From: Methanoplanus endosymbiosus
Lineage (GTDB): Archaea > Halobacteriota > Methanomicrobia > Methanomicrobiales > Methanomicrobiaceae
DNA: 64,000 nt
NCBI RefSeq assembly: GCF_024662215.1
Contig: NZ_CP096115.1
Location: 2,678,935 to 2,742,934 of the forward strand
Direction: 5' to 3'
Positions within the stretch are counted from its first letter, which is position 1. Every line of letters starts with the position of its first letter. Shown in pieces: positions 1-64,000 of the stretch. The position numbers and the translations under genes are program-made. Under the pieces are notes generated by a model. The model searched no databases, was not told the DNA's origin, and was given only the letters and a program-made list of their open reading frames with translations.

Positions 1-612
1 ATGGACAGCACCGAGAATGAGACAATACTCGCCTATGTCGAGACGTTTTTTACCCAGTCAGGATCACACGGCCTTGACCACATCCTCCGCGTCACCCGCC
101 TCTGTGAAGAGATCGGCCGGGCCGAAGGTGCGGATATGCAGATCCTCATACCGGCAGCACTCTTTCACGATGTCGCACGTCCGCTGGAGAAGAAAACCGG
201 CATTCCGCACGAAGAGGAGGGAGCAAGAATAGCAGAGGAATACCTCCGGAAAAATAGCTTTGATTCAGAGCGTATTCCTGCAATCGTTCACGCGATACGC
301 ACTCACCGCTACAGCACCGGCCCAAAACCCGAAACTCCGGAGGCGAAGATCCTCTCTGATGCCGACAAACTCGATGCTATGGGAGCAGTCGGAATTGCAC
401 GGACTTTTATGCAGGCAGGCGAACACGGAGAGGGCATAGAAAGTGCCAATGACCACATACATGAAAAACTGCTGAAACTTAAGGATCTTATGTACACAGA
501 CAAAGCAGCAGAGATCGCAAAGCAAAGGCATGCCCTCCTGAAGCAGTTTACCGATGCCCTTGAGGACGAGACCACAAATGCCGCGATTATAGCGCGGGGA
601 AATAAAGAATGA
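1..612 (+). CDS. HD-domain metal-dependent phosphohydrolase
   Basis: A 203-residue protein with the HD-superfamily metal-binding pattern: H27 in GLDH, the H56-D57 pair in LFHD, H97 in IVHAI, and D122 in SDADKLD. Length and layout match small bacterial and archaeal HD hydrolases (YedJ type), which act on phosphorylated small molecules; the substrate cannot be read from sequence. The ATG is the first base of the window, so the true start may lie further upstream. No neighbour suggests a pathway: the next gene starts 165 bases downstream behind its own promoter-like AT-rich region. Family call is firm, function open. Confidence 0.8.
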   Translation: MDSTENETILAYVETFFTQSGSHGLDHILRVTRLCEEIGRAEGADMQILIPAALFHDVARPLEKKTGIPHEEEGARIAEEYLRKNSFDSERIPAIVHAIRTHRYSTGPKPETPEAKILSDADKLDAMGAVGIARTFMQAGEHGEGIESANDHIHEKLLKLKDLMYTDKAAEIAKQRHALLKQFTDALEDETTNAAIIARGNKE

Positions 613-776
613 ACTATAAGAAAAACAGCTCAGCCCCGGTATTATCCTGAGCTTTTGCAGTAATTATACACCTGTCCGGTATTAGCTATAGATAAAGAAA
701 AGGCAGTTGCTGCTTTTCCGATGCCAAAATGTTTATGCATTTATATCACTGTCGATTGTACTAACGGAGAATCAGC

Positions 777-1598
777 ATGAGAAAAATTATTACTTTATTA
801 CTGCTATTGGCAGTAGTGCTTACAACTGCCTTTTCCGGTTGTACAGCCACAGTACCGGAAAATGAAGTAACTGCACAGTTTAATGACGAATATGAGGCAG
901 ACAGCAATACAGTACTAAACGTTGATAATACAGACGGTGATATTTCAGTAAATAGTGGAGAAGTGGATAAAATTACACTGAAAGCTATTAAACGGACATA
1001 TTACGGTGAAGATGAACTGAATAAAGTTAAAATTACTGCTACAGGAAGTGGCAATGAGATAACTGTCCGGACGACATATCCGGAAATGACTTCACCAATG
1101 GTTTCTGTAGATATGGAGATCACCGTACCTTCTGGTGTTACTGTAAACTCTGTTGAAGTGGTTAATGGAGATATCCGGATTTCCAACACAAAAGGAGATA
1201 CATCGGCATCATGTTCCAACGGAGAGATAACAATGAACAATATCAATGGTTATGTATCGGCACAGGCAGATAATGGCGGGATTAATATCAGGAAAACAAC
1301 GGGGATTAATGATCTGGAGATTGTAAATGGGGATATTGTCACTGACATTTTTGACATAAAGGACGATGTGACAATAAAAGGCGTCAATGGAGACATCACC
1401 GCATTCATAAATCCATCACTCAACGCTGCAATTGATATAGAAACGGCATATGGTATTGTTTCAGCAAATGACATCCAGTTAACACTCACCGGTTCTGAAG
1501 AAACGCATATAACTGGAGTGTTAGGTAACGGAGGGAATAAACTGACGATAGGAAATACAAACGGAGATGTGAATCTCAAGAAACTTTCGGTGAATTGA
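777..1598 (+). CDS. DUF4097-like beta-repeat lipoprotein
   Basis: 273 residues. A hydrophobic signal ends in the lipobox FSGC, so C22 is the likely lipidated residue and the protein sits on the outer face of the membrane. The rest is a run of short beta strands with recurring NGDI/NGEI/NTNGDV turns, as in the DUF4097 (putative adhesin) beta-helix family. A GGAGA ribosome site lies about 6 bases before the ATG. Monocistronic by spacing. Role unknown; attachment or envelope sensing is only inference. Confidence 0.72.
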   Translation: MRKIITLLLLLAVVLTTAFSGCTATVPENEVTAQFNDEYEADSNTVLNVDNTDGDISVNSGEVDKITLKAIKRTYYGEDELNKVKITATGSGNEITVRTTYPEMTSPMVSVDMEITVPSGVTVNSVEVVNGDIRISNTKGDTSASCSNGEITMNNINGYVSAQADNGGINIRKTTGINDLEIVNGDIVTDIFDIKDDVTIKGVNGDITAFINPSLNAAIDIETAYGIVSANDIQLTLTGSEETHITGVLGNGGNKLTIGNTNGDVNLKKLSVN

Positions 1599-1735
1599 TA
1601 ATTCCTATTTCTTTTACTTCTTTTTTATAAATTAAAAGTCACAGACTTATCTCCGGTATGAACTAATGCCCCACCAGACATACAGACTTTTAATATGTGA
1701 TACTCTTTTAGACTTAATTATCTACCTGCTTTGAA

Positions 1736-1918
1736 TCATGCTTTGTCAATCCACCGCGTATAAGGTATTTTTTCAAAGCCGAAGAGAACTAAACCCATAG
1801 AGATTACACTGCAAAAAAGCCAGACCATCCTGCATTCATATCATCCCACCAGCAATTCCGCCATTCCACCTGAACATACCAAAATTCCGGACATCAGAAA
1901 CAGCACAAAAAAACTCAT
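1736..1918 (-). pseudogene. Decayed small membrane-protein gene with one in-frame TGA
   Basis: Reading the minus strand from the ATG at 1918 gives 25 hydrophobic residues (starting MSFFVLFLMSGILVCSGG), one in-frame TGA, then 34 more residues in the same frame (YECRMVWLFCSV... to ...PYTRWIDKA) and a TGA stop. Together these make a two-helix membrane protein of about 60 residues. The single stop suggests a recently broken gene. No homolog recognised. It could instead be a chance open stretch, or two separate small ORFs. Selenocysteine is unlikely because Sec use in methanogens is known from Methanococcales and Methanopyrus, and no Sec machinery is seen here. Confidence 0.3.
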
Positions 1919-1974
1919 TGTTAAGCAGGACATATATACCGGCCATAACGCATTATTACATGAATTATAAGATT

Positions 1975-2181
1975 AGCGTAAAACCCCTTGGTCTTTAGCC
2001 AAGGGGATGTAAGCGATACATTCAAATAATAATCGGGATAATGACCATGGATATCATTACGATAACCAAGTATCTGATATATTACACCCTTGGGACAAGG
2101 GGAAGGGCCTGTGGACTTGTGGAGGTTACTCCGAGGTATGAAGCAGGAAGCATCCGGGTCTTTAGCCCGGAGGTAGTTCAC
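1975..2181 (+). mobile_element. Non-autonomous deletion derivative of the tnpB (IS200/IS605-like) element
   Basis: Bases 1975-2018 (44 nt) are identical to the left end of the tnpB element at 52919-52962, including a hairpin with 8-bp arms (CCCCTTGG/CCAAGGGG) and loop TCTTTAG. Bases 2092-2181 align without gaps to that element's right end (54201-54290), 74 of 90 positions identical by my count, both ending in TTCAC. About 75 bp of unrelated sequence replaces tnpB. It is therefore a 207-bp MITE-like relic that keeps both transposition ends and the guide-RNA scaffold. The same TTATAA hexamer lies 4 nt upstream of the identical block in both copies. Confidence 0.85.
2092..2181 (+). ncRNA. omega-RNA-like scaffold of the non-autonomous element
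   Basis: This stretch corresponds to the right-end region that in IS605-type elements is transcribed as the reRNA/omega-RNA guiding TnpB. It keeps the GAAGGGCCTGTGGACT core and the terminal hairpin with loop TCTTTAG. Relative to the full element one stem pair changes from T-A to C-G (compensatory), so the stem is conserved. The putative guide is the flanking genomic sequence from 2182 on. Transcription is not shown by the sequence. Confidence 0.5.
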
Positions 2182-3202
2182 GTGTATATGTCCTGATTCT
2201 GATGGAAAGAACAGCTACAGATGCAAAAGCAGATCTCTGTTATACGGCCTTAGCCATCCATCTGCACTTAGCCCCGCAGCCAGGACAGGACATCTCAGCA
2301 GTGAAGACAATAAAACTGCTGCACTCACAGAAATCAACAAAATCACTACAGTTTCCAAAAATAACGGCAACAAAACCCGCGGCACGGACCATGTTAGCGG
2401 CATCACAGCAGTTTTGCAGCAGAATTCTGCAAAGAGGAAAAACACCTATGATTGGGAATTTTCCGGAAAAATCCAATTTCCGGCAGCAAAAAACCCTGAA
2501 AATACCTGTTTGCACCAAATGCCGGATAACGCAGAAGGCACAGATGATAAATCAGGTCGGAATACAGAGAAGAATGAAAAAAATGTGCTTATATGTTTTC
2601 TTATTCTGCTGCTAACTAACATAAATATCAATTTGTACACGTTTTTTATGGAATTCAAATGATTATTACAGAGATAACATTTGCAAAAATCTTTGCACAA
2701 CACGCTGCTAACGTGCTGTATGCTGCAAACAGTAAAGCAAGAAGTCTCTCTTGTGAAAGTGGAGGATTTTTTTGCTGCTGCATTGGTTGCGTATCTAAAA
2801 TCTCCATATTTCATTTTATCCGGTTAATTCCTCAACTGCCAGCAATGGCGGTTGCAGTCCGGTCAATGTGATAGCTTTTCAAAGTAGCAAAATCCGGGAG
2901 TTTCGCAACTATGCATATGACTATGCTTTGTCATTTTTCACTCTGATTAAATTATCACGGGTGATGAATCAAAAATACAACAAAAAGAGGCTAAAATAAT
3001 GTGTTGGTATATTATATTCTCAGATAAGTCCAGTTCTGGGTTGGGGGATTTAGTATTATTTTTCCTGAAATTACCTGTTAGATTATAATATTGTTTATTA
3101 TAGCTTATATATTTCTATTTATCTATGTCTCAAATCAAGTTGAATTGTGTAATTCCAAATTATTTTCCTGGGGCAGTTCTTCACAATATCCATACGCGAA
3201 TT
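2182..3202. other. About 1 kb with no recognisable gene
   Basis: Open frames here on both strands give low-complexity, Ser/Lys/Cys-rich translations without start signals, domains or membrane patterns. The stretch is more AT-rich than neighbouring genes and contains several short A/T runs (for example around 2985-3120). The end nearest 3203 receives transcription from hcp and probably contains its terminator. It may be decayed DNA associated with the mobile-element relic to its left. Confidence 0.5.
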
Positions 3203-4825
3203 TCAGGGCATCATGATCTTCATATCTTCCTCAACCGTGGTGTTCGCCCGGATGCCGAAGTTTTCAACAAGCACATTCAGGACTGCCGGAGACACAAATG
3301 CCGGAAGTTTTGGCCCAAGTGTGATGTCCTTTACACCGAGGTGCAGGAGTGAGAGCAGAACAAGCACAGCTTTCTGTTCATACCAGGCAATATTGTATGA
3401 TACCGGAAGTCCGTTTAAGTCAGTTCCAAAGGCATCAGCAAGAGCCTTTGCAATTACCACAAGTGAGTAGCAGTCATTGCACTGTCCTGCATCAATGACC
3501 CTCGGAATTCCGCCTATGTCACCGAGATCAAGGTTATTATACCTGTACTTCGCACATCCGGCAGTGAGAATTACTGCATCCTGTGGCAGTGCTTTTGCAA
3601 ATTCAGTATAATATTCCCTCTCTTTCTGCCTGCCGTCACAGCCGGCCATAACAATAAATCTCTTAATCTGCCCCTGCTTAACGGCATCAATCACTGCATC
3701 AGCAATTGAAAGGACTGCATGGTGTGCACATCCGGTAATGAGTTCATCAGTGTAACCTTCACCCTTAACGGTGATGTCATCCGGAGAACTGCACTTCTTT
3801 GCATGCTCAATCAGGTCAGAAAAGTCCTTGTTGCCTTCAGAGTCCTCAGTGATGTGTTTCACGCCGGAAAAACCGGTTGGGCCTGTGGTGTAAACCCTGT
3901 TAATATAAGATTCAGCCGGTGGCACAAGGCAGTTTGTTGTAACAAGCACAGGGCCGTTGAAACTCTCAAACTCCTGTCTCTGGTGCGGCCATGATCCGCC
4001 GTAATTTCCAATGAGGTTGCTGTACTTCTTCAGGCCTGGATATGCATGTGCGGGAAGCATCTCCCCGTGGGTATAGACATCAACACCTGAATTTTCGGTC
4101 TGGACTAACAGCTGCTCAAGGTCTTTTAGGTCATGTCCTGTAATAAGAATGCCCGGTTTGCTTCCGGAAGATGTTGAAACGGTTGTTATCTCCGGGTTTC
4201 CATATGCTGTGGTGTTTGCCCTGTCAAGACCCTCTAACACCTTAACTCCAATCTCACCGCATTTAAGCACCCATCCGACCATCTCATCAATACTGAGATC
4301 AGCAGCTGTTGACGCAAGTGCATCCTCCATGAAGTCTGTTACTTCCTTATCCTCAGATCCAAGGGCAACAACGTGGTAGTAATAGGCACCAACACCCTTT
4401 AAGCCGTAGATGAGAAGTTCGCGAAGTGATCTTACATCCTCGTTTTCCGTTGCTAAAACTCCGTTCTCAGAGCCCTTCTTTATTGCATCTTCGATATTTT
4501 CTGGTTTCCATACAGATATTTCATCGCTGCATCCCGTTTCCGGCAGAGAATCCCTGATCTCAACTGCCTTTGTTATAAGTGAATAGAGCCTCTCATTGTC
4601 AAAGTTGACATTCGTAAGTGCGGCAAAGAGTGACTCTGCAATCAGATTGCCTGCCTCTCTGCTCTCCTTACCGTCTTTCCGGGCCTCAATATTTCTGAGT
4701 GACAGCCCTTTTATGGCATATATCAGGCAGTCCTGGAGCGCTGCGGTTGACTCATCCTTGCCACATACTCCCTTAACTGTACATCCGCATCCTTTTGCGG
4801 CCTCTTCACACTGGTAACAGAACAT
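3203..4825 (-). CDS. hcp: Hydroxylamine reductase / hybrid cluster protein
   Basis: 540 residues from the ATG at 4825, chosen because GGAGAG lies 8-10 bases upstream and the protein then begins MFCYQCEE as in the family; an in-frame ATG at 4867 would add 14 residues lacking family character. N-terminal cysteines C3, C6, C15 and C21 bind the cubane cluster. Later motifs ([53 protein letters not shown]) supply the His, Glu and Cys ligands of the Fe-S-O hybrid cluster. Hcp proteins reduce hydroxylamine in vitro and act on NO as nitrosative-stress enzymes. The HxlR regulator is divergent across an 87-bp shared promoter region. Confidence 0.95.
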
Positions 4826-4851
4826 AGTTTTGTCTCTCCTTTGTATATTTA

Positions 4852-4890
4852 TGATACAAAATATCATTTTGATACTAAATTATAAATACC
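4852..4890. promoter_or_regulatory. Shared hcp/HxlR promoter with repeated TGATAC boxes
   Basis: The divergent intergenic region holds TGATAC at 4852-4857 and again at 4870-4875, an 18-bp step, with ATATCA between them at 4861-4866, and a TATA-like TATAAATACC at 4881-4890. The TATA element lies about 29 bases before the ATG at 4913, so the regulator message is probably leaderless; no Shine-Dalgarno is seen there. The TGATAC boxes are candidate operators for the HxlR protein. Operator function is inferred from position and repetition only. Confidence 0.45.
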
Positions 4891-4912
4891 AATGAGTTTC
4901 TGAAACTATACT

Positions 4913-5272
4913 ATGCATAAGGACTGCACAGTGTACAAAACTGCCCTGTACCTGACGAAGAAATGGGCTTTACTGATAATATTTGAACTCTACAAAGGGG
5001 AGAACTATACCCGGAGGTTTTCAGAGCTGAAAAGTTCACTTAACGGAATAACCTCAAAAGTCCTCTCACAGCGACTTAAAGAACTTGAAGAGGAAGGTCT
5101 TGTCGGCAGAAGGGTCGATGCCGGAAGTTTCCCTGTTAAGAGTGAATACTATCTTACAGAGAGTGGTGTCGGGCTTATAGATGTGATAAAACATCTCAAA
5201 GTGTGGGCGCTTAAGTACAAAATTGACAACATAGACTGTGGCAACCAGAACTGCAAAGACTGTATCCTGTAA
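4913..5272 (+). CDS. HxlR-family winged-helix regulator with cysteine-rich tail
   Basis: 119 residues with the full HxlR (MarR-like DUF24) pattern: N-terminal C5, KKWALLIIFEL, the RFSEL..GIT.KVLSQRLKELEEEGLV recognition helix region, and the wing before YYLTESG. The C-terminus carries CGNQNCKDC, three cysteines in a C-x4-C-x2-C arrangement. With C5 this offers four possible ligands for a metal or Fe-S cluster, or redox-active thiols. It is transcribed away from hcp and is the obvious candidate to control it. Founding HxlR regulators respond to formaldehyde; many relatives sense quinones or redox state. What this one senses is inference. Confidence 0.88.
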   Translation: MHKDCTVYKTALYLTKKWALLIIFELYKGENYTRRFSELKSSLNGITSKVLSQRLKELEEEGLVGRRVDAGSFPVKSEYYLTESGVGLIDVIKHLKVWALKYKIDNIDCGNQNCKDCIL

Positions 5273-5327
5273 AAAATTCCGGCAATCAACTATACCAATA
5301 AATAATAATACTCAAAAATTAATCCCT

Positions 5328-5915
5328 ATGCCTCAGGAATATTCTGACCTACGCGAAGCTAAGAACAAAGTCCGCGACATTATGCGAAACAGGCGCGATT
5401 CACTCACGCCTGAGGAAAAAAAGGTTAAAGGTGAAGCAATATGCAGCCATTTCTTTACACTTGTAAAACCGGGCCAGACCGTCATGGGCTTCTCATCAAA
5501 GGACATTGAGGTTGATACAACCCCGCTTCTTCAGAGACTTCTTGATGAGGGATATGACCTTGTTGTCCCTATCATTGTAAAGGAAGATTACAGCCTCAGG
5601 CTCTCATACTTAAAGGATCTCTCACACCTCGTGCCAAGCACATTCAATGTCCCTGAACCAATAGGAAACGAGATCCCTGTACCTGAGGGAGCAGTTGATG
5701 TGGTAATCCTCCCAATGCTTGGGTTTGACAGGCGTGGCGGCAGGCTTGGATACGGCTCAGGCTACTATGACAGATTCCTTGAGAAAAATCCGGATGTCAC
5801 AAAGATTGCACTTGCATTTGCCTGCCAGGAAGCAGAAGAACTGCCGCTTGAAGATAATGATGTCTTTATGGACTATATCGTAACCGAAGACGGCGTAATC
5901 AAAACCGGAAACTGA
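5328..5915 (+). CDS. 5-formyltetrahydrofolate cyclo-ligase family protein
   Basis: 195 residues from the ATG at 5328; the open frame runs further upstream into the HxlR gene but family similarity starts at about MPQEYSDLREAKNKVRD. Diagnostic features are the basic N-terminal helix ending MRNRRDSL and the nucleotide/pterin-binding loop RRGGRLGYGSGYYDRFL. The family converts 5-formyl-THF to methenyl-THF with ATP. It ends 12 bases before ftr, which makes 5-formyl-tetrahydromethanopterin, so a role on the methanopterin carrier (salvage of a misformylated or stalled form) is plausible but inferred. Confidence 0.85.
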   Translation: MPQEYSDLREAKNKVRDIMRNRRDSLTPEEKKVKGEAICSHFFTLVKPGQTVMGFSSKDIEVDTTPLLQRLLDEGYDLVVPIIVKEDYSLRLSYLKDLSHLVPSTFNVPEPIGNEIPVPEGAVDVVILPMLGFDRRGGRLGYGSGYYDRFLEKNPDVTKIALAFACQEAEELPLEDNDVFMDYIVTEDGVIKTGN

Positions 5916-5927
5916 GGAGGAAATACC

Positions 5928-6827
5928 ATGCAGATAGAAGGCACTGAAATTGTTGATACCTATGCGGAGGCATTTCCTATATGGCTCTCACGGATTATCA
6001 TAACAGCAGATTCACTGAAGCTTGCAATGGTGGCTGCAACTGAGGCCACCGGATTTGCAACCTCAACGATAATGTGCCCGTGTGAGGCAGGAATTGAGAG
6101 ATACTATTCACCATCTGAAACACCGGACGGGAGGCCCGGTGTATCTATATTCATCTGTACTGCCAGAAAGAGTATGAAGGAGAATGTCTCTGCCAGAATC
6201 TCACAGTGTGTGCTTACAGCCGCAACCGCATCCGCATTTGACGGATTTCCGGATGCCAGAACAAGGTACCACATTAAGATGCACTACTTCGGCGACTCAT
6301 ATGAGAGCCGCTGCATAGTCGGAGGCAGAAAATGCTGGAAGATTCCGGTGATGGAAGGCGATTACATCGGAGAGGAGTCATTCGGTGCAGTAAAAGGTAT
6401 TGCAGGCGGAAATTTCCTGATAATGGGTCGTGATAAGCAGTCTGCACTCTCGGCCGCACAGGCTGCAATTGAGGCAATTAAAAACCGTGAAGGTATTATA
6501 ACCGGATTTCCGGGCGGGATTGTTGCAAGCGGGTCAAAGGTTGCAAGCAAAAATTACAGATTCCCTATGTCTGCAAGTACAAACCACAGGTTCTGCCCGA
6601 CTCTGAAGGATAAAATAGAAGATTCCCTCGTCCCTGACGGTGTGAATTCAATATATGAGATTGTGATAAACGGCACTGATGCCAAAGTTATCGAAGATGC
6701 CACAAGGGACGGCATTTTGGCGGCAGTGAAGGAAGATGGGGTTCTCTTCATAGATGCCGGCAATTATGACGGCAAACTCGGCACTCATAACTTTTACCTC
6801 CATGAGATCCTGAAGGATTCAGTCTGA
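5928..6827 (+). CDS. ftr: Formylmethanofuran:tetrahydromethanopterin N-formyltransferase
   Basis: 299 residues, normal family length, colinear with Ftr throughout: N-terminal EGTEIVDTYAEAFPIW, the central FDGFPDARTRYHIKMHYFGD region, GGNFLIMGRD, and C-terminal LHEILKDSV. It catalyses the second step of CO2-dependent methanogenesis, moving the formyl group from methanofuran to N5 of tetrahydromethanopterin; the enzyme is soluble and salt-stabilised in known cases. A strong GAGGAGG ribosome site sits just upstream and the cyclo-ligase gene ends 12 bases before it, so the two probably share a transcript. Confidence 0.97.
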   Translation: MQIEGTEIVDTYAEAFPIWLSRIIITADSLKLAMVAATEATGFATSTIMCPCEAGIERYYSPSETPDGRPGVSIFICTARKSMKENVSARISQCVLTAATASAFDGFPDARTRYHIKMHYFGDSYESRCIVGGRKCWKIPVMEGDYIGEESFGAVKGIAGGNFLIMGRDKQSALSAAQAAIEAIKNREGIITGFPGGIVASGSKVASKNYRFPMSASTNHRFCPTLKDKIEDSLVPDGVNSIYEIVINGTDAKVIEDATRDGILAAVKEDGVLFIDAGNYDGKLGTHNFYLHEILKDSV

Positions 6828-7004
6828 AGATATAACTGTATCATATCCGGAAATATCCTCTAAAGAAGTCATTCCGGAATCATTATTGATTTATGGGGTA
6901 TGCCCTGTCAGTCCTTACAGGATCATGACCGACACCGGATACCCTGAAAGCTGAAATTATCATCACTGTTTGGTATAAATACAAACAGATGAATAAATAA
7001 TTCT

Positions 7005-8057
7005 GTGAATATTACAATTAACCAGGCTCTCTTTTGCCTTCTGATAATTTTTATGCTGTCTGCAACTCCTGTTTCAGCTTCTCCGTCATCTGAGAATTTA
7101 ATTGATGCCGGATATATTGCACTGGAGAGTGGAGACAACAGAATGGCAGAGGATCTGTTTACACGTGCCCTTGCCCTTAGCTCAGGAGATAACTCCCCGA
7201 CTGCATGGGCAGGTCTTGGAAAAGCATTATGGAATGATTCGTCAGCTTCAAATGAAGCCTCCTATACTGCCTTTAACAGATCACTGGAGTGTGTTAATGT
7301 CAGTTCAGAAGACTGGAATGCTGTAGTCATGGTATTTTTTAATGATCCGGTTGAGGATTTTGAACTATCATATTCTGCCGGACTGAAGGCTGTAGAGGCA
7401 GACCCGGAAGATGATGTCGCATGGAACTATTTTGGTTGTGTTATTGACAGACTTGCCCATAACAACAGTGATGCAGATTTAAATGAACCGTTTGATGCGT
7501 TTAAAAAGGCCATGACTTTAAATCCGACACCACTGTACTCCTGCAATACAGCTTATTATGCAATTATTACCGGAAATTACAGTTATGCTGTTGAAGTAAC
7601 AGACCAGGCCGTTAAATATTACAATCCGGATAACTGGTGGGAGGGAGACCTTCTCTTTTTTAAAGCCTTTGCACTTGCAGAGATGGGAGAATCAGAAGAG
7701 GCCCTTAAAAATATTGAACTTAGCAGAAAATTCTATAGTTCAGATGAATCATTTGAATGGAATGAATATTACAATACAACTGACGGAATGGTCAGTGCAG
7801 TTGCCTTAAACAACCTTGGAAGATTTGATGAATCAGCAGAGATACTCAGCCGTATTGACACTGACAAATTAGACGATAACTTAGAGGGTCTGTTATTCAC
7901 TCCGGAGCGTTATATGGACTTATATGGTGTTGCATTGTCCGGCCTTGGAAGGACAGATGACGCTGCCATTGCATTTGAAAAATCACTGGAATACAATAGT
8001 GATTATATTCCTGCAATGGAGCACCTGAATACTCAGAATCAGAATAGATCTCCATGA
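7005..8057 (+). CDS. Exported TPR-repeat protein
   Basis: 350 residues from a GTG at 7005; the nearby ATG at 6990 is followed by a stop, and a later start would cut the signal peptide. The N-terminus is a Sec-type signal ending around SATPVSASP. The rest is helical tetratricopeptide repeats, clearest near residues 30-65 (DAGYIALESGDNRMAEDLF..AL), 200-235 and 300-345 (ALSGLGRTDDAAIAFEKSLE). It probably scaffolds protein contacts outside the membrane. A TATA-like GGTATAAATAC lies near 6971. Partner unknown. Confidence 0.75.
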   Translation: MNITINQALFCLLIIFMLSATPVSASPSSENLIDAGYIALESGDNRMAEDLFTRALALSSGDNSPTAWAGLGKALWNDSSASNEASYTAFNRSLECVNVSSEDWNAVVMVFFNDPVEDFELSYSAGLKAVEADPEDDVAWNYFGCVIDRLAHNNSDADLNEPFDAFKKAMTLNPTPLYSCNTAYYAIITGNYSYAVEVTDQAVKYYNPDNWWEGDLLFFKAFALAEMGESEEALKNIELSRKFYSSDESFEWNEYYNTTDGMVSAVALNNLGRFDESAEILSRIDTDKLDDNLEGLLFTPERYMDLYGVALSGLGRTDDAAIAFEKSLEYNSDYIPAMEHLNTQNQNRSP

Positions 8058-8118
8058 GATCCTGATGGATTATTTTTATATTAATCATCCGGATTTATTA
8101 ATTTTTCCGGATAAAAAC

Positions 8119-8637
8119 TCACTTTTTTCTCATAGCTTCAAGAAGCATACCTGTTTTCTGTGACCCAAGAAGAATTTGCTTTCCGTCTGCAAATGTAAGC
8201 ATAACGCCCTCATTGCCCTTCATGATGTATGCCTTTATGCCTCTCCTGAACCGTATCCCCCAGCCGCCGTATTCCATTATTGGCCGGAATTTTACCTCTT
8301 CTGCGGCAGAAATTTCAGAGAGGGCAATCTCCTTCCATTTTATATGGATTGGATAAAACCTGAATCTGAGACAGTTGTCATTCACATTTATCTCTAACTT
8401 CAGGACAATGAAAAATGCCGGAAATAAAATTCCGAATATTACGGCAATCAGTATAACAATATAATCCGGCGCAGGATTGTTCCCAAACGGAATTTTGGCA
8501 ATAATCTGTATGTAAAAGGAATACCATGATGTGAGCAGCAGGATGCCAACAATAAATATATTCAGAGTCCGGTTAAATCTCTGCACTTCATAGTATTCTC
8601 CATTCCATTCTGTTTTCAGGCATTTATCCATCATCAT
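8119..8637 (-). CDS. Two-helix membrane protein with PH-like C-terminal domain
   Basis: 172 residues. Two membrane helices lie near residues 26-48 and 58-80, followed by a beta-rich domain (INVNDNCLRFRFYPIHIKW... and GWGIRFRRGIKAYIMKG...) that resembles bacterial PH-like/DUF6141-type membrane proteins. The motif GGWGIR with a C-terminal GSQKTGMLLEAM is typical of that group. Function unknown. It stands alone between a convergent TPR gene and an upstream permease gene on the same strand. Confidence 0.62.
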   Translation of the reverse strand: MMMDKCLKTEWNGEYYEVQRFNRTLNIFIVGILLLTSWYSFYIQIIAKIPFGNNPAPDYIVILIAVIFGILFPAFFIVLKLEINVNDNCLRFRFYPIHIKWKEIALSEISAAEEVKFRPIMEYGGWGIRFRRGIKAYIMKGNEGVMLTFADGKQILLGSQKTGMLLEAMRKK

Positions 8638-8741
8638 ATCATAGTTTTCCTGGTTTTTGTTAACCTGTCCGGTTCTTTTATTCAGTATCAGAAAATCCGG
8701 CTCTCATATATGGGACCCCTGCAACCATCCGGAAGAATCAG

Positions 8742-9830
8742 TCAGCTTCTCCTGAATATCTCCGGGATAAATCTGTTTTTCTTTATCTTCTCACTCTCCA
8801 CCAGAATTTTTGCAGCTGTCATCATAAGCGCCAGCAGCAGGGGGCCAAGCACAAGCCCGGACATGCCAAAGACATAAATCCCTCCGAAAAAGCCAATCCA
8901 CATCACAGCAGGATGGACAAGAGCCCGCCTCCCCATCAGAACGGGCCTTAACACCAGATCCGGAAAAGCGCATACAACCGGATAGCCAATTCCTGCAATA
9001 AGCAGTGCCCCGACATAATCCCCCACTGAAACTGAATAAAATGCAAATACTGCCATCATAAGAGACGGGCCTATGACCGGAATCAGCTGAAATATTGCGG
9101 CAATGACGGAGAGTTCAAGGACATTGTCAAACCCAAGCAGGTAAAAGAAAGGAAGCGCAAGGGCAAAGGTCACCACTGATGTGACAAACTGGACAATATA
9201 TACAGCGTACAGTGTTTCTTTACCCTTTTTTTCAAGAATATTAACAATCTCAAGTGATTTTTCCGGAATTATACTCTTCAGTCCTTTCCAGACCGTTTTT
9301 CCGTTAAGAAAAAATAAATAGAGGAGAACAGAAAAGAGCATCAGTTTTATTCCGGAAATTATTGCAGTGCCTGCCATCGAGTCAATGATTTCACCTGCTA
9401 TGCCATCCTCCCCAAAGAGCAGATCGGTCAGAATATTGTTGGTTGCCGGGACAGACTGTATAGAATCATGATTGTCAAACCAGAGTATAATTCCGTTAAA
9501 AATTTCACCGGCATAATCTGATATCCCGTATATTATCAGGAACAGGATGCCTGTAAGACCGGTAAACAGAAATATGACTGATAATGCCATTACAAGCGAT
9601 GCAAATCTCTCAGAAATCCGGCGGCACAGAATCTCCTTTCCGGGCATTAATACTATGGCAATTGTTGCGGCAAATATGAATGCATCTATGACAGGTGAGA
9701 ATGCAATAATTGCAGATATGAGAATTATGCAGGAGAAGATCAGGACTGCTGATGCAGATCTGTCATGATAGAGATCCATAATCACTCTGGAAAAATAATT
9801 GTCTGCATTGGTATTAACTGATCTGATCAA
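8742..9830 (-). CDS. AI-2E family transporter (first copy)
   Basis: 362 residues with about eight membrane helices. The family signature is in the C-terminal half: LELSVIAAIFQLIPVIGPSLMMAVFAFYSV, then a helix pair and a PVLMGRRALVHPAVMWIGFFGGIYVFG segment. The family includes TqsA-type exporters and archaeal Na+/H+ antiporters, so the substrate cannot be assigned. A paralogue is at 38311. The start ATG has no obvious ribosome site; the upstream 300 bp separate it from the divergent Eha operon. Confidence 0.85.
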   Translation of the reverse strand: MIRSVNTNADNYFSRVIMDLYHDRSASAVLIFSCIILISAIIAFSPVIDAFIFAATIAIVLMPGKEILCRRISERFASLVMALSVIFLFTGLTGILFLIIYGISDYAGEIFNGIILWFDNHDSIQSVPATNNILTDLLFGEDGIAGEIIDSMAGTAIISGIKLMLFSVLLYLFFLNGKTVWKGLKSIIPEKSLEIVNILEKKGKETLYAVYIVQFVTSVVTFALALPFFYLLGFDNVLELSVIAAIFQLIPVIGPSLMMAVFAFYSVSVGDYVGALLIAGIGYPVVCAFPDLVLRPVLMGRRALVHPAVMWIGFFGGIYVFGMSGLVLGPLLLALMMTAAKILVESEKIKKNRFIPEIFRRS

Positions 9831-10160
9831 AAAAAGCGCAAAAGAATAATTATTTCTCTTATGTGCAATAATACTTCAAATCAGTATAAATGAATTTACA
9901 AACCGGATAAATAAAAATTAAATCGTTAATTTGTGTCTGACCCTTCAGAAAATATTGACTTTAATGTTTTATATCAGAAAAATAAGAAAAACTATTAATG
10001 ATCTTTATTATTAATTCTAAGTAGAGGGCAGGTGGCAGAGTATAAATGCCGGTTATTCTCCGGAAATTCCGGATTATAACTCATACGCTGCTCTTATCCG
10101 GATAAATAAGCGCTAAACTTTTCATTTCATGTGGCTTTTGCCGTTTATTACGGTGAAGAT
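9831..10160. promoter_or_regulatory. Intergenic region upstream of the Eha operon
   Basis: 330 bp between divergent transcription units. It is strongly AT-rich at 9840-10020. A TATA-like AGTATAAATGCC lies at 10039-10050, roughly 110 bases before the first Eha start, which would give a long leader, and a G-rich stretch GAGGGCAGGTGGCAGAG precedes it. No ehaA-like gene is visible here. Promoter use is inferred. Confidence 0.35.
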
Positions 10161-10718
10161 ATGTCCATAATGTCAGGTCAAAAGATTTATCGTGCAAACA
10201 ACATCAAAGAATATCAGAGAGTCTGGTTTGACATGCTAAACGGAATAACTAATATTATTGCTGCGGCAGTTGTGGCATGGCTTATTTTTGTCACAACCGA
10301 TGTTATATTCGGCCTTCCGAAGAAAGGCGGAGTTAGCGGTGCTGAGGCAATAGGCAGGTCAGTTGAGGAGGAAGGGGGGAATTTAAACGGAGGCTATATG
10401 ATTGGAAATATAGTCTGCTCTCCTGATGCATCTGCCGGAACACTTCTTGCTGCGTGTGGTGTCTATGTCTATGGCATATATGGCGGACTGGCGGCAGTTG
10501 TGCTGGTTTTTATTGGCAACAGAATATGCCATGATAAAGGCTATGCAGGAACCACAGGAGCCATAATTGCATCCTTTGTGATCTGGGGATTTTCCTTTTA
10601 TGGTATATCTCCGGAGGAGTTCATTGCAGGCATGGTGCTTGCCATTGTAACAATTCAGGGCCTTTCACATAAATATTCAAGCCGGCTTCTTGGAAAACTC
10701 TGGAGGTTTAAAAGTTGA
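10161..10718 (+). CDS. ehaB: Energy-converting hydrogenase A subunit EhaB
   Basis: 185 residues from the ATG at 10161 (GGTGA 6-10 bases upstream); a GTG at 10131 would add ten residues without a ribosome site. Four membrane helices, plus a conserved polar loop after the first, LPKKGGVSGAEAIGRSVEEE, which matches my recollection of EhaB. First gene of the Eha operon; its last codons overlap the next start. It is a membrane subunit of the ferredoxin-reducing hydrogenase. The letter assignment rests on position and the loop motif. Confidence 0.68.
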   Translation: MSIMSGQKIYRANNIKEYQRVWFDMLNGITNIIAAAVVAWLIFVTTDVIFGLPKKGGVSGAEAIGRSVEEEGGNLNGGYMIGNIVCSPDASAGTLLAACGVYVYGIYGGLAAVVLVFIGNRICHDKGYAGTTGAIIASFVIWGFSFYGISPEEFIAGMVLAIVTIQGLSHKYSSRLLGKLWRFKS

Positions 10719-10954
10719 TTGAACTGTGGATCTGTGGTCTGGTTGCAGTTTATGCGGCGATACGTATCGCTTTTGTAAAAAATAACCTCTTAAAACTGCC
10801 GTTCCTGAATGTCATAGGTTTTGCTGTTGCAGGTTCGCTTGTGCTGATCTTAAAGGATCCGCTCTCGCTTGCTGCCGCCGCTGCCTTTTTCATAGGAACA
10901 ACGCTTGAGTCAAACGCAATAGCCAGCAGGATTGCCGGAGGAAAAAAAGAATGA
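10715..10954 (+). CDS. ehaC: Eha membrane subunit (EhaC-like)
   Basis: 79 residues from a TTG at 10715, which overlaps the ehaB stop and sits 7 bases after TGGAGGT. Three hydrophobic helices with the pattern LPFLNVIGFAVAG ... LESNAIASRI, as in DUF2109/EhaC and related MnhF/E-like small subunits. It should be part of the ion-translocating membrane arm. Followed by a 4-base overlap (ATGA) with the next gene. Assignment by order and size. Confidence 0.62.
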   Translation: MIELWICGLVAVYAAIRIAFVKNNLLKLPFLNVIGFAVAGSLVLILKDPLSLAAAAAFFIGTTLESNAIASRIAGGKKE

Positions 10955-11193
10955 TTGACGATATATCCATTCTATTATTCGGTTTTCTGGCGATTGCCGG
11001 CACTGTAATGGCAGCATTTTCAAGGGAGCAGTTTGAGAAGCTGATCTCAGTTGGCATCATAGCCGCCGGAATTATGCCCTTCATAATTGCAGGTGGTTAT
11101 ACTGACGTTGCGATTGCAGTCTCGCTTATTGCTCCGATAACAACGATATTTATTCTTATGGTCTGCAGGAGTGATGCTGATGATAGCGCCTGA
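10951..11193 (+). CDS. ehaD: Eha membrane subunit (EhaD-like)
   Basis: 80 residues, three membrane helices (near 5-23, 30-48 and 53-72), with REQFEKLISVGIIAAGIMPFI resembling the NuoK/MnhC-like DUF2108 family. It starts on ATGA overlapping the previous stop and ends 14 bases inside the next gene, so the chain is translationally coupled. Probable membrane-arm subunit. Order in the operon, not strong sequence identity, gives the letter. Confidence 0.62.
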   Translation: MIDDISILLFGFLAIAGTVMAAFSREQFEKLISVGIIAAGIMPFIIAGGYTDVAIAVSLIAPITTIFILMVCRSDADDSA

Positions 11194-11422
11194 ATTTGCA
11201 CTTGGCTGCATTATTCTGGTAATTGGTGTTATTGCTGCGGCTGATCCAAAGCCGAAGACACCACTTATCCGGCTGATAAATGTTGAAATTCCCGCATGGG
11301 GTCTTCTGCTGATAATGCTCTCATTTAACGAGACTCTCGCGCTGATGACCTTTATCGCTGTAACGGCAATAGCCACATTTGTTCTTGTGAGGGTGCTTGA
11401 GAGGAGTGATGGAAGATGGTAG
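11180..11422 (+). CDS. ehaE: Eha membrane subunit (EhaE-like)
   Basis: 80 residues from the ATG at 11180, chosen because CAGGAG ends about 8 bases before it; the in-frame GTG and ATG at 11171 and 11174 lie on or next to that ribosome site. Three membrane helices with LINVEIPAWGLLLIMLSFNETLA, consistent with DUF2107/EhaE. Overlaps ehaD by 14 bases and the next gene by 7. Part of the membrane arm of the hydrogenase. Confidence 0.62.
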   Translation: MIAPEFALGCIILVIGVIAAADPKPKTPLIRLINVEIPAWGLLLIMLSFNETLALMTFIAVTAIATFVLVRVLERSDGRW

Positions 11423-11871
11423 TCCGTAAGATCTCAGATTATCTCCAGAAGGTAGAGAATATTGCGAATATCTACGGGCTTATCGTTGCGGTTGTATTCA
11501 TAGCTGCATTATGCCTTCAGGTAACTTCTCCCCTGCAATATGAGTCAGAACAGCTCTATCCAAAGGATATTGTGGCTGACAGCCCGTTAAATCCGTATGA
11601 GAGGGGCGGAATTCCTTTCGGAGATACCGTAGTCAAAGCCCAGTATCCCTCAAATGCACCATATCTTGGTTATGTGACTGCATACTTAACTCCGCTTTCG
11701 GCTTTTATGGCAGCCTCAAGTTTCTATCTCGGAACGACTATAGTCTCGCATCCGGGAGGAATAATTGATGAGATCCTCTATAATACCAGAGGGCTTGATA
11801 CGGTTGTTGAGACATCCATTCTCTTTGTTGCATTTGCAATAGCGGCATTTCTGTACAGGAGGAAGGAATGA
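11416..11871 (+). CDS. ehaF: Energy-converting hydrogenase A subunit EhaF
   Basis: 151 residues. A first helix (near 19-37), a polar outer segment with the conserved SPLNPYERGGIPFGDTVVKAQ stretch, then two further helices. The NPYERGG segment is characteristic of EhaF (DUF2106). Overlaps ehaE by 7 bases and ehaG by 4. It has no counterpart in Ech or Ehb hydrogenases that I know of, so with EhaG and EhaM it identifies the complex as Eha. Confidence 0.78.
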   Translation: MVVRKISDYLQKVENIANIYGLIVAVVFIAALCLQVTSPLQYESEQLYPKDIVADSPLNPYERGGIPFGDTVVKAQYPSNAPYLGYVTAYLTPLSAFMAASSFYLGTTIVSHPGGIIDEILYNTRGLDTVVETSILFVAFAIAAFLYRRKE

Positions 11872-12470
11872 TGGATCAGACCTATTTCCTCGGAATAACT
11901 GTCATATTTGCTGCATCAGCGATAGTTTTTATTGCGCTATTTAAAGAGAAGAATGATCTCCACCGTCTTATATTAACAGATCTTGCCGAGATTGTTGCCC
12001 TTGCACTTATCGCAATGGTTGCAACAGATCTTGCCGAGGCACTGATTCTTCCCGGTCTTGTAGTCGGCATATCTGAACTGCTGGCCATCTCTGAGATCTA
12101 TCTTGTGAGGGAAGGACTGACAAAGCCGGTGAAACGGAAGTTCCGGCTCGAAATAATGGATTCTGCACCTGCAATAATGGCACTTGTGCTTGTTGCCTAT
12201 GGAATAGTCCTCTCCGGATTTTCAGGTGGTGCGGTTGCTGCAACCGGTGCGGTCTTCTTCTTTATGTGTAAGGGAAGTATGGAGCGGTTTGAGATACTTG
12301 AGATTGTGAGCGGTTATGCCTGGGCATTCTGGATTGTAGCTTTCTTCATATTCATGATTCTGCCGCAGTACTGGTTCTTTGCAGTCATGCTTGCCGGAGG
12401 TGCAATTCTTGTGAAGGTTATGGCAAAGATGTCGCTTATTGGAACGATGGGAGGTGAGGAGAATGTTTGA
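11868..12470 (+). CDS. ehaG: Energy-converting hydrogenase A subunit EhaG
   Basis: 200 residues with about seven hydrophobic segments. The RLILTDLAEIVALALIAMVATDLAEALILPGLVVG region with acidic residues buried in the membrane and the following EIYLVREGL match EhaG (DUF2105). Intramembrane acidic residues suit a subunit of the ion pathway. Starts on ATGATGG overlapping the ehaF stop and ends 8 bases inside ehaH. Confidence 0.78.
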   Translation: MMDQTYFLGITVIFAASAIVFIALFKEKNDLHRLILTDLAEIVALALIAMVATDLAEALILPGLVVGISELLAISEIYLVREGLTKPVKRKFRLEIMDSAPAIMALVLVAYGIVLSGFSGGAVAATGAVFFFMCKGSMERFEILEIVSGYAWAFWIVAFFIFMILPQYWFFAVMLAGGAILVKVMAKMSLIGTMGGEENV

Positions 12471-13131
12471 TCTTCAGTCAGGAGCTGTCGGCGGTGAAGA
12501 ACTGTTTTATCTGCCGTTTGGCGATATTGTGAATTACTTCACTCCATATACAGCCGTTCTCTTCATACTGGCACTGATATTCACGCTCTTCTGCATATTC
12601 AGCAGACCTGAGAAACAGCTTGATGTGGTCTTTGGTGATGATGCTGTATATGCAAAGGAGGTTGGGCCTGCCGAACTGAAGTTCCGGAGATTTATGGCAG
12701 TTGCCTGTGGTGTTGCCACCATGGGGGCTGTCCTGAGCGGTGACATCTTCAACTACACTCTCTTTGTCTCAATGATTGGTATCTGCATAATAGGCATAGT
12801 TGCGGCAGTCAAGAACAGGCATGTTTTAAATGCCGCCTTTAATTACGGCATTGTTGCGATGGTTGCAACAGTTCCGTTATTCGGAAGTGCGGCAATTACG
12901 CTTGCGTCAGCAGGAACACTCAGCATATGGGAGCTTTCAGGTGCAATGGTATCTATGCCCCTGATTGCAAAGGTGATGCTTCTGGTCGGAGTTACAGGCG
13001 AGGGTATAGCACCGTTTTACGCTGCAAAGGCTGAGCTTTTCAGGGCACCGGGTGCTCCCTATGTAATAATGATTCATGTGAGTTCGCTCCTGATATTCCT
13101 CAGGGTGGTTGAGATTTTGTTAACGGTGTGA
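12463..13131 (+). CDS. ehaH: Energy-converting hydrogenase A subunit EhaH
   Basis: 222 residues from the ATG at 12463, with GAGGTGAGGA just upstream; an ATG at 12439 in frame lacks that site. Six or so helices; the LSGDIFNYTLFVSMIGI and LIAKVMLLVGVTGEGIAPFYAAKAE stretches resemble a shortened NuoL/M/N-type antiporter core, as described for EhaH. Probably contributes an ion channel. Overlaps ehaG by 8 bases; the next gene follows after 6. Confidence 0.75.
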   Translation: MFDLQSGAVGGEELFYLPFGDIVNYFTPYTAVLFILALIFTLFCIFSRPEKQLDVVFGDDAVYAKEVGPAELKFRRFMAVACGVATMGAVLSGDIFNYTLFVSMIGICIIGIVAAVKNRHVLNAAFNYGIVAMVATVPLFGSAAITLASAGTLSIWELSGAMVSMPLIAKVMLLVGVTGEGIAPFYAAKAELFRAPGAPYVIMIHVSSLLIFLRVVEILLTV

Positions 13132-13137
13132 TGGAAT

Positions 13138-13341
13138 ATGAAAAAAAGTACAGTCAAACTGGTAGCCGTCCTCTCTCTTCTGGTCTGCATTGGAGCAGAA
13201 GTTATGTTAAGGGCTGGTATTGCAGATTTCCTGACGGCAGCAGTGCTTATGACTATTGCCTTTCCGCCATTCGTGCTCTTTACAGGACTCTGGTGGAAAG
13301 CAGGAGAAGGAGAGAGGGATATTCCTTTTATCGGGTACTGA
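13138..13341 (+). CDS. ehaI: Small Eha membrane subunit (EhaI-like)
   Basis: 67 residues, two membrane helices (near 5-25 and 30-50), ending in a short hydrophilic tail WKAGEGERDIPFIGY. It occupies the ehaI position between ehaH and ehaJ. The start ATG is preceded by GTGATGGAAT. Very little can be said beyond size, topology and place in the operon. Confidence 0.55.
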   Translation: MKKSTVKLVAVLSLLVCIGAEVMLRAGIADFLTAAVLMTIAFPPFVLFTGLWWKAGEGERDIPFIGY

Positions 13342-13344
13342 AAT

Positions 13345-14187
13345 ATGATAGAATATCTGATATTAGCAACAATACTGGGGCTTTTGTTTCTTGGAATACA
13401 CCGGAAGGTTATTGCAAGGGTGCAGGGCAGGCCCGGCCCTCCGATATGGCAGGAGATACTGCACACTCTCAAATTTTCATTTAAGAAGACCTGGATTCCA
13501 AAGACAGGCAGTGAACTGTTGTTCACCGGAATTGTGCTTGTGGCAATCGGTATATGGACGGCAGCACTGTTTATAGTGATTGCGGGGCAGAGCATTCTGC
13601 TCTTATTCGGCATATATATGGTTCACAAGATGGTTGAGCATGGTGTAGGACTGTCTCCGGGATCGCCGTACTCCAAGTTCGGCGGTGTCAGGTCAGTCAT
13701 ATCCGCATCATCTGAGATTCCGCTCTTTGGTGCGGTTGCGATGATCTATTTCTTCACCGGATCTCTGATGATCTCAGATCTCATTGCATTTCAGGCGGAA
13801 CACGGGCCTCTTCTTCTGATAGTGCCTCCGGCAGCACTTGGTCTGTATGTGGTCATACTCTCCAAGATGCCGTACGGGCCGTTTTCTATAGTGCAGGGAA
13901 AGGAGATTGTGAGCGGATATAAGACTGAGCACTTCGGTGTATGGAGGGCAGCTCTTGATGTCGGTGAGGGCCTTAAGACGTTTGTCCTTTTATTCGCATT
14001 TGTTGTAATCTTCTTCGGGCAGCTGCCCATACTGCTGACACTGCTCGTGATGCTTATTGTCCTTGTGTCACTATCATTTGTCTCTGCGACAACACCGCTT
14101 TTGTCACCCTATGACTGTGTAACTGTTCAGATACTGATAATCGTCTTTATGATTGTATTTGCTGCGGTGCTGGGGGTATTGTTATGA
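13345..14187 (+). CDS. ehaJ: Hydrogenase membrane subunit EhaJ (NuoH/EchB-like)
   Basis: 280 residues and about eight membrane helices. It has the NuoH-family features RKVIARVQGRPGPPIWQ near the N-terminus, an amphipathic KTWIPKTG loop, a glutamate-containing VSGYKTEHFGVWRAALDVGEGLKTF segment, and a LSPYDCVTVQ end. NuoH homologs link the quinone or ferredoxin module to proton movement. It starts three bases after ehaI ends and overlaps the next gene by 4 bases. Confidence 0.85.
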   Translation: MIEYLILATILGLLFLGIHRKVIARVQGRPGPPIWQEILHTLKFSFKKTWIPKTGSELLFTGIVLVAIGIWTAALFIVIAGQSILLLFGIYMVHKMVEHGVGLSPGSPYSKFGGVRSVISASSEIPLFGAVAMIYFFTGSLMISDLIAFQAEHGPLLLIVPPAALGLYVVILSKMPYGPFSIVQGKEIVSGYKTEHFGVWRAALDVGEGLKTFVLLFAFVVIFFGQLPILLTLLVMLIVLVSLSFVSATTPLLSPYDCVTVQILIIVFMIVFAAVLGVLL

Positions 14188-14432
14188 CTCTTATAAAAGC
14201 CGGAATTACATCCGGATGTATAGTCTTTGCACTTATTGCGGCATATCAGGCATACCTGAATCCGTCAGTTGCGGTTCAGGCCGGAGTTCTGATCGTAATG
14301 CTGATTGTAATTCCGGTTCTTGTAATTTTCGGAAGTAAGGATCTCCTGAAGAGAGGTGAGATGGCGGCTTTGTGGCTGCTCATATTTGTCTTTGCAGGAT
14401 ATGGTGTCTTAAAGGCAGGAGGTCTTATATGA
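14184..14432 (+). CDS. ehaK: Small Eha membrane subunit (EhaK-like)
   Basis: 82 residues with three hydrophobic helices, placed between ehaJ and ehaM with ATGA overlaps at both ends. In the canonical order two small genes (ehaK and ehaL) occupy this gap; here only one is present. Size favours EhaK (DUF2104) over the shorter EhaL. The letter is therefore tentative. Confidence 0.5.
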   Translation: MTLIKAGITSGCIVFALIAAYQAYLNPSVAVQAGVLIVMLIVIPVLVIFGSKDLLKRGEMAALWLLIFVFAGYGVLKAGGLI

Positions 14433-14815
14433 CCGGATATGTATATGAGAAGAGCCTTCGCAATATGAAATTACGGATTGTGAGAGCGCCTTTGCAGAAC
14501 CTGGCTATTAAGGAGATCTCAGACGGTCTTGATATGAATATCCAGAAATTCAGGGCCATGCTTATCGAGAATTTTGATATGTCATACCTTGAAAACATGC
14601 CGGCAAGGTACGATGTCTGGAAAGGTGATGAGGTGCCGGAGTTTCCGGATCGTCTGCTCTTTACAGGATTTCTGACAAAATATATGCCAATAATTACGGA
14701 AGATGAGATGGACCTTTTATTGACTGATATATCCGGTAAAATGTCAGGCGGAATGAGTGAGAAAGAGGCGGTAATATACGGCCGTGAGAAGATCAGGGAG
14801 CTGATCCTTAAATGA
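14429..14815 (+). CDS. ehaM: Energy-converting hydrogenase A subunit EhaM (DUF1959)
   Basis: 128 residues from the ATG at 14429 overlapping the previous stop (ATGA); a longer frame upstream only re-reads the previous gene. Soluble and helical, with [20 protein letters not shown] and a long acidic middle part, matching DUF1959, the EhaM family. A peripheral subunit of the hydrogenase of unknown function. Overlaps ehaN by 4 bases. Confidence 0.78.
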
Positions 14816-15270
14816 GTATTATTCAGAATTTAAAGAATAATGTACGGTCGAGATCCATTCATGTCAGTTTTGTGAATGTCGGGTCATGCAATGGCTGTGA
14901 TATTGAAATTTTAGCCTGCCTTGCACCGCGTTATGATATTGAGCAGTATGGTATCTATGTCCACAACAATCCAAGGGAAGCAGATGTACTGCTGATTACA
15001 GGAGCATTTGTTGAGCAGTGGGATGACAAGCTCTTAAATCTCTGGAATAAGATCCCTGACCCCAAGGTTGCTGTAACGATTGGAAACTGCCCTGTATCGG
15101 GCTGTGTCTTTAACAGAAGGGGCAGTTATGTCAATCCTCCGGTATCAAAGCACATCCCTGTAGCAGCAGAGATTCCGGGGTGCCCGCCAAGGCCCACTGA
15201 GATAATCAGCACGATTCTGAGCGTGGCCCCGCTTATTTTTAAGGATTATGAGGAGATGGATAAAAAATGA
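14812..15270 (+). CDS. ehaN: [NiFe] hydrogenase small subunit EhaN
   Basis: 152 residues. Cluster-binding cysteines are C26 and C29 in [10 protein letters not shown]93 in IGNCPVSGC, and C124 in IPGCPPRP, the set that holds the proximal [4Fe-4S] cluster in group 4 hydrogenases (NuoB-like). It passes electrons from the [NiFe] site in EhaO to the ferredoxin subunits. Overlaps ehaM and ehaO by 4 bases each, so small and large subunits are translationally coupled. Confidence 0.9.
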
Positions 15271-16352
15271 GAAAGAAGGTTGATGTATCACTCCCCATAG
15301 GGCCTGTTCATCCTATATTTAAAGAGCCGGCAAGAATCCGGTGCGAAACCGCCGGAGAGAAGGTTATCTCTGCCGAAATTGATCTCGGCTATGTCAAGAA
15401 GGGTATTGAAAATATCATGAAGGGCAGGCCCTGGCAGGAGGTTATGTTTTTAGCCGAGAGAATCTGCGGCATCTGCTCGGTTATTCATAACATGGTATTC
15501 ATAGAGACGGTTGAGAAGATCAGTGAGATTGATGTGCCGCAGAGGGCTTTGTACCTCAGGGTCATTGTGAATGAACTGGACAGAATTCAGTCGCATATGC
15601 TTGCCAACTATTCATACTGCTACACCATTGAGCATGAGACCCTTGCCATGTATCTCTTAAACCTGAGGGAGACTGCAATGGATCTCATCGAGCTTATCAC
15701 CGGGGCAAGGATCACCTGTGCCTATATGATTCCGGGTGGTGTCAGGTATGATCTCGATGATGAAAAGATGGCTGTTCTAAGAGCTGGTCTTGATAAGCTT
15801 GAGAAGGATCTGACACGGTTTGATGGGATGTTTGAGGGTGGCAGCCTTATAGGACTCAGGAGCCGGCAGATTGGGCTGATGTCTGAAGAGGAGGGCAGAA
15901 TCTCACATGCAGTCGGCCCGACTGCACGTGCAAGCGGCATTGTCCTTGATGAGAGGATGAATCATCCGACTTATCAGAAACTTGGTTTTGAACCGGTAAT
16001 CCGGTATGAATGCGACAATTATGCACGGATAAAGGTTCGTTTTCAGGAGATCTTTCAGAGCATTGGTCTTGTCCGGAAATGCCTGGATGATATGCCTGAA
16101 GGAAAGATACGCGGCGGAGGGATTGTTAAGGCCGGAAAGGGTTCATGGGCTGGTGAGGCTCCGAGGGGTGAGCTTACGTATAACATAGAGACCGATGAAT
16201 ACGGCAGGATTGTTGATATTGGCATACGGACTCCTTCTATTATGAATATTGAGGCATGTATTCATTATATGCTCAAAGGTGTCAATTCAGCGGCTGATGT
16301 GACCTCGACCTATATCAGTTCAGATCCCTGTATAGCCTGCAATGAGAGGTAG
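15267..16352 (+). CDS. ehaO: [NiFe] hydrogenase large (catalytic) subunit EhaO
   Basis: 361 residues. The nickel ligands are the cysteine pairs C67/C70 in RICGICS and C355/C358 in [22 protein letters not shown] at the start and [12 protein letters not shown] are typical of group 4 large subunits. The protein ends three residues after the last cysteine, so there is no C-terminal extension of the kind removed by maturation endopeptidases, as in some other Ech-type enzymes. It oxidises H2 to reduce ferredoxin, driven by ion influx through the membrane arm. Confidence 0.93.
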
Positions 16353-16357
16353 CATAG

Positions 16358-16957
16358 ATGTCATCATCTGTCATATGGTACATAAAAGAGTTTTTAAGGG
16401 CTGAGTGGATTAAAAATTTCTTTACTGTAAAGACTGCACCACTGGTTACTCCTGAACATTTCAGGGATTATCCAACCCTTACCGGCAATGAATGCACGCA
16501 CTGTTTAAGATGCATGATGATCTGCCCGTCTCCGGGTGCAATTGAGGTGCTGAAGAACAGTGAGGATAAGTGGGAGCCGGTAATATACAAAGGACACTGC
16601 CTCAGATGCGGATTGTGTGTGGAGGTCTGCCCTGACAAAGTAATCACATCCGGAGATATACTTGAGAGACAGGAGAGGGAGAAGACGATGTTTCTTGCAG
16701 ATTATCACCTCACCGTTGACCATGCAAAGTGTATGCGCTGCGGAAACTGCTCAGTCGCCTGTCCGATTAACAAGGAGATTGATCCTTCACTTGCATTCGG
16801 CGCAAGCCTTGGATCAGATGAGGTTATTATGAGGGTTAAAGACGGAAAACTTACGATTCTTCACCCGGAGAAATGCACCGGTTGCAAGACCTGTGAGAAG
16901 ACCTGCCCGAATGATTCCATCAAAGTTGCAAGGGTTGTGGAAGGATTCCAGGATTAA
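16358..16957 (+). CDS. Ferredoxin subunit of Eha with four [4Fe-4S] motifs
   Basis: 199 residues with four CxxCxxCxxxC motifs: ECTHCLRCMMICP, HCLRCGLCVEVCP, KCMRCGNCSVACP and KCTGCKTCEKTCP, enough for four [4Fe-4S] clusters. An amphipathic N-terminus could dock it to the membrane complex. It lies 5 bases after ehaO and is the last gene of the run, in the place of the EhaP/Q polyferredoxins. It probably relays electrons from EhaN to the soluble ferredoxin used by formylmethanofuran dehydrogenase. Which Eha letter it carries is unclear. Confidence 0.85.
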   Translation: MSSSVIWYIKEFLRAEWIKNFFTVKTAPLVTPEHFRDYPTLTGNECTHCLRCMMICPSPGAIEVLKNSEDKWEPVIYKGHCLRCGLCVEVCPDKVITSGDILERQEREKTMFLADYHLTVDHAKCMRCGNCSVACPINKEIDPSLAFGASLGSDEVIMRVKDGKLTILHPEKCTGCKTCEKTCPNDSIKVARVVEGFQD

Positions 16958-17035
16958 AGATCTGTTGACGGTGGGATTGTTTCCCGGAAAAATTCTGCCA
17001 ATATATTTAATTATTTTGGTGTTCAACAGTCTCTT

Positions 17036-17188
17036 ATGCCAAAGCATAAGTGCGGGTTTGATGAAAAGATTCGCTGTAAAAAGTGCGGCAGGAATCTGGA
17101 GGACAATGGCAAAGGGGGCCTTTACTGTCCTTATTGCGGAAGAACTGTTACCATCATATGCCCCGGATGCGGAAGGCCGTGGCTTTAA
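17036..17188 (+). CDS. 50-residue double zinc-ribbon protein
   Basis: A short gene running from the ATG at 17036 to TAA. It has seven cysteines, C6, then CKKC (14/17), CPYC (31/34) and CPGC (42/45), plus H4, which can bind two zinc ions in two ribbons. A TATA-like ATATATTTAATTATT at about 17001-17015 sits some 28 bases upstream, implying a leaderless message. Small double zinc-ribbon proteins of this kind are widespread in archaea (for example the haloarchaeal HVO_2753 type); their function is mostly unknown. Confidence 0.7.
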   Translation: MPKHKCGFDEKIRCKKCGRNLEDNGKGGLYCPYCGRTVTIICPGCGRPWL

Positions 17189-17272
17189 ATTGAATTTTCT
17201 CTGATAATCTGTATCCGGCAATATCAAAGATTGTTTCTGGCTGGTTTAAGGAATGACAGGAGTTCTGGCTGT

Positions 17273-17542
17273 TCACGGTGGGTTGGCTCTTATCCATTCT
17301 GTATAATCTTCTCTCAGAATTTTCACCTCATCCTGAGATAACTCCTTTTTATTTCTGCTGTGCAGGTAAGCCTCAAGCTCTTTTACTATAGCCTCGGCCT
17401 GCGGGAATGTCTTAACGTCAAGATAGACCGGGCAGGTTCTGATATCCATGGTATATCCGCACTCCGTGCATAGCTTCCACTTCTGGTAGCGATCTGCGTA
17501 CGAAAAAGCCTGGCATCCGGGGCACCTGACAATCAGGTACAT
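17273..17542 (-). CDS. DUF1922-type zinc-ribbon protein
   Basis: 89 residues from the ATG at 17542. This start gives MYLIVRCPGC, closely like the N-terminus of the M. thermautotrophicus DUF1922 protein MTH1184; the frame stays open to 17662 but the extra residues are Gly/Ser/Gln-rich and look untranslated. Cysteines CPGC and CTEC form a rubredoxin-like zinc ribbon, followed by a helix (FPQAEAIVKELEAYLHSR). Function unknown. The start codon sits in the centre of a perfect 19-bp inverted repeat. Confidence 0.72.
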   Translation of the reverse strand: MYLIVRCPGCQAFSYADRYQKWKLCTECGYTMDIRTCPVYLDVKTFPQAEAIVKELEAYLHSRNKKELSQDEVKILREDYTEWIRANPP

Positions 17543-17551
17543 TGTACCTGA
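17533..17551. promoter_or_regulatory. Perfect 19-bp inverted repeat over a start codon
   Basis: TCAGGTACA-T-TGTACCTGA: nine-base arms with a one-base centre, read on either strand. The ATG of the DUF1922-type gene (complement of 17540-17542) falls in its middle. As DNA it could be an operator; as RNA the one-base loop is too tight for a full hairpin, though a shorter one could form. Upstream on the minus strand the 12-mer CCGGAGGACAAC occurs twice. Function inferred. Confidence 0.4.
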
Positions 17552-17763
17552 ATATTCCCTGATAACTGATATAAGTTGTCCTCCGGAGGTTGCACTTTGT
17601 TGTCCTCCGGTTATTATGGTCATAATCCGGTTATCATCCGGTATTGCTGCCTGTCCGGGCATATACCTAATTCATGAAATTCTGTGTGGGTTATGCCGCA
17701 GTGCCCTGCTGATTTGGCAAAAATTATCTTATAAGAGCTTAAATTAGATATTGCTGATATAAC

Positions 17764-18540
17764 ATGAGTGTAGAAGTAATTCCGGTTGAAAAACTCCCGA
17801 TATTTCATAACGGTGATGATCTCGCTGAAAGTATTGCGTCAGGGTTTGAGTTTTCAGATGGTGATATCATCTGTATAGCATCATCTGTATATTCAAAGAC
17901 GAAAGGGTATATCCGCCAGCTTGATGAGATAATTCCGGGTGAGAAGGCAGCAGAGATAGCCGGCGTATGCGGCGAGGACCCACGCTTTATTCAGGCAGTT
18001 TTAGACACCACAGAAGATCTCATACTTGACCGGCCTTTTGTTCTCTCACAGGTCAGATGCGGGCATGTCGGTGTCAGGGCCGGTGTTGACAACAGCAATG
18101 TTGAGGACGGAACTATTATTTACCTTCCGCCTGAGCCGATGGAGTCAGCAGAGGAGATGAGGGTGAGGTTTAAGGAGATTACTGGTAAGGATGTCAGGGT
18201 AATTATCACTGATACCTGTGGGCGGTCTTTCAGGCGTGGGCAGACCGGCGTTGCAATCGGATGGGCAGGGATGACTGCTATTCATGACTTCAGAGGCGAC
18301 TGCGATCTCTTTGGCAGGGTTTTAGAGATAACAGAAGAGGCTGTTGTTGATGAGATTGCTGCCTTTGCAAACTTCATAATGGGAGAGTCTGACAGGGGGG
18401 TTCCTGCTGTTGTGTTCCGGAACTGTGGGTCATGGAAGGGTCATGATGAACTGTACTTCAGACCTGAAGAGGACATCACCAGAAGGGCACTGAAGAGATC
18501 TTATATGACTAAAGAGGATAGCCACAACGGGAAGGCGTAA
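17764..18540 (+). CDS. cofE: Coenzyme F420-0:L-glutamate ligase
   Basis: 258 residues, usual CofE length. It shows the family blocks DGDIICIASSVYSKTKGYIR, FVLSQVRCGHVGVRAGVDNSN, VIITDTCGRSFRRGQTGVAIGWAG and FRGDCDLFGR. CofE adds two glutamates to F420-0 with GTP to make F420-2, the hydride carrier of methanogenesis. It has its own upstream region; no other F420 biosynthesis gene is adjacent. Confidence 0.95.
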   Translation: MSVEVIPVEKLPIFHNGDDLAESIASGFEFSDGDIICIASSVYSKTKGYIRQLDEIIPGEKAAEIAGVCGEDPRFIQAVLDTTEDLILDRPFVLSQVRCGHVGVRAGVDNSNVEDGTIIYLPPEPMESAEEMRVRFKEITGKDVRVIITDTCGRSFRRGQTGVAIGWAGMTAIHDFRGDCDLFGRVLEITEEAVVDEIAAFANFIMGESDRGVPAVVFRNCGSWKGHDELYFRPEEDITRRALKRSYMTKEDSHNGKA

Positions 18541-18552
18541 ATAGATCCAATT

Positions 18553-18592
18553 GTCAACTACCCCTGAGCTAAAGACACAGGGGTTTCCTGCT
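18553..18592 (-). repeat. Decayed right-end hairpin of the tnpB element
   Basis: Read on the minus strand these 40 bases align without gaps to the last 40 bases of the tnpB element (54251-54290), 34 identical by my count, ending GTTGAC where the element ends GTTCAC. The hairpin loop TCTTTAG is intact, and one stem pair changed from T-A to C-G together. No left end or scaffold core is found on the higher-coordinate side, so it is a solitary relic immediately downstream of cofE. The remaining bases up to 18804 hold only AT-rich sequence with T runs. Confidence 0.68.
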
Positions 18593-18804
18593 ATGTTCTT
18601 ATGAAAGAGAAATCGTTCAGACAGATAATAATGAATCAGACATATAAAGATAGATCTGAATCTGTAATTAAAATATATTATTTTTGATTTTCCTGACAGT
18701 TTTTGCCGGGAAAATTATTTTTTTCTGCCTTATAATCCGGCTGAAAAATTATTCCGCTGTTTAAGATCTCCGGTTCTGAATTCCGGAGTTAAACATTTTG
18801 CTCC

Positions 18805-18966
18805 TTAAAACAGGTGATTCAGCACTGCGATAATTATTCCGGCTGCTGCTGCTGTGATAAGAACTGCTTTTGGAGGAATGTGGACTGCCCTTCTGTCCTC
18901 ACTGTCATAATATGTGACAAGACCTGCGGATGAGATCAGGTTGCCGCCTTTTTTCTTTGCTGCCAT
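18805..18966 (-). CDS. secG: Preprotein translocase subunit SecG (Sec61 beta)
   Basis: 53 residues from the ATG at 18966 (a longer frame to 19017 lacks family similarity). The sequence AKKKGGNLISSAGLVTYYD followed by SEDRRAVHIPPKAVL and one C-terminal membrane helix is the archaeal Sec61 beta pattern. It is the small tail-anchored subunit of the SecYE translocon. It diverges from the amidohydrolase gene across about 53 bases that must hold both promoters. Confidence 0.93.
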   Translation of the reverse strand: MAAKKKGGNLISSAGLVTYYDSEDRRAVHIPPKAVLITAAAAGIIIAVLNHLF

Positions 18967-19019
18967 ATTATTATTATATCTGTCATTCAGGATATATAAA
19001 GTAAGGCAGGTCGGCATTT

Positions 19020-20048
19020 ATGGAAGATGAATATACAGTTTCCGGAATTGTCTTTGCAGGCAGGGATCTTGAGGCAGTAAAGGCAGAAATAGTAGTTAAA
19101 TCCGGAATTATAACCTCGGTTGAGGAGAGGGAGAATGTCGATGAGAGATGGATACTGCCGTCATTCTTCAATGCCCATACACATATCGCCGACACAGTCG
19201 CGATGGACTACCCGGTATCAGGCAGCCTCTCAGAGCTTGTTGCACCTCCAAACGGTATTAAGCACAGGCTTCTTTCAGAATCAGACCCTGAATATATCAT
19301 CTCTGCCATGAGGGCAACTATAGGATATATGAAATCTTCGGCAACGGCCGGATTTCTTGACTTTCGGGAAGGGGGTATTTCCGGTGTGAAACTCCTTAAA
19401 TCCGCCCTTGCCGGGGGGAATATTGACGGCAGAATCCTGGGGCGGAATGGTGGTGAGGATATAGCTGACGGTATTGGTGTGTCCAGTATAAAGGAGGGGG
19501 TTTTGGCTGTTGAGGCTGCAAAGAGGTCTAAAAATTCCGGTAAATTTGTGGCATTCCATGCCGGGGAGAAGGATGCCCGTGATGTTGACGGTGCTATTGA
19601 TCTAAATCCTGACCTCCTTGTCCACTGCACCCATGCAACCGATTCCCAGCTTAAACGTTGTGCTGATGAAGGCATACCCATTGCAGTCTGTCCACGATCA
19701 AACTGGTGCCTTGGTGTCGCATCCGGAAAAAACAACCCGCCCATACATAAAATGCTGGATTTCGGCTGCAAAGTTCTCTTGGGGACGGATAATGTGATGT
19801 TTGTTCAGCCTGATATATTCTCTGAGATGTCGTTTTTATCCTTTGTATATGGGGTGAATGCCGCTGATATTTACAGAATGGCAGTTGATGGATCATCCCT
19901 CTTTGGCGGGCCGTATTACATCCGGAAAAGTGCTCCGGCGAGGTTTTATGTGGTTAATTCTGCGCGTTTTAACACCGGATTTTCAAAAAATCCTCTAAAA
20001 ACCGTTGTTACAAGGATAAATTCATCTCATCTGGATAAAGACTATTAA
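19020..20048 (+). CDS. Amidohydrolase-superfamily metal-dependent hydrolase
   Basis: 342 residues. Metal-site motifs in order: HTH in FFNAHTHIAD, H in FHAGEKD, H in LVHCTHATD, then CPRSNWCLG, and GTDN, with a C-terminal AP-ARFYVVN beta tail. This resembles the chlorohydrolase/5-methylthioadenosine deaminase branch that deaminates aminated rings, although the protein is shorter than the usual 420 residues. Substrate unknown; TATA-like signals lie in the divergent gap with secG. Confidence 0.82.
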   Translation: MEDEYTVSGIVFAGRDLEAVKAEIVVKSGIITSVEERENVDERWILPSFFNAHTHIADTVAMDYPVSGSLSELVAPPNGIKHRLLSESDPEYIISAMRATIGYMKSSATAGFLDFREGGISGVKLLKSALAGGNIDGRILGRNGGEDIADGIGVSSIKEGVLAVEAAKRSKNSGKFVAFHAGEKDARDVDGAIDLNPDLLVHCTHATDSQLKRCADEGIPIAVCPRSNWCLGVASGKNNPPIHKMLDFGCKVLLGTDNVMFVQPDIFSEMSFLSFVYGVNAADIYRMAVDGSSLFGGPYYIRKSAPARFYVVNSARFNTGFSKNPLKTVVTRINSSHLDKDY

Positions 20049-20085
20049 TCTGGTTTTTTAAAGATCAATTATCAGAGGCCAGAAT

Positions 20086-20514
20086 ATGTTTAAGACTATT
20101 CTTACTGCCGTTGATGGCTCTGAGGTGGGTAACAAATCCCTTCAGGCGGCTATTGATGAGGCAAAATTAAGAAAGGCCGGATTACATGCTATTTATGTAG
20201 TTGAGACCGGGGGGTTTTCATCCATTCCGACAGACAGCACAATGGAGATTATCTACAGCCGTATGGAATCCGAGGGTCAGAAAGCGCTGAAAGATGGAGC
20301 AAAACTGGCTGAAGAGCACGGAATAGAGTTGACTACCAAAACTTCCCAGGGTCATGCCGGAGAAGAGATATTGAAGTACGCTGCTGAGATCGGTGCAGAT
20401 CTTATTGTCATGGGTTCTCATGGCAAGAGTGAGGTTGAGCGCCTGCTTCTTGGAAGTGTAACAGATTATGTGATTAAACACAGCAATGTCTCTACTATGG
20501 TGGTGAGATTATAG
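20086..20514 (+). CDS. Universal stress protein UspA family
   Basis: 142 residues with the ATP-binding Usp layout: ILTAVDGSEVGNKSLQAA at the start and the GSHGKSEVERLLLGSVTDYV motif (G-x2-G-x9-G-S) at the end. Such proteins bind ATP and are induced by stress, with loosely defined roles. The stop codon lies only 24 bases before the ATG of the CBS-domain gene and may be overlapped by its real start, so the two form one operon. Confidence 0.92.
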   Translation: MFKTILTAVDGSEVGNKSLQAAIDEAKLRKAGLHAIYVVETGGFSSIPTDSTMEIIYSRMESEGQKALKDGAKLAEEHGIELTTKTSQGHAGEEILKYAAEIGADLIVMGSHGKSEVERLLLGSVTDYVIKHSNVSTMVVRL

Positions 20515-20537
20515 AACAGAGGTATGTAAAAGACTAC

Positions 20538-21359
20538 ATGACTGAGGATGTAGTCTCAGTTGAAACACCGGGTAACAGGGATGATGTCTTAAGGATTCTG
20601 AAGAGAACCGGAATAAGCGGCGTTCCTGTAACTAAGGAAGGCAAACTTGTCGGGATTATCACAAGAAAGGATCTCCTCAGAAAGGCTGACGAGACACAGT
20701 TAAGCCTTCTGATGACATCAGATCCACTGACAGTTCCGCCGGATACCACCATTGAAGAGGCAGCTGAAATTATGATAAAACGTAATTTCAGAAGGCTTCC
20801 TGTTGTTGAAGATGGCAGACTTCTTGGAATTTTGAGTGTGGCTGACCTTGTCAGTGCTGTTTCACAGACAAAGAATTCCGAAGAGATCCGCCTGAAATAT
20901 ACAAGGCCGACATTTGCACTATGGGAGGATACACCTCTGCCACTTGTCGGAAGAATCATGGAGATATCCGGTTACGATGCTGTACCTATCCTTAATCAGG
21001 ATTCTATGCTCACCGGAATTATATCGGAGAGGGATCTCATCAAGCAGGCTCTCATTGAAGACAGTGTTGAGGTCTCAGATCTCTCAAACGGCACTGATGA
21101 CGATGAGTGGACATGGGAAAGTATAAGAGATATGCATACCATTTCTTTTGGCATATCCAAAGTGCAGCTCCCGTTAAAGCCTGTTAAAGAGGCAATGATT
21201 AAGGATGTTGTGGCAGTTCCTCAGAATGCTGAGATCAGTGACTGTGCTTTAAAGATGAAGCGGTCAAGGGTTGATCAGCTTCCTGTGACAAACGGAGACA
21301 AGAAGATGGTCTCCATGCTCTTTGACAGGGATGTCATCAGGGCACTGCTTGAAAAATAG
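20538..21359 (+). CDS. Protein with four CBS domains
   Basis: 273 residues made of two CBS pairs: TEDVVSVETPGNRDDVLRIL...GIITRKDLL, MTSDPLTVPPDTTIEEAA...GILSVADLV, a more divergent third repeat near 125-175, and MIKDVVAVPQNAEISDCAL...RDVIRAL. CBS pairs bind adenosyl nucleotides as energy sensors. The ATG at 20538 lacks a ribosome site and clips the first repeat; the frame is open upstream through ...EQRYVKDYM, so a non-standard start near the uspA stop is possible. No catalytic domain is attached. Confidence 0.85.
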   Translation: MTEDVVSVETPGNRDDVLRILKRTGISGVPVTKEGKLVGIITRKDLLRKADETQLSLLMTSDPLTVPPDTTIEEAAEIMIKRNFRRLPVVEDGRLLGILSVADLVSAVSQTKNSEEIRLKYTRPTFALWEDTPLPLVGRIMEISGYDAVPILNQDSMLTGIISERDLIKQALIEDSVEVSDLSNGTDDDEWTWESIRDMHTISFGISKVQLPLKPVKEAMIKDVVAVPQNAEISDCALKMKRSRVDQLPVTNGDKKMVSMLFDRDVIRALLEK

Positions 21360-21538
21360 ATTTTTGAAGTTGTATCTGCCGGAAATCCGGAATAATTCCG
21401 GCAAAATAAATTTCCGGCTAATCTCATTATAAGGGATATTACAACAACATTTAAGGATAATAAAGACGTTTCTATATCTGAAGCGTTTTTGTTTAGGTTT
21501 CAAACCCTTCAATATTATAAATTACGGAGCGGGTTCTA

Positions 21539-22159
21539 GTGCAAGAGGTCTCCAAAGAAATTATGAAAGGAACTACCACTGTCGGGTTATTATTCGATGG
21601 CGGTATAGTTTTGGCAACGGAGAGAAGAGCCACGATGGGCAATATGATCGCGAGCAAGAAGGCCAAGAAGGTCTATCAGATCTCTGATCGTATTGGTATG
21701 ACTATAGCCGGCGGTGTAGGCGATGCCCAGCAGCTTGCACGTCTTATGCAGGTTGAGTGCAGCCTCTTCAATATCAGAAGAGGCAGGCCTATAGCCGTTG
21801 GTGCGGCTGCCACACTCCTCAGCAATGTCTTAAACCAGAACAGGATGTACCCATATTATGTCCAGCTGCTCGTTGGCGGCATTGACAGAAATGGTCCGTC
21901 CATCTATTCGGTTGACGCTCTTGGTGGAGCATCTCCTGAAGACAGGATTGTGGCTACAGGGTCAGGCTCACCGTTTGCCTATGGTGTCCTTGAGGACAGG
22001 TTTGAAGACGGTATGTCAGAGAAGGAATGCCTTGATCTGGCCATCCGTGCCCTTAGATCAGCAATGAGAAGGGATTCAGCCTCAGGAGAGGACATCAGTA
22101 TAGTTGTTATTACCGAAGACAAATATGAAGAATTAATGGAATCGGGTATTAAAGGCTAA
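21539..22159 (+). CDS. psmB: Proteasome beta subunit
   Basis: 206 residues from a GTG, with GGAG 8-12 bases upstream. An 11-residue propeptide ends in KG before TTTVG, so T12 becomes the catalytic N-terminal threonine after autocleavage. Also present are the D in [12 protein letters not shown], the catalytic lysine region [24 protein letters not shown], and the C-terminal [10 protein letters not shown]. It forms the proteolytic rings of the 20S archaeal proteasome. A TATA-like TATTATAAAT lies at 21512-21521. aCPSF1 follows 46 bases later. Confidence 0.97.
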
Positions 22160-22205
22160 TATTTGAAAAATAACCAGATTTCTTCTTTTTTTTAGGACGT
22201 TTTTA

Positions 22206-24098
22206 ATGTTAATAGAGGACAGATTAAAGGATCTAAAGGCTAAAATAGATGCAAAGGTTCCTGCCGGAATTAAGGTTTCGGAGGTAGAGTTTGAGGGGCC
22301 TGAACTTGTTATCTACACTGATGATCCAAAAAAGTTCGCTGATGAAGCGGATCTCATAAAAATACTGGCGCGTGAACTCAGAAAGAGGATCGTTGTCAGG
22401 CCGAATATTCTGGAAGATCCTGAAATTGCGGCGGATAAAGTAAATAAAGTTGTGCCTGATGGTGCCGGAATAACTGACCTCTTTTTTGATCCGGATACCG
22501 GAGAGGTTTTAATAGAGGCTGAAAAGCCGGGGGTAGTGATTGGTAAGAACGGCGCTACCTTAAGGGATATTACAAAGGAGATTGGCTGGACACCTAAAGT
22601 AGTCAGGACTCCGCCGATTGAAAGTATAACAGTAAAACAGACGAGACAGTACTTACGTGCTGTAAAGGATGAGAGAAAGGAGTTTTTAAGGACAATTGGC
22701 CGCAGAATCCACAGGGATATCACAAGCAAGGACAAATGGCTCCGTGTGACCACGCTTGGGTGCTGCCGTGAGGTAGGAAGAGCGGCATTTCTGCTGTCAA
22801 CTCCGGAGAGCAAGATTTTAATCGACTGCGGTGAAAAACCGGGTAACAGTGACGGTTATCCTTATCTCTATGTCCCGGAGATTTACCCGCTCAATTCACT
22901 TGATGCGGTTGTAATTACACATGCCCATCTTGACCACTGTGCACTTGTCCCCCTTCTGTATAAATATGGATATGAAGGGCCTGTGTACAGCACTCCTGCG
23001 ACAAGGGATCTGGCGGTTATGCTTCAGCTAGATTACCTTGATGTGGTATCCAATGAGACGAACAAGGCTCCCTACACCTCAAAAGAGGTTCAGCAGTACC
23101 TGAAGCATTCGATTACGCTCAATTACGGCAGTGTGACTGATATCGCACCTGATGTAAAGCTGACCTATCATAATGCAGGGCACATTCTCGGATCTGCTAT
23201 TGCGCATTTCCATGTCGGTGACGGGCTGTACAATATTGCCTTTACCGGTGACTTCAACTATGCAAAAAGCAGGCTTTTCGGGCCGGCAACCTCGCAGTTC
23301 CCACGTCTTGAAGCTGTTTTCATGGAGAGCACATATGGCGGTTCAAATGATATGCAGCCGTCAAGAAAGGATGCTGAGGAGAAGCTCTATGAGGCCGTCA
23401 ATGATACTGTCAACCGCGGCGGAAAGGTTATCATTCCGGCTTTTGCAGTGGGCAGATCTCAGGAGGTCATGCTCGCCCTTGAGGAGGGTATGAGGCTTGA
23501 GAAGATTCCGAAGGTGAAGGTCTATCTTGACGGAATGATCAAGGAGGCTACCGCTATTCATACGACATATCCGGAATATCTTAATCCTGACCTGAGAAAG
23601 CTGATCTTCCAGGACGGTATGAATCCATTCCTGGCAGACTGCTTTGAACAGGTGGATTCGTCCTCAAAACGTGGAGATATAATCGGAAGCAGTGACCCCT
23701 GTGTTATCATAACGACAAGTGGTATGCTAAACGGCGGCCCTGTTATGGAGTATCTCCACGGTCTTGCGCAGTATGATAAGAATATGCTCATCTTTGTCGG
23801 ATATCAGGCAGACGGTACGGTTGGCCGCAGAATCCAGAAGGGCTGGAAGGAGATACCTATGGGCAGGCGTGAATCGATAAATATAGCTCTGGAGATAAGG
23901 ACGGTTGACGGTTTCTCCGGTCATTCGGACAGAAAGCAGCTGATGGCTTATGTGAACCACTTAAACCCGCGGCCTGAGAAAATATTTACTATTCACGGTG
24001 ATGAGAAGAGTGCAATTGATCTTGCAAGCTCTATTTACAAGCGGTATAAGATCGAGACCCACGCACCGAGAAATCTTGAGACCTACAGGATGGTCTGA
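22206..24098 (+). CDS. KH-domain beta-CASP ribonuclease aCPSF1
   Basis: 630 residues. Two N-terminal KH domains (about 1-145; second has VIGKNGATLRDI), then a metallo-beta-lactamase core with H239-x-H241-x-D243-H244, GHILGSA, TGDFNY, and the beta-CASP motifs MESTYGG, IPAFAVGRSQEVMLAL, TTSGMLNGGP and FSGHSDRKQL. This archaeal CPSF73 homolog is the general 3'-end transcription termination nuclease in methanogens, cutting at U-rich sites. The psmB-aCPSF1 adjacency is frequent in methanogens. Confidence 0.96.
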   Translation: MLIEDRLKDLKAKIDAKVPAGIKVSEVEFEGPELVIYTDDPKKFADEADLIKILARELRKRIVVRPNILEDPEIAADKVNKVVPDGAGITDLFFDPDTGEVLIEAEKPGVVIGKNGATLRDITKEIGWTPKVVRTPPIESITVKQTRQYLRAVKDERKEFLRTIGRRIHRDITSKDKWLRVTTLGCCREVGRAAFLLSTPESKILIDCGEKPGNSDGYPYLYVPEIYPLNSLDAVVITHAHLDHCALVPLLYKYGYEGPVYSTPATRDLAVMLQLDYLDVVSNETNKAPYTSKEVQQYLKHSITLNYGSVTDIAPDVKLTYHNAGHILGSAIAHFHVGDGLYNIAFTGDFNYAKSRLFGPATSQFPRLEAVFMESTYGGSNDMQPSRKDAEEKLYEAVNDTVNRGGKVIIPAFAVGRSQEVMLALEEGMRLEKIPKVKVYLDGMIKEATAIHTTYPEYLNPDLRKLIFQDGMNPFLADCFEQVDSSSKRGDIIGSSDPCVIITTSGMLNGGPVMEYLHGLAQYDKNMLIFVGYQADGTVGRRIQKGWKEIPMGRRESINIALEIRTVDGFSGHSDRKQLMAYVNHLNPRPEKIFTIHGDEKSAIDLASSIYKRYKIETHAPRNLETYRMV

Positions 24099-24120
24099 GA
24101 TAATAATATTTATATTATAA

Positions 24121-24184
24121 TTTTTTGTTTGATTTCTGGTGTTCTCACCCGGAATTTTTTATTTTTTATTTTCATGTTTTTTTG
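24121..24184 (+). terminator. U-rich termination region after aCPSF1
   Basis: Just after the aCPSF1 stop there are repeated T tracts (24121-24126, 24155-24160, 24162-24167 and 24177-24182) in an AT-rich setting without a strong hairpin. This is the form used for archaeal termination, including aCPSF1-dependent sites. The rest of the gap up to 24372 shows no gene. Confidence 0.5.
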
Positions 24185-24372
24185 TTCTCTTTTATCCGGT
24201 GTTGTTATGATGTTGTGGGGTCTGGTAAGATATAATATTCTCATACTTCAGCAGTCTGTAAAATTAGTATGGGTGGATTTAATTAATTGTCCGGCAATAA
24301 TTAACTGTTAAATCCTGTCCGGAGTTTTCATATCCCTGACTTTTCCGGAAACCGGATTTTGGTGCTCTGTTT

Positions 24373-25467
24373 ATGAAGGAGAGAATATCAATACTTCTGG
24401 GAATGGTTGCCGTAATGGCACTTTCAAACGCTGTTGTTCCTGTTCTGCCGTTTTTTGCAGATGAATCCCCCGGGATTCAGGGCGCAATATTTTCTGCCTA
24501 TTTCTTCGGGGCATTTCTGACAGTTTTTCCTGCCGGAACTTTATCTGACCGTATTGGCAAAATTCCGCTGATAAGGGCCGGTCTGATTATGACGATAATT
24601 TCAGGTCTCCTTATTTATTTTGTCCCTGTGGCTCTTCCTGTGGTTATATTCCGGTTTATTGAGGGTATTGGTGCAGGGATGTTTGTCGTATGTGCCATGT
24701 CATGGGTCAATGAACAGGAGGATCACAAGAAGCTTGCCGGATATATCATTGCGGCTCTTAATCTTGGTCTTCTGAGTGGCCTCGTCTTTGCCGGTGCGCT
24801 TGATCCATACTTTGGTGCAACAGGCGGTGTGGCGGTTTTTACGGTTTTAACTGTTATTCCACTGCTTATTCATCTGTATGCAAGGGAGGATGTCACTGAG
24901 AGCACTGCCCCGCCTGCGGATATCATGGCCATTCTTGCGGATTACAAATGGCTGTATCTGTCGGCTCTCATTCTTGTTGGTGCAACGGGTGTTGTTACAG
25001 CCCTTTATCCGGAGTTTACCGATGAAGCACCCCTTATGCTCAGCTTTCAGATCGGGATTATGAACTTCTCAACTATTGTTTCATCGGTGATTGCACCAAA
25101 GCTTGATCTAAAGCCTGTGCCTGTGATCAGAGCCGGCTCGGTTATGATGGGTTTTCTGGTTATAGCCGGATATTTCGTACCGGAAGTCTCTCTTATTGCG
25201 ATATTTTCTGTATTTTCAATGATTGGTCTGATTGCAGGGTTTATTATGGTTGGACAGATGGAGTTTCTTGCAGAGACCGGATACAGGCAGGGGACGGTTA
25301 TTGGTCTGCTTACGGTCTCATCATATGCAGGAATGACTTTTCTGCCGTTCTTCGCCGGAATTATAGCTGAGTACAGTTATCTTGTATCGTTTGTGATTGT
25401 AGGACTTCTGGCTTTTATGATGTCACTGTTAATCGGGCGGTGCAGGTGCACACTGACGGTAAAATAG
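24373..25467 (+). CDS. Major facilitator superfamily transporter
   Basis: 364 residues, about eleven or twelve membrane helices. The MFS loop motif is FPAGTLSDRIGKIPLIRAG between helices 2 and 3, with IEGIGAGMFVVCAMSWVNE in helix 4. Shorter than typical drug exporters (about 400). Substrate not predictable. It converges on the relic at 25478, separated by 10 bases. Confidence 0.85.
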   Translation: MKERISILLGMVAVMALSNAVVPVLPFFADESPGIQGAIFSAYFFGAFLTVFPAGTLSDRIGKIPLIRAGLIMTIISGLLIYFVPVALPVVIFRFIEGIGAGMFVVCAMSWVNEQEDHKKLAGYIIAALNLGLLSGLVFAGALDPYFGATGGVAVFTVLTVIPLLIHLYAREDVTESTAPPADIMAILADYKWLYLSALILVGATGVVTALYPEFTDEAPLMLSFQIGIMNFSTIVSSVIAPKLDLKPVPVIRAGSVMMGFLVIAGYFVPEVSLIAIFSVFSMIGLIAGFIMVGQMEFLAETGYRQGTVIGLLTVSSYAGMTFLPFFAGIIAEYSYLVSFVIVGLLAFMMSLLIGRCRCTLTVK

Positions 25468-25477
25468 ATCTCTTTAG

Positions 25478-26130
25478 CTATTTTTCCGGAGTTTGTCTGT
25501 CCAGTTTCTCTTTTCCCTCTTTTGTGAGCCTGTACTGCTGAATTCTGCTTTTGGGTTTTTCCGGCACTGTATATTCGATATATTTATCGGCCAGCATCTG
25601 GCGGATAACTCTGTTGATCTGGCCTGTTACAGTTTTCTTTCCCAGTCTTTTTGATATCAGTGATTTTGACATTGGACCATCATAAAGCATTCTGAGTATA
25701 TGATCTTCCATTAATTCCGGTTGCGGCTCTGTTTTGACTCTGCCCCGACTCTGCCCTGACTCTGCCCTGACTCTGCCCCGACTCAGATTTTTGTTCACCT
25801 GAGAGAACCGGACGTCTGAATGTAACTGTAACCCACGACCCGGATACTTCAATATCAGGTTCTGCAACTCCATAATCTCTGCACATCCAGCGTATTCTTC
25901 GGATTCCGCTCCCTATCTGCTCTACAAGGTTCATCCGCTGGAATATTCCAAACAGAAGCGGATTTCGGGGTACACTTTTGACACCAAGATCTTCCTCACG
26001 CATTCCGGCGGGAAGACCTCCGGGTGTGACGATCTCAACTCTGTCCTGGAAAATATATATCTGGATATTTTTATGTGAGTCTGTCTGTGGAAGTTCCTTA
26101 AACAGACGGTGTCCGGGATTAATCCTTCAC
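25478..26130 (-). pseudogene. Truncated, frameshifted AlbA/HATPase_c_4-type regulator
   Basis: Reading from about 26130 on the minus strand, one frame gives HRLFKELPQ... then QDRVEIVTPGGLPAG, SVPRNPLLFGIFQRMNLVEQ and IGSGIRRIRWMCRDYG, the C-terminal half of Schlafen-AlbA_2/HATPase_c_4 transcriptional regulators. Near 25736-25785 this frame becomes non-homologous and the winged-helix end (MEDHILRMLYDGPMSKSLISKRLGKK) continues in another frame to 25478. The N-terminal AlbA domain is missing; the fragment starts where the upstream lipoprotein gene ends. An 11-bp tandem repeat lies at the frame break. Confidence 0.75.
25736..25785. repeat. 11-bp tandem repeat at the frame break
   Basis: Four complete head-to-tail units of GACTCTGCCC(C/T) (25736, 25747, 25758, 25769) plus a partial fifth. 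Eleven is not a multiple of three, so each gain or loss shifts frame. By coordinate arithmetic, gain of one unit or loss of two would join the two open frames of the regulator relic. On the protein level the unit reads as Ser/Gly/Gln/Arg-rich text in every frame. Confidence 0.85.
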
Positions 26131-26763
26131 AATCCCTATTTTTCTGAAGATCTCTTTTATGAGCCCTATATAATCTGTAGATAATGTCTGAAGCTTATTC
26201 AGTTCACCTGAAATTCCGGGAAGCTCAATCACGTGGGACGCTGCTGGTGTAGGTTCAGGTGTCGGTGTTGGAATTTGTGTTGGCACCGGCGTTGGTGCGG
26301 CAGTGGGTAATGGTGTTGGCGCTGCTGTTGGTTCCGGAGTCAGTTCATATATCTTCTTTAAGTTAAATCCGCCCTCTTCCAGATAAACCTGCTTGGTGAT
26401 AAAATAAGGAATGCCAGAACTGTCTGTTACAGTGAGTTTGACCTCTATTGAATAAGCCTCGTCTTCTGCCTCGTCTTCTGTGAATACTTTTATGGGATTT
26501 TCCTCAGTTGATCCCCACCAGTCATCCTCGCCAAATTCCCAGTTGTAGCCCTTAATCGCTCCTGAACTCATATCATAGAAACGGACCTCATAGACAATCC
26601 CGCTGTACTTTGCATAATCAGGATAGCTCAGCCACTCTGAGGTATCAACTCTGTATATGTCCCAGTCAAAATTTGGATCAGCATCTGCACTTGCGGGAAC
26701 CACAAGGAATAAAAGCATCAGTGCTGCCAGAAGGCAGACTGATAATATTCTGTTTATTTTCAT
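26119..26763 (-). CDS. Exported PKD-like protein with Pro/Thr-rich tail
   Basis: 214 residues from the ATG at 26763 (GGAGAGGTGG upstream; a longer frame to 26862 lies within the next gene). Signal peptide ending PASADA; a PKD-like beta domain (FYDMSSGAIKGYNWEFGEDD...VKLTVTDSSG); then a Pro/Thr/Ala linker near 150-190 and an amphipathic C-terminus. Likely surface or envelope protein. It overlaps the YIP1 gene by 4 bases, so the two are co-transcribed. Confidence 0.72.
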   Translation of the reverse strand: MKINRILSVCLLAALMLLFLVVPASADADPNFDWDIYRVDTSEWLSYPDYAKYSGIVYEVRFYDMSSGAIKGYNWEFGEDDWWGSTEENPIKVFTEDEAEDEAYSIEVKLTVTDSSGIPYFITKQVYLEEGGFNLKKIYELTPEPTAAPTPLPTAAPTPVPTQIPTPTPEPTPAASHVIELPGISGELNKLQTLSTDYIGLIKEIFRKIGIVKD

Positions 26764-27791
26764 ATGAATGCCACCTCTCCGGAGAATATAATATAATAAA
26801 TTACCAGGGCCATTATCACCGCAGGAATGATGGCACAGACTGCCGATTTTGCAGAGTCGCATCCATGCCCTTCACTGTATCCTGTAAACTGCAGAAAAAT
26901 CATCCATATCGGCGCTATCAGCAGACCAAATACCGGTATTAAACCGACTGTTCCAAAGGGCGTTGCTGAATAAAATGTCGTCACATATGACTCATCGGCC
27001 AGTAAGTCAGTGCCGAGTATTTTAGAGAATACAAATACAAGCAGGCCGTATATCAGCAGCAGGATCAGCATCAGAACAAAAAATTCGATGATTAGCAGGA
27101 GATTATCTCCGGCAGGCATGCTCTTCAGTGCAGCATAAACTGATCCATCGGGAGCAATACTTCCTCCGATAAATATAAGCACAATAATGTTAATTACAGC
27201 AGAGAGTCCAAGCATTACAAGTGCAAATATAAAGGCATCGCTGAATGAATCTGTCGAGGCCCTGTAAAATGTGTCAGCAGGATGCAGAAGAAATCCTTTA
27301 ATCTTCTCCGGAAATGAGACTCCTGTATCATGCCTGTATTTTGAATCTATATCTTCAGGTCTGGCATTTCCATAAGTCTCATCTGAATATTTTCCTGTGG
27401 CTGCCTTCTTACTCTCCTTCTTCTCTGCCATCTTCTGTGCATTGTGCATAACCTCCACAAATTTCTCCGGCATTCCCTCAAGTGTGGCTTTGACTGCGTA
27501 GAATATCTCATCTCTCTCTTTCTTCTCCATAAATGAGATATGTACTATATCAGATATGCCGTTAGAGAAGAGAATTTCAAGTTCAACTCCCGGATGGCCG
27601 TAGGGATCTTCATATAACTTATAGCCCAGAATATTGTCCGGATAATATGAAAAGGGCGAAATTCCGGTTGAATCCTGTGGCACAAAAGCTATTCTCATAT
27701 TTGTGACGCTGACCTGGTACAGCCTTGAGTTCAGTGCACCTGTCGCCTGGATAAGGGTTTCCTCACGCCTGCCATAGTCCTTATAGTCCAA
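26760..27791 (-). CDS. YIP1-domain membrane protein
   Basis: 343 residues. The N-terminal third is a soluble beta-rich domain (about 1-110), then a charged linker, then a YIP1-type membrane domain opening with KIKGFLLHPADTFYRASTDS and five helices. GGTGAT precedes the ATG. YIP1 family proteins in prokaryotes are of unknown function. Overlaps the following PKD-like gene, suggesting that the pair works at the membrane. Confidence 0.78.
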   Translation of the reverse strand: MDYKDYGRREETLIQATGALNSRLYQVSVTNMRIAFVPQDSTGISPFSYYPDNILGYKLYEDPYGHPGVELEILFSNGISDIVHISFMEKKERDEIFYAVKATLEGMPEKFVEVMHNAQKMAEKKESKKAATGKYSDETYGNARPEDIDSKYRHDTGVSFPEKIKGFLLHPADTFYRASTDSFSDAFIFALVMLGLSAVINIIVLIFIGGSIAPDGSVYAALKSMPAGDNLLLIIEFFVLMLILLLIYGLLVFVFSKILGTDLLADESYVTTFYSATPFGTVGLIPVFGLLIAPIWMIFLQFTGYSEGHGCDSAKSAVCAIIPAVIMALVIYYIIFSGEVAFI

Positions 27792-27950
27792 AATATCACC
27801 TATGTTATAAATTTATACTTTAAAGGAGAAAAATTTATCATTAATTTTTTGGATGAATTTTCTTATGTAACTGAATTTATCTTTATGAACTGAAAATTAT
27901 TCTGTTATGATCTTCCGGAAAAAAAGTATCTGATATTGGATGTAATAATC

Positions 27951-30182
27951 TTATAGTATTTCATCGTCTGTATATGGCTTCTCAAATCTGCCCATTATTG
28001 AAAGAACGGCAGGCATAACCACAATTGCTCCTATCAGGGAGAATCCAACCGTAATTACAGTGACCATCCCGAAATTTTTGATGATATTAAAGCCTGAGAG
28101 CAGGAGGGCTGAAAATCCAAATACTGTTGTCATTCCGGAGACTGTAATTGCACTGCCAATCTTTTGTACACCTATGCGTATAGCCTCAAGTTTTTCCTTT
28201 CCGTTCTTTCTCTCTTCCGTATATCTCTCCATTATCAGTATGGTATATTCCGAGGCGATTCCTATCGTCATTGAGCCTAACACTGCCGTCATCGGGGTGT
28301 AGTCGATGCCAAGTCCGTACATGATTGCACCATTCCACCCGACAATCATAATGATTGGAATTATCGGGGTGATGGCTGTTACTCTGCGGTATATGAATAT
28401 AAGCCAGACAAATATCAGGAAGAATCCGAGATATGTCATCTGTGCCTTGCCGTCATTTATTGATTTTATGAGGGATACACTCATCTCCGTAGATCCGGTA
28501 AGTACCGCATCAATGCCCGGCGGAGGGTAATTCCATGTTAGATCCCGTTTGACATTGTTGATGAGGGACTCTGCTATGTCAGGTTCGAGATCCAGCATAC
28601 TGAACTGGAGTACTGTCGTCATATGACCGTTGATATACGGCTCTTTCTCAGATTCAGGAATTGAGCTGACAATTTCAATGATCTCAGCCTCACTTTCCGG
28701 AATTGTGCCGCCATTGTACTTCTTCACCAGGGTTGCAATACTTGTAACCCCTGTTATCTCATTTCTTGAACTGATCTCATACTCCCCAAAATCATCAATC
28801 CATTCTATCACATCGGGATTTAATACATCATCACCTCTCACCATGGCGGTGAGTGTATCTGTTGATCCCATCGTCCTTGTGACCTTCTTCATATCAACAA
28901 CAGCCGGCATATCCGGAGGGACAAAGGTCTGTTCATCAAAACTTATCGGCACTTCATTATCAAGCTGAATGCCGAGAATTGCGATAAATCCAAGTATCAG
29001 GAGAATATATAACGGGCTTTTTGCAATATTATGGGACAGGTTTCCGAGGAAACTGTCATACTGCTCCATTTTTTTATCTGATGAACTTTTCTTCTTCTCT
29101 TTTGGTTTGTATCCTATCAGAATTCCAAATGTCGGAACCATTACGAGGGCAGCCAGATAACAGCATATAACTCCGATAAGGCAGGTCAGGCCAAAGTCAA
29201 CGACCATCGGAATTGGGGATACATACATCGCAATAAATCCAAGTGACGTTGCAATCATTGCGTACAGAATAGACGGACCTGAATTCTCTATGGTTGTTCT
29301 GACACCCTTCTCCACCGGAGCACCATGTTTGATCTCGTCATCAAGCCGGGAATGGAACTGGATTGCGTAATCTATACCAATTCCTATCAGCACCGGAAAT
29401 GCGGCTATCACCACCATACTGATTGGAATGTCTGCAAGTCCCATCACACCAAAAGTGCTTATCAGTCCTGTGAATACCACACCTACCGGCAAAAACCTGT
29501 AGCTTACATGAGCAAAGAGGATTCCCACAGCAACAACCATCAGCAGCATGGCCGCAAATATCAGGGTCCCGGTTGACTTGCCCATCTCTTCGCCCATCTG
29601 CTGGCTGAATGCCGGGCTGCCGCTGACTGTAACTGTCATGTCAGGTGGCATATCAGATATTGTTATCAGGGTTTTGAGATTATTGAGGAGTGCTTCTTCT
29701 TTATCATCCGAAATTCCGGTGTCGAGATTTACAACGGCTATTGTCATTGTATTTGACGGAAGGTACTTCTCAAGAAGCTCTGCCGGAAGCATATTCTTTA
29801 TCCGGTCAGTTTCTGCTGTTGAAGAGGGCAGTTCTCCATTATTTACTGCCTTAATCATATCGGTTATTCCGGCGACAGTTCTCGCCCCGTCTTCATTTGC
29901 CGTCTGATCCTGAAGACTTTCCATGTATTGCAGGTTTTTGGGGTCAAGGACATCATCTGATTCATAGATCAGCATTATTGCCGATGAGCTGAACATCTCC
30001 TTGTAATTTTCAAGGGTTACACCTCTTGGCGTATCCTTATCAATATATGTGTCATCTCCGGTTTTCATATAAATAAGCGACATGCCGTATGCCGCTATTA
30101 AAAACCAGATTATGACTGCAACTGCCACTATTTTTGGCCGTGCTGTTATGAAGTCTGCTAATATTTTAAAGGGTGATTTCAA
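27951..30182 (-). CDS. RND-superfamily exporter (HAE3/MMPL type)
   Basis: 743 residues, two repeats each with one leading helix, a large extracytoplasmic loop and a five-helix bundle, giving about twelve helices. Key segments are ISMVVIAAFPVLIGIGIDYAIQFHSR and the matching second-half MTAVLGSMTIGIASEYTILIMERYTEE, with intramembrane acidic residues for proton coupling. Archaeal HAE3 proteins are linked to lipid or hopanoid transport; cargo here is unknown. AGGTGA lies 9-15 bases before the ATG. Monocistronic. Confidence 0.88.
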   Translation of the reverse strand: MKSPFKILADFITARPKIVAVAVIIWFLIAAYGMSLIYMKTGDDTYIDKDTPRGVTLENYKEMFSSSAIMLIYESDDVLDPKNLQYMESLQDQTANEDGARTVAGITDMIKAVNNGELPSSTAETDRIKNMLPAELLEKYLPSNTMTIAVVNLDTGISDDKEEALLNNLKTLITISDMPPDMTVTVSGSPAFSQQMGEEMGKSTGTLIFAAMLLMVVAVGILFAHVSYRFLPVGVVFTGLISTFGVMGLADIPISMVVIAAFPVLIGIGIDYAIQFHSRLDDEIKHGAPVEKGVRTTIENSGPSILYAMIATSLGFIAMYVSPIPMVVDFGLTCLIGVICCYLAALVMVPTFGILIGYKPKEKKKSSSDKKMEQYDSFLGNLSHNIAKSPLYILLILGFIAILGIQLDNEVPISFDEQTFVPPDMPAVVDMKKVTRTMGSTDTLTAMVRGDDVLNPDVIEWIDDFGEYEISSRNEITGVTSIATLVKKYNGGTIPESEAEIIEIVSSIPESEKEPYINGHMTTVLQFSMLDLEPDIAESLINNVKRDLTWNYPPPGIDAVLTGSTEMSVSLIKSINDGKAQMTYLGFFLIFVWLIFIYRRVTAITPIIPIIMIVGWNGAIMYGLGIDYTPMTAVLGSMTIGIASEYTILIMERYTEERKNGKEKLEAIRIGVQKIGSAITVSGMTTVFGFSALLLSGFNIIKNFGMVTVITVGFSLIGAIVVMPAVLSIMGRFEKPYTDDEIL

Positions 30183-30358
30183 ATGTATTTCACCTGTAAT
30201 TTATCATCTAAATATCTTATTTTAATGACTGATATATAATTTGTTGCGAAAAAAACAACATACTTCATCTCTGTGGGGGCTGTTATCCGGATTTTCTTTT
30301 CAGCTGTAAAACAGGATGTGGTTAATCCTGTCAGCCGGAAGATGGACTGATAATTTTT

Positions 30359-31171
30359 TCACCGGAATTTATCTGAGACAAGTTTATGTTTTCTGTCTGT
30401 CTCTTTTAACATGGCAGTGAATAATTCTCCGGCATTCTCCCTGATAACTCTCATGCCCTCCCCGGTAATGCCGCCTTCTGTTGCAACGTCAGCAATCAGA
30501 CTTTCAAATGTGCTGTAGTCATGCTCAATGAGTTTTGCAGTCCCGATAAATGTTTCTCTTACGACCATATCCGCAGTATTCTGATCGATCCCGTAATGTC
30601 TTACAGCAGCACCGGAAAATTCCTTCATAATTCCGGCAATGAACGCAGGTGATGAACTTGCAATGTCTGAGTAGGCAGATATCTCTGCTTCCGGTACGGT
30701 TACCGGCTTTGAGATTGCTTCAAAAAGTCTGATTATCTTCTGTCTGTCCTTATCATCAGGCAGTGCGTCAAATGAGAGCACTGATATGCCGCATAATCTG
30801 TGTGATGTGACTGACGGAATAACCCTCACTATCGGAGCTGTCTTACCGGTCCATTCAGTTATCTTTCCGGTTGTGACATCTGAGATTACTGATACGAGAA
30901 TTTTTTCGTCTGTTATAAGATCTTTTATCTCCGTAATTACTTCTTCTGTGTCATCCGGAAGTACGCACAGAAATATTATCCCTGATTTTTCTGCTGTTAT
31001 CCGGTTTGATGCTGCTCTGTTTATGCCGGTCTCTTCTGCGAGCCTCAGCAGTTTTTCTTCACTTCTGTTTGATGCGGTTATCTCTTCTGGTTTCAGAATG
31101 CCGCTCCTGATAAAACTCCGGATGAGCATGCTACCCATGCTTCCGGTTCCGATTATTCCGATCTCTGCCAT
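30359..31171 (-). CDS. Pyrroline-5-carboxylate reductase family protein
   Basis: 270 residues with an N-terminal Rossmann motif GIIGTGSMGSMLI, VIPSVTSHRLCGISVLSF, and a C-terminal helical domain with SSSPAFIAG and ATEGGITGEGMRVI. The family reduces pyrroline-5-carboxylate to proline with NAD(P)H; the ComER branch is related but not shown to do so. Several ProC-typical residues differ, for example the MPN motif reads IPS, so true proline synthesis is uncertain. No ribosome site before the ATG. Confidence 0.75.
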   Translation of the reverse strand: MAEIGIIGTGSMGSMLIRSFIRSGILKPEEITASNRSEEKLLRLAEETGINRAASNRITAEKSGIIFLCVLPDDTEEVITEIKDLITDEKILVSVISDVTTGKITEWTGKTAPIVRVIPSVTSHRLCGISVLSFDALPDDKDRQKIIRLFEAISKPVTVPEAEISAYSDIASSSPAFIAGIMKEFSGAAVRHYGIDQNTADMVVRETFIGTAKLIEHDYSTFESLIADVATEGGITGEGMRVIRENAGELFTAMLKETDRKHKLVSDKFR

Positions 31172-31273
31172 TGCATATTATTTGGGATTAATCTGTAAAA
31201 ACTGGTCTGAAATTTCGGTTGCGCAGACTGCATTATATCTCTGCATCAAATTTGTGCATTATATCTGTGCCTG

Positions 31274-31500
31274 TCAGGCACATCCGGCAATAATTACTGC
31301 AAATATTGTCAGGTGTACCAGAAGAAAAACAGGCACAAGGTAAAATTTCTTCTTATGTGTTTTGTGCCTGAATATCTTCATCGCTGCATATGCACCAAAC
31401 GGGCCGGGAAAGGCAGATGTCGGATCCTCCTATATACCATATAAAGAACTACGGCCACAGCATATGCACCAAACGGGCCGGGAAAGGCAGATGTCGGGAG
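31274..31500 (-). pseudogene. C-terminal fragment of a DUF1294 membrane protein
   Basis: On the minus strand the frame ending at 31274 encodes FPGPFGAYAAMKIFRHKTHKK followed by a hydrophobic helix, the recognisable C-terminus of the DUF1294 family. Upstream the reading is disrupted by a 74-bp offset duplication, and the N-terminal helix and DKxxA motif are absent. There is no start codon in frame that could give a normal protein. A relic, adjacent to no related gene. Confidence 0.65.
31386..31497. repeat. 38-bp direct repeat inside the DUF1294 relic
   Basis: Bases 31386-31423 and 31460-31497 are identical over 38 bp (starting GCATATGCACCAAACGG), with 36 bp between. The 74-bp step shifts reading frame by two. 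This looks like a local duplication that broke the gene rather than a mobile-element end, since no inverted repeats or target duplications flank it. Confidence 0.85.
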
Positions 31501-31995
31501 AAGACTCTCTTTTGTTCTCCATGCCGTGAAAACTTATATTTTTCATCCATCATCTGTGAGCTATTTCTCATGAGTGACTTCTTTAGTAGATCTTAATTTC
31601 TGCCAGTCATACAGATCTTCAGATACTATCTTCTGCAAACAGCAATAAACCACTGAATAATATCGTACGTTCAAAAGAAAAACAGGTTGCGGGGGGAATC
31701 AACCTGCAATCTTAGATTGATTCTTATTATAGAAAAATAATTCTATTTAATTTCGGAGGTTTTTAATATTTTATATCTTTGTATGCCTATAAGCAGATAA
31801 TTATATGCAGGATTCTTCATCTTCCCTGCGTAGCAATACTCTCTTATATGTGCGGTGAGTTCCTGTAATCTCCGGAATAATTACATATTTATCTGATTAA
31901 ATCTACTGCCTGAGTGGTATTTTATCCGGATTATAATCATATGCATAAAAATTGGGGGTAGTTTATCCGTATTTGTCTGGAGTCTCTTTGGTATT
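31501..31995. other. About 500 bp with no gene; one G-rich hairpin
   Basis: AT-rich sequence without a credible open frame. The one clear structure is an inverted repeat CAGGTTG/CAACCTG at 31683-31689 and 31700-31706 enclosing a loop with six consecutive G. Short T-rich stretches near 31740-31790 may terminate transcripts. The right end contains the 3' region of the histidine-kinase gene on the minus strand. Confidence 0.4.
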
Positions 31996-33813
31996 TTAGG
32001 TCCTGAATTTATCATTTGGGATAGTTATCTCAAAACAGGCTCCTTTCCCGTAAATGCCTGTTTCGTGAATTTCAATATCTGTTATCGAGAGAATTTCCCG
32101 GATGAGAAACAGCCCGAATCCGGTGTTTTTACCGATACCTCTCTGAAATATCCTCTCTTTCTCCTTTTTGGGCACCCCTGTGCCACTGTCCCTCCAGTAA
32201 ACTTTTGCACTGGATTGATTGATCTCACAGGTTAAGGATATCTCTGGTGAATCCCCGGCATAACGGATAGAATTGTCCATTAGGTTGTAAAATACCTTTT
32301 CAAGCATGGAATCTGCAAAGATCTCAAGATCTCCGCATCCGTTCTTCACCGGTATTTTTTTGTTCCGGAGTTTTCTTATAATCTCGGATATATTCTGCCA
32401 TTTTGGTTCACTTATGCCCAGTTCTTCATAATGTCCGGTGAACTCAATCTGGTTCTGAATAATCTCAGCAGCCGAGTCCATTTTATTTAGATATGTGTCT
32501 GCATTTTTATCCTCTGATCCATTGGCAATTTCAATATAGCCTCTCAGCACTGTTATCTGGTTTAATATGTCATGCCTTGTGATTGCCGAAAGGATCTTCA
32601 GTTTCCTGTTTGAAAGGGTTAATGCTCTCTGTATCTCAGTTATCTCATAAAGCTGCTGAATCATCTCTTCTTCCGTCAATGTCAGCTTTTCATTCAGTTC
32701 ACACAGGATCTCATTTTTATTATTCAGTTCAACTTCGGCTTTTTTCCTCTCTGTGAAATCCTGAACATTTACAGTAATACCTGTAATATTTTCATTTTCA
32801 TCGTGATTTGGTGAGGCATCATATCGCAGGTAGAGTTCTTTGCCCCATATTGAGGAGTAATATTCTTCATATGATATTAATTTGTCTTCTCTGAGGCATT
32901 CTCTGAGTTTTTCAGCGGATTGTCCAAGCTGTGGATGATTATATATATTTATCCTCTTTTTTGTCTCTTCAGAAGAGGGAGAACCATAAATTTTCACAGC
33001 GGCATGATTCATATCAATAATATTTCCGTCCCTGTCAATCAGAAGAATCCCTGTAGGGCTGTTATTTACAAGTTCTCTGTATCTGATCTCGCTCTCCTTT
33101 AACCTGTTCTCCGCAGCTTTCAGCACTGACAAATCCTGAAAGATCTCAAGGATATAATTTCTGCCGCCCAGATTTACCAGTTCTGCATTCTTTAAAACCG
33201 GATTCCTGTATCCTCCTTTGCATTTTACAGCAGTTTCCATACCATCAAAACATTTCTGCTTCTTCTCCCATATGGGGCATTCCTTTGATTGTTTTCCCTT
33301 CGGGCAGATTATATCGCAGAGTTCTCCTGTCAGTTCTTCAGAAGAGTAGCCTGTGATTTCACATGTTTTGTCATTGACACTGAAGATTCTGTAGTCATCA
33401 CCGATTATGACCATTCCGCAGGGGACATTATTAAAGATGGTTTCAAGGATATTTTTGGAATTTTGCAGATCTTCTTTTTTTTCTTTAAGATCTGTAATCT
33501 CCGTGGCTCTGTATCTGATGCAGTCTTCAGATTTTCTGCATGCATTTGTTCTGAGCCAGATCTCTGAGCTGTCTTTTTTCCGGAATAATACATCCGCTCT
33601 CTTTTTATCAGGAGAATTGTCATATTTGAAGTTAAAAAAATTCTCAATGCCGGAAATCCGGGTAATAAAATATGAGATATTTTTATCTGACAGTTCTTCA
33701 GGCCTGTAACCTGTTAATTTACAGAATGATTCGGAGACTGAGATTATATTTCCTGTATTGCCTGCAAAAAGAGTGCCTTCACCATAAATCTCAGAATCAT
33801 CTCTTGATTTCAT
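31996..33813 (-). CDS. Soluble sensor histidine kinase with three PAS domains
   Basis: 605 residues, no membrane helix. Three PAS domains at about 8-115 (SVSESFCKLTGYRPEELSD), 120-235 (SVNDKTCEITGYSSEEL) and 240-360 (LIDRDGNIIDMNHAAVKIYG), a coiled coil, then the phospho-acceptor box with H414 in AITRHDILNQ, and a HATPase with NLMDNSIRYAG, DSGTGVP and GFGLFLIREIL. The HDILNQ form is common in methanogen kinases. PAS domains may bind heme, FMN or small ligands; cysteines near C168/C175/C185 in the second PAS could be functional. No response regulator is adjacent. Confidence 0.9.
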   Translation of the reverse strand: MKSRDDSEIYGEGTLFAGNTGNIISVSESFCKLTGYRPEELSDKNISYFITRISGIENFFNFKYDNSPDKKRADVLFRKKDSSEIWLRTNACRKSEDCIRYRATEITDLKEKKEDLQNSKNILETIFNNVPCGMVIIGDDYRIFSVNDKTCEITGYSSEELTGELCDIICPKGKQSKECPIWEKKQKCFDGMETAVKCKGGYRNPVLKNAELVNLGGRNYILEIFQDLSVLKAAENRLKESEIRYRELVNNSPTGILLIDRDGNIIDMNHAAVKIYGSPSSEETKKRINIYNHPQLGQSAEKLRECLREDKLISYEEYYSSIWGKELYLRYDASPNHDENENITGITVNVQDFTERKKAEVELNNKNEILCELNEKLTLTEEEMIQQLYEITEIQRALTLSNRKLKILSAITRHDILNQITVLRGYIEIANGSEDKNADTYLNKMDSAAEIIQNQIEFTGHYEELGISEPKWQNISEIIRKLRNKKIPVKNGCGDLEIFADSMLEKVFYNLMDNSIRYAGDSPEISLTCEINQSSAKVYWRDSGTGVPKKEKERIFQRGIGKNTGFGLFLIREILSITDIEIHETGIYGKGACFEITIPNDKFRT

Positions 33814-34068
33814 TTATTTCTCCGCTGAATTTCCAGGATTCAAATTAATGAACTCTCTGATCTAATAACTTATTCTCTGTTTCAGTAATAATAATGATCT
33901 GTTTATTTATCCTTATTGTTTTTTGTGGATAAATGAAGGTCATAGGATATTTAAATCCCGGAGTTAAGATTGACGCTGCAATAATTATCATTACATCTGT
34001 AATCTCTGATTATTTCTCTGATCTTCGGATTTGGCAGACAATAACGGTTCTGACTCGCAGGAGGTAAC
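33814..34068. promoter_or_regulatory. Divergent promoter region of the histidine kinase
   Basis: AT-rich gap between the kinase and a downstream small ORF. TATA-like segments occur at about 33895-33905 (CTGTTTATTTAT) and 33948-33956 (GATATTTAAAT). No gene or strong repeat is seen. Confidence 0.3.
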
Positions 34069-34146
34069 ATGAGTGAGCGCGGCGTAGTTTACCCGGATCA
34101 CTGTTGTCATCTTTGGATGCATGGGAAAGAAATAAATTATCTCTGA
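34069..34146 (+). CDS. Possible 25-residue small protein
   Basis: An ATG at 34069 has one of the best ribosome sites in the region (CAGGAGGTAAC, spacing 4-5) and reads 25 residues, including the metal-binding-like DHCCHLWMH stretch (two Cys and three His within 9 residues), to a TGA. A short inverted repeat ACCATT/AATGGT follows near 34158-34175. It could be a true micro-protein, a leader peptide for the downstream zinc-ribbon gene, or the start of a broken gene. No homolog recognised. Confidence 0.35.
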   Translation: MSERGVVYPDHCCHLWMHGKEINYL

Positions 34147-34220
34147 AATTGCCCAAACCATTAAATTAAATGGTGTTCATAGGAATTTTACCTTAAATTG
34201 GTTGGGAAGGTTGATTTGTT

Positions 34221-34856
34221 ATGGCATTTTGTGAACATTGCGGTGCAGAGATTAGCGAAGGTGCTAAATTCTGTAAAAACTGTGGGATGAAGGTTGAGTC
34301 AGGTGTTTCAGGTATTGCTAATGATAATTCCGGAGCTGTTACTCCGTCATCTCCGGAAAGAGTAGAGAAAGTCATTTATGTGGCAGAAACTCCAAAGGCG
34401 TATGAATCTGTACCTCAGAAGGTGTATGAAGCGCCTCCTGTGGTTAATGCACCTCCACAGGCTGCAGGGGTTTCTCCTGGTGGAGACCTCAGAAATCCGC
34501 TGATTGCAGCTGTCGCTTCTTTTTTCTTCCCCGGACTTGGTCAGACTTATGCGGGTGAGCAGAAGAGAGGTCTGCTCTTCATTGCCGGAACTCTGGTTAT
34601 TGGGTACTTTTTAGGAATGTTTATGATAATTCCTATGCTCTGGGCTACCTATGATGCCTATAAGCTCTCAAAGATGATTAATTCCGGTGAGAAAGAGTTT
34701 ATTGCTCCTTCAGTTATGAATTATGTCATATTCTTTGCATTATGGATTGTTATGGTAATTCTTCTGGGCGCTCTGGATCTTCTTCTCTATGGTAACAGGT
34801 ACTACTATTCAGATTATGATTTTACCAATCCTATGGCATCACAACCGCAGTTTTAA
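34221..34856 (+). CDS. Zinc-ribbon membrane protein
   Basis: 211 residues. An N-terminal zinc ribbon with C4, C7, C18 and C21 (FCEHCG...FCKNCGMK), a Pro/Val-rich linker, then three membrane helices with a TM2-like start (AAVASFFFPGLGQTYAGEQKRG). Such zinc-ribbon plus TM2-type proteins are common in methanogens and of unknown role. Its last base is shared with the next start (TAATG), so the pair is translationally coupled. Confidence 0.78.
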   Translation: MAFCEHCGAEISEGAKFCKNCGMKVESGVSGIANDNSGAVTPSSPERVEKVIYVAETPKAYESVPQKVYEAPPVVNAPPQAAGVSPGGDLRNPLIAAVASFFFPGLGQTYAGEQKRGLLFIAGTLVIGYFLGMFMIIPMLWATYDAYKLSKMINSGEKEFIAPSVMNYVIFFALWIVMVILLGALDLLLYGNRYYYSDYDFTNPMASQPQF

Positions 34857-35863
34857 TGGGTATGATGGCTATGAACTTTTTTAATTTTTTTGGGGCGTGT
34901 AATCTCAGAACTTTAGGAGGGCTTATTATTCCGTCTCTTCTGGTGATTATGCTCTTCCTGTCCGGAATTTCTGCGGGATGCTTTGGAATGGTAAGCAATC
35001 CTCCGCCTCTGTTTACACAGGATCAGGCTCAGGATACTGAATTTTCAGGGTACTATTATTTAGGAGGAGCAGGGCCGGATATAGGTGGTATTATCTTTTA
35101 TCCGGATGGTAAGTGGGAAGTCGTTGAGGGCGAAGAGGTAGTCTTTTACGGGAGATATCTTGTCCGGTCAGGAATTATCTATATGACTGAGGGTGATCTT
35201 AAGCCTCAGGCGGTTGATAATGAGGCCAGTTTTGAGGTACTGGATGACGGAGAGACAATCACTGATGCAGACGGCTATTACTGGTATCTTGACAGAACCC
35301 GTTCGGTTTCAGGTGCCGGCAGTTCTTCAGGCGAAACCGGTTCTGAGGTCATTACAACTGCGCCCACTCCGGTTTCAACGGTAATTATGCCGGCCGTGGA
35401 GGTTACTCTGGCTGATTCTTCCGGAATTCAGGCTGAGACTGATATTTCCGGAGATGAGGATGTTATGGTTATAATCCTGCCGGATTCCGGAACGGATGAT
35501 CTTACATTCACGCTGACATCTTCGGAAGATGTAGCTGCCGGCAAGCTGAAGTTAAATCTTGAAGTTGATTCAACAGAAAGAATCACTTTTTCTCAGGGCG
35601 AGAAGCCTGATGAACCTGAGCCCCTTCAGATTCTCCGGGCCACCTTCTTTGCCTATAATACAGGTGATGTAAGTTCCGGATTTAAACCTCTTACTCTTGG
35701 GGATGTATATGCCTCAGGTATGCCGTATAAGACGAGATCTATTACCGTTAATGAAGCCACTGCTGATAATATTGGTGCTGAGCTTCCGCAGGATTCTGCG
35801 TCCGGATGGCTCGACATCACAGAACCTTACAGTTATGGCGTAATAGTTGCTGATGCTACCTGA
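34856..35863 (+). CDS. Large secreted lipoprotein
   Basis: 335 residues. A long hydrophobic N-terminus ends in a lipobox (LSGISAGC), so it should be lipid-anchored outside. Two beta-rich parts follow: a first with YYYLGGAGPDIGGIIFYPDGKW, and after a Ser/Thr/Pro linker (about 155-185) a second with TDDLTFTLTSSEDVAAGKLK. Start coupled to the zinc-ribbon gene. The true start may be a later Met than 34856, since the first 20 residues are unusual. Function unknown. Confidence 0.65.
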   Translation: MGMMAMNFFNFFGACNLRTLGGLIIPSLLVIMLFLSGISAGCFGMVSNPPPLFTQDQAQDTEFSGYYYLGGAGPDIGGIIFYPDGKWEVVEGEEVVFYGRYLVRSGIIYMTEGDLKPQAVDNEASFEVLDDGETITDADGYYWYLDRTRSVSGAGSSSGETGSEVITTAPTPVSTVIMPAVEVTLADSSGIQAETDISGDEDVMVIILPDSGTDDLTFTLTSSEDVAAGKLKLNLEVDSTERITFSQGEKPDEPEPLQILRATFFAYNTGDVSSGFKPLTLGDVYASGMPYKTRSITVNEATADNIGAELPQDSASGWLDITEPYSYGVIVADAT

Positions 35864-35958
35864 AAGTCATGACCATGAAGCTGAGTTCTTCATGGGTAAT
35901 TTCTTTTTTTATCCGGATGATACAGCTCGTGCATCTCTGAGAACTTAAATCTCAGTTA

Positions 35959-36477
35959 TCAGGGATTTTTCAGGCAGAATGTTAAATTCTCCCTTTCAAT
36001 AAGGTATTCACCTTTCACGGGAGTGACTCCGGAATCTGCTGAAACCGCTTCTATTGATATTGTGATCTTCTCATCTCCGGAATTATCCGTATTTCCTGTA
36101 TTGGAATCTCTCTCAGTATAACTCCACCATAATGTCTCTTCACCGGTGATTGTGTTATTTCCAAGATTTATGACTCTGTAATCCGGCTTATTCCAGAGGA
36201 GAAATGCTCCTTCTGAAGCATGCCAGTGGTATTGTATGTCACCGGCATCTCCTGAATAATGTGGTGTAATATCAATTCCCACAATGGACGACATTATCGG
36301 TGACCAGCAGGTGTTTTCCGAAGAGATCTCTATTTTTTCCACATATTCTTCGGCATTCTCCCTTCCAGTACATCCGGCAGATAACAGAAGCAATATCACT
36401 CCGGCTAAGAGCAGAAGAGAGATGGCTGTTCTTCTCCGGCATTTTTCTGTCATCTCAGGCTTTCTATTTTTAGGCAT
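35959..36477 (-). CDS. Predicted lipoprotein
   Basis: 172 residues from the ATG at 36477 (another ATG at 36453 is possible; upstream ATG at 36534 adds 19 residues without signal character). Basic n-region, hydrophobic core and lipobox LLSAGC. The mature part is Ig/PKD-like (YSGDAGDIQYHWHASEGAF...) and ends in a cysteine near the C-terminus. Role unknown. Confidence 0.6.
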   Translation of the reverse strand: MPKNRKPEMTEKCRRRTAISLLLLAGVILLLLSAGCTGRENAEEYVEKIEISSENTCWSPIMSSIVGIDITPHYSGDAGDIQYHWHASEGAFLLWNKPDYRVINLGNNTITGEETLWWSYTERDSNTGNTDNSGDEKITISIEAVSADSGVTPVKGEYLIERENLTFCLKNP

Positions 36478-36648
36478 GTTGTATCCCGGAATTTGTCCTG
36501 AAAGGATATAATTATGATCCGGTTTTCTGATCATCTGCGGGTTAGTCTGATCCGGTTTTGTAACTGTATGCAGCTAATTATGATCATCTCTGAGTTTGGT
36601 GGCTGCGGCATTCTCTTCTTAATGCCGGAAAGCGTACCCCGGCATCCA

Positions 36649-37338
36649 TTATTTCCGGATAACTTCTTCTGTCTTATCTCCTGCCAGTACAAGAAATATT
36701 CCGGCTGCAAATAACGTAACTGCGGCGTAGAATATCCCGTCCGGATTATAGACTAAAATGCTGCCAGATCCGGCAGCCAATATTATGGTTATGATCATAA
36801 ATCCGGTAAAGGCCATATATCCTGTGGTTTTCAGCCGGAATCTGTATCTCTCCCCTGCAAATGCCCTCAGGTAGCCTGCTGAGAGCAGAAGAAGAAGGGA
36901 CAGAATAAAAAATGTCCATTCTGTGACTGACGATAGTTCCTTAATAATCATCTGCATGAAGTATGCTGCCGGTTCATAACTCCCCTTTGAGAAATTTCCA
37001 AGTAAGGGCCACAGCCAGTCCTGAAGGTTATAAAACATTGAGTCTGCCAGCTGATGGAGCAGCATGCCGGCAGAGATATAGAGAACTGTTCTGTCTGAGT
37101 ATATTCTGCAGATGACAAGGCCTGCGATGAACATCAGGAAGAAGAAGGTCAGGGTATGGAAGAAAATTCTGCCATGCCCTATCTCTTCTGCAAGGAATAT
37201 ATGGCCCATCGGTTTGTCTGCCAGATCAGGCAGTATGCTGCCTAACGTGCAGAATATGATAGCTTTTTTCTCTTTGAATATGCAGGCACATATAAGGCCG
37301 AGCAGTATTCCGGAGAAGATATGATATATTATCAGCAT
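36649..37338 (-). CDS. DUF457/YdjM-like membrane-bound metal-dependent hydrolase
   Basis: 229 residues with six or seven helices. The YdjM-like pattern is present: IYHIFSGILLG, GSILPDLADKP, GHGRIFFHTL and AGMLLHQLADSMF, with His and Asp residues at helix ends that can bind a metal. Family members are membrane hydrolases of undefined substrate. No ribosome site at the ATG. Confidence 0.7.
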   Translation of the reverse strand: MLIIYHIFSGILLGLICACIFKEKKAIIFCTLGSILPDLADKPMGHIFLAEEIGHGRIFFHTLTFFFLMFIAGLVICRIYSDRTVLYISAGMLLHQLADSMFYNLQDWLWPLLGNFSKGSYEPAAYFMQMIIKELSSVTEWTFFILSLLLLLSAGYLRAFAGERYRFRLKTTGYMAFTGFMIITIILAAGSGSILVYNPDGIFYAAVTLFAAGIFLVLAGDKTEEVIRK

Positions 37339-37421
37339 GTGTATGAATTGTCAGAATAATGTCTGCACCGGAGATATTATGATTTTCCGGTTATGGTGAT
37401 ATACCTGAGTGAAATTCCGGT

Positions 37422-38036
37422 TCACCTTTTTCTGAAGATAAGGCCGCACCAGTTGGTAATAATCAGCCCTGCCGGAAGTCTGATATCCTTCTCAAATGAA
37501 AACCCTGCGTCTTCAAATGACTTACGGATAACTGTGCGTCTGTACCTGTAAATTATCCTCTCCGTCTCTTCACCTTTGATCTCCATATGGGAAGTGTACT
37601 TCTCCTCTCCCTCCTGATAGATTATCAGGAAATATCCGCCTTCTTTCAGGTTTTCTGCCAGTCTGAAGATTACCTTTTCAAAGTCTTCAGGCGGAATGTG
37701 AATCAGTGATCCGGATGAGAATATGCCGTCATATTTGCCTGTTATTCCCGGATTGTCTGTAAAATCAGCTTCAATGAATCTGCATTCCGGAACTTTCTCC
37801 CTGGCAGTCTCAATAGATCTCCGGCTGAAATCAATGCCTGTGACTTTTGCACCTGATCCGGCAAACATTGCCGCTTCATGCCCCAGTCCGCATCCTAAGT
37901 CCAGAATTTCAGGATTGTCCGGGAGAATTTTCATAAATTCCTCTGTTACGGGCAGCAGTATGTCTCCTGCCTCCCAGTTGCTGTACTCTTTCTCTGCAAC
38001 ATAGTCGTAAAACCGTATGATCTCTTCTTTATCCAC
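37422..38036 (-). CDS. Class I SAM-dependent methyltransferase
   Basis: 204 residues. SAM-binding motif I ILDLGCGLGHEAAMF, motif II VTGIDFSRRSIETA, motif III CRFIEADFTD and motif IV YDGIFSSGSLIHIPPEDF are all in place. Substrate unknown; size and layout resemble small-molecule methyltransferases. Stands alone with no obvious partner. Confidence 0.85.
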   Translation of the reverse strand: MDKEEIIRFYDYVAEKEYSNWEAGDILLPVTEEFMKILPDNPEILDLGCGLGHEAAMFAGSGAKVTGIDFSRRSIETAREKVPECRFIEADFTDNPGITGKYDGIFSSGSLIHIPPEDFEKVIFRLAENLKEGGYFLIIYQEGEEKYTSHMEIKGEETERIIYRYRRTVIRKSFEDAGFSFEKDIRLPAGLIITNWCGLIFRKR

Positions 38037-38310
38037 AGTTTAGTTATTGACTGTCCTGTAATAACCAGTTTTTGTGGTACTCTCCGGGCATGAAAGGGGA
38101 ATAGTAATATATTCTCTCAAATAGAGTATAAACCAAACCTGCCGGAATCCGGAATAAGTGTATCAGTTCTTTTTCCGGTTTTTAACTGGATAGACTAAAT
38201 TATCTGAGATTTATAATTTCCGGTTATTGGCAGTTACCAACAATTAAAATAAACTGCACCGAGGGGTTCAGTTATTTCATAATCTCTACAAAATCTCCGG
38301 AAATGTCATT

Positions 38311-39351
38311 ATGTCTGAAAACACTCAAAATTCTGCCCTGTTATACACCCTTCTCTCAGTGGCGCTGGTCTTTATCATTCTTCTCGCAATGAAAGAAGCT
38401 GCATATATTGTAAATATGGTACTGATCTCACTCATCCTTATTCTTCTTGGTGTGCCCCTGCTTCAGGCCCTGAAGAGAAGGGGTTTTAGTGATGTCTCAT
38501 CGGTAGTCCTGATAATTGCATTATATCTTCTGATTATTGCCGGATTTATATTCCTGATTTATCAGTCTTTTGAGATGCTTCTGGTAAATATGCCCAAATA
38601 TGAGGGTCTGTTTCAGGAGAGACTCTCCGGTCTTATAGCTCTTCTTGGAAGTTTTGGTGTTGATGCTGATCTGCTTCTGTCATATATTAAACCTGACTGG
38701 GATGCAATCTCCCGGATTATGATAGGGGTTGTATCCGGCGGTTCACAGCTTGCTATGAATGCCTTTTTTATCGTTGTCATAACAACTTTCGGGCTTTTGG
38801 ATGTCCCTAAGATGCCAGCAAGGATCAACAGAATCTATGGTGAAAATTCCGGAAAAATTGAGAGTGTAAAGAGTATTATCCACAATATGATCACCTGGCT
38901 TGTTGTAAAGACCAAGACAAATGTTGTTTTGGGGGTCTCTTTTGGTGGAATGCTCTATGCCCTTGGAATTGATCTTGCGATATTCTGGGGCGTGATGACC
39001 GTTCTTCTCAGTTACATTCCATATATCGGGCTGATGATTGTGGCCATCCCTGCAATTTTTCTCGCATGGCTTCAGCTTGGATTATGGGGTGTTGTGATAG
39101 TCGCTGCCGGCATCTGCGTCATAAATGCAGTCGTTGAAAATTTTGTATTCTCAAAATTTGCTGCTGACAGTTTCAATATGCCCGGACTGATTGTAATCCT
39201 GACCCTTGTACTGTGGTCATGGGTGCTTGGCCCTATCGGCCTTCTGCTCTCAGTGCCGTTTACGGTCATATTAATTGCACTTCTGGAGGCCAATAAAGAT
39301 ACAAAATGGATTGTTACCCTTATGGGCGTAGATAAGGAGAAATTTGAGTGA
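38311..39351 (+). CDS. AI-2E family transporter (second copy)
   Basis: 346 residues, about eight helices, with the family block FWGVMTVLLSYIPYIGLMIVAIPAIFLAW followed by VENFVFSKFAADSFNMPGLIVIL and WVLGPIGLLLSVPFTVILIALL. More typical of the family than the copy at 8742. Substrate unknown. Upstream AT-rich region near 38260-38300 probably holds its promoter. Confidence 0.86.
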   Translation: MSENTQNSALLYTLLSVALVFIILLAMKEAAYIVNMVLISLILILLGVPLLQALKRRGFSDVSSVVLIIALYLLIIAGFIFLIYQSFEMLLVNMPKYEGLFQERLSGLIALLGSFGVDADLLLSYIKPDWDAISRIMIGVVSGGSQLAMNAFFIVVITTFGLLDVPKMPARINRIYGENSGKIESVKSIIHNMITWLVVKTKTNVVLGVSFGGMLYALGIDLAIFWGVMTVLLSYIPYIGLMIVAIPAIFLAWLQLGLWGVVIVAAGICVINAVVENFVFSKFAADSFNMPGLIVILTLVLWSWVLGPIGLLLSVPFTVILIALLEANKDTKWIVTLMGVDKEKFE

Positions 39352-39498
39352 TTATAATTATATGTTAAATATTCTGGTGAATAATTCTCACCTGAAAGGT
39401 AATTATTTTGGTTTCTGAAGTACTGTCTGTGATGAATGTGGCTCTCATATATTCGGATTTGTGCTATATTTATATCCTGTAAGTTAAGAAAGAGAACT

Positions 39499-40146
39499 AT
39501 GAAATTTATTGTCTTTCTGGCCGCACTGGTTCTGCTTTTTTCAGCCGGATGCGTGAGTATGGATACTATTGAGGATAATACGCCTGCAACAGAGGCGCCT
39601 ACCCCGGTTAAGATTACCATGCCGACAGCCACACCGACACCGCAGGTGACTGAGGCACCGCAGCCTGTTGATCAGTTCCCGGACGCTATGGAGTTAAAGG
39701 AGAAATATTCTTATGGTGATGAGGAGGATGGCCGGGTAATGTCTGTATATAATGCATTTACAGATGAGTCATACTGGTACCATTCAACAGCACACGGGTA
39801 TGACTGGGAGTTTGAGCCAAAAGAGGGCAATCAGTTTCTCTTTGTAGAACTGTGGGTTAAGCACAACGGAACAAAGAGGGAGCTTGGTGCGCCTCCGGCT
39901 GGAAATCTCATTGTCTGGTTTGAAGGAGTCCCGTACTCATCAACTGAGGAGAGAGAGGATGCAGTTGAGAGGGTTACAAAGCCTGAGATTCTTGATGATG
40001 ACTATGTTGGTGGTATATTGGGAAGATATGCTAAAAGTGAGGGATTCCTGATATATGAGGTTCCGGAAGAACTGCGTACTGACAGGGCATATCTTCAGGC
40101 AAATCTTGGCAATGTGTATGGAAATCCGGTCTGGAAGCTTTATTGA
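39499..40146 (+). CDS. Predicted lipoprotein with Pro/Thr linker
   Basis: 215 residues from the ATG at 39499; the longer frame to 39436 precedes a clear signal peptide. Lipobox LLFSAGC, a linker rich in Thr/Pro (TPVKITMPTATPTPQ), then a beta-sandwich (QFLFVELWVKHNG..) resembling DUF4352-like extracellular domains found in other Methanomicrobiales lipoproteins. Function unknown. Confidence 0.68.
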   Translation: MKFIVFLAALVLLFSAGCVSMDTIEDNTPATEAPTPVKITMPTATPTPQVTEAPQPVDQFPDAMELKEKYSYGDEEDGRVMSVYNAFTDESYWYHSTAHGYDWEFEPKEGNQFLFVELWVKHNGTKRELGAPPAGNLIVWFEGVPYSSTEEREDAVERVTKPEILDDDYVGGILGRYAKSEGFLIYEVPEELRTDRAYLQANLGNVYGNPVWKLY

Positions 40147-40241
40147 TAGCACAGATCAGACAAAGAGTTATATCCGGAATCCCGGATAAAAATCTGTTTT
40201 TCCCGAATCAGCTGAATTAAAAAGCAACTTAAAAGAAGATA

Positions 40242-40323
40242 TGCGAGAGACAGGAGTCGAACCTGCGAACTACTAAAGACTGGACCCTAAATCCAGCGCC
40301 TTTGACCACTCGGCAACTCTCGC
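40242..40323 (-). tRNA. tRNA-Leu (anticodon UAG)
   Basis: Reading the complement, the acceptor stem GCGAGAG pairs with CTCTCGC and discriminator A; the D-arm is GCCGAGTGGTCAAAGGC; the anticodon stem-loop is CTGGA-TTTAGGG-TCCAG with anticodon TAG; a long variable arm follows, then the T-arm GCAGGTTCGACTCCTGT. The long variable arm and anticodon give leucine (CUA codons). CCA is not encoded. A T-rich stretch follows the 3' end. No intron is apparent. Confidence 0.95.
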
Positions 40324-40615
40324 TGATAAATGCACTTTTGTATCACAAAAATACTCATAATAATTGTCAATGATAGCTAAAATAGCTGTTGCTTAAACCT
40401 CTGAAAAATCCGGCTCTCCTGATAAATTATTATCCCAAGTCTGATCTGTGGTTTGACTATGCCTCCTGTCAGGCAGAATTTCATTCAGCCGGAAGTTGCC
40501 CATAAATATCTATAATTTAACCTCCTGCATCCGGATCATTTATATAATTTTTCTTTAAATAAGTGAGTTTGCAGATTTGACTTTCAGTCATTACTGATTT
40601 TTAGGAGATACCAAT
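40324..40615. promoter_or_regulatory. Intergenic region between tRNA-Leu and the first MoxR operon
   Basis: Contains TATA-like ATTTATATAATTTTTC at about 40538-40553, some 65-75 bases before the MoxR start, and AGGAGAT directly before the ATG at 40616. The tRNA promoter must also lie near 40340-40370. No gene recognised. Confidence 0.4.
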
Positions 40616-41602
40616 ATGGACGCTGAAATTGAAGAGCTGAACCGTAGAGCCGCAGAATATTCTGATCTTCTCAACAATGTGAAAAGAGAGGTGAAAAGAG
40701 TCATTGTCGGGCAGGACGGTGTTGTTGAAAGGCTTCTTATTGCCCTCTCAGCAGGCGGGCATGTGCTTTTGGAAGGTGTGCCCGGCATTGCAAAGACGCT
40801 CACCATAAAGACGTTATCGGAGTGCATTGATGCCGATTTTTCAAGGATTCAGTTCACACCCGATCTGCTGCCCTCAGATATTGTCGGGACAAGAATTTAC
40901 AATCACCATGACGGTAAGTTCAGCACCGTAAAAGGGCCGGTATTTGCCAGTTTCATACTTGCAGATGAGATTAACCGTGCGCCACCGAAGGTTCAGTCTG
41001 CTCTCCTTGAAGCCATGCAGGAGTATCAGGTTACTATTCAGGGCAATACATTCCCGCTTAATAGCCCTTTTTTTGTTCTCGCAACCGAAAATCCGCTTGA
41101 GTCTGAAGGGACATACCCTCTTCCGGAGGCGCAGGTTGACAGGTTCATGTTCAAGGTTATGATGACCTATCCGTCACTCTCCGATGAGGTTGTTATTCTT
41201 GACAGGTTTACCGAAGGTTTTGCCTCAAAGCCTGAGAGGGTAATTCCGGCTGAGAAGGTCATTGAGATCCAGAAGTTTGTAAAGGAGATATATGCTGAGT
41301 CTGAGATAAAGAAGTACTGTGCCACTCTTGTTGACGCTACCAGAAATCCTGACAAATACGGGCTTAACGCCGGAAATTATATCTCATGTGGTGCATCCCC
41401 CAGGGCATCCATCTACCTTGTAATGGGCGCAAAGGCGTATGCTCTGCTGAAAGGGCGGGGTTATGTCACTCCCCAGGATGTAAAGTCAATAGCCGCTGAT
41501 GTGCTGAGGCACAGAATTATTCTGACATATGAGGCCGAAGCCGAAGGTGTCACAACTGATGCCCTGATTGAGAAGATTCTTCAGTCTGTACCTGTGCCAT
41601 GA
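40616..41602 (+). CDS. MoxR-family AAA+ ATPase (first operon)
   Basis: 328 residues. Walker A GVPGIAKT at 54-61, Walker B with D117-E118 in ILADEINRAPPK, sensor 1 in VLATENPLESEGTYPLPEAQ, and the lid domain with RASIYLVMGAKAYALLKGR. MoxR ATPases are chaperones that act on VWA-domain partners. AGGAGAT gives the start. It heads an operon with DUF58, VWA and BatD-like genes spaced by 3-43 bases. Confidence 0.93.
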   Translation: MDAEIEELNRRAAEYSDLLNNVKREVKRVIVGQDGVVERLLIALSAGGHVLLEGVPGIAKTLTIKTLSECIDADFSRIQFTPDLLPSDIVGTRIYNHHDGKFSTVKGPVFASFILADEINRAPPKVQSALLEAMQEYQVTIQGNTFPLNSPFFVLATENPLESEGTYPLPEAQVDRFMFKVMMTYPSLSDEVVILDRFTEGFASKPERVIPAEKVIEIQKFVKEIYAESEIKKYCATLVDATRNPDKYGLNAGNYISCGASPRASIYLVMGAKAYALLKGRGYVTPQDVKSIAADVLRHRIILTYEAEAEGVTTDALIEKILQSVPVP

Positions 41603-41644
41603 ATATTTCTGTGATTGTCTGTTTGCAGGGGAGGTCTGGGATGT

Positions 41645-42580
41645 ATGAATGTTAGATTTTCAGGGCGGAAGAGAGAGGCCGTATCAGAGGGCGCGGCCCA
41701 AAAGAGGGATGTCAGGGATCTGATAAAGAAGATCTCAGATGTGGAGATATATACAAAAATATATGTGGAGGGTCTTCAGTCCGGCCAGCACAGATCCGTG
41801 TTTAAGGGCCAGGGTATTGAATTCACCGATATCAGGGAGTATGTAGCCGGAGATGATGTCCGGGCTATTGACTGGAATGTCACTGCAAGGCTCAATCATC
41901 CGTATATCAAGGAGTTCACTGAGGAGAGAGATCAGACCTTCTACCTTGTGCCTGACTACTCAGGTTCAGGGAGTTTTGGATCAGTTGTCCCGAAATTTGA
42001 TCGTATGATTGAGATCTCAGCCTCTATTGGATTTGCGGCGATAAAAAACAATGACAGGGTGGGCCTCTGCATATTCACCGACAGGGTGGAGAAGTTCATT
42101 CCGGCAGGGCGGGGGCGAAAACATCTCATACGGATTCTTAATACAATGATTAATTTTTCCCCGGAATCTAAGGCGACTGATATATCTCCGGTTATATCCT
42201 TTTTATCAAAAGCGGTTAAGAGAAGAAGCTCGGTAATTCTTATATCTGACTTTTATGCAGAAGGCTATCAGAAACCGCTTAAGATAATGAACGGCCGCCA
42301 TGAGGTTATCGCCATAAGGCTCACAGATCCAAGGGAGTCTGAGCTCCCTGATGTCGGTCTTATTGAACTGGAAGATCCTGAAACCGGCGAGCAGATACTC
42401 ATTGACACTTCAGACGAATCTGTGCGGCAGAGGTTTGAGGAATCGGTCAGGGAAGCGGATGAGAAGGTTCTGGACTCTTTTAAAAAGTGCAGAATCGGTT
42501 GCGTGGACCTTAAAACGACCGACGGGTATGATATGGTCTTAAAGAAATTTTTCTCAGGTGAAATTAAGAGGAGGGTGTGA
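41645..42580 (+). CDS. DUF58 protein (first operon)
   Basis: 311 residues from the ATG at 41645 (GGGGAGG about 10 bases upstream; an ATG-less extension to a GTG at 41615 precedes it). The DUF58 core HRSVFKGQGIEFTDIREYVAGDD followed by VRAIDWNVTARLNHPYIKEF, and a VWA-like second half with LVPDYSGSGSFG. DUF58 proteins accompany MoxR and have a degenerate VWA fold. Cytosolic; no membrane helix, unlike the copy at 60151. Confidence 0.88.
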   Translation: MNVRFSGRKREAVSEGAAQKRDVRDLIKKISDVEIYTKIYVEGLQSGQHRSVFKGQGIEFTDIREYVAGDDVRAIDWNVTARLNHPYIKEFTEERDQTFYLVPDYSGSGSFGSVVPKFDRMIEISASIGFAAIKNNDRVGLCIFTDRVEKFIPAGRGRKHLIRILNTMINFSPESKATDISPVISFLSKAVKRRSSVILISDFYAEGYQKPLKIMNGRHEVIAIRLTDPRESELPDVGLIELEDPETGEQILIDTSDESVRQRFEESVREADEKVLDSFKKCRIGCVDLKTTDGYDMVLKKFFSGEIKRRV

Positions 42581-42583
42581 TAT

Positions 42584-43534
42584 ATGGCAGGTTTTTACAG
42601 CCCGGAATGGTTACTTGGCCTTCTGATTCTTCCGGTATGCTGGTATTATATTGAGAGTTCGGCGAAGAAGAGAAAGCAGGAGGCTATGGTCTTTTCAAGG
42701 GTGAGTTTTTTAAAGAGCACTCTTGGAGATGTATCTAAGTCAAAGAAACCAAAAATTCTTGTAATTCTGATCCTTGCAGCAATAGGCTGCATATTTATAG
42801 GGCTTGCTGATCCGCATATCCCGCTTGAGCAGACTAAGGAGGGCGTAAGCGTTGTCCTTGTGATGGACAATTCCGGAAGTATGCAGGCGACTGATTATTC
42901 CCCGAACCGGCTTGAAGCCTCCAAAAATGCGGCTGAAAAGCTGATTAATAATCTCGATCCAAAGGACTACGCCGGCATTGTGGTCTTTGAATCCGGAGCA
43001 TCGACTGCGAGTTACCTGACACCGGATAAGGATAAGGTGACTGATAATCTGCATGATATTATGGCAAAGGATGGCGCCACTGCGATAGGTGACGGCCTTG
43101 CACTTGGCATAAATATGGCAGACTCGATTCCGAACCGGAAAAAGGTTGTAATTCTCTTATCTGACGGTGTAAATAACGCCGGTGTAATATCCCCGCAGGA
43201 GGCTGAAGCTTATGCAAAAGAGAGCAATATTCAGGTTTTTACAATTGGAATGGGATCTAATCAGCCGGTTGTCTTAGGATATGACTGGTTTGGCAATCCG
43301 CAGTATGCCGAACTTGATGAGGCAACATTACAGGAGATTGCTGATTCAACCGGCGGAAAATATTTCAAATCAGTGGATGACCGGACACTTTCGGATATAT
43401 ATTCCAGCCTGAATTCAGAGATTAAGCGGGAGAAGGAGGATACAGGCATAGCCTTTGTATTCTATATCGCTTCGATGATTCTCCTCTTGGGAGAGGTTTA
43501 CATGAGATACGGAAGGGGGCGTATCATCCAGTGA
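42584..43534 (+). CDS. BatA-like VWA-domain membrane protein
   Basis: 316 residues. Two N-terminal helices (about 10-25 and 58-75), a von Willebrand A domain with an intact MIDAS motif D95-N-S97-G-S99, the conserved T in GATAIGDGL and D in LSDGVNNAG, and a C-terminal helix (VFYIASMILLLGEVYM). It is the classical client or partner of MoxR. Four-base overlap with the next gene. Confidence 0.9.
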   Translation: MAGFYSPEWLLGLLILPVCWYYIESSAKKRKQEAMVFSRVSFLKSTLGDVSKSKKPKILVILILAAIGCIFIGLADPHIPLEQTKEGVSVVLVMDNSGSMQATDYSPNRLEASKNAAEKLINNLDPKDYAGIVVFESGASTASYLTPDKDKVTDNLHDIMAKDGATAIGDGLALGINMADSIPNRKKVVILLSDGVNNAGVISPQEAEAYAKESNIQVFTIGMGSNQPVVLGYDWFGNPQYAELDEATLQEIADSTGGKYFKSVDDRTLSDIYSSLNSEIKREKEDTGIAFVFYIASMILLLGEVYMRYGRGRIIQ

Positions 43535-45291
43535 AAACCGATATTCAGAGATTCGGAGTATGGAACAGATCTGAAAAATCCGGAAATTTCAGGGAACCGG
43601 ACAATACCCGGAAGTGCAGGAGATATGGATATTTTGTATTCCTGCTCCTACTCTCCCTTTTAGCTGCGCCCGTACTTGCGGATGACATAACTTTTCAGAC
43701 TGACCGGAAGGATTACTATTTCAGTACAGGAACTGAGGCTGAGATAGCTATAGGGTACCACAATGATCTTGGAAATGCTGTATCCGGTCAGCTCTCGTAT
43801 AAGATTACTGAAGGTGTATCATCCGGAGGTTTTTCATATTCCAGTTCAAATACACAGAGCACTCCGATGACTGTTCCTGCCGGTTCAGGTGATTTTACGC
43901 TGAATGGGTTGTATTCAGACAGTAAAAAGGATATTGATGTTGATTTATCTTTTCAGTATTCTGACGGCAGTGATTCAAAAGTTGTAACTCTTGGAACCCT
44001 CACTGTTCACTTCACTGACGATACGTCCGGAAAGAACCAGGAGAATCCTCAGACAAGTACTGAATCGCAGTCTTCTTCTTCAAACCAGCAGAGTTCATCT
44101 GCCTCTCAGCAGATGGCAAGTCAGATGCAACAGCAGCAGAACCTGATTAACCAGATGATGGGCAGTCAGGCACAGCAGCCGTCCTCCGCTCAGCAGGCAT
44201 TGCAGAATTCACAGCAGTCCTATAACTCAGAATCCTTAAAGCGGCAGATGGAGAAGATGGCTGAGGAGAATGCTGAAGAGAAGAGTGCTCTCTCTGAGGC
44301 TATTTCCGGGGATGAACTGCTCGGCAGTACTGAAGAGAAATTATCTGAAGAGGGTTATGAGATGACCTCTGAATCAGTAAACCCGCAGAGTATGAGTGAC
44401 GGCTCGTTTACACGTGAATATAAGAATTCTGCCGGAGATTTGGTTACACTTTCGGGTGAGATGAGTGATGGTGAAGTTAAGTCTGTTCTGGAAAGTTTTG
44501 ACCCGGAAGAACAGGAAAATCTTATACCTGAGAGCCTTCTGAATAATGAGACCTACAGGAGTTATTGTGGTACACTGCAAAAGGAAGGCTTTGCTTCAAT
44601 ATCAGCCGCGGTTAATTACACGAAGGATGAAGCTTCATTTGAACAGGTATTTGCTTCTTTTGGGGATGTAAATGATGTGGATGATCCGGACAGTCTGAAA
44701 GGTCTGAATGATCCGGATGGTTCAGCAGATGGAAATGCCGGAAATTATCCAAAGATTACGGCAAAACTGAGTCCTGATCTTGAGGTGGTCAATGAGGTTG
44801 AGCTTATCCGTGATGATGACTATTCATGGCTGTTTCCGGTTTTGATTATACTTATTATTGCAGTTCTGGCTGTTTCCGGATGGTTTGCCTACAAGAAGTA
44901 CTTCTCCGGAAATAGTGGTGATGCCGGGGATGAAAACGTTATGGCAGATGTTGGGAAGGCTTCTTTTGATTGCCGGAAATATGCCTTAAATTTGCTTGAT
45001 GAAGCTGAATCTGCTTTTGCGGAGGGTGATTATGTCCCTGCATACGGAAAGGCCGGGCAGGCCCTGAGGGTATATCTCTCACACCACTGTTATGACGGCA
45101 GCGAGGTTACAAATGAGGAGCTTTTTGAGATAATTGGTCGCATCGGCAGTTATTCCGGTGATGTCAGTCATGTCAGGAATCTGCTTGACGGCTGCTCGGC
45201 AGTTGAGTTTGCAAAGGGCAGTGCTGATGAGCAGCAGTTTGATGAGTTCGTCCGTTATATCCGGAATATTATTGCAGAGAATAAGGTATGA
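43531..45291 (+). CDS. BatD-like membrane protein with Gln/Ser-rich linker
   Basis: 586 residues from the GTG at 43531 overlapping the VWA gene stop. An uncleaved or cleaved signal at about 34-51, a beta domain (60-175), a Gln/Ser-rich linker (about 180-235), an acidic middle part, one helix near 433-456 (WLFPVLIILIIAVLAVSGWF), and a cytosolic helical C-terminus (YALNLLDEAESAFAEGDYVPAYG) like the TPR/DUF4129-type tails of Bat operons. It probably projects outside as the partner of the VWA protein. Confidence 0.7.
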   Translation: MKTDIQRFGVWNRSEKSGNFREPDNTRKCRRYGYFVFLLLLSLLAAPVLADDITFQTDRKDYYFSTGTEAEIAIGYHNDLGNAVSGQLSYKITEGVSSGGFSYSSSNTQSTPMTVPAGSGDFTLNGLYSDSKKDIDVDLSFQYSDGSDSKVVTLGTLTVHFTDDTSGKNQENPQTSTESQSSSSNQQSSSASQQMASQMQQQQNLINQMMGSQAQQPSSAQQALQNSQQSYNSESLKRQMEKMAEENAEEKSALSEAISGDELLGSTEEKLSEEGYEMTSESVNPQSMSDGSFTREYKNSAGDLVTLSGEMSDGEVKSVLESFDPEEQENLIPESLLNNETYRSYCGTLQKEGFASISAAVNYTKDEASFEQVFASFGDVNDVDDPDSLKGLNDPDGSADGNAGNYPKITAKLSPDLEVVNEVELIRDDDYSWLFPVLIILIIAVLAVSGWFAYKKYFSGNSGDAGDENVMADVGKASFDCRKYALNLLDEAESAFAEGDYVPAYGKAGQALRVYLSHHCYDGSEVTNEELFEIIGRIGSYSGDVSHVRNLLDGCSAVEFAKGSADEQQFDEFVRYIRNIIAENKV

Positions 45292-45322
45292 TGACTGCAC
45301 CTGATATATGACTGCCTCTGAT

Positions 45323-45344
45323 TTCTTTTTATTTTTTTGTTTAA
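45323..45344. terminator. T-rich terminator between convergent genes
   Basis: CTTTTTATTTTTTTG and following TTTAAAAAATG just after the first MoxR operon, between it and the convergent lipoprotein gene. Poly-T tracts on the plus strand and poly-A runs read as T on the minus strand could terminate both units. No strong hairpin. Confidence 0.5.
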
Positions 45345-45384
45345 AAAATGTTTGAGTTTGCCGGAATTTCCGGACTGCTTTATC

Positions 45385-45882
45385 TTACTTTGTCATCGGG
45401 ATTATCTCTTTATGTGGAATAAGGCTGTCATAGATGACATATGATCCAATTGATCCGTCATATGTGACTGTCACTTTAATTCTGTCCTGGGTTTTCTGGC
45501 CTCCGTCAAATGTTACTGTATCTCCTACTCTGTCAGCACTAAGCTCCTTTGTCTCATGGCCGCCTTCAGCATAGTAGCAGTCCACCATAATGCTGTTCAC
45601 AAAGTTCTGGCCCATACCTCCCCTGAACTCCACAGAGATTGTGCCATAGACTGCGTCTTTATCAACACCCACTCCCACCTGATATTTATCCTCCGGCAGA
45701 TTGGTCGGTCCCGGAATCAGATCCGAATTCATTGTTGGTTCTGCTGTCATAGTCGCTGCAGCTGCCGTAGTCTGAGCCGTTGCTGCCGGTGTTGCACTGC
45801 TGCTGTCTGTGCCTGTGCATCCGGCACAGAGAGCAATCCCGACTGCTATAAGTATTACCGGAATGGCTGTCCATTTTTTCAT
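45385..45882 (-). CDS. Predicted lipoprotein
   Basis: 165 residues. Signal with lipobox ALCAGC, an Ala/Thr/Ser linker (about 25-50), then a beta domain (YQVGVGVDKDAVYGTISVEF...) with a C-terminal VIYDSLIPHKEIIP. Similar small lipoproteins are frequent in Methanomicrobiales. Function unknown. Confidence 0.65.
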   Translation of the reverse strand: MKKWTAIPVILIAVGIALCAGCTGTDSSSATPAATAQTTAAAATMTAEPTMNSDLIPGPTNLPEDKYQVGVGVDKDAVYGTISVEFRGGMGQNFVNSIMVDCYYAEGGHETKELSADRVGDTVTFDGGQKTQDRIKVTVTYDGSIGSYVIYDSLIPHKEIIPMTK

Positions 45883-46069
45883 AGTAATCTGTTAATTGTC
45901 CTGATGGTATTTAACTTTTGACCGGAATTACCGGTAGATTCGGGAGTGTTCTCCTCCGGAGAAATTATCCGGATAAATATGCTGTGAAAAAAAGGGTTTG
46001 ATTTTTCTGTCTGTTATCTGATTTCTGTTCTGTTTTTGTGTGGTAATTGTCCCACAGTTATCCTTTCGT

Positions 46070-47116
46070 TCAGTCCCAGGTGAGGTCAGGTTTTGTCTTA
46101 AGGGCTTTTACAAGCAGCTCTACTGAAGCTTCAACGTCCTTCATATCAACGACCTCAACTGGTGAGTGGATGTACCTTGCCGGAACTGAGAACGGAATGC
46201 TTGGTATCCCGTCCCTGACCAGGTGGATAATGGTTGCATCGGTGTTTCCGCCGTCTCCGACTTCAAGCTGGTACGGAATTTCGTTCTCCTCAGCTGTCTT
46301 TCTAAGCCAGTCTGATACTCTCCAGTCTGCCATAAGTCCTCTGCCGGAGGCACTTGCGAGAACAAGGACAGGACCTTTGCCCATCTCCACAGTTGCATCC
46401 TTCGTTGTCATGCCCGGATGATCACCCGGTATTGTTACATCCGTTGCAATGGCGCAGTCCGGTTTAAGTGCAAATGCACTGACCTTTGCACCTTTAAGGC
46501 CAAGCTCCTCCTGTACTGTAAAGACACCATAGATGGTATGTGGTGAATTACTCTTTTTAAGGGTCTCAATGAGAACTGCAACTCCAACCCTGTTGTCCAT
46601 TGCCTTTCCGGTGACACGGCTGCCTGCAAGGTCTGTAAATTCACGGTCAGTCGTAACCGGAGATCCGATCTCAATGCCAAGTTCATTTACCTCTTCTTCA
46701 CTGACAGCACCGACATCGATGAACATATTCTCTATTTTGATCTCCTTTTTCCGGTCCTCAGGACTCATCTTATGTGGTGGTTTTGCCCCGATTACACCAG
46801 TTACAGGGCCTTTGCTGCCGTGAATAATTACTCTTTGTGTGTACAGGACAGGGTTGAACCATCCTCCGACATGGACAAACTTTATAAATCCTTTTTCATC
46901 AATATGCTGAACCATCAGGCCGATCTCATCCATATGGGATGCTACCATGAATTTAAAGTCATCGCCCGGTTTTACTGCAATGAGATTGCCCATCTTGTCG
47001 GTGTAGATGTCATCTACATGACCGGCAAGTTCTTCCTTAATAATATCCCTGATATTTCCCTCATAGCTGGATACACCGTGTGCATCTGAAAGCTTCTTTA
47101 ATAAATCTTTTATCAT
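46070..47116 (-). CDS. M42-family aminopeptidase (TET-like)
   Basis: 348 residues. Metal and catalytic residues of the M42 family are visible: H in VASHMDEIGLMV, D in AMDNRVGVAVL, the catalytic E-E pair in TVQEELGLKGA, D in ATDVT, and H near the end in ARYIHSPVEVV. These dodecameric enzymes degrade peptides, probably downstream of the proteasome. GAGG precedes the ATG by about 9 bases. Confidence 0.92.
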   Translation of the reverse strand: MIKDLLKKLSDAHGVSSYEGNIRDIIKEELAGHVDDIYTDKMGNLIAVKPGDDFKFMVASHMDEIGLMVQHIDEKGFIKFVHVGGWFNPVLYTQRVIIHGSKGPVTGVIGAKPPHKMSPEDRKKEIKIENMFIDVGAVSEEEVNELGIEIGSPVTTDREFTDLAGSRVTGKAMDNRVGVAVLIETLKKSNSPHTIYGVFTVQEELGLKGAKVSAFALKPDCAIATDVTIPGDHPGMTTKDATVEMGKGPVLVLASASGRGLMADWRVSDWLRKTAEENEIPYQLEVGDGGNTDATIIHLVRDGIPSIPFSVPARYIHSPVEVVDMKDVEASVELLVKALKTKPDLTWD

Positions 47117-47260
47117 ATTATTTGCCTCTGATGTATTTTTTGATTATTTTTATAAAAATATTGTTGATGTTTGTGAATTTAATTTCAGACCATTTTATAC
47201 TGGACTGTGTAGTTTTTGATGTATCATAAGTATGAGGACATATGTCCCAAATGTAAAATC

Positions 47261-48361
47261 TCAGATTATCTTTTCCATTCTGAGCAGTGCCTCTTTTATA
47301 TTCTCTTCTGAGGAGGCATAGCTGAATCGTGCATAATTCTTTGAATTTTCACCGAAAGCGTCGCCCGGAATTGCGATAACACCTGCGTCAATGATCTTTT
47401 TAAATGTTTCATCTTCCATCGGGACGAAGAGATAGAATGCGCCGCCTGGTTTCTTAAAGTCAAAGCCAAGTTCTGTCAGTCCGTCATAGAGGAGGTTTCT
47501 TCTGGCTTCATATTCATCCCTCATCTGCCATACACAGTCCATACTTCCCCTGTAGCCTGCAATTGCGGCATACTGGGAGACTGAGGTTGCGCAGGTCTGG
47601 CAGTACTGATGCACCTTGATACTCTGCTCAATGAAATCCTCACTTCCGGCGATGAATCCAAGTCTCCATCCTGTCATTGAGAAGGTCTTGCTTGCCGCAT
47701 TTATTGTTACTACATTATCCCCGAACGCTGCGGCACTGACATGCTTTTTGCCGTCATAAATGAAATGCTCATATACCTCATCTGATATGACGGTTACATC
47801 TTTGTCATCCGCATATTCGACCACTGCCCTGATGGTATCAACGCTTTCAACTGTTCCGGTCGGATTTCCGGGTGAATTGAGCACAATTACCTTTGCATCA
47901 TCGATCATAGGCTTTAAGGCTTCAGGGTCTATCTCTAAGTCTTCTGTCAGTGCAAAAGGTTCAGGAATTCCTCCGGCAAGGACCGCACATTCCCTGTATG
48001 ATACAAAACCGGGGTCCGGGAATAATACTCTGTCACCATCATCAACAAGGGTCTGCATTGCAATATGCAGGCCCTCACCTGCACCTGCGGTGACAATAAT
48101 CTGATCTGCACTGTATGAGAGGTTATTCTCTCTCTTAAACTTCTCAGAGATAGCCTCTCTTAACTCCGGCACACCGTAATTGAAGGTATATCCTGTGAGG
48201 TTATTCTCAATTGCCTCAATACCTGCTTTCTTTATATGGTCCGGAGTTGGAAAATCCGGCTGTCCGATCCCAAGATTTACGGAATCCGCTTTTGCCTTCT
48301 GGAAGAATTTTCTTATGCCGGACATCTCAATTCCGGTCACCCGTCTGGAATATTCTGTCAT
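47261..48361 (-). CDS. PLP-dependent aminotransferase, class I/II
   Basis: 366 residues. LGIGQPDFPTP near the N-terminus, NSPGNPTGT, ISDEVYEHFIYDG, the Schiff-base lysine K225 in NAASKTFSMTGWRLGF, and RFSYASSEENIKEAL at the end. This is the aspartate or aromatic aminotransferase group Ib; the exact amino acid is not decidable. GGTGA lies about 5-9 bases before the ATG. Confidence 0.9.
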   Translation of the reverse strand: MTEYSRRVTGIEMSGIRKFFQKAKADSVNLGIGQPDFPTPDHIKKAGIEAIENNLTGYTFNYGVPELREAISEKFKRENNLSYSADQIIVTAGAGEGLHIAMQTLVDDGDRVLFPDPGFVSYRECAVLAGGIPEPFALTEDLEIDPEALKPMIDDAKVIVLNSPGNPTGTVESVDTIRAVVEYADDKDVTVISDEVYEHFIYDGKKHVSAAAFGDNVVTINAASKTFSMTGWRLGFIAGSEDFIEQSIKVHQYCQTCATSVSQYAAIAGYRGSMDCVWQMRDEYEARRNLLYDGLTELGFDFKKPGGAFYLFVPMEDETFKKIIDAGVIAIPGDAFGENSKNYARFSYASSEENIKEALLRMEKII

Positions 48362-48526
48362 ATTTTCACCATTTCCTCTATTTTATGGTTTGATTTAAAC
48401 GATAGTAATCCTTTCCGGCGGGCATCTCTTCACAGGATTGTTGTATCCGGATTCCGGGGTAAACTGCTGCCGGATTTAAGCCAAAAATATTATGTCTGTC
48501 TGAGAGATCAGATCACTTCTGGTTCT

Positions 48527-49129
48527 TTACTCGATATTTGCGTGCCGGCATTTAAGGTCAGACTCTTCGCACTCCATAATTTCCATCACTGCGGAGATTA
48601 TTGAGTCGGCAAATACCATTGACCCTGTCTCAAAGAGTGTGCCAAGCGGTGCAAAGGATTTGTGATCGCCCATCATCTGCCTGATCTCATACTCTGCTGA
48701 TTCGTCTTCCACTTTATCCCTGTGGCTCTCAATGACTACTGTACAGTCAGCAATCTTTCCGATTCTTGAGTCCTTTTTGGATGTGACGAGACAGATTCTG
48801 CCGTTAAGTGCCTTTGCGGTCTCACAGAGTTCTGCAATTGTTTTTGTCTCTCCTGACCCTGAGAAGGCGACTACTGTATCTCCGTCCTTCATCGCCGGAG
48901 TTATGGTCTCACCTATAACATATGACTTCAGTCCGAGATGCATAAGCCTCATTGCGAAGGATTTTGCAACAAGGCCCGATCTTCCGGCCCCCATTACATA
49001 GATGCTCCTTGAATTCTGAATTTCCTTTATAAACTGTGATACCTCCTTATCTGAGAGAGAGTCTGCCATCTCTTTCAGTTTGGATGCCATGAGGCGTATC
49101 ATGTCCTGCACATTTTCACATTCTGTCAT
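48527..49129 (-). CDS. hxlB: 6-phospho-3-hexuloisomerase
   Basis: 200 residues from the ATG at 49129 (an ATG at 49138 adds three residues). SIS domain with YVMGAGRSGLVAKSFAMRL, FSGSGETKTIAELC and the catalytic-end segment MGDHKSFAPLGTLFETGSMVF. In archaea the enzyme works with 3-hexulose-6-phosphate synthase to make ribulose 5-phosphate from fructose 6-phosphate, or to handle formaldehyde. The synthase partner is not adjacent in this window. Confidence 0.9.
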   Translation of the reverse strand: MTECENVQDMIRLMASKLKEMADSLSDKEVSQFIKEIQNSRSIYVMGAGRSGLVAKSFAMRLMHLGLKSYVIGETITPAMKDGDTVVAFSGSGETKTIAELCETAKALNGRICLVTSKKDSRIGKIADCTVVIESHRDKVEDESAEYEIRQMMGDHKSFAPLGTLFETGSMVFADSIISAVMEIMECEESDLKCRHANIE

Positions 49130-49276
49130 AAAAACCATCCCTATTTATGGTAATCAATTGTGATTATGATGCCGATTGTACTGATAAATATGTGGGCTGT
49201 CTGCTCCGGTATTTCTGGTCTGTTGTATTTTTCCGGAGAAATGCCGGGTTGCTGCCCTGATAAAAAAAGGTCTGGT

Positions 49277-49582
49277 TTATTTTTTCTGTTTTTCTATCTC
49301 TTCCTCAACTTCTTCGTAACCCTCGTCATAGAACTTCTGCTCGTCAGGTGCGAGGTGGTGAAGCAGTCTCAGGAACTCACCTGCATGGACTCTCTCTTCA
49401 TCTGCAATATCTGTTAACACTTCTTTTGCAAGTTCGTTGTCTGTGGACTCTGCAAGCTGCATATAGAGCTGAATTGCTTCATATTCTGCTGAGACCATGA
49501 AGCGTACAGCCCTGATTAATTCCTCATCTGTCAGTTTTCTGTCGCTTGCAAGACCTGAGAATGGTGATCCGAATTCCGGCAT
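49277..49582 (-). CDS. Ferritin-like diiron protein
   Basis: 101 residues from the ATG at 49582, with AAGGAG 8-13 bases upstream; the frame extends to 49660 without ribosome site. Two helices with the ferritin-like diiron signature: SAEYEAIQLYMQLAE and DIADEERVHAGEFLRLL, giving two E-x2-H-type half sites. Short and helical, with an acidic C-terminus (EEVEEEIEK). Related small proteins form the ferritin domain or cargo of encapsulins; no encapsulin gene is nearby. Probably binds iron as a multimer. Confidence 0.82.
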   Translation of the reverse strand: MPEFGSPFSGLASDRKLTDEELIRAVRFMVSAEYEAIQLYMQLAESTDNELAKEVLTDIADEERVHAGEFLRLLHHLAPDEQKFYDEGYEEVEEEIEKQKK

Positions 49583-49809
49583 ATTTTTTATACTCCTTAT
49601 AATTTTAATTACATTGCCTGATTGAATCTTTTTATATTTCAATATTCCGGAATATTTCATTTTTCCCCTGATATTCGGTAATATCCGGAGATTTTGGTTT
49701 TTTTGGTCATTCTGTTGCTTAAGTCCTGAGATTATTCTGATATTGTGTCGAACTGTTCATCTGAGAGGAGAATACTCAGTTTTTTAATTTCTGAAAGTCA
49801 TAAATTACC

Positions 49810-50256
49810 GTGATTATTGTGAAGAGAAAAAATATTGCAGATCTGCCCGGCGATACGACAGAGGATAAGTTCTCTTCAATGGGCATTATAAAAGGGGAGA
49901 AGTATGATGTTCTTGATCTCCGGAAGAAGGGCAGAATGTTTTCAGTTGAGGTTATTCTTTATTTTGAGCCGGAACTTGCAGTGAATTCCACTTATGAAAA
50001 GGATCTCACTGATTTTGCAGACGAACCTGTTGAAGGCAGGCCATTTGTTCCGGTTGATTTTTTCCTGAAATTCGGGGAGGAGAATGATCCCTCATTCAAA
50101 GGGCGGCTAAAGGAGTTCCCTCTTGAGATTAAAGTGGTGGATGTCGGGATGATCAAAGATCCGGATGGAAAGGATTCATATTATATCAGGGGCGTTATGC
50201 CTTTCCTTGATGAGTTTGATGTGGATGTGGAGCCAAAGTCCGGCCCTGCATTCTGA
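49810..50256 (+). CDS. Unrecognised 148-residue protein
   Basis: Starts at a GTG without a strong ribosome site and with no other ATG nearby in frame until late. The protein is soluble, acidic and beta-rich (YDVLDLRKKGRMFSVEVILYFEPEL; FPLEIKVVDVGMI; DSYYIRGVMPFLDEFDVDVE). I do not recognise the family. It sits alone between the ferritin-like gene and trpF. Codon use resembles its neighbours, so it looks like a resident gene. Confidence 0.6.
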   Translation: MIIVKRKNIADLPGDTTEDKFSSMGIIKGEKYDVLDLRKKGRMFSVEVILYFEPELAVNSTYEKDLTDFADEPVEGRPFVPVDFFLKFGEENDPSFKGRLKEFPLEIKVVDVGMIKDPDGKDSYYIRGVMPFLDEFDVDVEPKSGPAF

Positions 50257-50351
50257 TATAACTTCTTTTTCAGGGACCAGTTTCCATATATTTATCCGGA
50301 ATGCAAAATTATTCCGTCTGGGCTGGATGATGTTTTTTTCATCCGGAAATA

Positions 50352-50960
50352 TCACAGCTTTTTTCTTTTCAGCACCGGAAGTTTGCCGGCAGCCTTCAGA
50401 AAATCAAGGATCAGGAAGCGGTCTTTTATGCCCGGACTTTCCTCTACTCCTGAGCAGACATCAACTGCATAGGGGCTTAACTTCCTTATTGCATCGCTGA
50501 CATTCTCCGGATTAAGCCCGCCTGCAAGGATTACCGGAACTTTTGAATGCCTGATAACTTCTTCTGCAAAATTCCGGTTAAATTCCTTTCCTTCGCCCCG
50601 GCTTGAGTCTATGATGAGTGCATTGCAGTTTTTTGGGAGGTCTTCTGGATTGTGGACATTGTCAGATACAACCCGGATAATCTTTCCTCTGTATGAATCC
50701 GGAATCCTGACATCTGCTGAGACCTGTATTGCAGACGGGTTCACCTCTGCAATCTCTCTCATCTCTTCTTCTGATTCTGTATGGGTCACAATTACGGTAG
50801 AGACAAACGGCCCTAAGGCCGAAAAGATCTCCTTTGCTTTATCTGGTGTGACATTTCTCTTTGATTCCTCTGAGATTACAACCCCCACTGCATCTGCGCC
50901 CGATGTTTCTGCAAATACTGCATCGTTTTTATTGGTTATTCCGCAAATCTTAACTCTCAT
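50352..50960 (-). CDS. trpF: Phosphoribosylanthranilate isomerase
   Basis: 202 residues, a TIM barrel with the TrpF start MRVKICGITNKNDA (catalytic Cys in KICG), GADAVGVVISEESKRNV, and the end LAGGLNPENVSDAI followed by PYAVDVCSGVEESPGIKD (catalytic Asp in VDVCSG). It catalyses the Amadori step of tryptophan synthesis. It lies outside any trp operon here. AGGAAAT precedes the ATG. Confidence 0.95.
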   Translation of the reverse strand: MRVKICGITNKNDAVFAETSGADAVGVVISEESKRNVTPDKAKEIFSALGPFVSTVIVTHTESEEEMREIAEVNPSAIQVSADVRIPDSYRGKIIRVVSDNVHNPEDLPKNCNALIIDSSRGEGKEFNRNFAEEVIRHSKVPVILAGGLNPENVSDAIRKLSPYAVDVCSGVEESPGIKDRFLILDFLKAAGKLPVLKRKKL

Positions 50961-51047
50961 GGGATATTTCCTGTTTATTAGTATTTTTTCTGACCAATAA
51001 AGATTATTTGATCTGCCCTGTTATCTAATATCGGGAGGTTTGTCACT

Positions 51048-51818
51048 TTGAGAAAAAGGCTTGTTTCGTGGAATGTAAACGGTATTCGTGCCGTGCATAA
51101 GAAGGGTTTTCTGGATTTTGTAAGGGGTTATAACCCCGACATACTCTGTATTCAGGAGACAAGGGCGCATGAGGATCAGCTGCCTTCAGAACTCAGGCAT
51201 CCGGATGGTTATTTCTCCTGCTTTTCGTCAGCAGAGAAGAGAGGTTACAGCGGGGTTGCGCTCTATACAAAGGATGAACCTGAATCTGTCAGATTCGGAT
51301 TCGGCACTGATAAATTTGATACTGAAGGGCGGATTATCATTGCTGATTATCCGGATTTCTCGCTCTTTGACATATATTTCCCAAACGGAAAATCGTCTGC
51401 TGAGAGGCTTGAATTCAAGCTTGACTTCTACAGCGAGTGCCTGAGGCAGGCAGAGAAACTTCTTGCAGATGGCAGAAATGTCATCATCTGCGGAGATGTC
51501 AATACTGCGCATAAGGAGATCGATCTCGCACGGCCAAAGGCGAACGGGAAGGTGTCGGGTTTTCTTCCGGTGGAGAGGGCATGGATTGATAAACTTCTTG
51601 ATGCCGGTTTTGTTGATTCGTTCCGGATGTTTACAAAGGAGGGCGGTTATTACTCGTGGTATGACTTAAAGAGCCATGCAAGGGAGAGAAATGTCGGCTG
51701 GCGGATAGATTATTTCTTTGTCAGTGAAGAGTTAGCGGAGTCTGTTGTAAGCGCTGAGATTCTTGCGCACATTTATGGTTCTGATCACTGCCCGGTAACA
51801 CTTGAGATTGAGTTGTGA
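51048..51818 (+). CDS. xth: Exodeoxyribonuclease III / AP endonuclease
   Basis: 256 residues from a TTG at 51048 with GGGAGG about 9 bases upstream. Family residues: N in [16 protein letters not shown] in [12 protein letters not shown], the Y/H pair, D and N in [15 protein letters not shown], the W-rich [21 protein letters not shown] block, and the catalytic D-H in [11 protein letters not shown]. It repairs abasic sites in DNA. Monocistronic. Confidence 0.93.
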
Positions 51819-51879
51819 ACCGGATTTCTGACCTTTAAAAAAGATTTTTGGGTTAGTGGTTCAGTTGGCTGTCCGTTTT

Positions 51880-52797
51880 TTATTCCCCGTTGTAGATCTT
51901 CAGGGCTGCTTCAGCATCTGCATTGTCAATCGTTATTGCAGAGATTGCATTGCACATTCTTACAGCTTCATCCAGTGATTTCTGGTGGATGTTTCTTCCG
52001 GTTGCATTGCCGGATGCTCCGCCGGTGTGGATCTGGTCGTATAACTGTTTCAGGAAATCCTCTGCTGAGACACTTGATCCGCCTGCGCATACCACCTTTG
52101 TTCTTCCGGCTGCTACAGTTGCCTCCTTTAAGATTTCAGCAGCGGTGAATCCTTCCTTTTTGGGTGAATTTACCTTTACAAAGTCAGCGCCGATTGTTGC
52201 TGCAACTCCGGCTGCGCCTGCGATTAAGTGCGGATCCTTCTCGTCTGCAACTGCCTTGCCTCTGGGGTATATCCAGAGAACGACGATAAGGCCGTGGATG
52301 TGTGCTTCAAAGATGATGTTTGCCGCTTCTGCGAGCATCTTCTCTTCGTATTCACTGCCGAGATAGATGGTATAGCCGACTGCTGCAATATCAAGGCCTG
52401 AAATTTCCCTGAATTTTGCGACCTGTGCAACTGTGTACAGCTGCGGGCTGTAAGGATCCTTCTGCGCAGTCTTTACAAGGTTTGTCTTTGAATTAAGTTT
52501 TACCAGGTATGGGACATCACTGTAGTCTCTGCCGTACCTTGCAATAAGGCCCAGCTGTGTTGCAAAGACTCCGATTTTGCCCTGTGAGGCAATCCTGAAG
52601 AGGTGTTCGGGGTCAGCATCGTCTGCGTGAATATCCTCACCATAAAAGTCGCTGTTTAAGTGCTCTACCTTCTGGTCGCCTGCAAAGAGCATGAGTTTTC
52701 CGCTCGCGTGGGTGATCATCTCATAGTTTTTGATGTAAGTTGCTTTTGCGCTCTCCGGCACGTCTGCCGGAACTTCGATATCGTATGTAAAAGACAT
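51880..52797 (-). CDS. Class I fructose-bisphosphate aldolase (DeoC/LacD family)
   Basis: 305 residues, a TIM barrel with LMLFAGDQKVEHLN, YLVKLNSKTNL, the Schiff-base lysine region GADFVKVNSPKKEG, and phosphate-binding VVCAGGSSVSAEDF. The archaeal members of this family are annotated as FBP aldolase or as ADTH synthase-like enzymes for aromatic amino acid synthesis; the length and GDQKVEH start favour the aldolase. Upstream 120 bases are AT-rich and lead into the tnpB element. Confidence 0.85.
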   Translation of the reverse strand: MSFTYDIEVPADVPESAKATYIKNYEMITHASGKLMLFAGDQKVEHLNSDFYGEDIHADDADPEHLFRIASQGKIGVFATQLGLIARYGRDYSDVPYLVKLNSKTNLVKTAQKDPYSPQLYTVAQVAKFREISGLDIAAVGYTIYLGSEYEEKMLAEAANIIFEAHIHGLIVVLWIYPRGKAVADEKDPHLIAGAAGVAATIGADFVKVNSPKKEGFTAAEILKEATVAAGRTKVVCAGGSSVSAEDFLKQLYDQIHTGGASGNATGRNIHQKSLDEAVRMCNAISAITIDNADAEAALKIYNGE

Positions 52798-53072
52798 ACA
52801 TATTCGTGTATTTAATAAATAAAAAACCTTGCTAATAATAAAAAGAACCTGCCGGAAATGTTCTGTTCCAACCGGATATTTTTCCGGTTATCGGGTGAGT
52901 CAGTCTTTTTATAATATGAGCGTAAAACCCCTTGGTCTTTAGCCAAGGGGATGTAAGCGATATTTACATACAAAACTGACATGATACATAAGAAGATATT
53001 TACTATGGTTTTTTCGTTTGTAGATCATAATGGCACAAAATATATATTGTGGTAAAACACAATTGCACGTGC

Positions 53073-54185
53073 ATGTTGAGGGCCTACAGATACCGAATGT
53101 ATCCTAACAAAGAACAGGAGAAAATGTTCTTTCAACATTTCGGCGCATGTAGGTTCATCTACAATTGGGGTTTGGGAAATAAACTCCGGACATACAAATC
53201 CAATGGTGAATCGATATCAAGATTTGTATTGAATAAAATGTTACCTGATTTGAAATCAGAACATACCTGGTTAAATGACATTAATTCACAGTCTTTACAA
53301 GGTGCAATATTAAATCTTGAAAATGCATTTACTCGGTTTTTCCGGGAAAAGAAAGGCTTTCCTAATTTTAAATCCCGGAAAAATCCAGTGCAGTCGTTCT
53401 CTGTTCCGCAAGGATATAAGGTGGATTTTGAAATTCAAAAAATCCGGTTGCCTAAAATCGGATGGGTCAAAATAAAATTACACCGAAGATATAACGGAAT
53501 TGAGAAAACTGCAACGGTATCTGTCACACCAACCGGAAAATTTTTCATTAGTATTTTGATAGACGATGGACAAAAACAAACTCCAACGCAACATTTTAGC
53601 GAAAATACAACAGTTGGTGTTGATCTCGGTATCAAAGATTTTGCAATATTATCCAATGGGGAAATGATTGACAATCCGAGAAATTTAAAAAAATCTATTT
53701 CCCAAATGAAAGTATTACAAAGACGGCTAAGCAGAAAACAAAAAGGCTCTAAAAATAGAAATAAAGCAAAAAAAGCAGTAGCAAAACTCCACGAAAAAAT
53801 CCACAATCAACGCAATGATTTCCAGCACAAACTCTCTTTTAGATTAGTATGCGAGAACCAAGCAATTGCAGTGGAAACATTGAATGTTGAAGGGATGTTA
53901 AAAAACCATAAATTAGCTCAGCATATCGCTGATGCCTCATGGAGTTCATTTGTTACTAAATTAGAATATAAAGCACAACGGCAAGGTAAAACAGTCTTAC
54001 GGATAGGGCAGTTTGAACCATCTACAAAAATATGTAGTGAATGTGGTTATTATAATCAGGATTTAACATTAGCGAATAGAGATTGGATTTGTCCAGACTG
54101 TGGGATACACCATGATCGAGATATTAATGCCGCAATAAACATCAGGAAATTTGCCCTTGATAGACAAAATCTAATTGGAATTTAA
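53073..54185 (+). CDS. tnpB: RNA-guided endonuclease TnpB
   Basis: 370 residues from the ATG at 53073 (MLRAYRYRMYPNKEQ fits the family start; a GTG at 53049 would add eight residues, neither has a ribosome site). N-terminal helix-turn-helix and wedge region, then the RuvC nuclease with D184 in GVDLGIKDF, E268 in AVETLNVEGM and D350 in HDRDINAAINI, and a zinc ribbon CSECGYY...CPDCG. All three catalytic acids are kept, so it should be active. TnpB cuts DNA matching its omega-RNA guide next to a short motif (TAM), which favours element retention. Confidence 0.93.
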   Translation: MLRAYRYRMYPNKEQEKMFFQHFGACRFIYNWGLGNKLRTYKSNGESISRFVLNKMLPDLKSEHTWLNDINSQSLQGAILNLENAFTRFFREKKGFPNFKSRKNPVQSFSVPQGYKVDFEIQKIRLPKIGWVKIKLHRRYNGIEKTATVSVTPTGKFFISILIDDGQKQTPTQHFSENTTVGVDLGIKDFAILSNGEMIDNPRNLKKSISQMKVLQRRLSRKQKGSKNRNKAKKAVAKLHEKIHNQRNDFQHKLSFRLVCENQAIAVETLNVEGMLKNHKLAQHIADASWSSFVTKLEYKAQRQGKTVLRIGQFEPSTKICSECGYYNQDLTLANRDWICPDCGIHHDRDINAAINIRKFALDRQNLIGI

Positions 54186-54200
54186 TAATTATACACCTTC

Positions 54201-54290
54201 GGGACGAGGGGAAGGGCCTGTGGACTCACGAATAATAGTTCGGAGAATGAAGCAGGAAGCCTCTGGGTCTTTAGCCCAGAGGTAGTTCAC
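54201..54290 (+). ncRNA. omega-RNA (reRNA) scaffold at the right end of the tnpB element
   Basis: Lies just after the tnpB stop, where IS605-type elements make the guide RNA. It contains the GAAGGGCCTGTGGACT core and the terminal hairpin, and ends at TTCAC. Ninety bases align gap-free with the copy at 2092-2181. The guide would be the flank from 54291 (TTTCTGAAAGG...). The terminal stem is supported by compensatory changes between three copies in this window. Transcription start not determined. Confidence 0.65.
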
Positions 54291-54404
54291 TTTCTGAAAG
54301 GTTAGAGTGTAACTGATCAATACAAAACCGGGAAGAATACCACCCAAACTATTTTTTAGTCCGGCGGATTATATACTGTTAATATATCAATGGCAGGTGA
54401 TAAG

Positions 54405-54923
54405 ATGAAGATGAAAATAAATTTTCTGGTGCTGACAGTTGCATTAGCATTGCTGGTAACAGGTGTAAGCGCATTTGATTCGCACGATCTGGATATAGAT
54501 GTTCAGGCGGACGGCAGTGCAGTTATTAATTATGACTATTCCCTCTCGTGGGGTGAGTCGATAGCCTTTGCATTATTTCCAAATAAAGAGGGTCTTTTAG
54601 AGGGTGGGCTTACCGATGCATTTGGAGATGACGCTGAAGTGCTTGATCTCACTTCAGAAGAGGTCTCGTTTAAGATTCCGGGTTTTGCAAAGGTCACATA
54701 CGGAAATGACACAACATATAAGACCCCGTCACTTCCCTATGACCAGGTGGGGAGCTATACAAAGAAATTCTCAGGCAACAATGCTATAATTGGTGCATAT
54801 ATTCCTGAATCTGACAGTCTTGTTCCTGACAAAACAACAATTACATTCCCTGACGGGTTTACAGAGACATACAATAAGCCGTATCCGGACGAAAAACTTC
54901 CTTCTGTAACTCATACGGTCTGA
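54405..54923 (+). CDS. Small secreted protein
   Basis: 172 residues from the ATG at 54405, chosen because the signal peptide (MKMKINFLVLTVALALLVTGVSA) starts there and AGGTGA is 5-10 bases upstream; an ATG at 54390 is also in frame. The mature part is beta-rich (DIDVQADGSAVINYDYSLSW) and resembles cell-surface proteins seen once per genome in Methanomicrobiales. TTATATA at 54369-54375 is a plausible TATA box. It follows the tnpB element by 115 bases. Confidence 0.62.
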   Translation: MKMKINFLVLTVALALLVTGVSAFDSHDLDIDVQADGSAVINYDYSLSWGESIAFALFPNKEGLLEGGLTDAFGDDAEVLDLTSEEVSFKIPGFAKVTYGNDTTYKTPSLPYDQVGSYTKKFSGNNAIIGAYIPESDSLVPDKTTITFPDGFTETYNKPYPDEKLPSVTHTV

Positions 54924-54960
54924 ATATCCTTTTTTTCCGGAAAAAAAGTATTGGCTGAAT

Positions 54961-55668
54961 CTAATCAGCTGAAGTGTGCTTCATTGACTCTTTTGTGCCA
55001 TATTCAAGATAGCCAATCTCGGATTTGATTGCACCGTTTCCGTAGATTGTAATCTTCATCATCTTTCCTTCATATCCCGGGTATTTTTCTTCAATTGACT
55101 TTGAATCAAATACAGGCCCCATCTGTTCAAATGAGTTGTCCTTTAAGAGATATGGCATAGCATCTTCCGGAGGGAGGATCAGGTTTCTGAAGTAGTATTT
55201 GTTCTGTTCATAGTCCACTTTGGTGATAATTCCCTTTGATTCACCTTTTTTGTCAGACAGAATTGTTCCGGCGGGCCAGATTGGTCTGTACTCAGCAGGG
55301 GTTATGTTCTCACAGACTACAACCGGAAGATAAGGGTTGCTCTCTGATGAATTGGATAATTCGCCTGTGGGTGTTTCTTCTGCTCCGGAAAGTCCGTCAG
55401 ATTCCGGATTTTCTGATTCACTGCTTTCAGTCTCATTGTCTGCTGAAGAATTATCAGAGTTCTCTTCTGTTGCGTCTGTTTTATCCTCAGTTGCTGCCGG
55501 TTCCAGGACTTCAGCAGGAATTTCTGTCTGAACCTCCTCTGCCGGAGTGGCCTGCGGAGTTTGGTTATCTCCGTTTTCCATTGCCTGTGACTGGAGGCAT
55601 CCGGCAGACATGATTATGGCTGCGGATAATAAAAGTGCAAGAATAAGTAATGTATTTCTTTTTTGCAT
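54961..55668 (-). CDS. Lipoprotein with acidic Ser/Glu linker
   Basis: 235 residues. Lipobox IMSAGC, then a long Ser/Glu/Asp/Thr-rich linker (about 30-110) and a beta domain (LSDKKGESKGIITKVDYEQNKYYFRNL). The linker should extend through the S-layer. Convergent with the secreted gene at 54405. Function unknown. Confidence 0.66.
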   Translation of the reverse strand: MQKRNTLLILALLLSAAIIMSAGCLQSQAMENGDNQTPQATPAEEVQTEIPAEVLEPAATEDKTDATEENSDNSSADNETESSESENPESDGLSGAEETPTGELSNSSESNPYLPVVVCENITPAEYRPIWPAGTILSDKKGESKGIITKVDYEQNKYYFRNLILPPEDAMPYLLKDNSFEQMGPVFDSKSIEEKYPGYEGKMMKITIYGNGAIKSEIGYLEYGTKESMKHTSAD

Positions 55669-55864
55669 GAAAATATTTTAATTTGTAGATTTAAATCTCT
55701 TCTCAATAGTGCACTTAATTCCGGTTCTTATGGTTTTTGTTGAATTCCTGTTTTATTCCGTTTGTGGTGGTTATTTATCCGTTAAACTCTTTATATTTCT
55801 GTAATGCCGGCAAAGACACAAGACAAAATGGCTTTAAACATACAAATACAAATATTAATTATTG

Positions 55865-56131
55865 ATGTGGGGCGATAAGAAGAAACTGACTCTTTTGGTT
55901 CTGTCTGTCTGGCTGGCCATAGTGGTAATTTTTATGGCCCTCGCAAATATACTGAATGTTGAGATCCTTTTTGTGCTCTGGCTGATTGGCATTCTTGTTA
56001 TTATTGAACTGATTGACTCACCGTATCTGAGCACGTCATATATCAAAAATCTGAAGATTGTTATCTCGGCAGGGGTTGGAGTGTTTGGGCTGATTGTTGC
56101 GTTTAAGGTTCTGGAGATAATAAGCAGATGA
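55865..56131 (+). CDS. Three-helix membrane protein (first gene of second MoxR operon)
   Basis: 88 residues from the ATG at 55865 (a TTG at 55862 precedes it directly). Three hydrophobic helices (about 8-28, 30-48 and 60-84) with little else. It ends in ATGA overlapping the start of the DUF4129 gene, so it belongs to the operon. Function unknown. Confidence 0.6.
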   Translation: MWGDKKKLTLLVLSVWLAIVVIFMALANILNVEILFVLWLIGILVIIELIDSPYLSTSYIKNLKIVISAGVGVFGLIVAFKVLEIISR

Positions 56132-58320
56132 AGAGGTATTTCTCTGCACTTCTGCTTGCCGTGCTTGCTCTCGTTTTCATATCTGTTCTGTTAAGTACTG
56201 TTGACTCTGCTGAACTCTTCACCCCAAAGGATATTCCCGGAACAGATATGCATAATAATCCGGATGCACTGAGACAGATTTCAAGGGAGGAGTCTGCAAA
56301 TGTCTTTGACATGATGCAGGATTTTATTGATCTCTCCGACTCCATCGTCATAAATCTTAAGATTAAAAATCTTGATGATGCAATGGAGGACTTAGAGGAG
56401 TATGCACGTCTTGCCTCAAGGTATGACAATCTTATAATCAATCTTGATATGGATGACTCTGAGATCGAGGAGTTTCGGCGTAATAATAAGGATCAGCTTG
56501 AAGCCTTAAAGGAGACTGTGCAGGATTCAGAACTGCTGGAGGATTTAAAGACACTTCAGATCCAGTACCGGGAGTCCGGTGATTCCAGTAAGTTATATTC
56601 TGTCACTTATGAGATTGAGGCTTTAAAGAAGAAGATGGGCATTAATACAGCAAGGCTTGAAAACAGCACTAAAAAGCTGACTGAGTCTTCAAAGAAGTAT
56701 GAAGTTGAAACATCCCGTCTTGAGGAGAGTTCAAAAACTATTCATGAGATTGGCAGTGATGATGAACCTGTTTCCGATCTGCCATCTCCTGAGTTAACAC
56801 CAACACCTACTCCTACTCCCAGGCAGACTGCAACTCCTACGGCAACTCCTACTGCGATTCGTACTCTGGCTCCCGGTGAGAGTGCAACTCCTACGGCAAC
56901 TCCTACTGCGATTCGTACTCTGGCTCCCGGTGAGAGTGCAACTCCTACGGCAACTCCTACTGCGATTCGTACTCTGGCTCCCGGTGAGAGTGCAACTCCT
57001 ACGGCAACTCCTACTGCGATTCGTACTCTGGCTCCCGGTGAGAGTGCAACTCCTACGGCAACTCCTACTGCGATTCGTACTCTGGCTCCCGGTGAGAGTG
57101 CAACTCCTACGCCAATTCCTACTGCGATTCGTACTCTGGCACCCGGTGAGAGTGCAACTCCTACGCCAACTCCTACCGCAATACCTACAGCAACTCCAAC
57201 GCCGGCACAACTGCCCCGTCAGGAGTCAGTTACTATTGAACTGTCATCTGAAATCGTATATTACGGAGACATGCTCAATATATCCGGAGATGTGGAGCGG
57301 GTATCAGATAACAAGGTAATTGAGATCTTCATAGACAGTAAGAAGGCCGGCAGTACAGGCGTTACAGCCGGCGGAAGATATCTCTATGGGTATCTGATAA
57401 ATAAGATTAAGGCCGGAAAGCATACGGTCTATTCAAAGACAGGGATCTCATATTCCGATGTCCTGGAATTTGAAGTCAAAAGCATTCCGAACAGACTTAA
57501 CTTTGATATTTCTGATTCCAAAGATGAATCCGGAGATAAGAACAGATATGTCTGCACCGGAAATTTAACTGCCGGAGGTAAACCTATAGCCGGAGCAGCT
57601 ATCAGTATCCTCTCAGGAGACACTAAAGTTGCAGAGGCGGTCACAGAGGACGATGGTGAATTCAGCGCCAACCTTACCCTTAAAGAAGGAGACAATGAAA
57701 TAAAAGTTGTCTTTGATGATCCCTCCTATCCGGTTGAAAAGACCACAAGTCCGGAGGTAAATGTCCATGTCCCCGGTACATTTTCAGTGGAAGTTATTCT
57801 GGTTGCCCTTTTATTCTCTGTAATTTTAGGCTATGCAGGATATTATATCCTCAACCGCAGAAAAAAGCTCCCAAAAATGCCCAGGATAGCAATGTCAAAA
57901 CTGCGCAGGGAGACTGCTTCAGAGGAGAATGGAGTGGAAGGCGAACCGGAGAGTCCTGATGTTGTAAAGCCGGTGTCTGTGAATGATTCCGGCATCAAAA
58001 AGCATTACATGGATCTGCTTTCAGATGGCGGATACTCTGCGGGATATCACTTCATTCTTACAATACTCTTTGAGGCACTTGCTGAGAAAAATACGATTAC
58101 CTACAAAAAGTCGATGACAGTAAATGAATTTTTAAGGAGACTTCCGGAAGGTCATGACAGTGAAATAACTTCCTTTGTCAGACTGTATGAGAAACTGGTA
58201 TATCAGGGCATATATGGTAAAGGAGATGAATGGTCAGTTTACCATCTCTTTGAGGAAATTTCCGGCAATCACAGTCTTGATGATTATCTGATGAAGTATG
58301 CAGGAGATGAGTGGTTATGA
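56128..58320 (+). CDS. DUF4129 membrane protein with 18-residue tandem repeats
   Basis: 730 residues. Signal peptide (1-29), a long coiled coil (about 60-215), a Thr/Pro repeat region with six copies of ATPTATPTAIRTLAPGES (about 235-350), one or two Ig-like beta domains (365-545; NKVIEIFIDSKKAGS, AGGKPIAGAAISILSGD), one helix near 555-575, and a cytosolic DUF4129 domain (about 622-725: KKSMTVNEFLRRLPEGHD). It is a large surface-projecting partner of the MoxR machinery. The repeats are nearly identical at DNA level, so length may vary between strains. Ends overlapping the DUF4350 gene. Confidence 0.8.
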   Translation: MKRYFSALLLAVLALVFISVLLSTVDSAELFTPKDIPGTDMHNNPDALRQISREESANVFDMMQDFIDLSDSIVINLKIKNLDDAMEDLEEYARLASRYDNLIINLDMDDSEIEEFRRNNKDQLEALKETVQDSELLEDLKTLQIQYRESGDSSKLYSVTYEIEALKKKMGINTARLENSTKKLTESSKKYEVETSRLEESSKTIHEIGSDDEPVSDLPSPELTPTPTPTPRQTATPTATPTAIRTLAPGESATPTATPTAIRTLAPGESATPTATPTAIRTLAPGESATPTATPTAIRTLAPGESATPTATPTAIRTLAPGESATPTPIPTAIRTLAPGESATPTPTPTAIPTATPTPAQLPRQESVTIELSSEIVYYGDMLNISGDVERVSDNKVIEIFIDSKKAGSTGVTAGGRYLYGYLINKIKAGKHTVYSKTGISYSDVLEFEVKSIPNRLNFDISDSKDESGDKNRYVCTGNLTAGGKPIAGAAISILSGDTKVAEAVTEDDGEFSANLTLKEGDNEIKVVFDDPSYPVEKTTSPEVNVHVPGTFSVEVILVALLFSVILGYAGYYILNRRKKLPKMPRIAMSKLRRETASEENGVEGEPESPDVVKPVSVNDSGIKKHYMDLLSDGGYSAGYHFILTILFEALAEKNTITYKKSMTVNEFLRRLPEGHDSEITSFVRLYEKLVYQGIYGKGDEWSVYHLFEEISGNHSLDDYLMKYAGDEWL
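56830..57180 (+). repeat. 54-bp tandem repeat array in the DUF4129 gene
   Basis: Six complete 54-bp units start at 56830, 56884, 56938, 56992, 57046 and 57100, with a partial seventh at 57154. Units 1-5 appear identical; unit 6 differs at a few positions. Because 54 is a multiple of three, copy changes keep frame and merely alter stalk length. Other frames stay open through the array, but these are artefacts of the repeat. It is not CRISPR: there are no spacers. Confidence 0.95.
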
Positions 58321-59177
58321 AAGCATGGCATATTGTATTTTTCGGTCTTTTAATTGTAGCTCTCTTAATTGTCGATATCCATTTTTCAGGCAATGACAAT
58401 GACTTCAGCCGGTACAACTACAACTGGAACGGGACATCGCAGTTTTATGACGATGCAGGTTCTGAGATTATAACTGATTACTCATCATTATACGGCAGGA
58501 AGAACAGCACCCTCCTGATGATAGAGCCGGACGGCAGATTCACATCGTCTGAGATAACTGCCCTTATGAGATTTATAAGGGATGGGAATAAGATCTTTAT
58601 ATCGGACGAACCGGGAAATTCCAATACTCTGCTTGGCATCCTTGGAACCGGAATAAGTGTTACTCCTGCAAATCTGTCCAGTGTTGATATGGAGTATAAT
58701 AACAAACGTTTCATCATCTGCTACCCTTATAAAGAAGACAGGGTTACAGCCGGAGTTGAAAGTGTGGCGCTGAACAGTCCGTCGGTTGCATACGGGGGAG
58801 TGAGCCTGATGAGATCGTCTTTTCTCTCCTGGATTGATACAAACGGAAACGGGAAGGCAGAAGCTTCAGAACCTCTTGGTAAGAGATCAGTGATGGTGCG
58901 GGATGAAGCCGGACAGGTTTATCTGTTGTCTGATTCCAGTCTTTTTATCAACCGGATGTATGGATACAAGAGACTGAGAGATAATGACAGATTTATTCAG
59001 AATATTATGGGTCTGTCAGATAATCTGCTTGTTGAGTACAGGCACTCTGCCGCAGCATCTGCTGACGGCCTCTCCGGAATACTGAGCGGACTAAAAAACA
59101 CAGATTTTATAAAAATATCTGTCATAATTATTGTGGCACTGCTCACCATATTTGCCCTTGTAAGGAGAGAGAAATGA
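58317..59177 (+). CDS. DUF4350-domain membrane protein
   Basis: 286 residues from the ATG at 58317 overlapping the previous stop (ATGA); a GTG at 58311 is also in frame. An N-terminal helix (4-22), a DUF4350 domain (GSEIITDYSSLYGRKNSTLLMIEPDGRF... ALMRFIRDGNKIFISDEPG), and a C-terminal helix (262-281). DUF4350 occurs in MoxR/DUF58 operons in many genomes, often with DUF4129. Overlaps the MoxR gene by 4 bases. Confidence 0.82.
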   Translation: MKAWHIVFFGLLIVALLIVDIHFSGNDNDFSRYNYNWNGTSQFYDDAGSEIITDYSSLYGRKNSTLLMIEPDGRFTSSEITALMRFIRDGNKIFISDEPGNSNTLLGILGTGISVTPANLSSVDMEYNNKRFIICYPYKEDRVTAGVESVALNSPSVAYGGVSLMRSSFLSWIDTNGNGKAEASEPLGKRSVMVRDEAGQVYLLSDSSLFINRMYGYKRLRDNDRFIQNIMGLSDNLLVEYRHSAAASADGLSGILSGLKNTDFIKISVIIIVALLTIFALVRREK

Positions 59178-60148
59178 ATAAAGAATCAATAGAAGAAGGA
59201 ATAAAAGATCTTGCATCTGTCTGCGATCAGATCCGGGACATCACAGGTTCATATATTGTAGGCAACCAGAACCTTGTTGAGACTATACTTATCGGAGTTT
59301 TAAGCGATGGCCATGTCTTAATTGAGGGTGTGCCGGGCACAGCCAAAACAACGATTGTAAAACTCGTCTCCATCATGCTTGGATGTGAGAGCAGAAGGCT
59401 TCAGTGTGCGGTTGATACCCAGCCGTCAGATATTATCGGTATCAGGATCTGGAACCAGAGGGAGAATGAGTTCGAGTTTAAGAGAGGGCCTGTATTTACC
59501 AATATTCTGCTCATTGATGAGATAAACCGCCTTCCGCCACGGAGTCAGAGTGCATTTATTGAGGCGATGAGTGAGAGGCAGGTCACTGTTGACGGCCGCG
59601 GTGTAAAGCTCAATAAACCCTTCTTTACAATTGCCACACAGAATCCCTTTGAACAGGAGGGAACATTCCCGCTCATTGAGGCGCAGAAGGACAGATTTAT
59701 GTTCTCAATCAATTCAAAGTATCTTAATGCGGATGACGAACTTGAGATAATCTCACGTGAGCATAAAGGCTCTCTTAACTGGAGTTATATCTCAGAGAAA
59801 GTACAGCCACTATTATCTGCTGAAAAGATCGACAGGGGCACAAAAGCTGTAAGGGAGATCAATGTGGAACCGCCTGTTCTTGGATATATCCGTGACATTG
59901 TTATTGCCACCCGGAAACATGGGGATGTCAGGCTTGGTGCAAGTTCGAGAGGTTCAATTGCACTTCTAAGGGGTTCTAAAGCCCTTGCAGCGATAAACGG
60001 GCGGACATATGTCACTCCGGATGATGTCAAGGCAGTTGCCCACCGTGTACTTCAGCACAGAATTATTCTCAGATATGAATCTGAGATCAGCAGTATAACC
60101 ACGGCTGATGTCGTTGATCAGATACTCGGAACTATAGAGGTGCCCTGA
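59174..60148 (+). CDS. MoxR-family AAA+ ATPase (second operon)
   Basis: 324 residues. Walker A GVPGTAKT at 52-59, Walker B with D115-E116 in LLIDEINRLPPR, FTIATQNPFEQEGTFPLIEAQ, and the arginine-rich lid GASSRGSIALLRGSKALAAIN. Paralogue of the ATPase at 40616. It sits in the middle of the second operon, coupled to the DUF4350 gene by a 4-base overlap and followed by DUF58 after two bases. Confidence 0.93.
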   Translation: MNKESIEEGIKDLASVCDQIRDITGSYIVGNQNLVETILIGVLSDGHVLIEGVPGTAKTTIVKLVSIMLGCESRRLQCAVDTQPSDIIGIRIWNQRENEFEFKRGPVFTNILLIDEINRLPPRSQSAFIEAMSERQVTVDGRGVKLNKPFFTIATQNPFEQEGTFPLIEAQKDRFMFSINSKYLNADDELEIISREHKGSLNWSYISEKVQPLLSAEKIDRGTKAVREINVEPPVLGYIRDIVIATRKHGDVRLGASSRGSIALLRGSKALAAINGRTYVTPDDVKAVAHRVLQHRIILRYESEISSITTADVVDQILGTIEVP

Positions 60149-60150
60149 GT

Positions 60151-61371
60151 GTGAGAATTAAAAATCCCGGACTGACGGTTATACTGTCGGCAGTTATCTT
60201 AGCTGCGGCAGGTGTTTTCTTCCGGGATTTTAATTACACCATTGCCGGATTTTTTATTTCCGGAATTCTGCTCTTAAATTATCACTATATTCTCTTAAAT
60301 CTGAAGAGGGCTGCATTGGCTGCTGAAATAAACCGCAGTCTTGATAAGAAGTTTGTCCGCCGCGGTGAGGTTGTGGAGATCTCTGCCAGTGTTACTGTTC
60401 CTGGAGATTATCCCTTTGATATAACAGCAGAGGATGTTATTCCGGCAGGAACTGAGATGTTTACGGGCAGTAATACCTGTGAGATAAAAGGTTCAGGCTC
60501 TGTCAGATATAATGTCACATGCCTTGCACACGGCAGCATCTCTCCGGCAGGGATAAGGCTTAATCTTGGCGGGTTTTTCTTTTCAGCCGGAATTTTAATT
60601 CCTGAAGGCGGGCGTGATGACATAACGGTATTTCCCTCGCTTAAATTTTCGGATGCCAAATCCCGTCTCTTTGGCGGGAAGGAGGTTGACAGAATTCTCC
60701 CCATTAAGGGTTCCGGTATCAGGGATTTCCGCGAATATACATACACCGATGATATGAGAAGCATTGACTGGAAGGTCTCTGCAAAGCAGGGCAAACTCTT
60801 TATCCGGGAATATACCGGAATTGAGGGTGAGGGTGATATGTTCATTGTGGACCTTCCTGATGTTGAGGAATATGGCCGGGATATTGAACCATTAAAAGGT
60901 GTTGTCGGCTCAGTTATCTCATCCGGAGATTACAGGGACAAAGTTCTGGTCAGAATTTCCGGCTGCAACCTTGTTGGCATACGCAGGATCAGGTCAGGTG
61001 CAGTTCCGGTTAAGAATATTCTAAATGATATCGGCCCGTCTGTTCGGGATGTCCATATGTACAGGTACAGGACAGGTAATATCCGGGGCGATCTGACTGA
61101 TAGGTATTCTGAAGTTAAATCTGCATTTTCCGGGTATGAGAGGGCATATTCTTTTGAGGAGGAGATCTTTGCTATCTTTGAGAAAAATAATCCGGGGGGG
61201 ATTAAGATAATGACCGGAGGGACTGGTGATCTGAGCCATATCGGGGTTATTGCAAAGGCTGCATCTAAGAGAGGTATAAAAACTCATTGCTGCATTCCGA
61301 AAGATGTTGGGTTTGAGGAGAATCTCAGGAATCTCAGGCAGTTTAAATTCGATATTCTGGAGGCATTATGA
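60151..61371 (+). CDS. DUF58 membrane protein (second operon)
   Basis: 406 residues from a GTG at 60151, two bases after the MoxR stop. Two N-terminal helices (about 8-24 and 28-48), a beta domain (FVRRGEVVEISASVTVPGDYPFDIT...), then the DUF58 core GIRDFREYTYTDDMRSIDWK with VSAKQGKLFIREYTG and a Rossmann-like end. Larger than the soluble DUF58 at 41645 and membrane-anchored. Ends with a 4-base overlap with the next gene. Confidence 0.87.
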   Translation: MRIKNPGLTVILSAVILAAAGVFFRDFNYTIAGFFISGILLLNYHYILLNLKRAALAAEINRSLDKKFVRRGEVVEISASVTVPGDYPFDITAEDVIPAGTEMFTGSNTCEIKGSGSVRYNVTCLAHGSISPAGIRLNLGGFFFSAGILIPEGGRDDITVFPSLKFSDAKSRLFGGKEVDRILPIKGSGIRDFREYTYTDDMRSIDWKVSAKQGKLFIREYTGIEGEGDMFIVDLPDVEEYGRDIEPLKGVVGSVISSGDYRDKVLVRISGCNLVGIRRIRSGAVPVKNILNDIGPSVRDVHMYRYRTGNIRGDLTDRYSEVKSAFSGYERAYSFEEEIFAIFEKNNPGGIKIMTGGTGDLSHIGVIAKAASKRGIKTHCCIPKDVGFEENLRNLRQFKFDILEAL

Positions 61372-61847
61372 ATATTATATCAAGGGATTATGCTGATCAC
61401 GGGATTATCGGGATTTCTGTACTTATCTTTGTGTTGTCTGCATATCTTTCAGAAAATCTGATATATCCTCTGCTGACACTGGCGGTTTTTGCAGGTCTGG
61501 TATTTTATATGCGGAGTAAGTATTATTCCGGCATTGTCTGTCCTTTTTTTGTGATTCTTGCCGGGCAGCCTTTTGTATTCTCACTTGCAGAGTCAGGTAT
61601 GCTCTATGGTTTTTTTATGGAATTTGCCCTCGGATTATATTATATTTTTATGAATGTAGGAAAGAGAAGGGATATTATAGTTTTTTCAGCCGGAATTTTT
61701 CTCTTTCTTGCAGTTGGGTATCTGATGGCCGGGTTTTTGAATATTTATCTCTTTACGGTATTTGCCGGAGGGGTGTTGTCTGCAATATTTGCTGCCGGGA
61801 TTTTTACTGAGCATAATGCCGGAAAGAAAATTAAGAGGAGTGATTAA
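61368..61847 (+). CDS. Five-helix membrane protein in the second MoxR operon
   Basis: 159 residues with five hydrophobic helices (roughly 12-28, 32-48, 54-72, 78-95 and 100-145) and a basic C-terminus (HNAGKKIKRSD). Overlaps the DUF58 stop by 4 bases and precedes the next gene by 2. No family recognised; its steady presence in this operon type would have to be shown by comparison. Confidence 0.62.
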   Translation: MNIISRDYADHGIIGISVLIFVLSAYLSENLIYPLLTLAVFAGLVFYMRSKYYSGIVCPFFVILAGQPFVFSLAESGMLYGFFMEFALGLYYIFMNVGKRRDIIVFSAGIFLFLAVGYLMAGFLNIYLFTVFAGGVLSAIFAAGIFTEHNAGKKIKRSD

Positions 61848-61849
61848 TT

Positions 61850-62737
61850 ATGGGTTTGACTGGTGATATTTCCGGTATGTTTAATCAGGTTATGGGTGAT
61901 ATTAAGAAGAAATCCGGCAGAAGAAAGGATTTTCTTTCAGGCTGGTTTTCGTCTTCCGGCGGGCTTAATTCATACTTTTACGCGGCGGTTGTTCTTGTAG
62001 TTTCATCCCTTGTAATGCTCGTTTTGGGGCTTTTAACAGACAGGGGCGATATGACCTCGTCTATGATGATTGTACTCTCCGTTGTTTTGTTCCTTTCAGG
62101 TGTTGTCTTTGCGACCTTTACGAAGGATGAAGGGATTGTGCCAGGTATGGCGGCTATGCTGTATCCGGATGCTTCGGTTAATCTGTCCAGGATTTTTGCT
62201 GATCTGAGGGTGCATGGTGATGCACATTTTATCCCGTCTGAAGATGGTTTTGTCCAGTTCAGTCCGGTTGCTGCCTTTAAGGGATATCCTGAGGGCGGTT
62301 CTGATGTATTCAGGGTTTCTGGTGAGTCTGCCGGAATTTCTGTCAGGCCGGCCTGCTCTTCACTGTATGAGGCACTGTGTGATGATTATGGCTTTGTAAT
62401 TCCGGATGAGCTGACACCTGATGTCTATTCTGAGATTTTAGGGAATGTTTTTGTGGACCATCTGAGGATTGCCGGAAAGGTTACTGCAAAGCAGGCAGGG
62501 GATGACTATGAGATTACTGTTGAGGATTTTATGCTTAAGGATGCCTGCCGGACGATTCGTGAGGAGTCTCCTAAATGCTGCACAGCCTCGCCATGTCCGG
62601 TATGCAGTCTTTTTGCCTGTGTGCTCTGCAAGGGGTTAGGGAAACCCGTTGTTATACTGCATATTACTCAGGAGAAGAATTCGTTGAAAGTTGTTCTGGG
62701 CGCTGTAAATAATGGTGAGGGTGTGGGGGAATTCTGA
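61850..62737 (+). CDS. Membrane protein with a six-cysteine cluster (end of second MoxR operon)
   Basis: 295 residues. Two helices near 42-62 and 72-90, then a soluble C-terminal domain. Six cysteines are packed near the end: C243 C244, C249, C252, C257 and C260 (CC-x4-C-x2-C-x4-C-x2-C), suited to bind zinc or an Fe-S cluster. The first part after the helices (FTKDEGIVPGMAAMLYPDAS) is unlike families I know. Spaced 2 bases after the previous gene, so it is part of the operon. Function unknown; a metal- or redox-sensing role is inference. Confidence 0.65.
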   Translation: MGLTGDISGMFNQVMGDIKKKSGRRKDFLSGWFSSSGGLNSYFYAAVVLVVSSLVMLVLGLLTDRGDMTSSMMIVLSVVLFLSGVVFATFTKDEGIVPGMAAMLYPDASVNLSRIFADLRVHGDAHFIPSEDGFVQFSPVAAFKGYPEGGSDVFRVSGESAGISVRPACSSLYEALCDDYGFVIPDELTPDVYSEILGNVFVDHLRIAGKVTAKQAGDDYEITVEDFMLKDACRTIREESPKCCTASPCPVCSLFACVLCKGLGKPVVILHITQEKNSLKVVLGAVNNGEGVGEF

Positions 62738-62763
62738 AAATTTCGTAGTCTTTGGTGTTGAAT

Positions 62764-62937
62764 ATGGATTATGATATTTTAGTTTATGAAGAAGACGGAG
62801 TATTTGTTGCAAGGTGCAAAAAACCAGAGGTTGCCAGTTGTGGTGATACACGAAAAGAGGCCCTTGAGAATATCAGGGAGGCAATTGATCTCTATCTGAT
62901 AAATGCCTGTGAATTGGATATTACGAGTGAAAATTAA
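62764..62937 (+). CDS. Orphan HicB-like protein
   Basis: 57 residues from the ATG at 62764 (a start at 62752 would add four). The partial RNase H-like fold of HicB is visible: DILVYEEDGVFVARCKKPEV, GDTRKEALENIREAIDLYL. HicB normally neutralises the HicA mRNA interferase, but no hicA lies beside it, and the usual C-terminal DNA-binding domain is missing. It may be a solitary regulator or a remnant. Weak ribosome site. Confidence 0.72.
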   Translation: MDYDILVYEEDGVFVARCKKPEVASCGDTRKEALENIREAIDLYLINACELDITSEN

Positions 62938-62945
62938 CCGGATAT

Positions 62946-63938
62946 TTATCCGGTTTTTATTGGTTCTCTCACATCAACCCATAGGTGCAGATCCCTGTAG
63001 CTCTCGTTAATCCTCTCAAACTTTGTGACTGAACTGTCTGGGTATGAGTCTGCAAAGAGGAGGAACTCTATTTTGTTGACGTCCGGATCTTTAACGCTGA
63101 AGGTGTAGTCAAATTCTTCTGTGGTGTTGTCTGCGACTGTTATCTCTTTTCGGCCCAGAAGCTCCATTGTGTTTATCTTTGATGTGTTGGTTATCTCATT
63201 GAATGTCTGGTTTACTGCGAAGAGTTCAACAAAATAATTTATATCCCTGTATTCGTGGTTTCCGACTCCTATGGTAATATTCTGATCAGTATTGGCATAG
63301 AATTTGGTCGGGTAATCGGCGGCCATACCTTCTTCACCAAGTATATAGAATTCTGTGAACTTCTCGCCTTCTTTGGGAACAACTATTACAAAGATGGTCG
63401 TTCCTATTGCAGCGATAATTGATATTATCAGGACTATTGAGAGTATCCTGTCCAGTTTTGTGCTTTCTTTTGGGAAGAGTTCTCCTTTTGCCTCTTCTAT
63501 CATTGGCTTTAGGGGGACACGGTACTGCTCTTCATCCGGGATTATGGACCTTCTGTACTGGGCAATTACAAGCATCGCGGTTGTAAAGATCACAAGTGAA
63601 GTTACAATCGGGTCAAGTCTGATACCCCAGGGAGTGTAGTTCAGGCCCAGTCCGATAAGTGGTACAACTGCAATTGACAGTCCGAATGAGAGTGCAGTTC
63701 TCTCTATGCCGTCTATGTCTTTGTTGCCCGGAAATAGTGCTGCAATTAGTGCATATCCGGGTATGAATAATACTACCGGGAGTGCAAATACAACTCTTAA
63801 GGGAGTCTGGTTGAGAATCGGCGTGTAGATGAATATTACTGCAAGTATCAGCCAGATGAATATGACAATTATGTCTTTGAATATTCTCTCCGGTGAGAAG
63901 GCTGTTATTATGTTGTCAAGTTTTTCGTCTTCGTTCAT
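62946..63938 (-). CDS. DUF1616 membrane protein
   Basis: 330 residues. Four N-terminal helices with LPVVLFIPGYALIAALFP, GLNYTPWGIRLDPI, a cytosolic loop, a fifth helix (about 165-188), then an outer beta domain (EFYILGEEGMAADYPTKFYANTDQNITIGVGNHE) that fits DUF1616. Archaeal DUF1616 proteins are near surface glycan or S-layer genes; role unknown. Converges on the HicB-like gene with 8 bases between. The last 62 bases of the window hold its promoter region. Confidence 0.85.
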   Translation of the reverse strand: MNEDEKLDNIITAFSPERIFKDIIVIFIWLILAVIFIYTPILNQTPLRVVFALPVVLFIPGYALIAALFPGNKDIDGIERTALSFGLSIAVVPLIGLGLNYTPWGIRLDPIVTSLVIFTTAMLVIAQYRRSIIPDEEQYRVPLKPMIEEAKGELFPKESTKLDRILSIVLIISIIAAIGTTIFVIVVPKEGEKFTEFYILGEEGMAADYPTKFYANTDQNITIGVGNHEYRDINYFVELFAVNQTFNEITNTSKINTMELLGRKEITVADNTTEEFDYTFSVKDPDVNKIEFLLFADSYPDSSVTKFERINESYRDLHLWVDVREPIKTG

Positions 63939-64000
63939 TGTTGGTATTTTTCCCTTATTCTATGGATGCAATTCTTTGATTATCTAGAATTTCTGTTTGA

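Follow-up and report, generated by a model that had tools for sequence, protein, structure and literature searches.

Why does a gene of the 5-formyl-THF cyclo-ligase (MTHFS) family, FCL, stand directly in front of a gene of the formylmethanofuran:H4MPT formyltransferase (Ftr) family in the methanogen Methanoplanus endosymbiosus? FCL is a standard enzyme of folate metabolism that returns N5-formyl groups to the active pool, 5-formyl-THF being usually a dead-end storage form, and the chemistry of Ftr, as established for H4MPT, yields the N5-formyl isomer. A preliminary description of the locus had taken methanopterin as the C1 carrier of methanogens and had proposed that FCL performs an ATP-driven repair or bypass on the 5-formyl-H4MPT made by Ftr, parallel to the folate enzyme. 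We analysed the locus within a window of 64,000 nucleotides (contig NZ_CP096115.1, positions 2,678,935 to 2,742,934) from a one-contig genome of 3.16 Mb (G000), which carries one FCL and two ftr genes, and across a class sample of 149 Methanomicrobia genomes taken from a larger group.

Organization of the FCL-ftr2 locus

In the window, FCL runs from the ATG at 5328 to the TGA at 5915 on the forward strand (5328..5915; PF01812, TIGR02727), encodes 195 aa and belongs to the pair-linked clade described below. It is followed on the same strand by ftr2 (5928..6827; PF01913/PF02741, TIGR03119), which encodes a diverged Ftr paralog of 299 aa. Pfam and NCBIfam matches to both genes, together with the spacing of 12 nt from the FCL stop to the start of ftr2, confirm the placement of a cyclo-ligase gene 12 bases upstream of ftr given in the preliminary description. 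A ribosome-binding-like GGAGG (5916..5920, forward strand), read from the sequence by eye, starts immediately 3' of the FCL stop codon and precedes the ATG of ftr2, and translation of ftr2 is likely coupled to that of FCL.

Just upstream of FCL lies a gene for an HxlR-family regulator (4913..5272, forward strand; PF01638), which holds the same position in both fetched genomes of the window's genus and stays outside the wider FCL-ftr2 pair. A gene for a hybrid-cluster protein of the hydroxylamine reductase family is divergent from this regulator gene (3203-5272 for the two), an arrangement that is repeated in G039, the other fetched genome of the genus. No thiC was seen beside the pair in the window, and a sigma-70 promoter scan, made with a tool whose coverage does not include archaeal promoters, gave a count at chance level.

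FCL resembles bacterial 5-FCL enzymes

The FCL of the window matches PF01812 with 112.7 bits and the equivalog model TIGR02727, '5-formyltetrahydrofolate cyclo-ligase', with 142.4 bits (cut-off 84.9). Its AF2 model (pLDDT 87.7) has as best fold match the 5-FCL of B. anthracis (2jcb, TM 0.86), and human MTHFS (3hy6) is matched with a TM of 0.82. Residues K12, R16, E61, G141, G143, G145, Y146, Y147 and D148 are invariant in 14/14 aligned FCLs; the conserved N-terminal K and R, the E61-type residue and the GxGxGYYD loop are what we take to be the signature features of 5-FCLs. FCL thus has the family model, the fold and the conserved motifs in common with MTHFS/YgfA (EC 6.3.3.2), from which it differs by its archaeal host and by its fixed partner, an Ftr paralog.

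On the same equivalog model, one lone FCL (one with no ftr beside it; locus L084, 146 bits) and two FCLs of family f16 reach 146 to 165 bits. Seven divergent archaeal PF01812 proteins, compared over their matched regions only, stay between 27 and 47 bits, below the cut-off of 84.9. They come from three families (f9, f13 and f23) that we infer to be Archaeoglobus-like and haloarchaeal, and these homologs would be of a thiamin type. The FCL of the window, judged by its sequence, is of the bacterial 5-FCL type.

The ftr2 product is a second, diverged Ftr

Ftr2 carries both Ftr lobes, PF01913 and PF02741, is homologous over its full length to 1m5s (E-value 2e-103) and scores 375.7 bits on the TIGR03119 equivalog, whose cut-off is 292.6. 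It has 55% identity with the remaining Ftr of G000, which is encoded at C1:2105680-2106555 and has its place in the tree with the class Ftr1. Since that other copy falls among the class Ftr1, the candidate explanation that the ftr of the window encodes the main Ftr was dropped. Ftr2 itself lies outside the main-Ftr clade, in a clade of its own with support of 100/100. Caution is needed with the annotation, as the curated TIGR03119 model gives this second copy the name of the methanogenesis enzyme.

Residues conserved in Ftr2 were identified in a set of 45 Ftr2 rows, including near-duplicates from the same contigs and the window itself, compared with 58 other Ftr. Ftr2 has H220 where 51/58 of the other Ftr carry E, an inserted P213 that is absent from 57/58 of them, and further conserved changes at C129, Y120, M118, S92 and S73. 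Known Ftr structures (PDB 1ftr, 2fhj and 1m5s) show full-length homology to Ftr2, which passes the same equivalog cut-off, and Ftr2 departs from known Ftr by its separate clade, the E to H change at position 220 and the inserted P213. The structure model of Ftr2 is poor (pLDDT 58.6).

Ftr2 and Ftr1 also have many invariant residues in common, including E244, and since Ftr2 passes the Ftr cut-off as well, it may still use H4MPT. It could then be an H4MPT-using Ftr isozyme for particular growth conditions, with FCL devoted to ordinary folate repair and the two genes paired only for joint expression. This explanation is possible, and would also fit the many genomes in which FCL has no ftr alongside; we return to it below. 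A second Ftr besides the main one is not peculiar to this class: Chadwick 2022 (PMC9012536) mentions an uncharacterised one in ANME, Archaeoglobales, Methanopyrus and Methanothermobacter, likewise alongside a main Ftr, as in G000.

Distribution of the pair

Among the 149 Methanomicrobia genomes, FCL was found in 141 and ftr in 143, with two ftr copies in 41. A same-strand pair of FCL and second-type ftr is kept in 42/149 genomes, a frequency of linkage across methanogens that the preliminary description had proposed to check; the adjacency is therefore not due to chance, and a one-genome accident was dropped as its source. The 42 genomes represent 11 genera and four families, so that the adjacency is not confined to one genus or family; confinement to this lineage is what that description had named as counting against its proposal. 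Carriers include Methanoregula, Methanocalculus and Methanomicrobium, and the non-carriers examined include Methanocorpusculum (g18) and Methanoculleus (g9). By coordinates, the second copy immediately follows FCL, in the same orientation, in 40/41 genomes with two ftr. The sole exception, G114, has both copies in the Ftr1 clade, and two drafts (G100 and G145) have the pair with one detected ftr each. For single-ftr genomes, absence of the pair was judged by visual inspection of contig numbers and coordinates, with fetched regions added for G043, G050, G129 and G146. FCL without an adjoining ftr is found in 99 genomes (the 141 with FCL less the 42 pairs).

When starts are assigned by aligning the proteins with that of the window, the gap within the pair is 2 to 21 nt in 24/31 fetched pairs, the rest being -29 (three pairs), -4, 46, 96 and 146. 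The pair is present at 15/53 named methanomicrobial FCL loci and at 0/27 bacterial ones. A wider common operon around the pair was considered and dropped, since the neighbours vary between families; the loci compared for this were those whose FCL the simple gene caller found, which leaves out 5/31 linked and 2/15 lone loci.

In the phylum sample, which is without Methanobacteria or Methanopyri, FCL was found in 98/216 genomes. A tblastn search of 20 FCL regions, some of which ended at contig ends, from 19 of the 59 FCL-bearing genomes outside the class found no Ftr near FCL, unlike the Ftr2 of the window. A literature search of titles and abstract openings, covering few subscription papers, returned no paper on the FCL-ftr pair.

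The two genes share a common history

Trees were built with 47 Ftr and 40 FCL. The 19 pair-linked ftr form one clade against the 28 ftr not beside FCL, with support of 100/100, and the 19 linked FCL form one clade against the 21 lone FCL, with support of 95/99. The Ftr2 clade persists when 15 Ftr from outside the class are added (24 of 53 rows, 100/100). In one tree the sole ftr of G137, a genome with a lone FCL, adjoins the Ftr2 clade (C1:2799412-2799834, locus L079; support 86/91), which blurs the limit of that clade. Distances between FCLs agree with those between Ftr2 proteins beyond what is accounted for by Ftr1 (partial r 0.75, with 0/5000 permutations as high), in a test on 13/42 pair genomes, seven of them from one family.

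Lone FCL genes occupy another setting. Within the fetched 3 kb, CDC48 is present at 31/38 named lone loci and thiC at 17/38, and thiC is near FCL at 7/13 readable lone loci. A block of thiC, FCL and CDC48, often with a radical-SAM gene, recurs in Methanomicrobia that have no pair (for example L131 1657-6018 and L149 1590-5453); two more genes of this block looked HSP20-like and FBPase by eye, the first having no Pfam match.

The CDC48 sites of 15 pair genomes were also inspected. At least one other gene of the lone block still adjoins CDC48 in 13/15 of them, and thiC does so in 8/15. In those 13 genomes no FCL was found at CDC48 (E<=1e-3) in the fetched flank, which extends no further than 1.5 kb before CDC48 and is far shorter at some loci, and none of the 15 has a second FCL. 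It appears that the FCL of the pair took over from the lone FCL, in which case paired and lone FCLs most likely share one function. The rule of one FCL per genome has exceptions, seen in G056, in the pair genome G063, with a second weak PF01812 match of 37 bits, and in the lone-FCL genome G048, with an FCL fragment. Besides a pair that is close to the one in genus g6, G056 has, elsewhere, a broken lone FCL (C1:362877-363397, locus L067) in two overlapping frames between a radical-SAM gene and CDC48.

The recurrence of thiC raises the question of whether FCL is a thiamin-linked COG0212 paralog rather than a 5-FCL. Pribat reportedly dealt with COG0212 and thiamin in 2011. Plant COG0212 is tied to THIC through expression (PMC4120688), and the nearness of thiC to lone FCLs at 17/38 named and 7/13 readable loci points the same way. 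However, the FCL of the window falls within the true 5-FCLs by TIGR02727, not outside them as a COG0212 type would, and it is the seven divergent archaeal homologs, over their matched region, that fail this model. Moreover, thiC remains beside CDC48 at the old site in 8/15 pair genomes though FCL has gone. We therefore regard a thiamin-linked identity as highly improbable.

These data also bear on the explanation by an H4MPT-using isozyme and independent folate repair. Joint expression alone poorly explains why 40/41 second ftr copies are at FCL across four families whose other neighbours differ, and it accounts poorly for the co-divergence of FCL and Ftr2 and for the replacement of the lone FCL by that of the pair. 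The FCL-ftr2 pair is a genuine evolutionary unit, and it is well supported that its two genes work together.

Folate and H4MPT enzymes in the host genomes

FolD was found above cut-off in 130/149 genomes and in none of the 14 genomes of Methanocorpusculum (g18). Formate-THF ligase (Fhs) was above cut-off in 13/149, all of them in this genus (for example G037 C1:247204-248862). The two enzymes are mutually exclusive among the 149 genomes, 13 having Fhs without FolD, 130 FolD without Fhs, six neither and none both, and it seems that Methanocorpusculum exchanged one route by which C1 units enter folate for another. FolD is present in every one of the 42 pair genomes, and Fhs is above cut-off in 0/42 of them. 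This match has a hypergeometric p of 0.0011, uncorrected for phylogeny, and is weak because the background with FolD and without Fhs is common (130/149). There are 84 genomes with FolD that have a lone FCL and no Ftr2.

SHMT was present in 59/59 and PurH in 58/59 of the genomes searched for them (59 of the 149, 30 with the pair), PurH being undetected in one pair genome, G098. FolD, PurH and SHMT are all encoded in G000, where the FolD match at 1192551 has the SHMT match (1190947-1192089) a short way upstream of it. A second, lower-scoring SHMT was observed in two genomes without the pair (G032 C27:74040-75167 and G075 C1:1599075-1600190). From the counts of FolD, SHMT and PurH a folate pool is expected, and is likely present in the class Methanomicrobia; the premise of the preliminary description that methanogens carry C1 units on methanopterin, if meant as the sole carrier, fails on the same counts. 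Since FCL passes the bacterial-type 5-FCL model and its host genomes carry folate enzymes, 5-formyl-THF is its likely substrate. SHMT forms 5-formyl-THF in a side reaction, and FCL would clear it; as SHMT was found in every genome examined, 5-formyl-THF is to be expected, which favours an ordinary repair role of FCL beside an H4MPT-using Ftr2.

Brown 2011 (PMC3261824) assigns PurN and PurH to Methanomicrobiales, where THF is expected, and describes labelling in Methanospirillum hungatei as consistent with a THF carrier. According to the same paper, purN and purT are missing from four 'Methanomicrobiales', but the species named are Methanobacteriales.

Turning to H4MPT, the link between cyclo-ligase and ftr in C1 chemistry proposed in the preliminary description stood as far as the genes are concerned, being real and recurrent, and did not stand in its methanopterin premise, if meant as above, folate enzymes being present. 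Mch closes 5-formyl-H4MPT without ATP. It was found in 41/42 pair genomes, the draft G118 being the one where it was not detected; an ATP-driven cyclisation of 5-formyl-H4MPT would therefore be redundant, and an ATP-driven H4MPT bypass looks unnecessary. A second, lower-scoring Mch was observed in both genomes of the window's genus (G000 C1:458004-458930 and G039 C1:1872820-1873746) and in G063.

It is nonetheless conceivable that FCL acts on 5-formyl-H4MPT made by Ftr2, in an ATP-driven bypass or repair that would mirror the folate enzyme. The known product type of its neighbour Ftr is 5-formyl-H4MPT, and a comparable proposal has been published for a different archaeal homolog: Kaster 2011 (PMC3087415) suggests that MTH204 of Methanothermobacter, a putative 5-formyl-THF cycloligase, is a 5-formyl-H4MPT cyclohydrolase. 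MTH204 is an archaeal FCL homolog, as is the FCL of the window; the latter passes the 5-FCL model, which the seven divergent archaeal homologs (MTH204 not among them) fail. Besides Mch, of which G000 has two copies, what speaks against an H4MPT substrate is the bacterial 5-FCL type of FCL, the 99 genomes that carry FCL without Ftr2, the folate enzymes of the hosts, and the fact that two ftr-bearing families (f8 and f22) have no genome among the 98/216 of the phylum sample with FCL. Taken with these points, we consider action on 5-formyl-H4MPT unlikely.

A possible bridge between methanofuran and folate

We tentatively propose that Ftr2 and FCL form a functional unit around 5-formyl-THF, bridging the methanofuran and folate C1 pools. 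Provided that 5-formyl-THF is what FCL acts on, the constant pairing of the two genes is explained most simply if Ftr2, too, makes or uses this compound. Ftr2 would catalyse formyl exchange between formyl-methanofuran and THF, at N5 of the latter, FCL would spend ATP in closing 5-formyl-THF to 5,10-methenyl-THF, and FolD would convert methenyl-THF to methylene-THF or 10-formyl-THF for biosynthesis. In this manner the methanofuran C1 pool, which is derived from CO2, and the folate pool used for biosynthesis would be joined by the pair, in genomes where formate-THF ligase was not found; operating in the opposite direction, Ftr2 would give 5-formyl-THF a second way out. The specificity of Ftr2 for THF and the direction of flow are conjectural. 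More specifically, though with less probability, the pair may be an undescribed bridge in which CO2-derived formyl groups are loaded onto N5 of THF and activated with ATP to methenyl-THF, replacing formate-THF ligase. The loading role suits the pair genomes, since all 42 have FolD and none has Fhs. The bridge would not be essential, because serine can already supply the folate pool through SHMT and FolD, and because 84 genomes with FolD and a lone FCL do without Ftr2.

A connection between two C1 pools has a parallel in methylotrophs, in which the H4MPT and THF pools are linked via formate by FtfL. The proposed bridge would likewise connect two C1 pools, and would differ from the FtfL link by its N5-formyl transfer and in that formate-THF ligase was not detected in the pair genomes. 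PMC9012536 describes methylotrophs as having both C1 pools. For Ftr2 and FCL, the THF bridge is our leading, unproven reading, and the combination of an H4MPT-using isozyme with folate repair comes close to it.

Even if the bridge is false, two Ftr clades are now separated in Methanomicrobia, the second being located at FCL in 40/41 two-copy genomes, and the question can now be addressed with purified FCL and Ftr2 and the two pterins. If it is true, two C1 carriers thought to be separate in methanogens would be joined by a two-enzyme bridge, and 5-formyl-THF would gain a productive role, as an on-pathway intermediate of C1 assimilation.

Follow-up and report, generated by a model that had tools for sequence, protein, structure and literature searches.

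The element at about 52913 to 54290 of the window is very probably a nonautonomous, tnpB-only (IS1341-type) member of the IS200/IS605 elements, derived by deletion of tnpA from an IS605-type parent, mobilized in trans, and retained by its TnpB. The window is the whole 64,000-nucleotide stretch of DNA that was analyzed, positions 2678935 to 2742934 of an archaeal genome that spans 3.16 Mb in one contig and is 99.1% complete. What we observed comprises the anatomy of the element, the copy number of its family, a tnpA relic, an intact tnpB gene with low dN/dS, a covarying omega-RNA, matched end loops, and the absence of the element from the orthologous site in a sister species. The element starts right after the TTTAT motif, some nucleotides to the left of the 52919 given in a preliminary description, and it ends with TTCAC at 54290, as was proposed there (Table 1). 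Elsewhere in the window, at 56128 to 58320, a 730-amino-acid ORF contains a run of near-identical ATPTAIRTLAPGES repeats.

Table 1. Features of the element and of related sequences; positions are those of the window unless marked as genome positions.
Feature	Position	Strand	Basis
TTTAT target and left cleavage motif, probable TAM, outside the element	52908..52912	+	Motif before own left ends; Sulfolobus TnpB TAMs
GTAAA, probable guide sequence GL with complementarity to TTTA, on the 5' side of the left hairpin	52922..52926	+	Sequence; role by analogy with IS608 (PMC5934647)
Left-end (LE) hairpin CCCCTTGG-TCTTTAG-CCAAGGGG	52928..52950	+	Sequence, folding, comparison of own left ends
tnpA N-terminal relic (HSKYLLMYHVSFVC)	52966..53007	-	Alignment to L011 (tnpA+tnpB copy) and L161 (Methanogenium); translation
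tnpB, 370 aa from the ATG kept in sister copies	53073..54185	+	IS200_TnpB NF038281, PF01385, PF07282, PF12323
Right end, predicted omega-RNA scaffold: three stem-loops and closing helix	54185..54290	+	23-sequence alignment A1
Right-end (RE) hairpin CCTCTGGG-TCTTTAG-CCCAGAGG	54260..54282	+	Sequence, folding
TTCAC, right cleavage motif with which the element ends	54286..54290	+	Invariant in 23 A1 right ends; copy similarity ends there
Flanking DNA, would-be omega-RNA guide (TTTCTGAAAGGTTAGAGTGT)	54291..54310	+	First 16 nt exact only here
Mini-element (PATE/MITE), 217 bp: LE, short remnant, complete omega-RNA right end, no ORF	1965..2181	+	Family search and alignment
Degenerate single right-end hairpin (CCCCTGTG-TCTTTAG-CTCAGGGG...TAGTTGAC)	18540..18600 (approximate; genome 2697509)	-	
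Single-hairpin relics	Genome 533808, 541534, 637586, 905762, 1370117, 1509653, 1688022, 2005571, 2653119, 473375, 112234		

The tnpB reading frame, open from a GTG at 53049, carries no disabling change between 53073 and 54185. The encoded protein gave a strong profile match, and solved TnpB structures were matched at an E value of about 1e-70. The three RuvC acids and the zinc ribbon reported in the preliminary description are indeed present (GVDLGIK, AVETLN, and HDRD; CSECG...CPDCG). Loss of the catalytic acids among relatives, which had been named beforehand among the observations that would refute the preliminary reading, was not seen, and all 17 of the 17 aligned ORFs keep the RuvC motifs. 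Comparison with relatives gave a dN/dS of about 0.1, a value that is approximate since dS lies between 0.6 and 0.9. On sequence grounds, low dN/dS together with kept RuvC motifs is the pattern of a protein that worked while the element spread; host use is not shown by it. By homology (PMC8612924, PMC10640517), the protein would be expected to carry out RNA-guided, TAM-dependent cleavage of DNA.

An intact tnpB with low dN/dS, in a genome that has no intact transposase of the class, might suggest a domesticated copy that the host keeps for defense, for regulation, or with a retargeted guide, independently of transposition, and host use had indeed been offered earlier as one way for the element to survive. 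However, the low dN/dS is common to all family members, as expected from selection during spread, and the copy is a deletion derivative in a multicopy family about half of whose tnpB copies are broken. In TldR-like domesticated TnpB proteins the RuvC active site is lost; here the D, E, and D motifs are all present. Conservation of tnpB at the same site in close relatives had been proposed as a check, and at the orthologous site of a sister species of the same genus there is no element; 33 unrelated bases lie there between well-matching flanks, so the empty site is not precise to the letter. The would-be guide is the element's own flank, with no other exact site in the genome: no second target was found for it, and the other matches carried 2 mismatches and were about as frequent as matches to a control pattern. 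We consider domestication very unlikely on these grounds, and host use is not supported.

As was stated in the preliminary description, no tnpA gene lies inside the element. What the copy does retain is 14 codons of the tnpA N terminus, which makes it a deletion derivative of an IS605-type element. An alignment of the region between the left end and tnpB showed that the main subfamily retains the C-terminal end of tnpA instead. The tnpB-only state must therefore have come from at least two different deletions, and the differing breakpoints of the relics favor the trans-mobilized reading. The preliminary description had proposed searching the genome for a tnpA with matching end hairpins and for further copies, and both were found: there are 18 further tnpB copies and one such tnpA, but that gene is interrupted. 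A PF01797 search of the genome yielded two Y1 transposases. One belongs to a full tnpA-plus-tnpB copy at genome positions 1761643 to 1763360 (L011), which has the same ends as our element and an in-frame TGA early in tnpA. Survival by means of a TnpA elsewhere, as had been suggested, is thus plausible for the past, given this full copy, although its tnpA now has the stop codon. At a Methanogenium locus (L161; G021:C48), the same left end is adjoined by a tnpA that is open but whose HUH motif reads HIN, so that the predicted protein may be catalytically impaired. These two copies, the full one with its single TGA and the open Methanogenium gene with HIN, are where the family has a Y1 HUH TnpA. 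The second Y1 tnpA of our genome is of a different class (about 30% identity), adjoins a different tnpB, has different hairpin stems, and shows no visible start codon. This second IS605-type element, locus L046 at genome positions 2851281 to 2854400, has tnpA followed by tnpB, is split by an unrelated transposase gene, and carries hairpins CCCACG...CGTGGG with a loop that also contains CTTTAG; no tnpA start codon is visible there.

The earlier label of a solo tnpB element did not hold at the level of the genome. A search of the genome with the element returned about 50 places, and the family, gathered by search and by genome stretches, comprises 19 tnpB copies that share these ends (10 of them with an uninterrupted tnpB), 3 mini-elements of about 170 to 220 bp, and roughly 11 relics, each a single hairpin of about 50 bp. 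Of the copies in which tnpB is not intact, three share a frameshift, and the others contain a stop, are interrupted by other mobile elements, or are truncated. The shared frameshift occurs in dispersed copies (L011, L018, and L021, at genome positions 1761643, 986447, and 66783), which indicates that a copy lacking a functional TnpB of its own was able to multiply. This genome has no second tnpB copy of the subfamily to which the element in the window belongs; the closest relative of the element, with 86% DNA identity, is in Methanogenium marinum.

Subterminal hairpins lie on the same strand at both ends of the element, as is the case for IS200/IS605 elements, and the 8-bp stems with the loop TCTTTAG that had been noted at both ends are present. 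Folded as single-stranded DNA, the LE and RE hairpins have energies of -9.3 and -9.6 kcal/mol (z of about -4.2 and -4.5, respectively). The loop may be shorter than 7 nt, as folding gives a T-G pair closing CTTTA; an alternative reading has an unpaired T and a C-G pair closing TTTA. The sequence GGTCTTTAGCC occurs 53 times genome-wide, versus 2 occurrences of a reversed control pattern, and the hairpin motif is therefore not due to chance. Right ends of relatives close with TAGTTCAC in nearly every locus read, and their hairpins fall into the loop classes TCTTTAG, TTCA/TTTA, and GTAA. The LE class equaled the RE class in 11 of the 12 loci where a left end was found, a sample from which many left ends are absent since the LE hairpin search of relatives missed them. 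By class, TCTTTAG was paired with TCTTTAG in 5 of 5 loci and the TTCA/TTTA class matched in 6 of 7; the sole mismatch is a 6-bp match near a contig edge. This agreement across related elements supports the earlier proposal that one factor reads both ends. TnpA is the known reader of IS200/IS605 ends, and in IS608 it reads both (PMC5934647). The shared loop is less unusual than had been thought: IS200/IS605 elements normally carry a paired recognition signal at their ends (PMC5934647), and in Halanaerobium, LE and RE hairpins that otherwise differ had already been noted to have a loop motif in common (PMC7290912).

The right-end hairpin scores as terminator-like, and the shared hairpins could on that account be transcription terminators or RNA-processing signals only, rather than sites for a transposase. 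This reading is very unlikely, however, since the loop classes of LE and RE vary together from element to element, the left hairpin is accompanied by the guide-like GTAAA and a TTTA target and has no T-run, and the ends are kept in elements that contain no gene. The target motif is consistent as well: TTTAA or TTTAT stands upstream of nearly all left ends read in this genome, with ATTAT at one mini-element, and no flanking repeat indicative of target duplication was seen in the ends read by eye. In Sulfolobus the same two motifs are TnpB TAMs (PMC10640517), and by this analogy the TTTAT at the left flank is likely a TAM.

The 3' end of tnpB runs into a conserved structured RNA that extends to the right end and is followed by a variable guide. 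In the right-end alignment A1, which contains 23 sequences from several genomes, 99.1% of cells are paired and 9 pairs have changed on both sides; none of 500 shuffles reached this covariation, and sliding the partners destroyed the pairing. The flank past TTCAC is different in every copy, as expected of a guide. A search of the element against Rfam gave no family above threshold. The covarying fold bears on whether the element is a dead relic, decaying and with its TnpB-omega-RNA inactive today. The loss of tnpA in this copy, the stop in the sole tnpA of the class in the genome, and the many copies that are truncated, interrupted, or reduced to single hairpins are all in keeping with that idea. 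We nevertheless judge it unlikely, because tnpB has no disabling change and the right end keeps its full fold.

The mini-elements and the relics of about 50 bp have IS605-type near-terminal palindromes and no transposase gene, and so they are PATEs as defined previously (PMC3119063). Mini-elements of about 217 to 230 bp that share one layout are present both in our genome and in two of Methanogenium. All mini-elements have the omega-RNA end, and in the longer ones there is also a short remnant similar to the part of tnpB around CENQAI. Compared across genera, their internal part is 43 to 51% identical and the omega-RNA part 73 to 81%; for the two longer mini-elements of this genome, the identity is 77% in either part. 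In a set of 7 mini-elements, 11 of 28 omega-RNA pairs have changed on both sides and 96.4% of cells are paired, a result that none of 500 shuffles reached. Gene conversion, with tnpB copies as donors, could produce a similar conservation of the omega-RNA.

In the single-hairpin relics, of which this genome has about 11, the sister 2, and a Methanogenium 1, GGTCTTTAGCC is the point at which the left half of LE meets the right half of RE; a deletion between the LE and RE hairpins would leave this arrangement. Terminal-only PATEs of this kind, 52 bp long, are known from Haloquadratum (PMC3119063). Most of the relics fold weakly; in two, at 541566 and 2653130, the stems are restored in part or in full. 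The idea that the relics are mobile REP-like units is weakened by the poor folding of most of them, and the Haloquadratum work (PMC3119063) leaves room for it. For the relic at 1370146, a single flank could be located in the sister genome, which is compatible with either deletion or insertion. Two palindromes were also encountered, one LE-LE' (L032, about 2301 to 2364; genome 2534329), in which two subfamilies are fused, and one RE-RE' (L034, about 2083 to 2114; genome 1903090). They were considered as junctions of one 630-kb inversion, and this was rejected because the flanks at both are collinear and adjacent in the sister.

Several known systems share parts of this picture. Like the IS605-type elements IS608 and ISDra2, the parent copy has a Y1 tnpA and a divergent tnpB, carries a subterminal hairpin at each end, inserts 3' of a short T-rich target, and has a right-end RNA overlapping the 3' end of tnpB. 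In contrast, the copy in the window lacks tnpA, and it has a TTTAT target and TTCAC right cleavage motif rather than TTAC and TCAA (IS608) or a TTGAT target (ISDra2). The IS200/IS605 elements of Sulfolobus islandicus (SisTnpB1), with tnpA and tnpB or with tnpB alone, likewise have an archaeal TnpB and right-end hairpins that form an omega-RNA, and their TAMs, TTTAA for tnpA-plus-tnpB and TTTAT for solo tnpB elements (PMC10640517), are the motifs found here; in our genome, however, TTTAA and TTTAT tnpB-only copies are one family, and the tnpA relics show that these copies derive by deletion. In Haloquadratum (PMC3119063), tnpB-only copies are likewise numerous, and there are tnpA pseudogenes and mini-elements along with relics of about 50 bp that arose by deletion between two near-terminal palindromes. 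The present case differs in its methanomicrobial host, in a shared repeat of 11 bp (GGTCTTTAGCC), and in an omega-RNA whose structure could be tested. The Halanaerobium IS605 family (PMC7290912), with 22 tnpB copies and one apparently functional IS605 tnpA, includes an ends-only copy with a whole right end, and its LE and RE share a loop motif, but it is bacterial, that motif is AAGCT, and its LE and RE stems are unrelated.

From ISDra2, Sulfolobus TnpB, and IS608 we infer the nuclease activity, the TAM, the mechanism of retention, and the mobilization in trans. The preferred reading, a trans-mobilized and TnpB-retained deletion derivative, would begin with the deletion of tnpA from an IS605-type parent carrying tnpA and tnpB, leaving a tnpB-only element. 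A Y1 TnpA from a full copy would have read the matching LE and RE hairpins in trans, with single-strand excision and then insertion 3' of TTTAT. TnpB would bind the right-end omega-RNA, with the flanking DNA as guide, and after excision the complex would cut the TTTAT-flanked empty donor site, the repair of which would restore the element. The family may be immobile now, as no intact TnpA of its class was found in the genome.

Considered as a TnpB element, the copy in the window is ordinary and belongs to a known kind. The omega-RNA covariation in protein-less mini-elements is the sole part that goes beyond the papers found, and it may already be known, since our coverage of the literature was partial. 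We tentatively suggest that these mini-elements use the TnpB of full copies in trans for retention at their own sites, which we regard as possible rather than probable. If true, an RNA-guided nuclease would be serving parasites of its own transposon family. The genome holds a compact series, from a full tnpA-plus-tnpB copy to tnpB-only copies, omega-RNA-only mini-elements, and single-hairpin relics, and this makes it a natural test case for whether TnpB can keep elements lacking a tnpB of their own in place after loss of the transposase.
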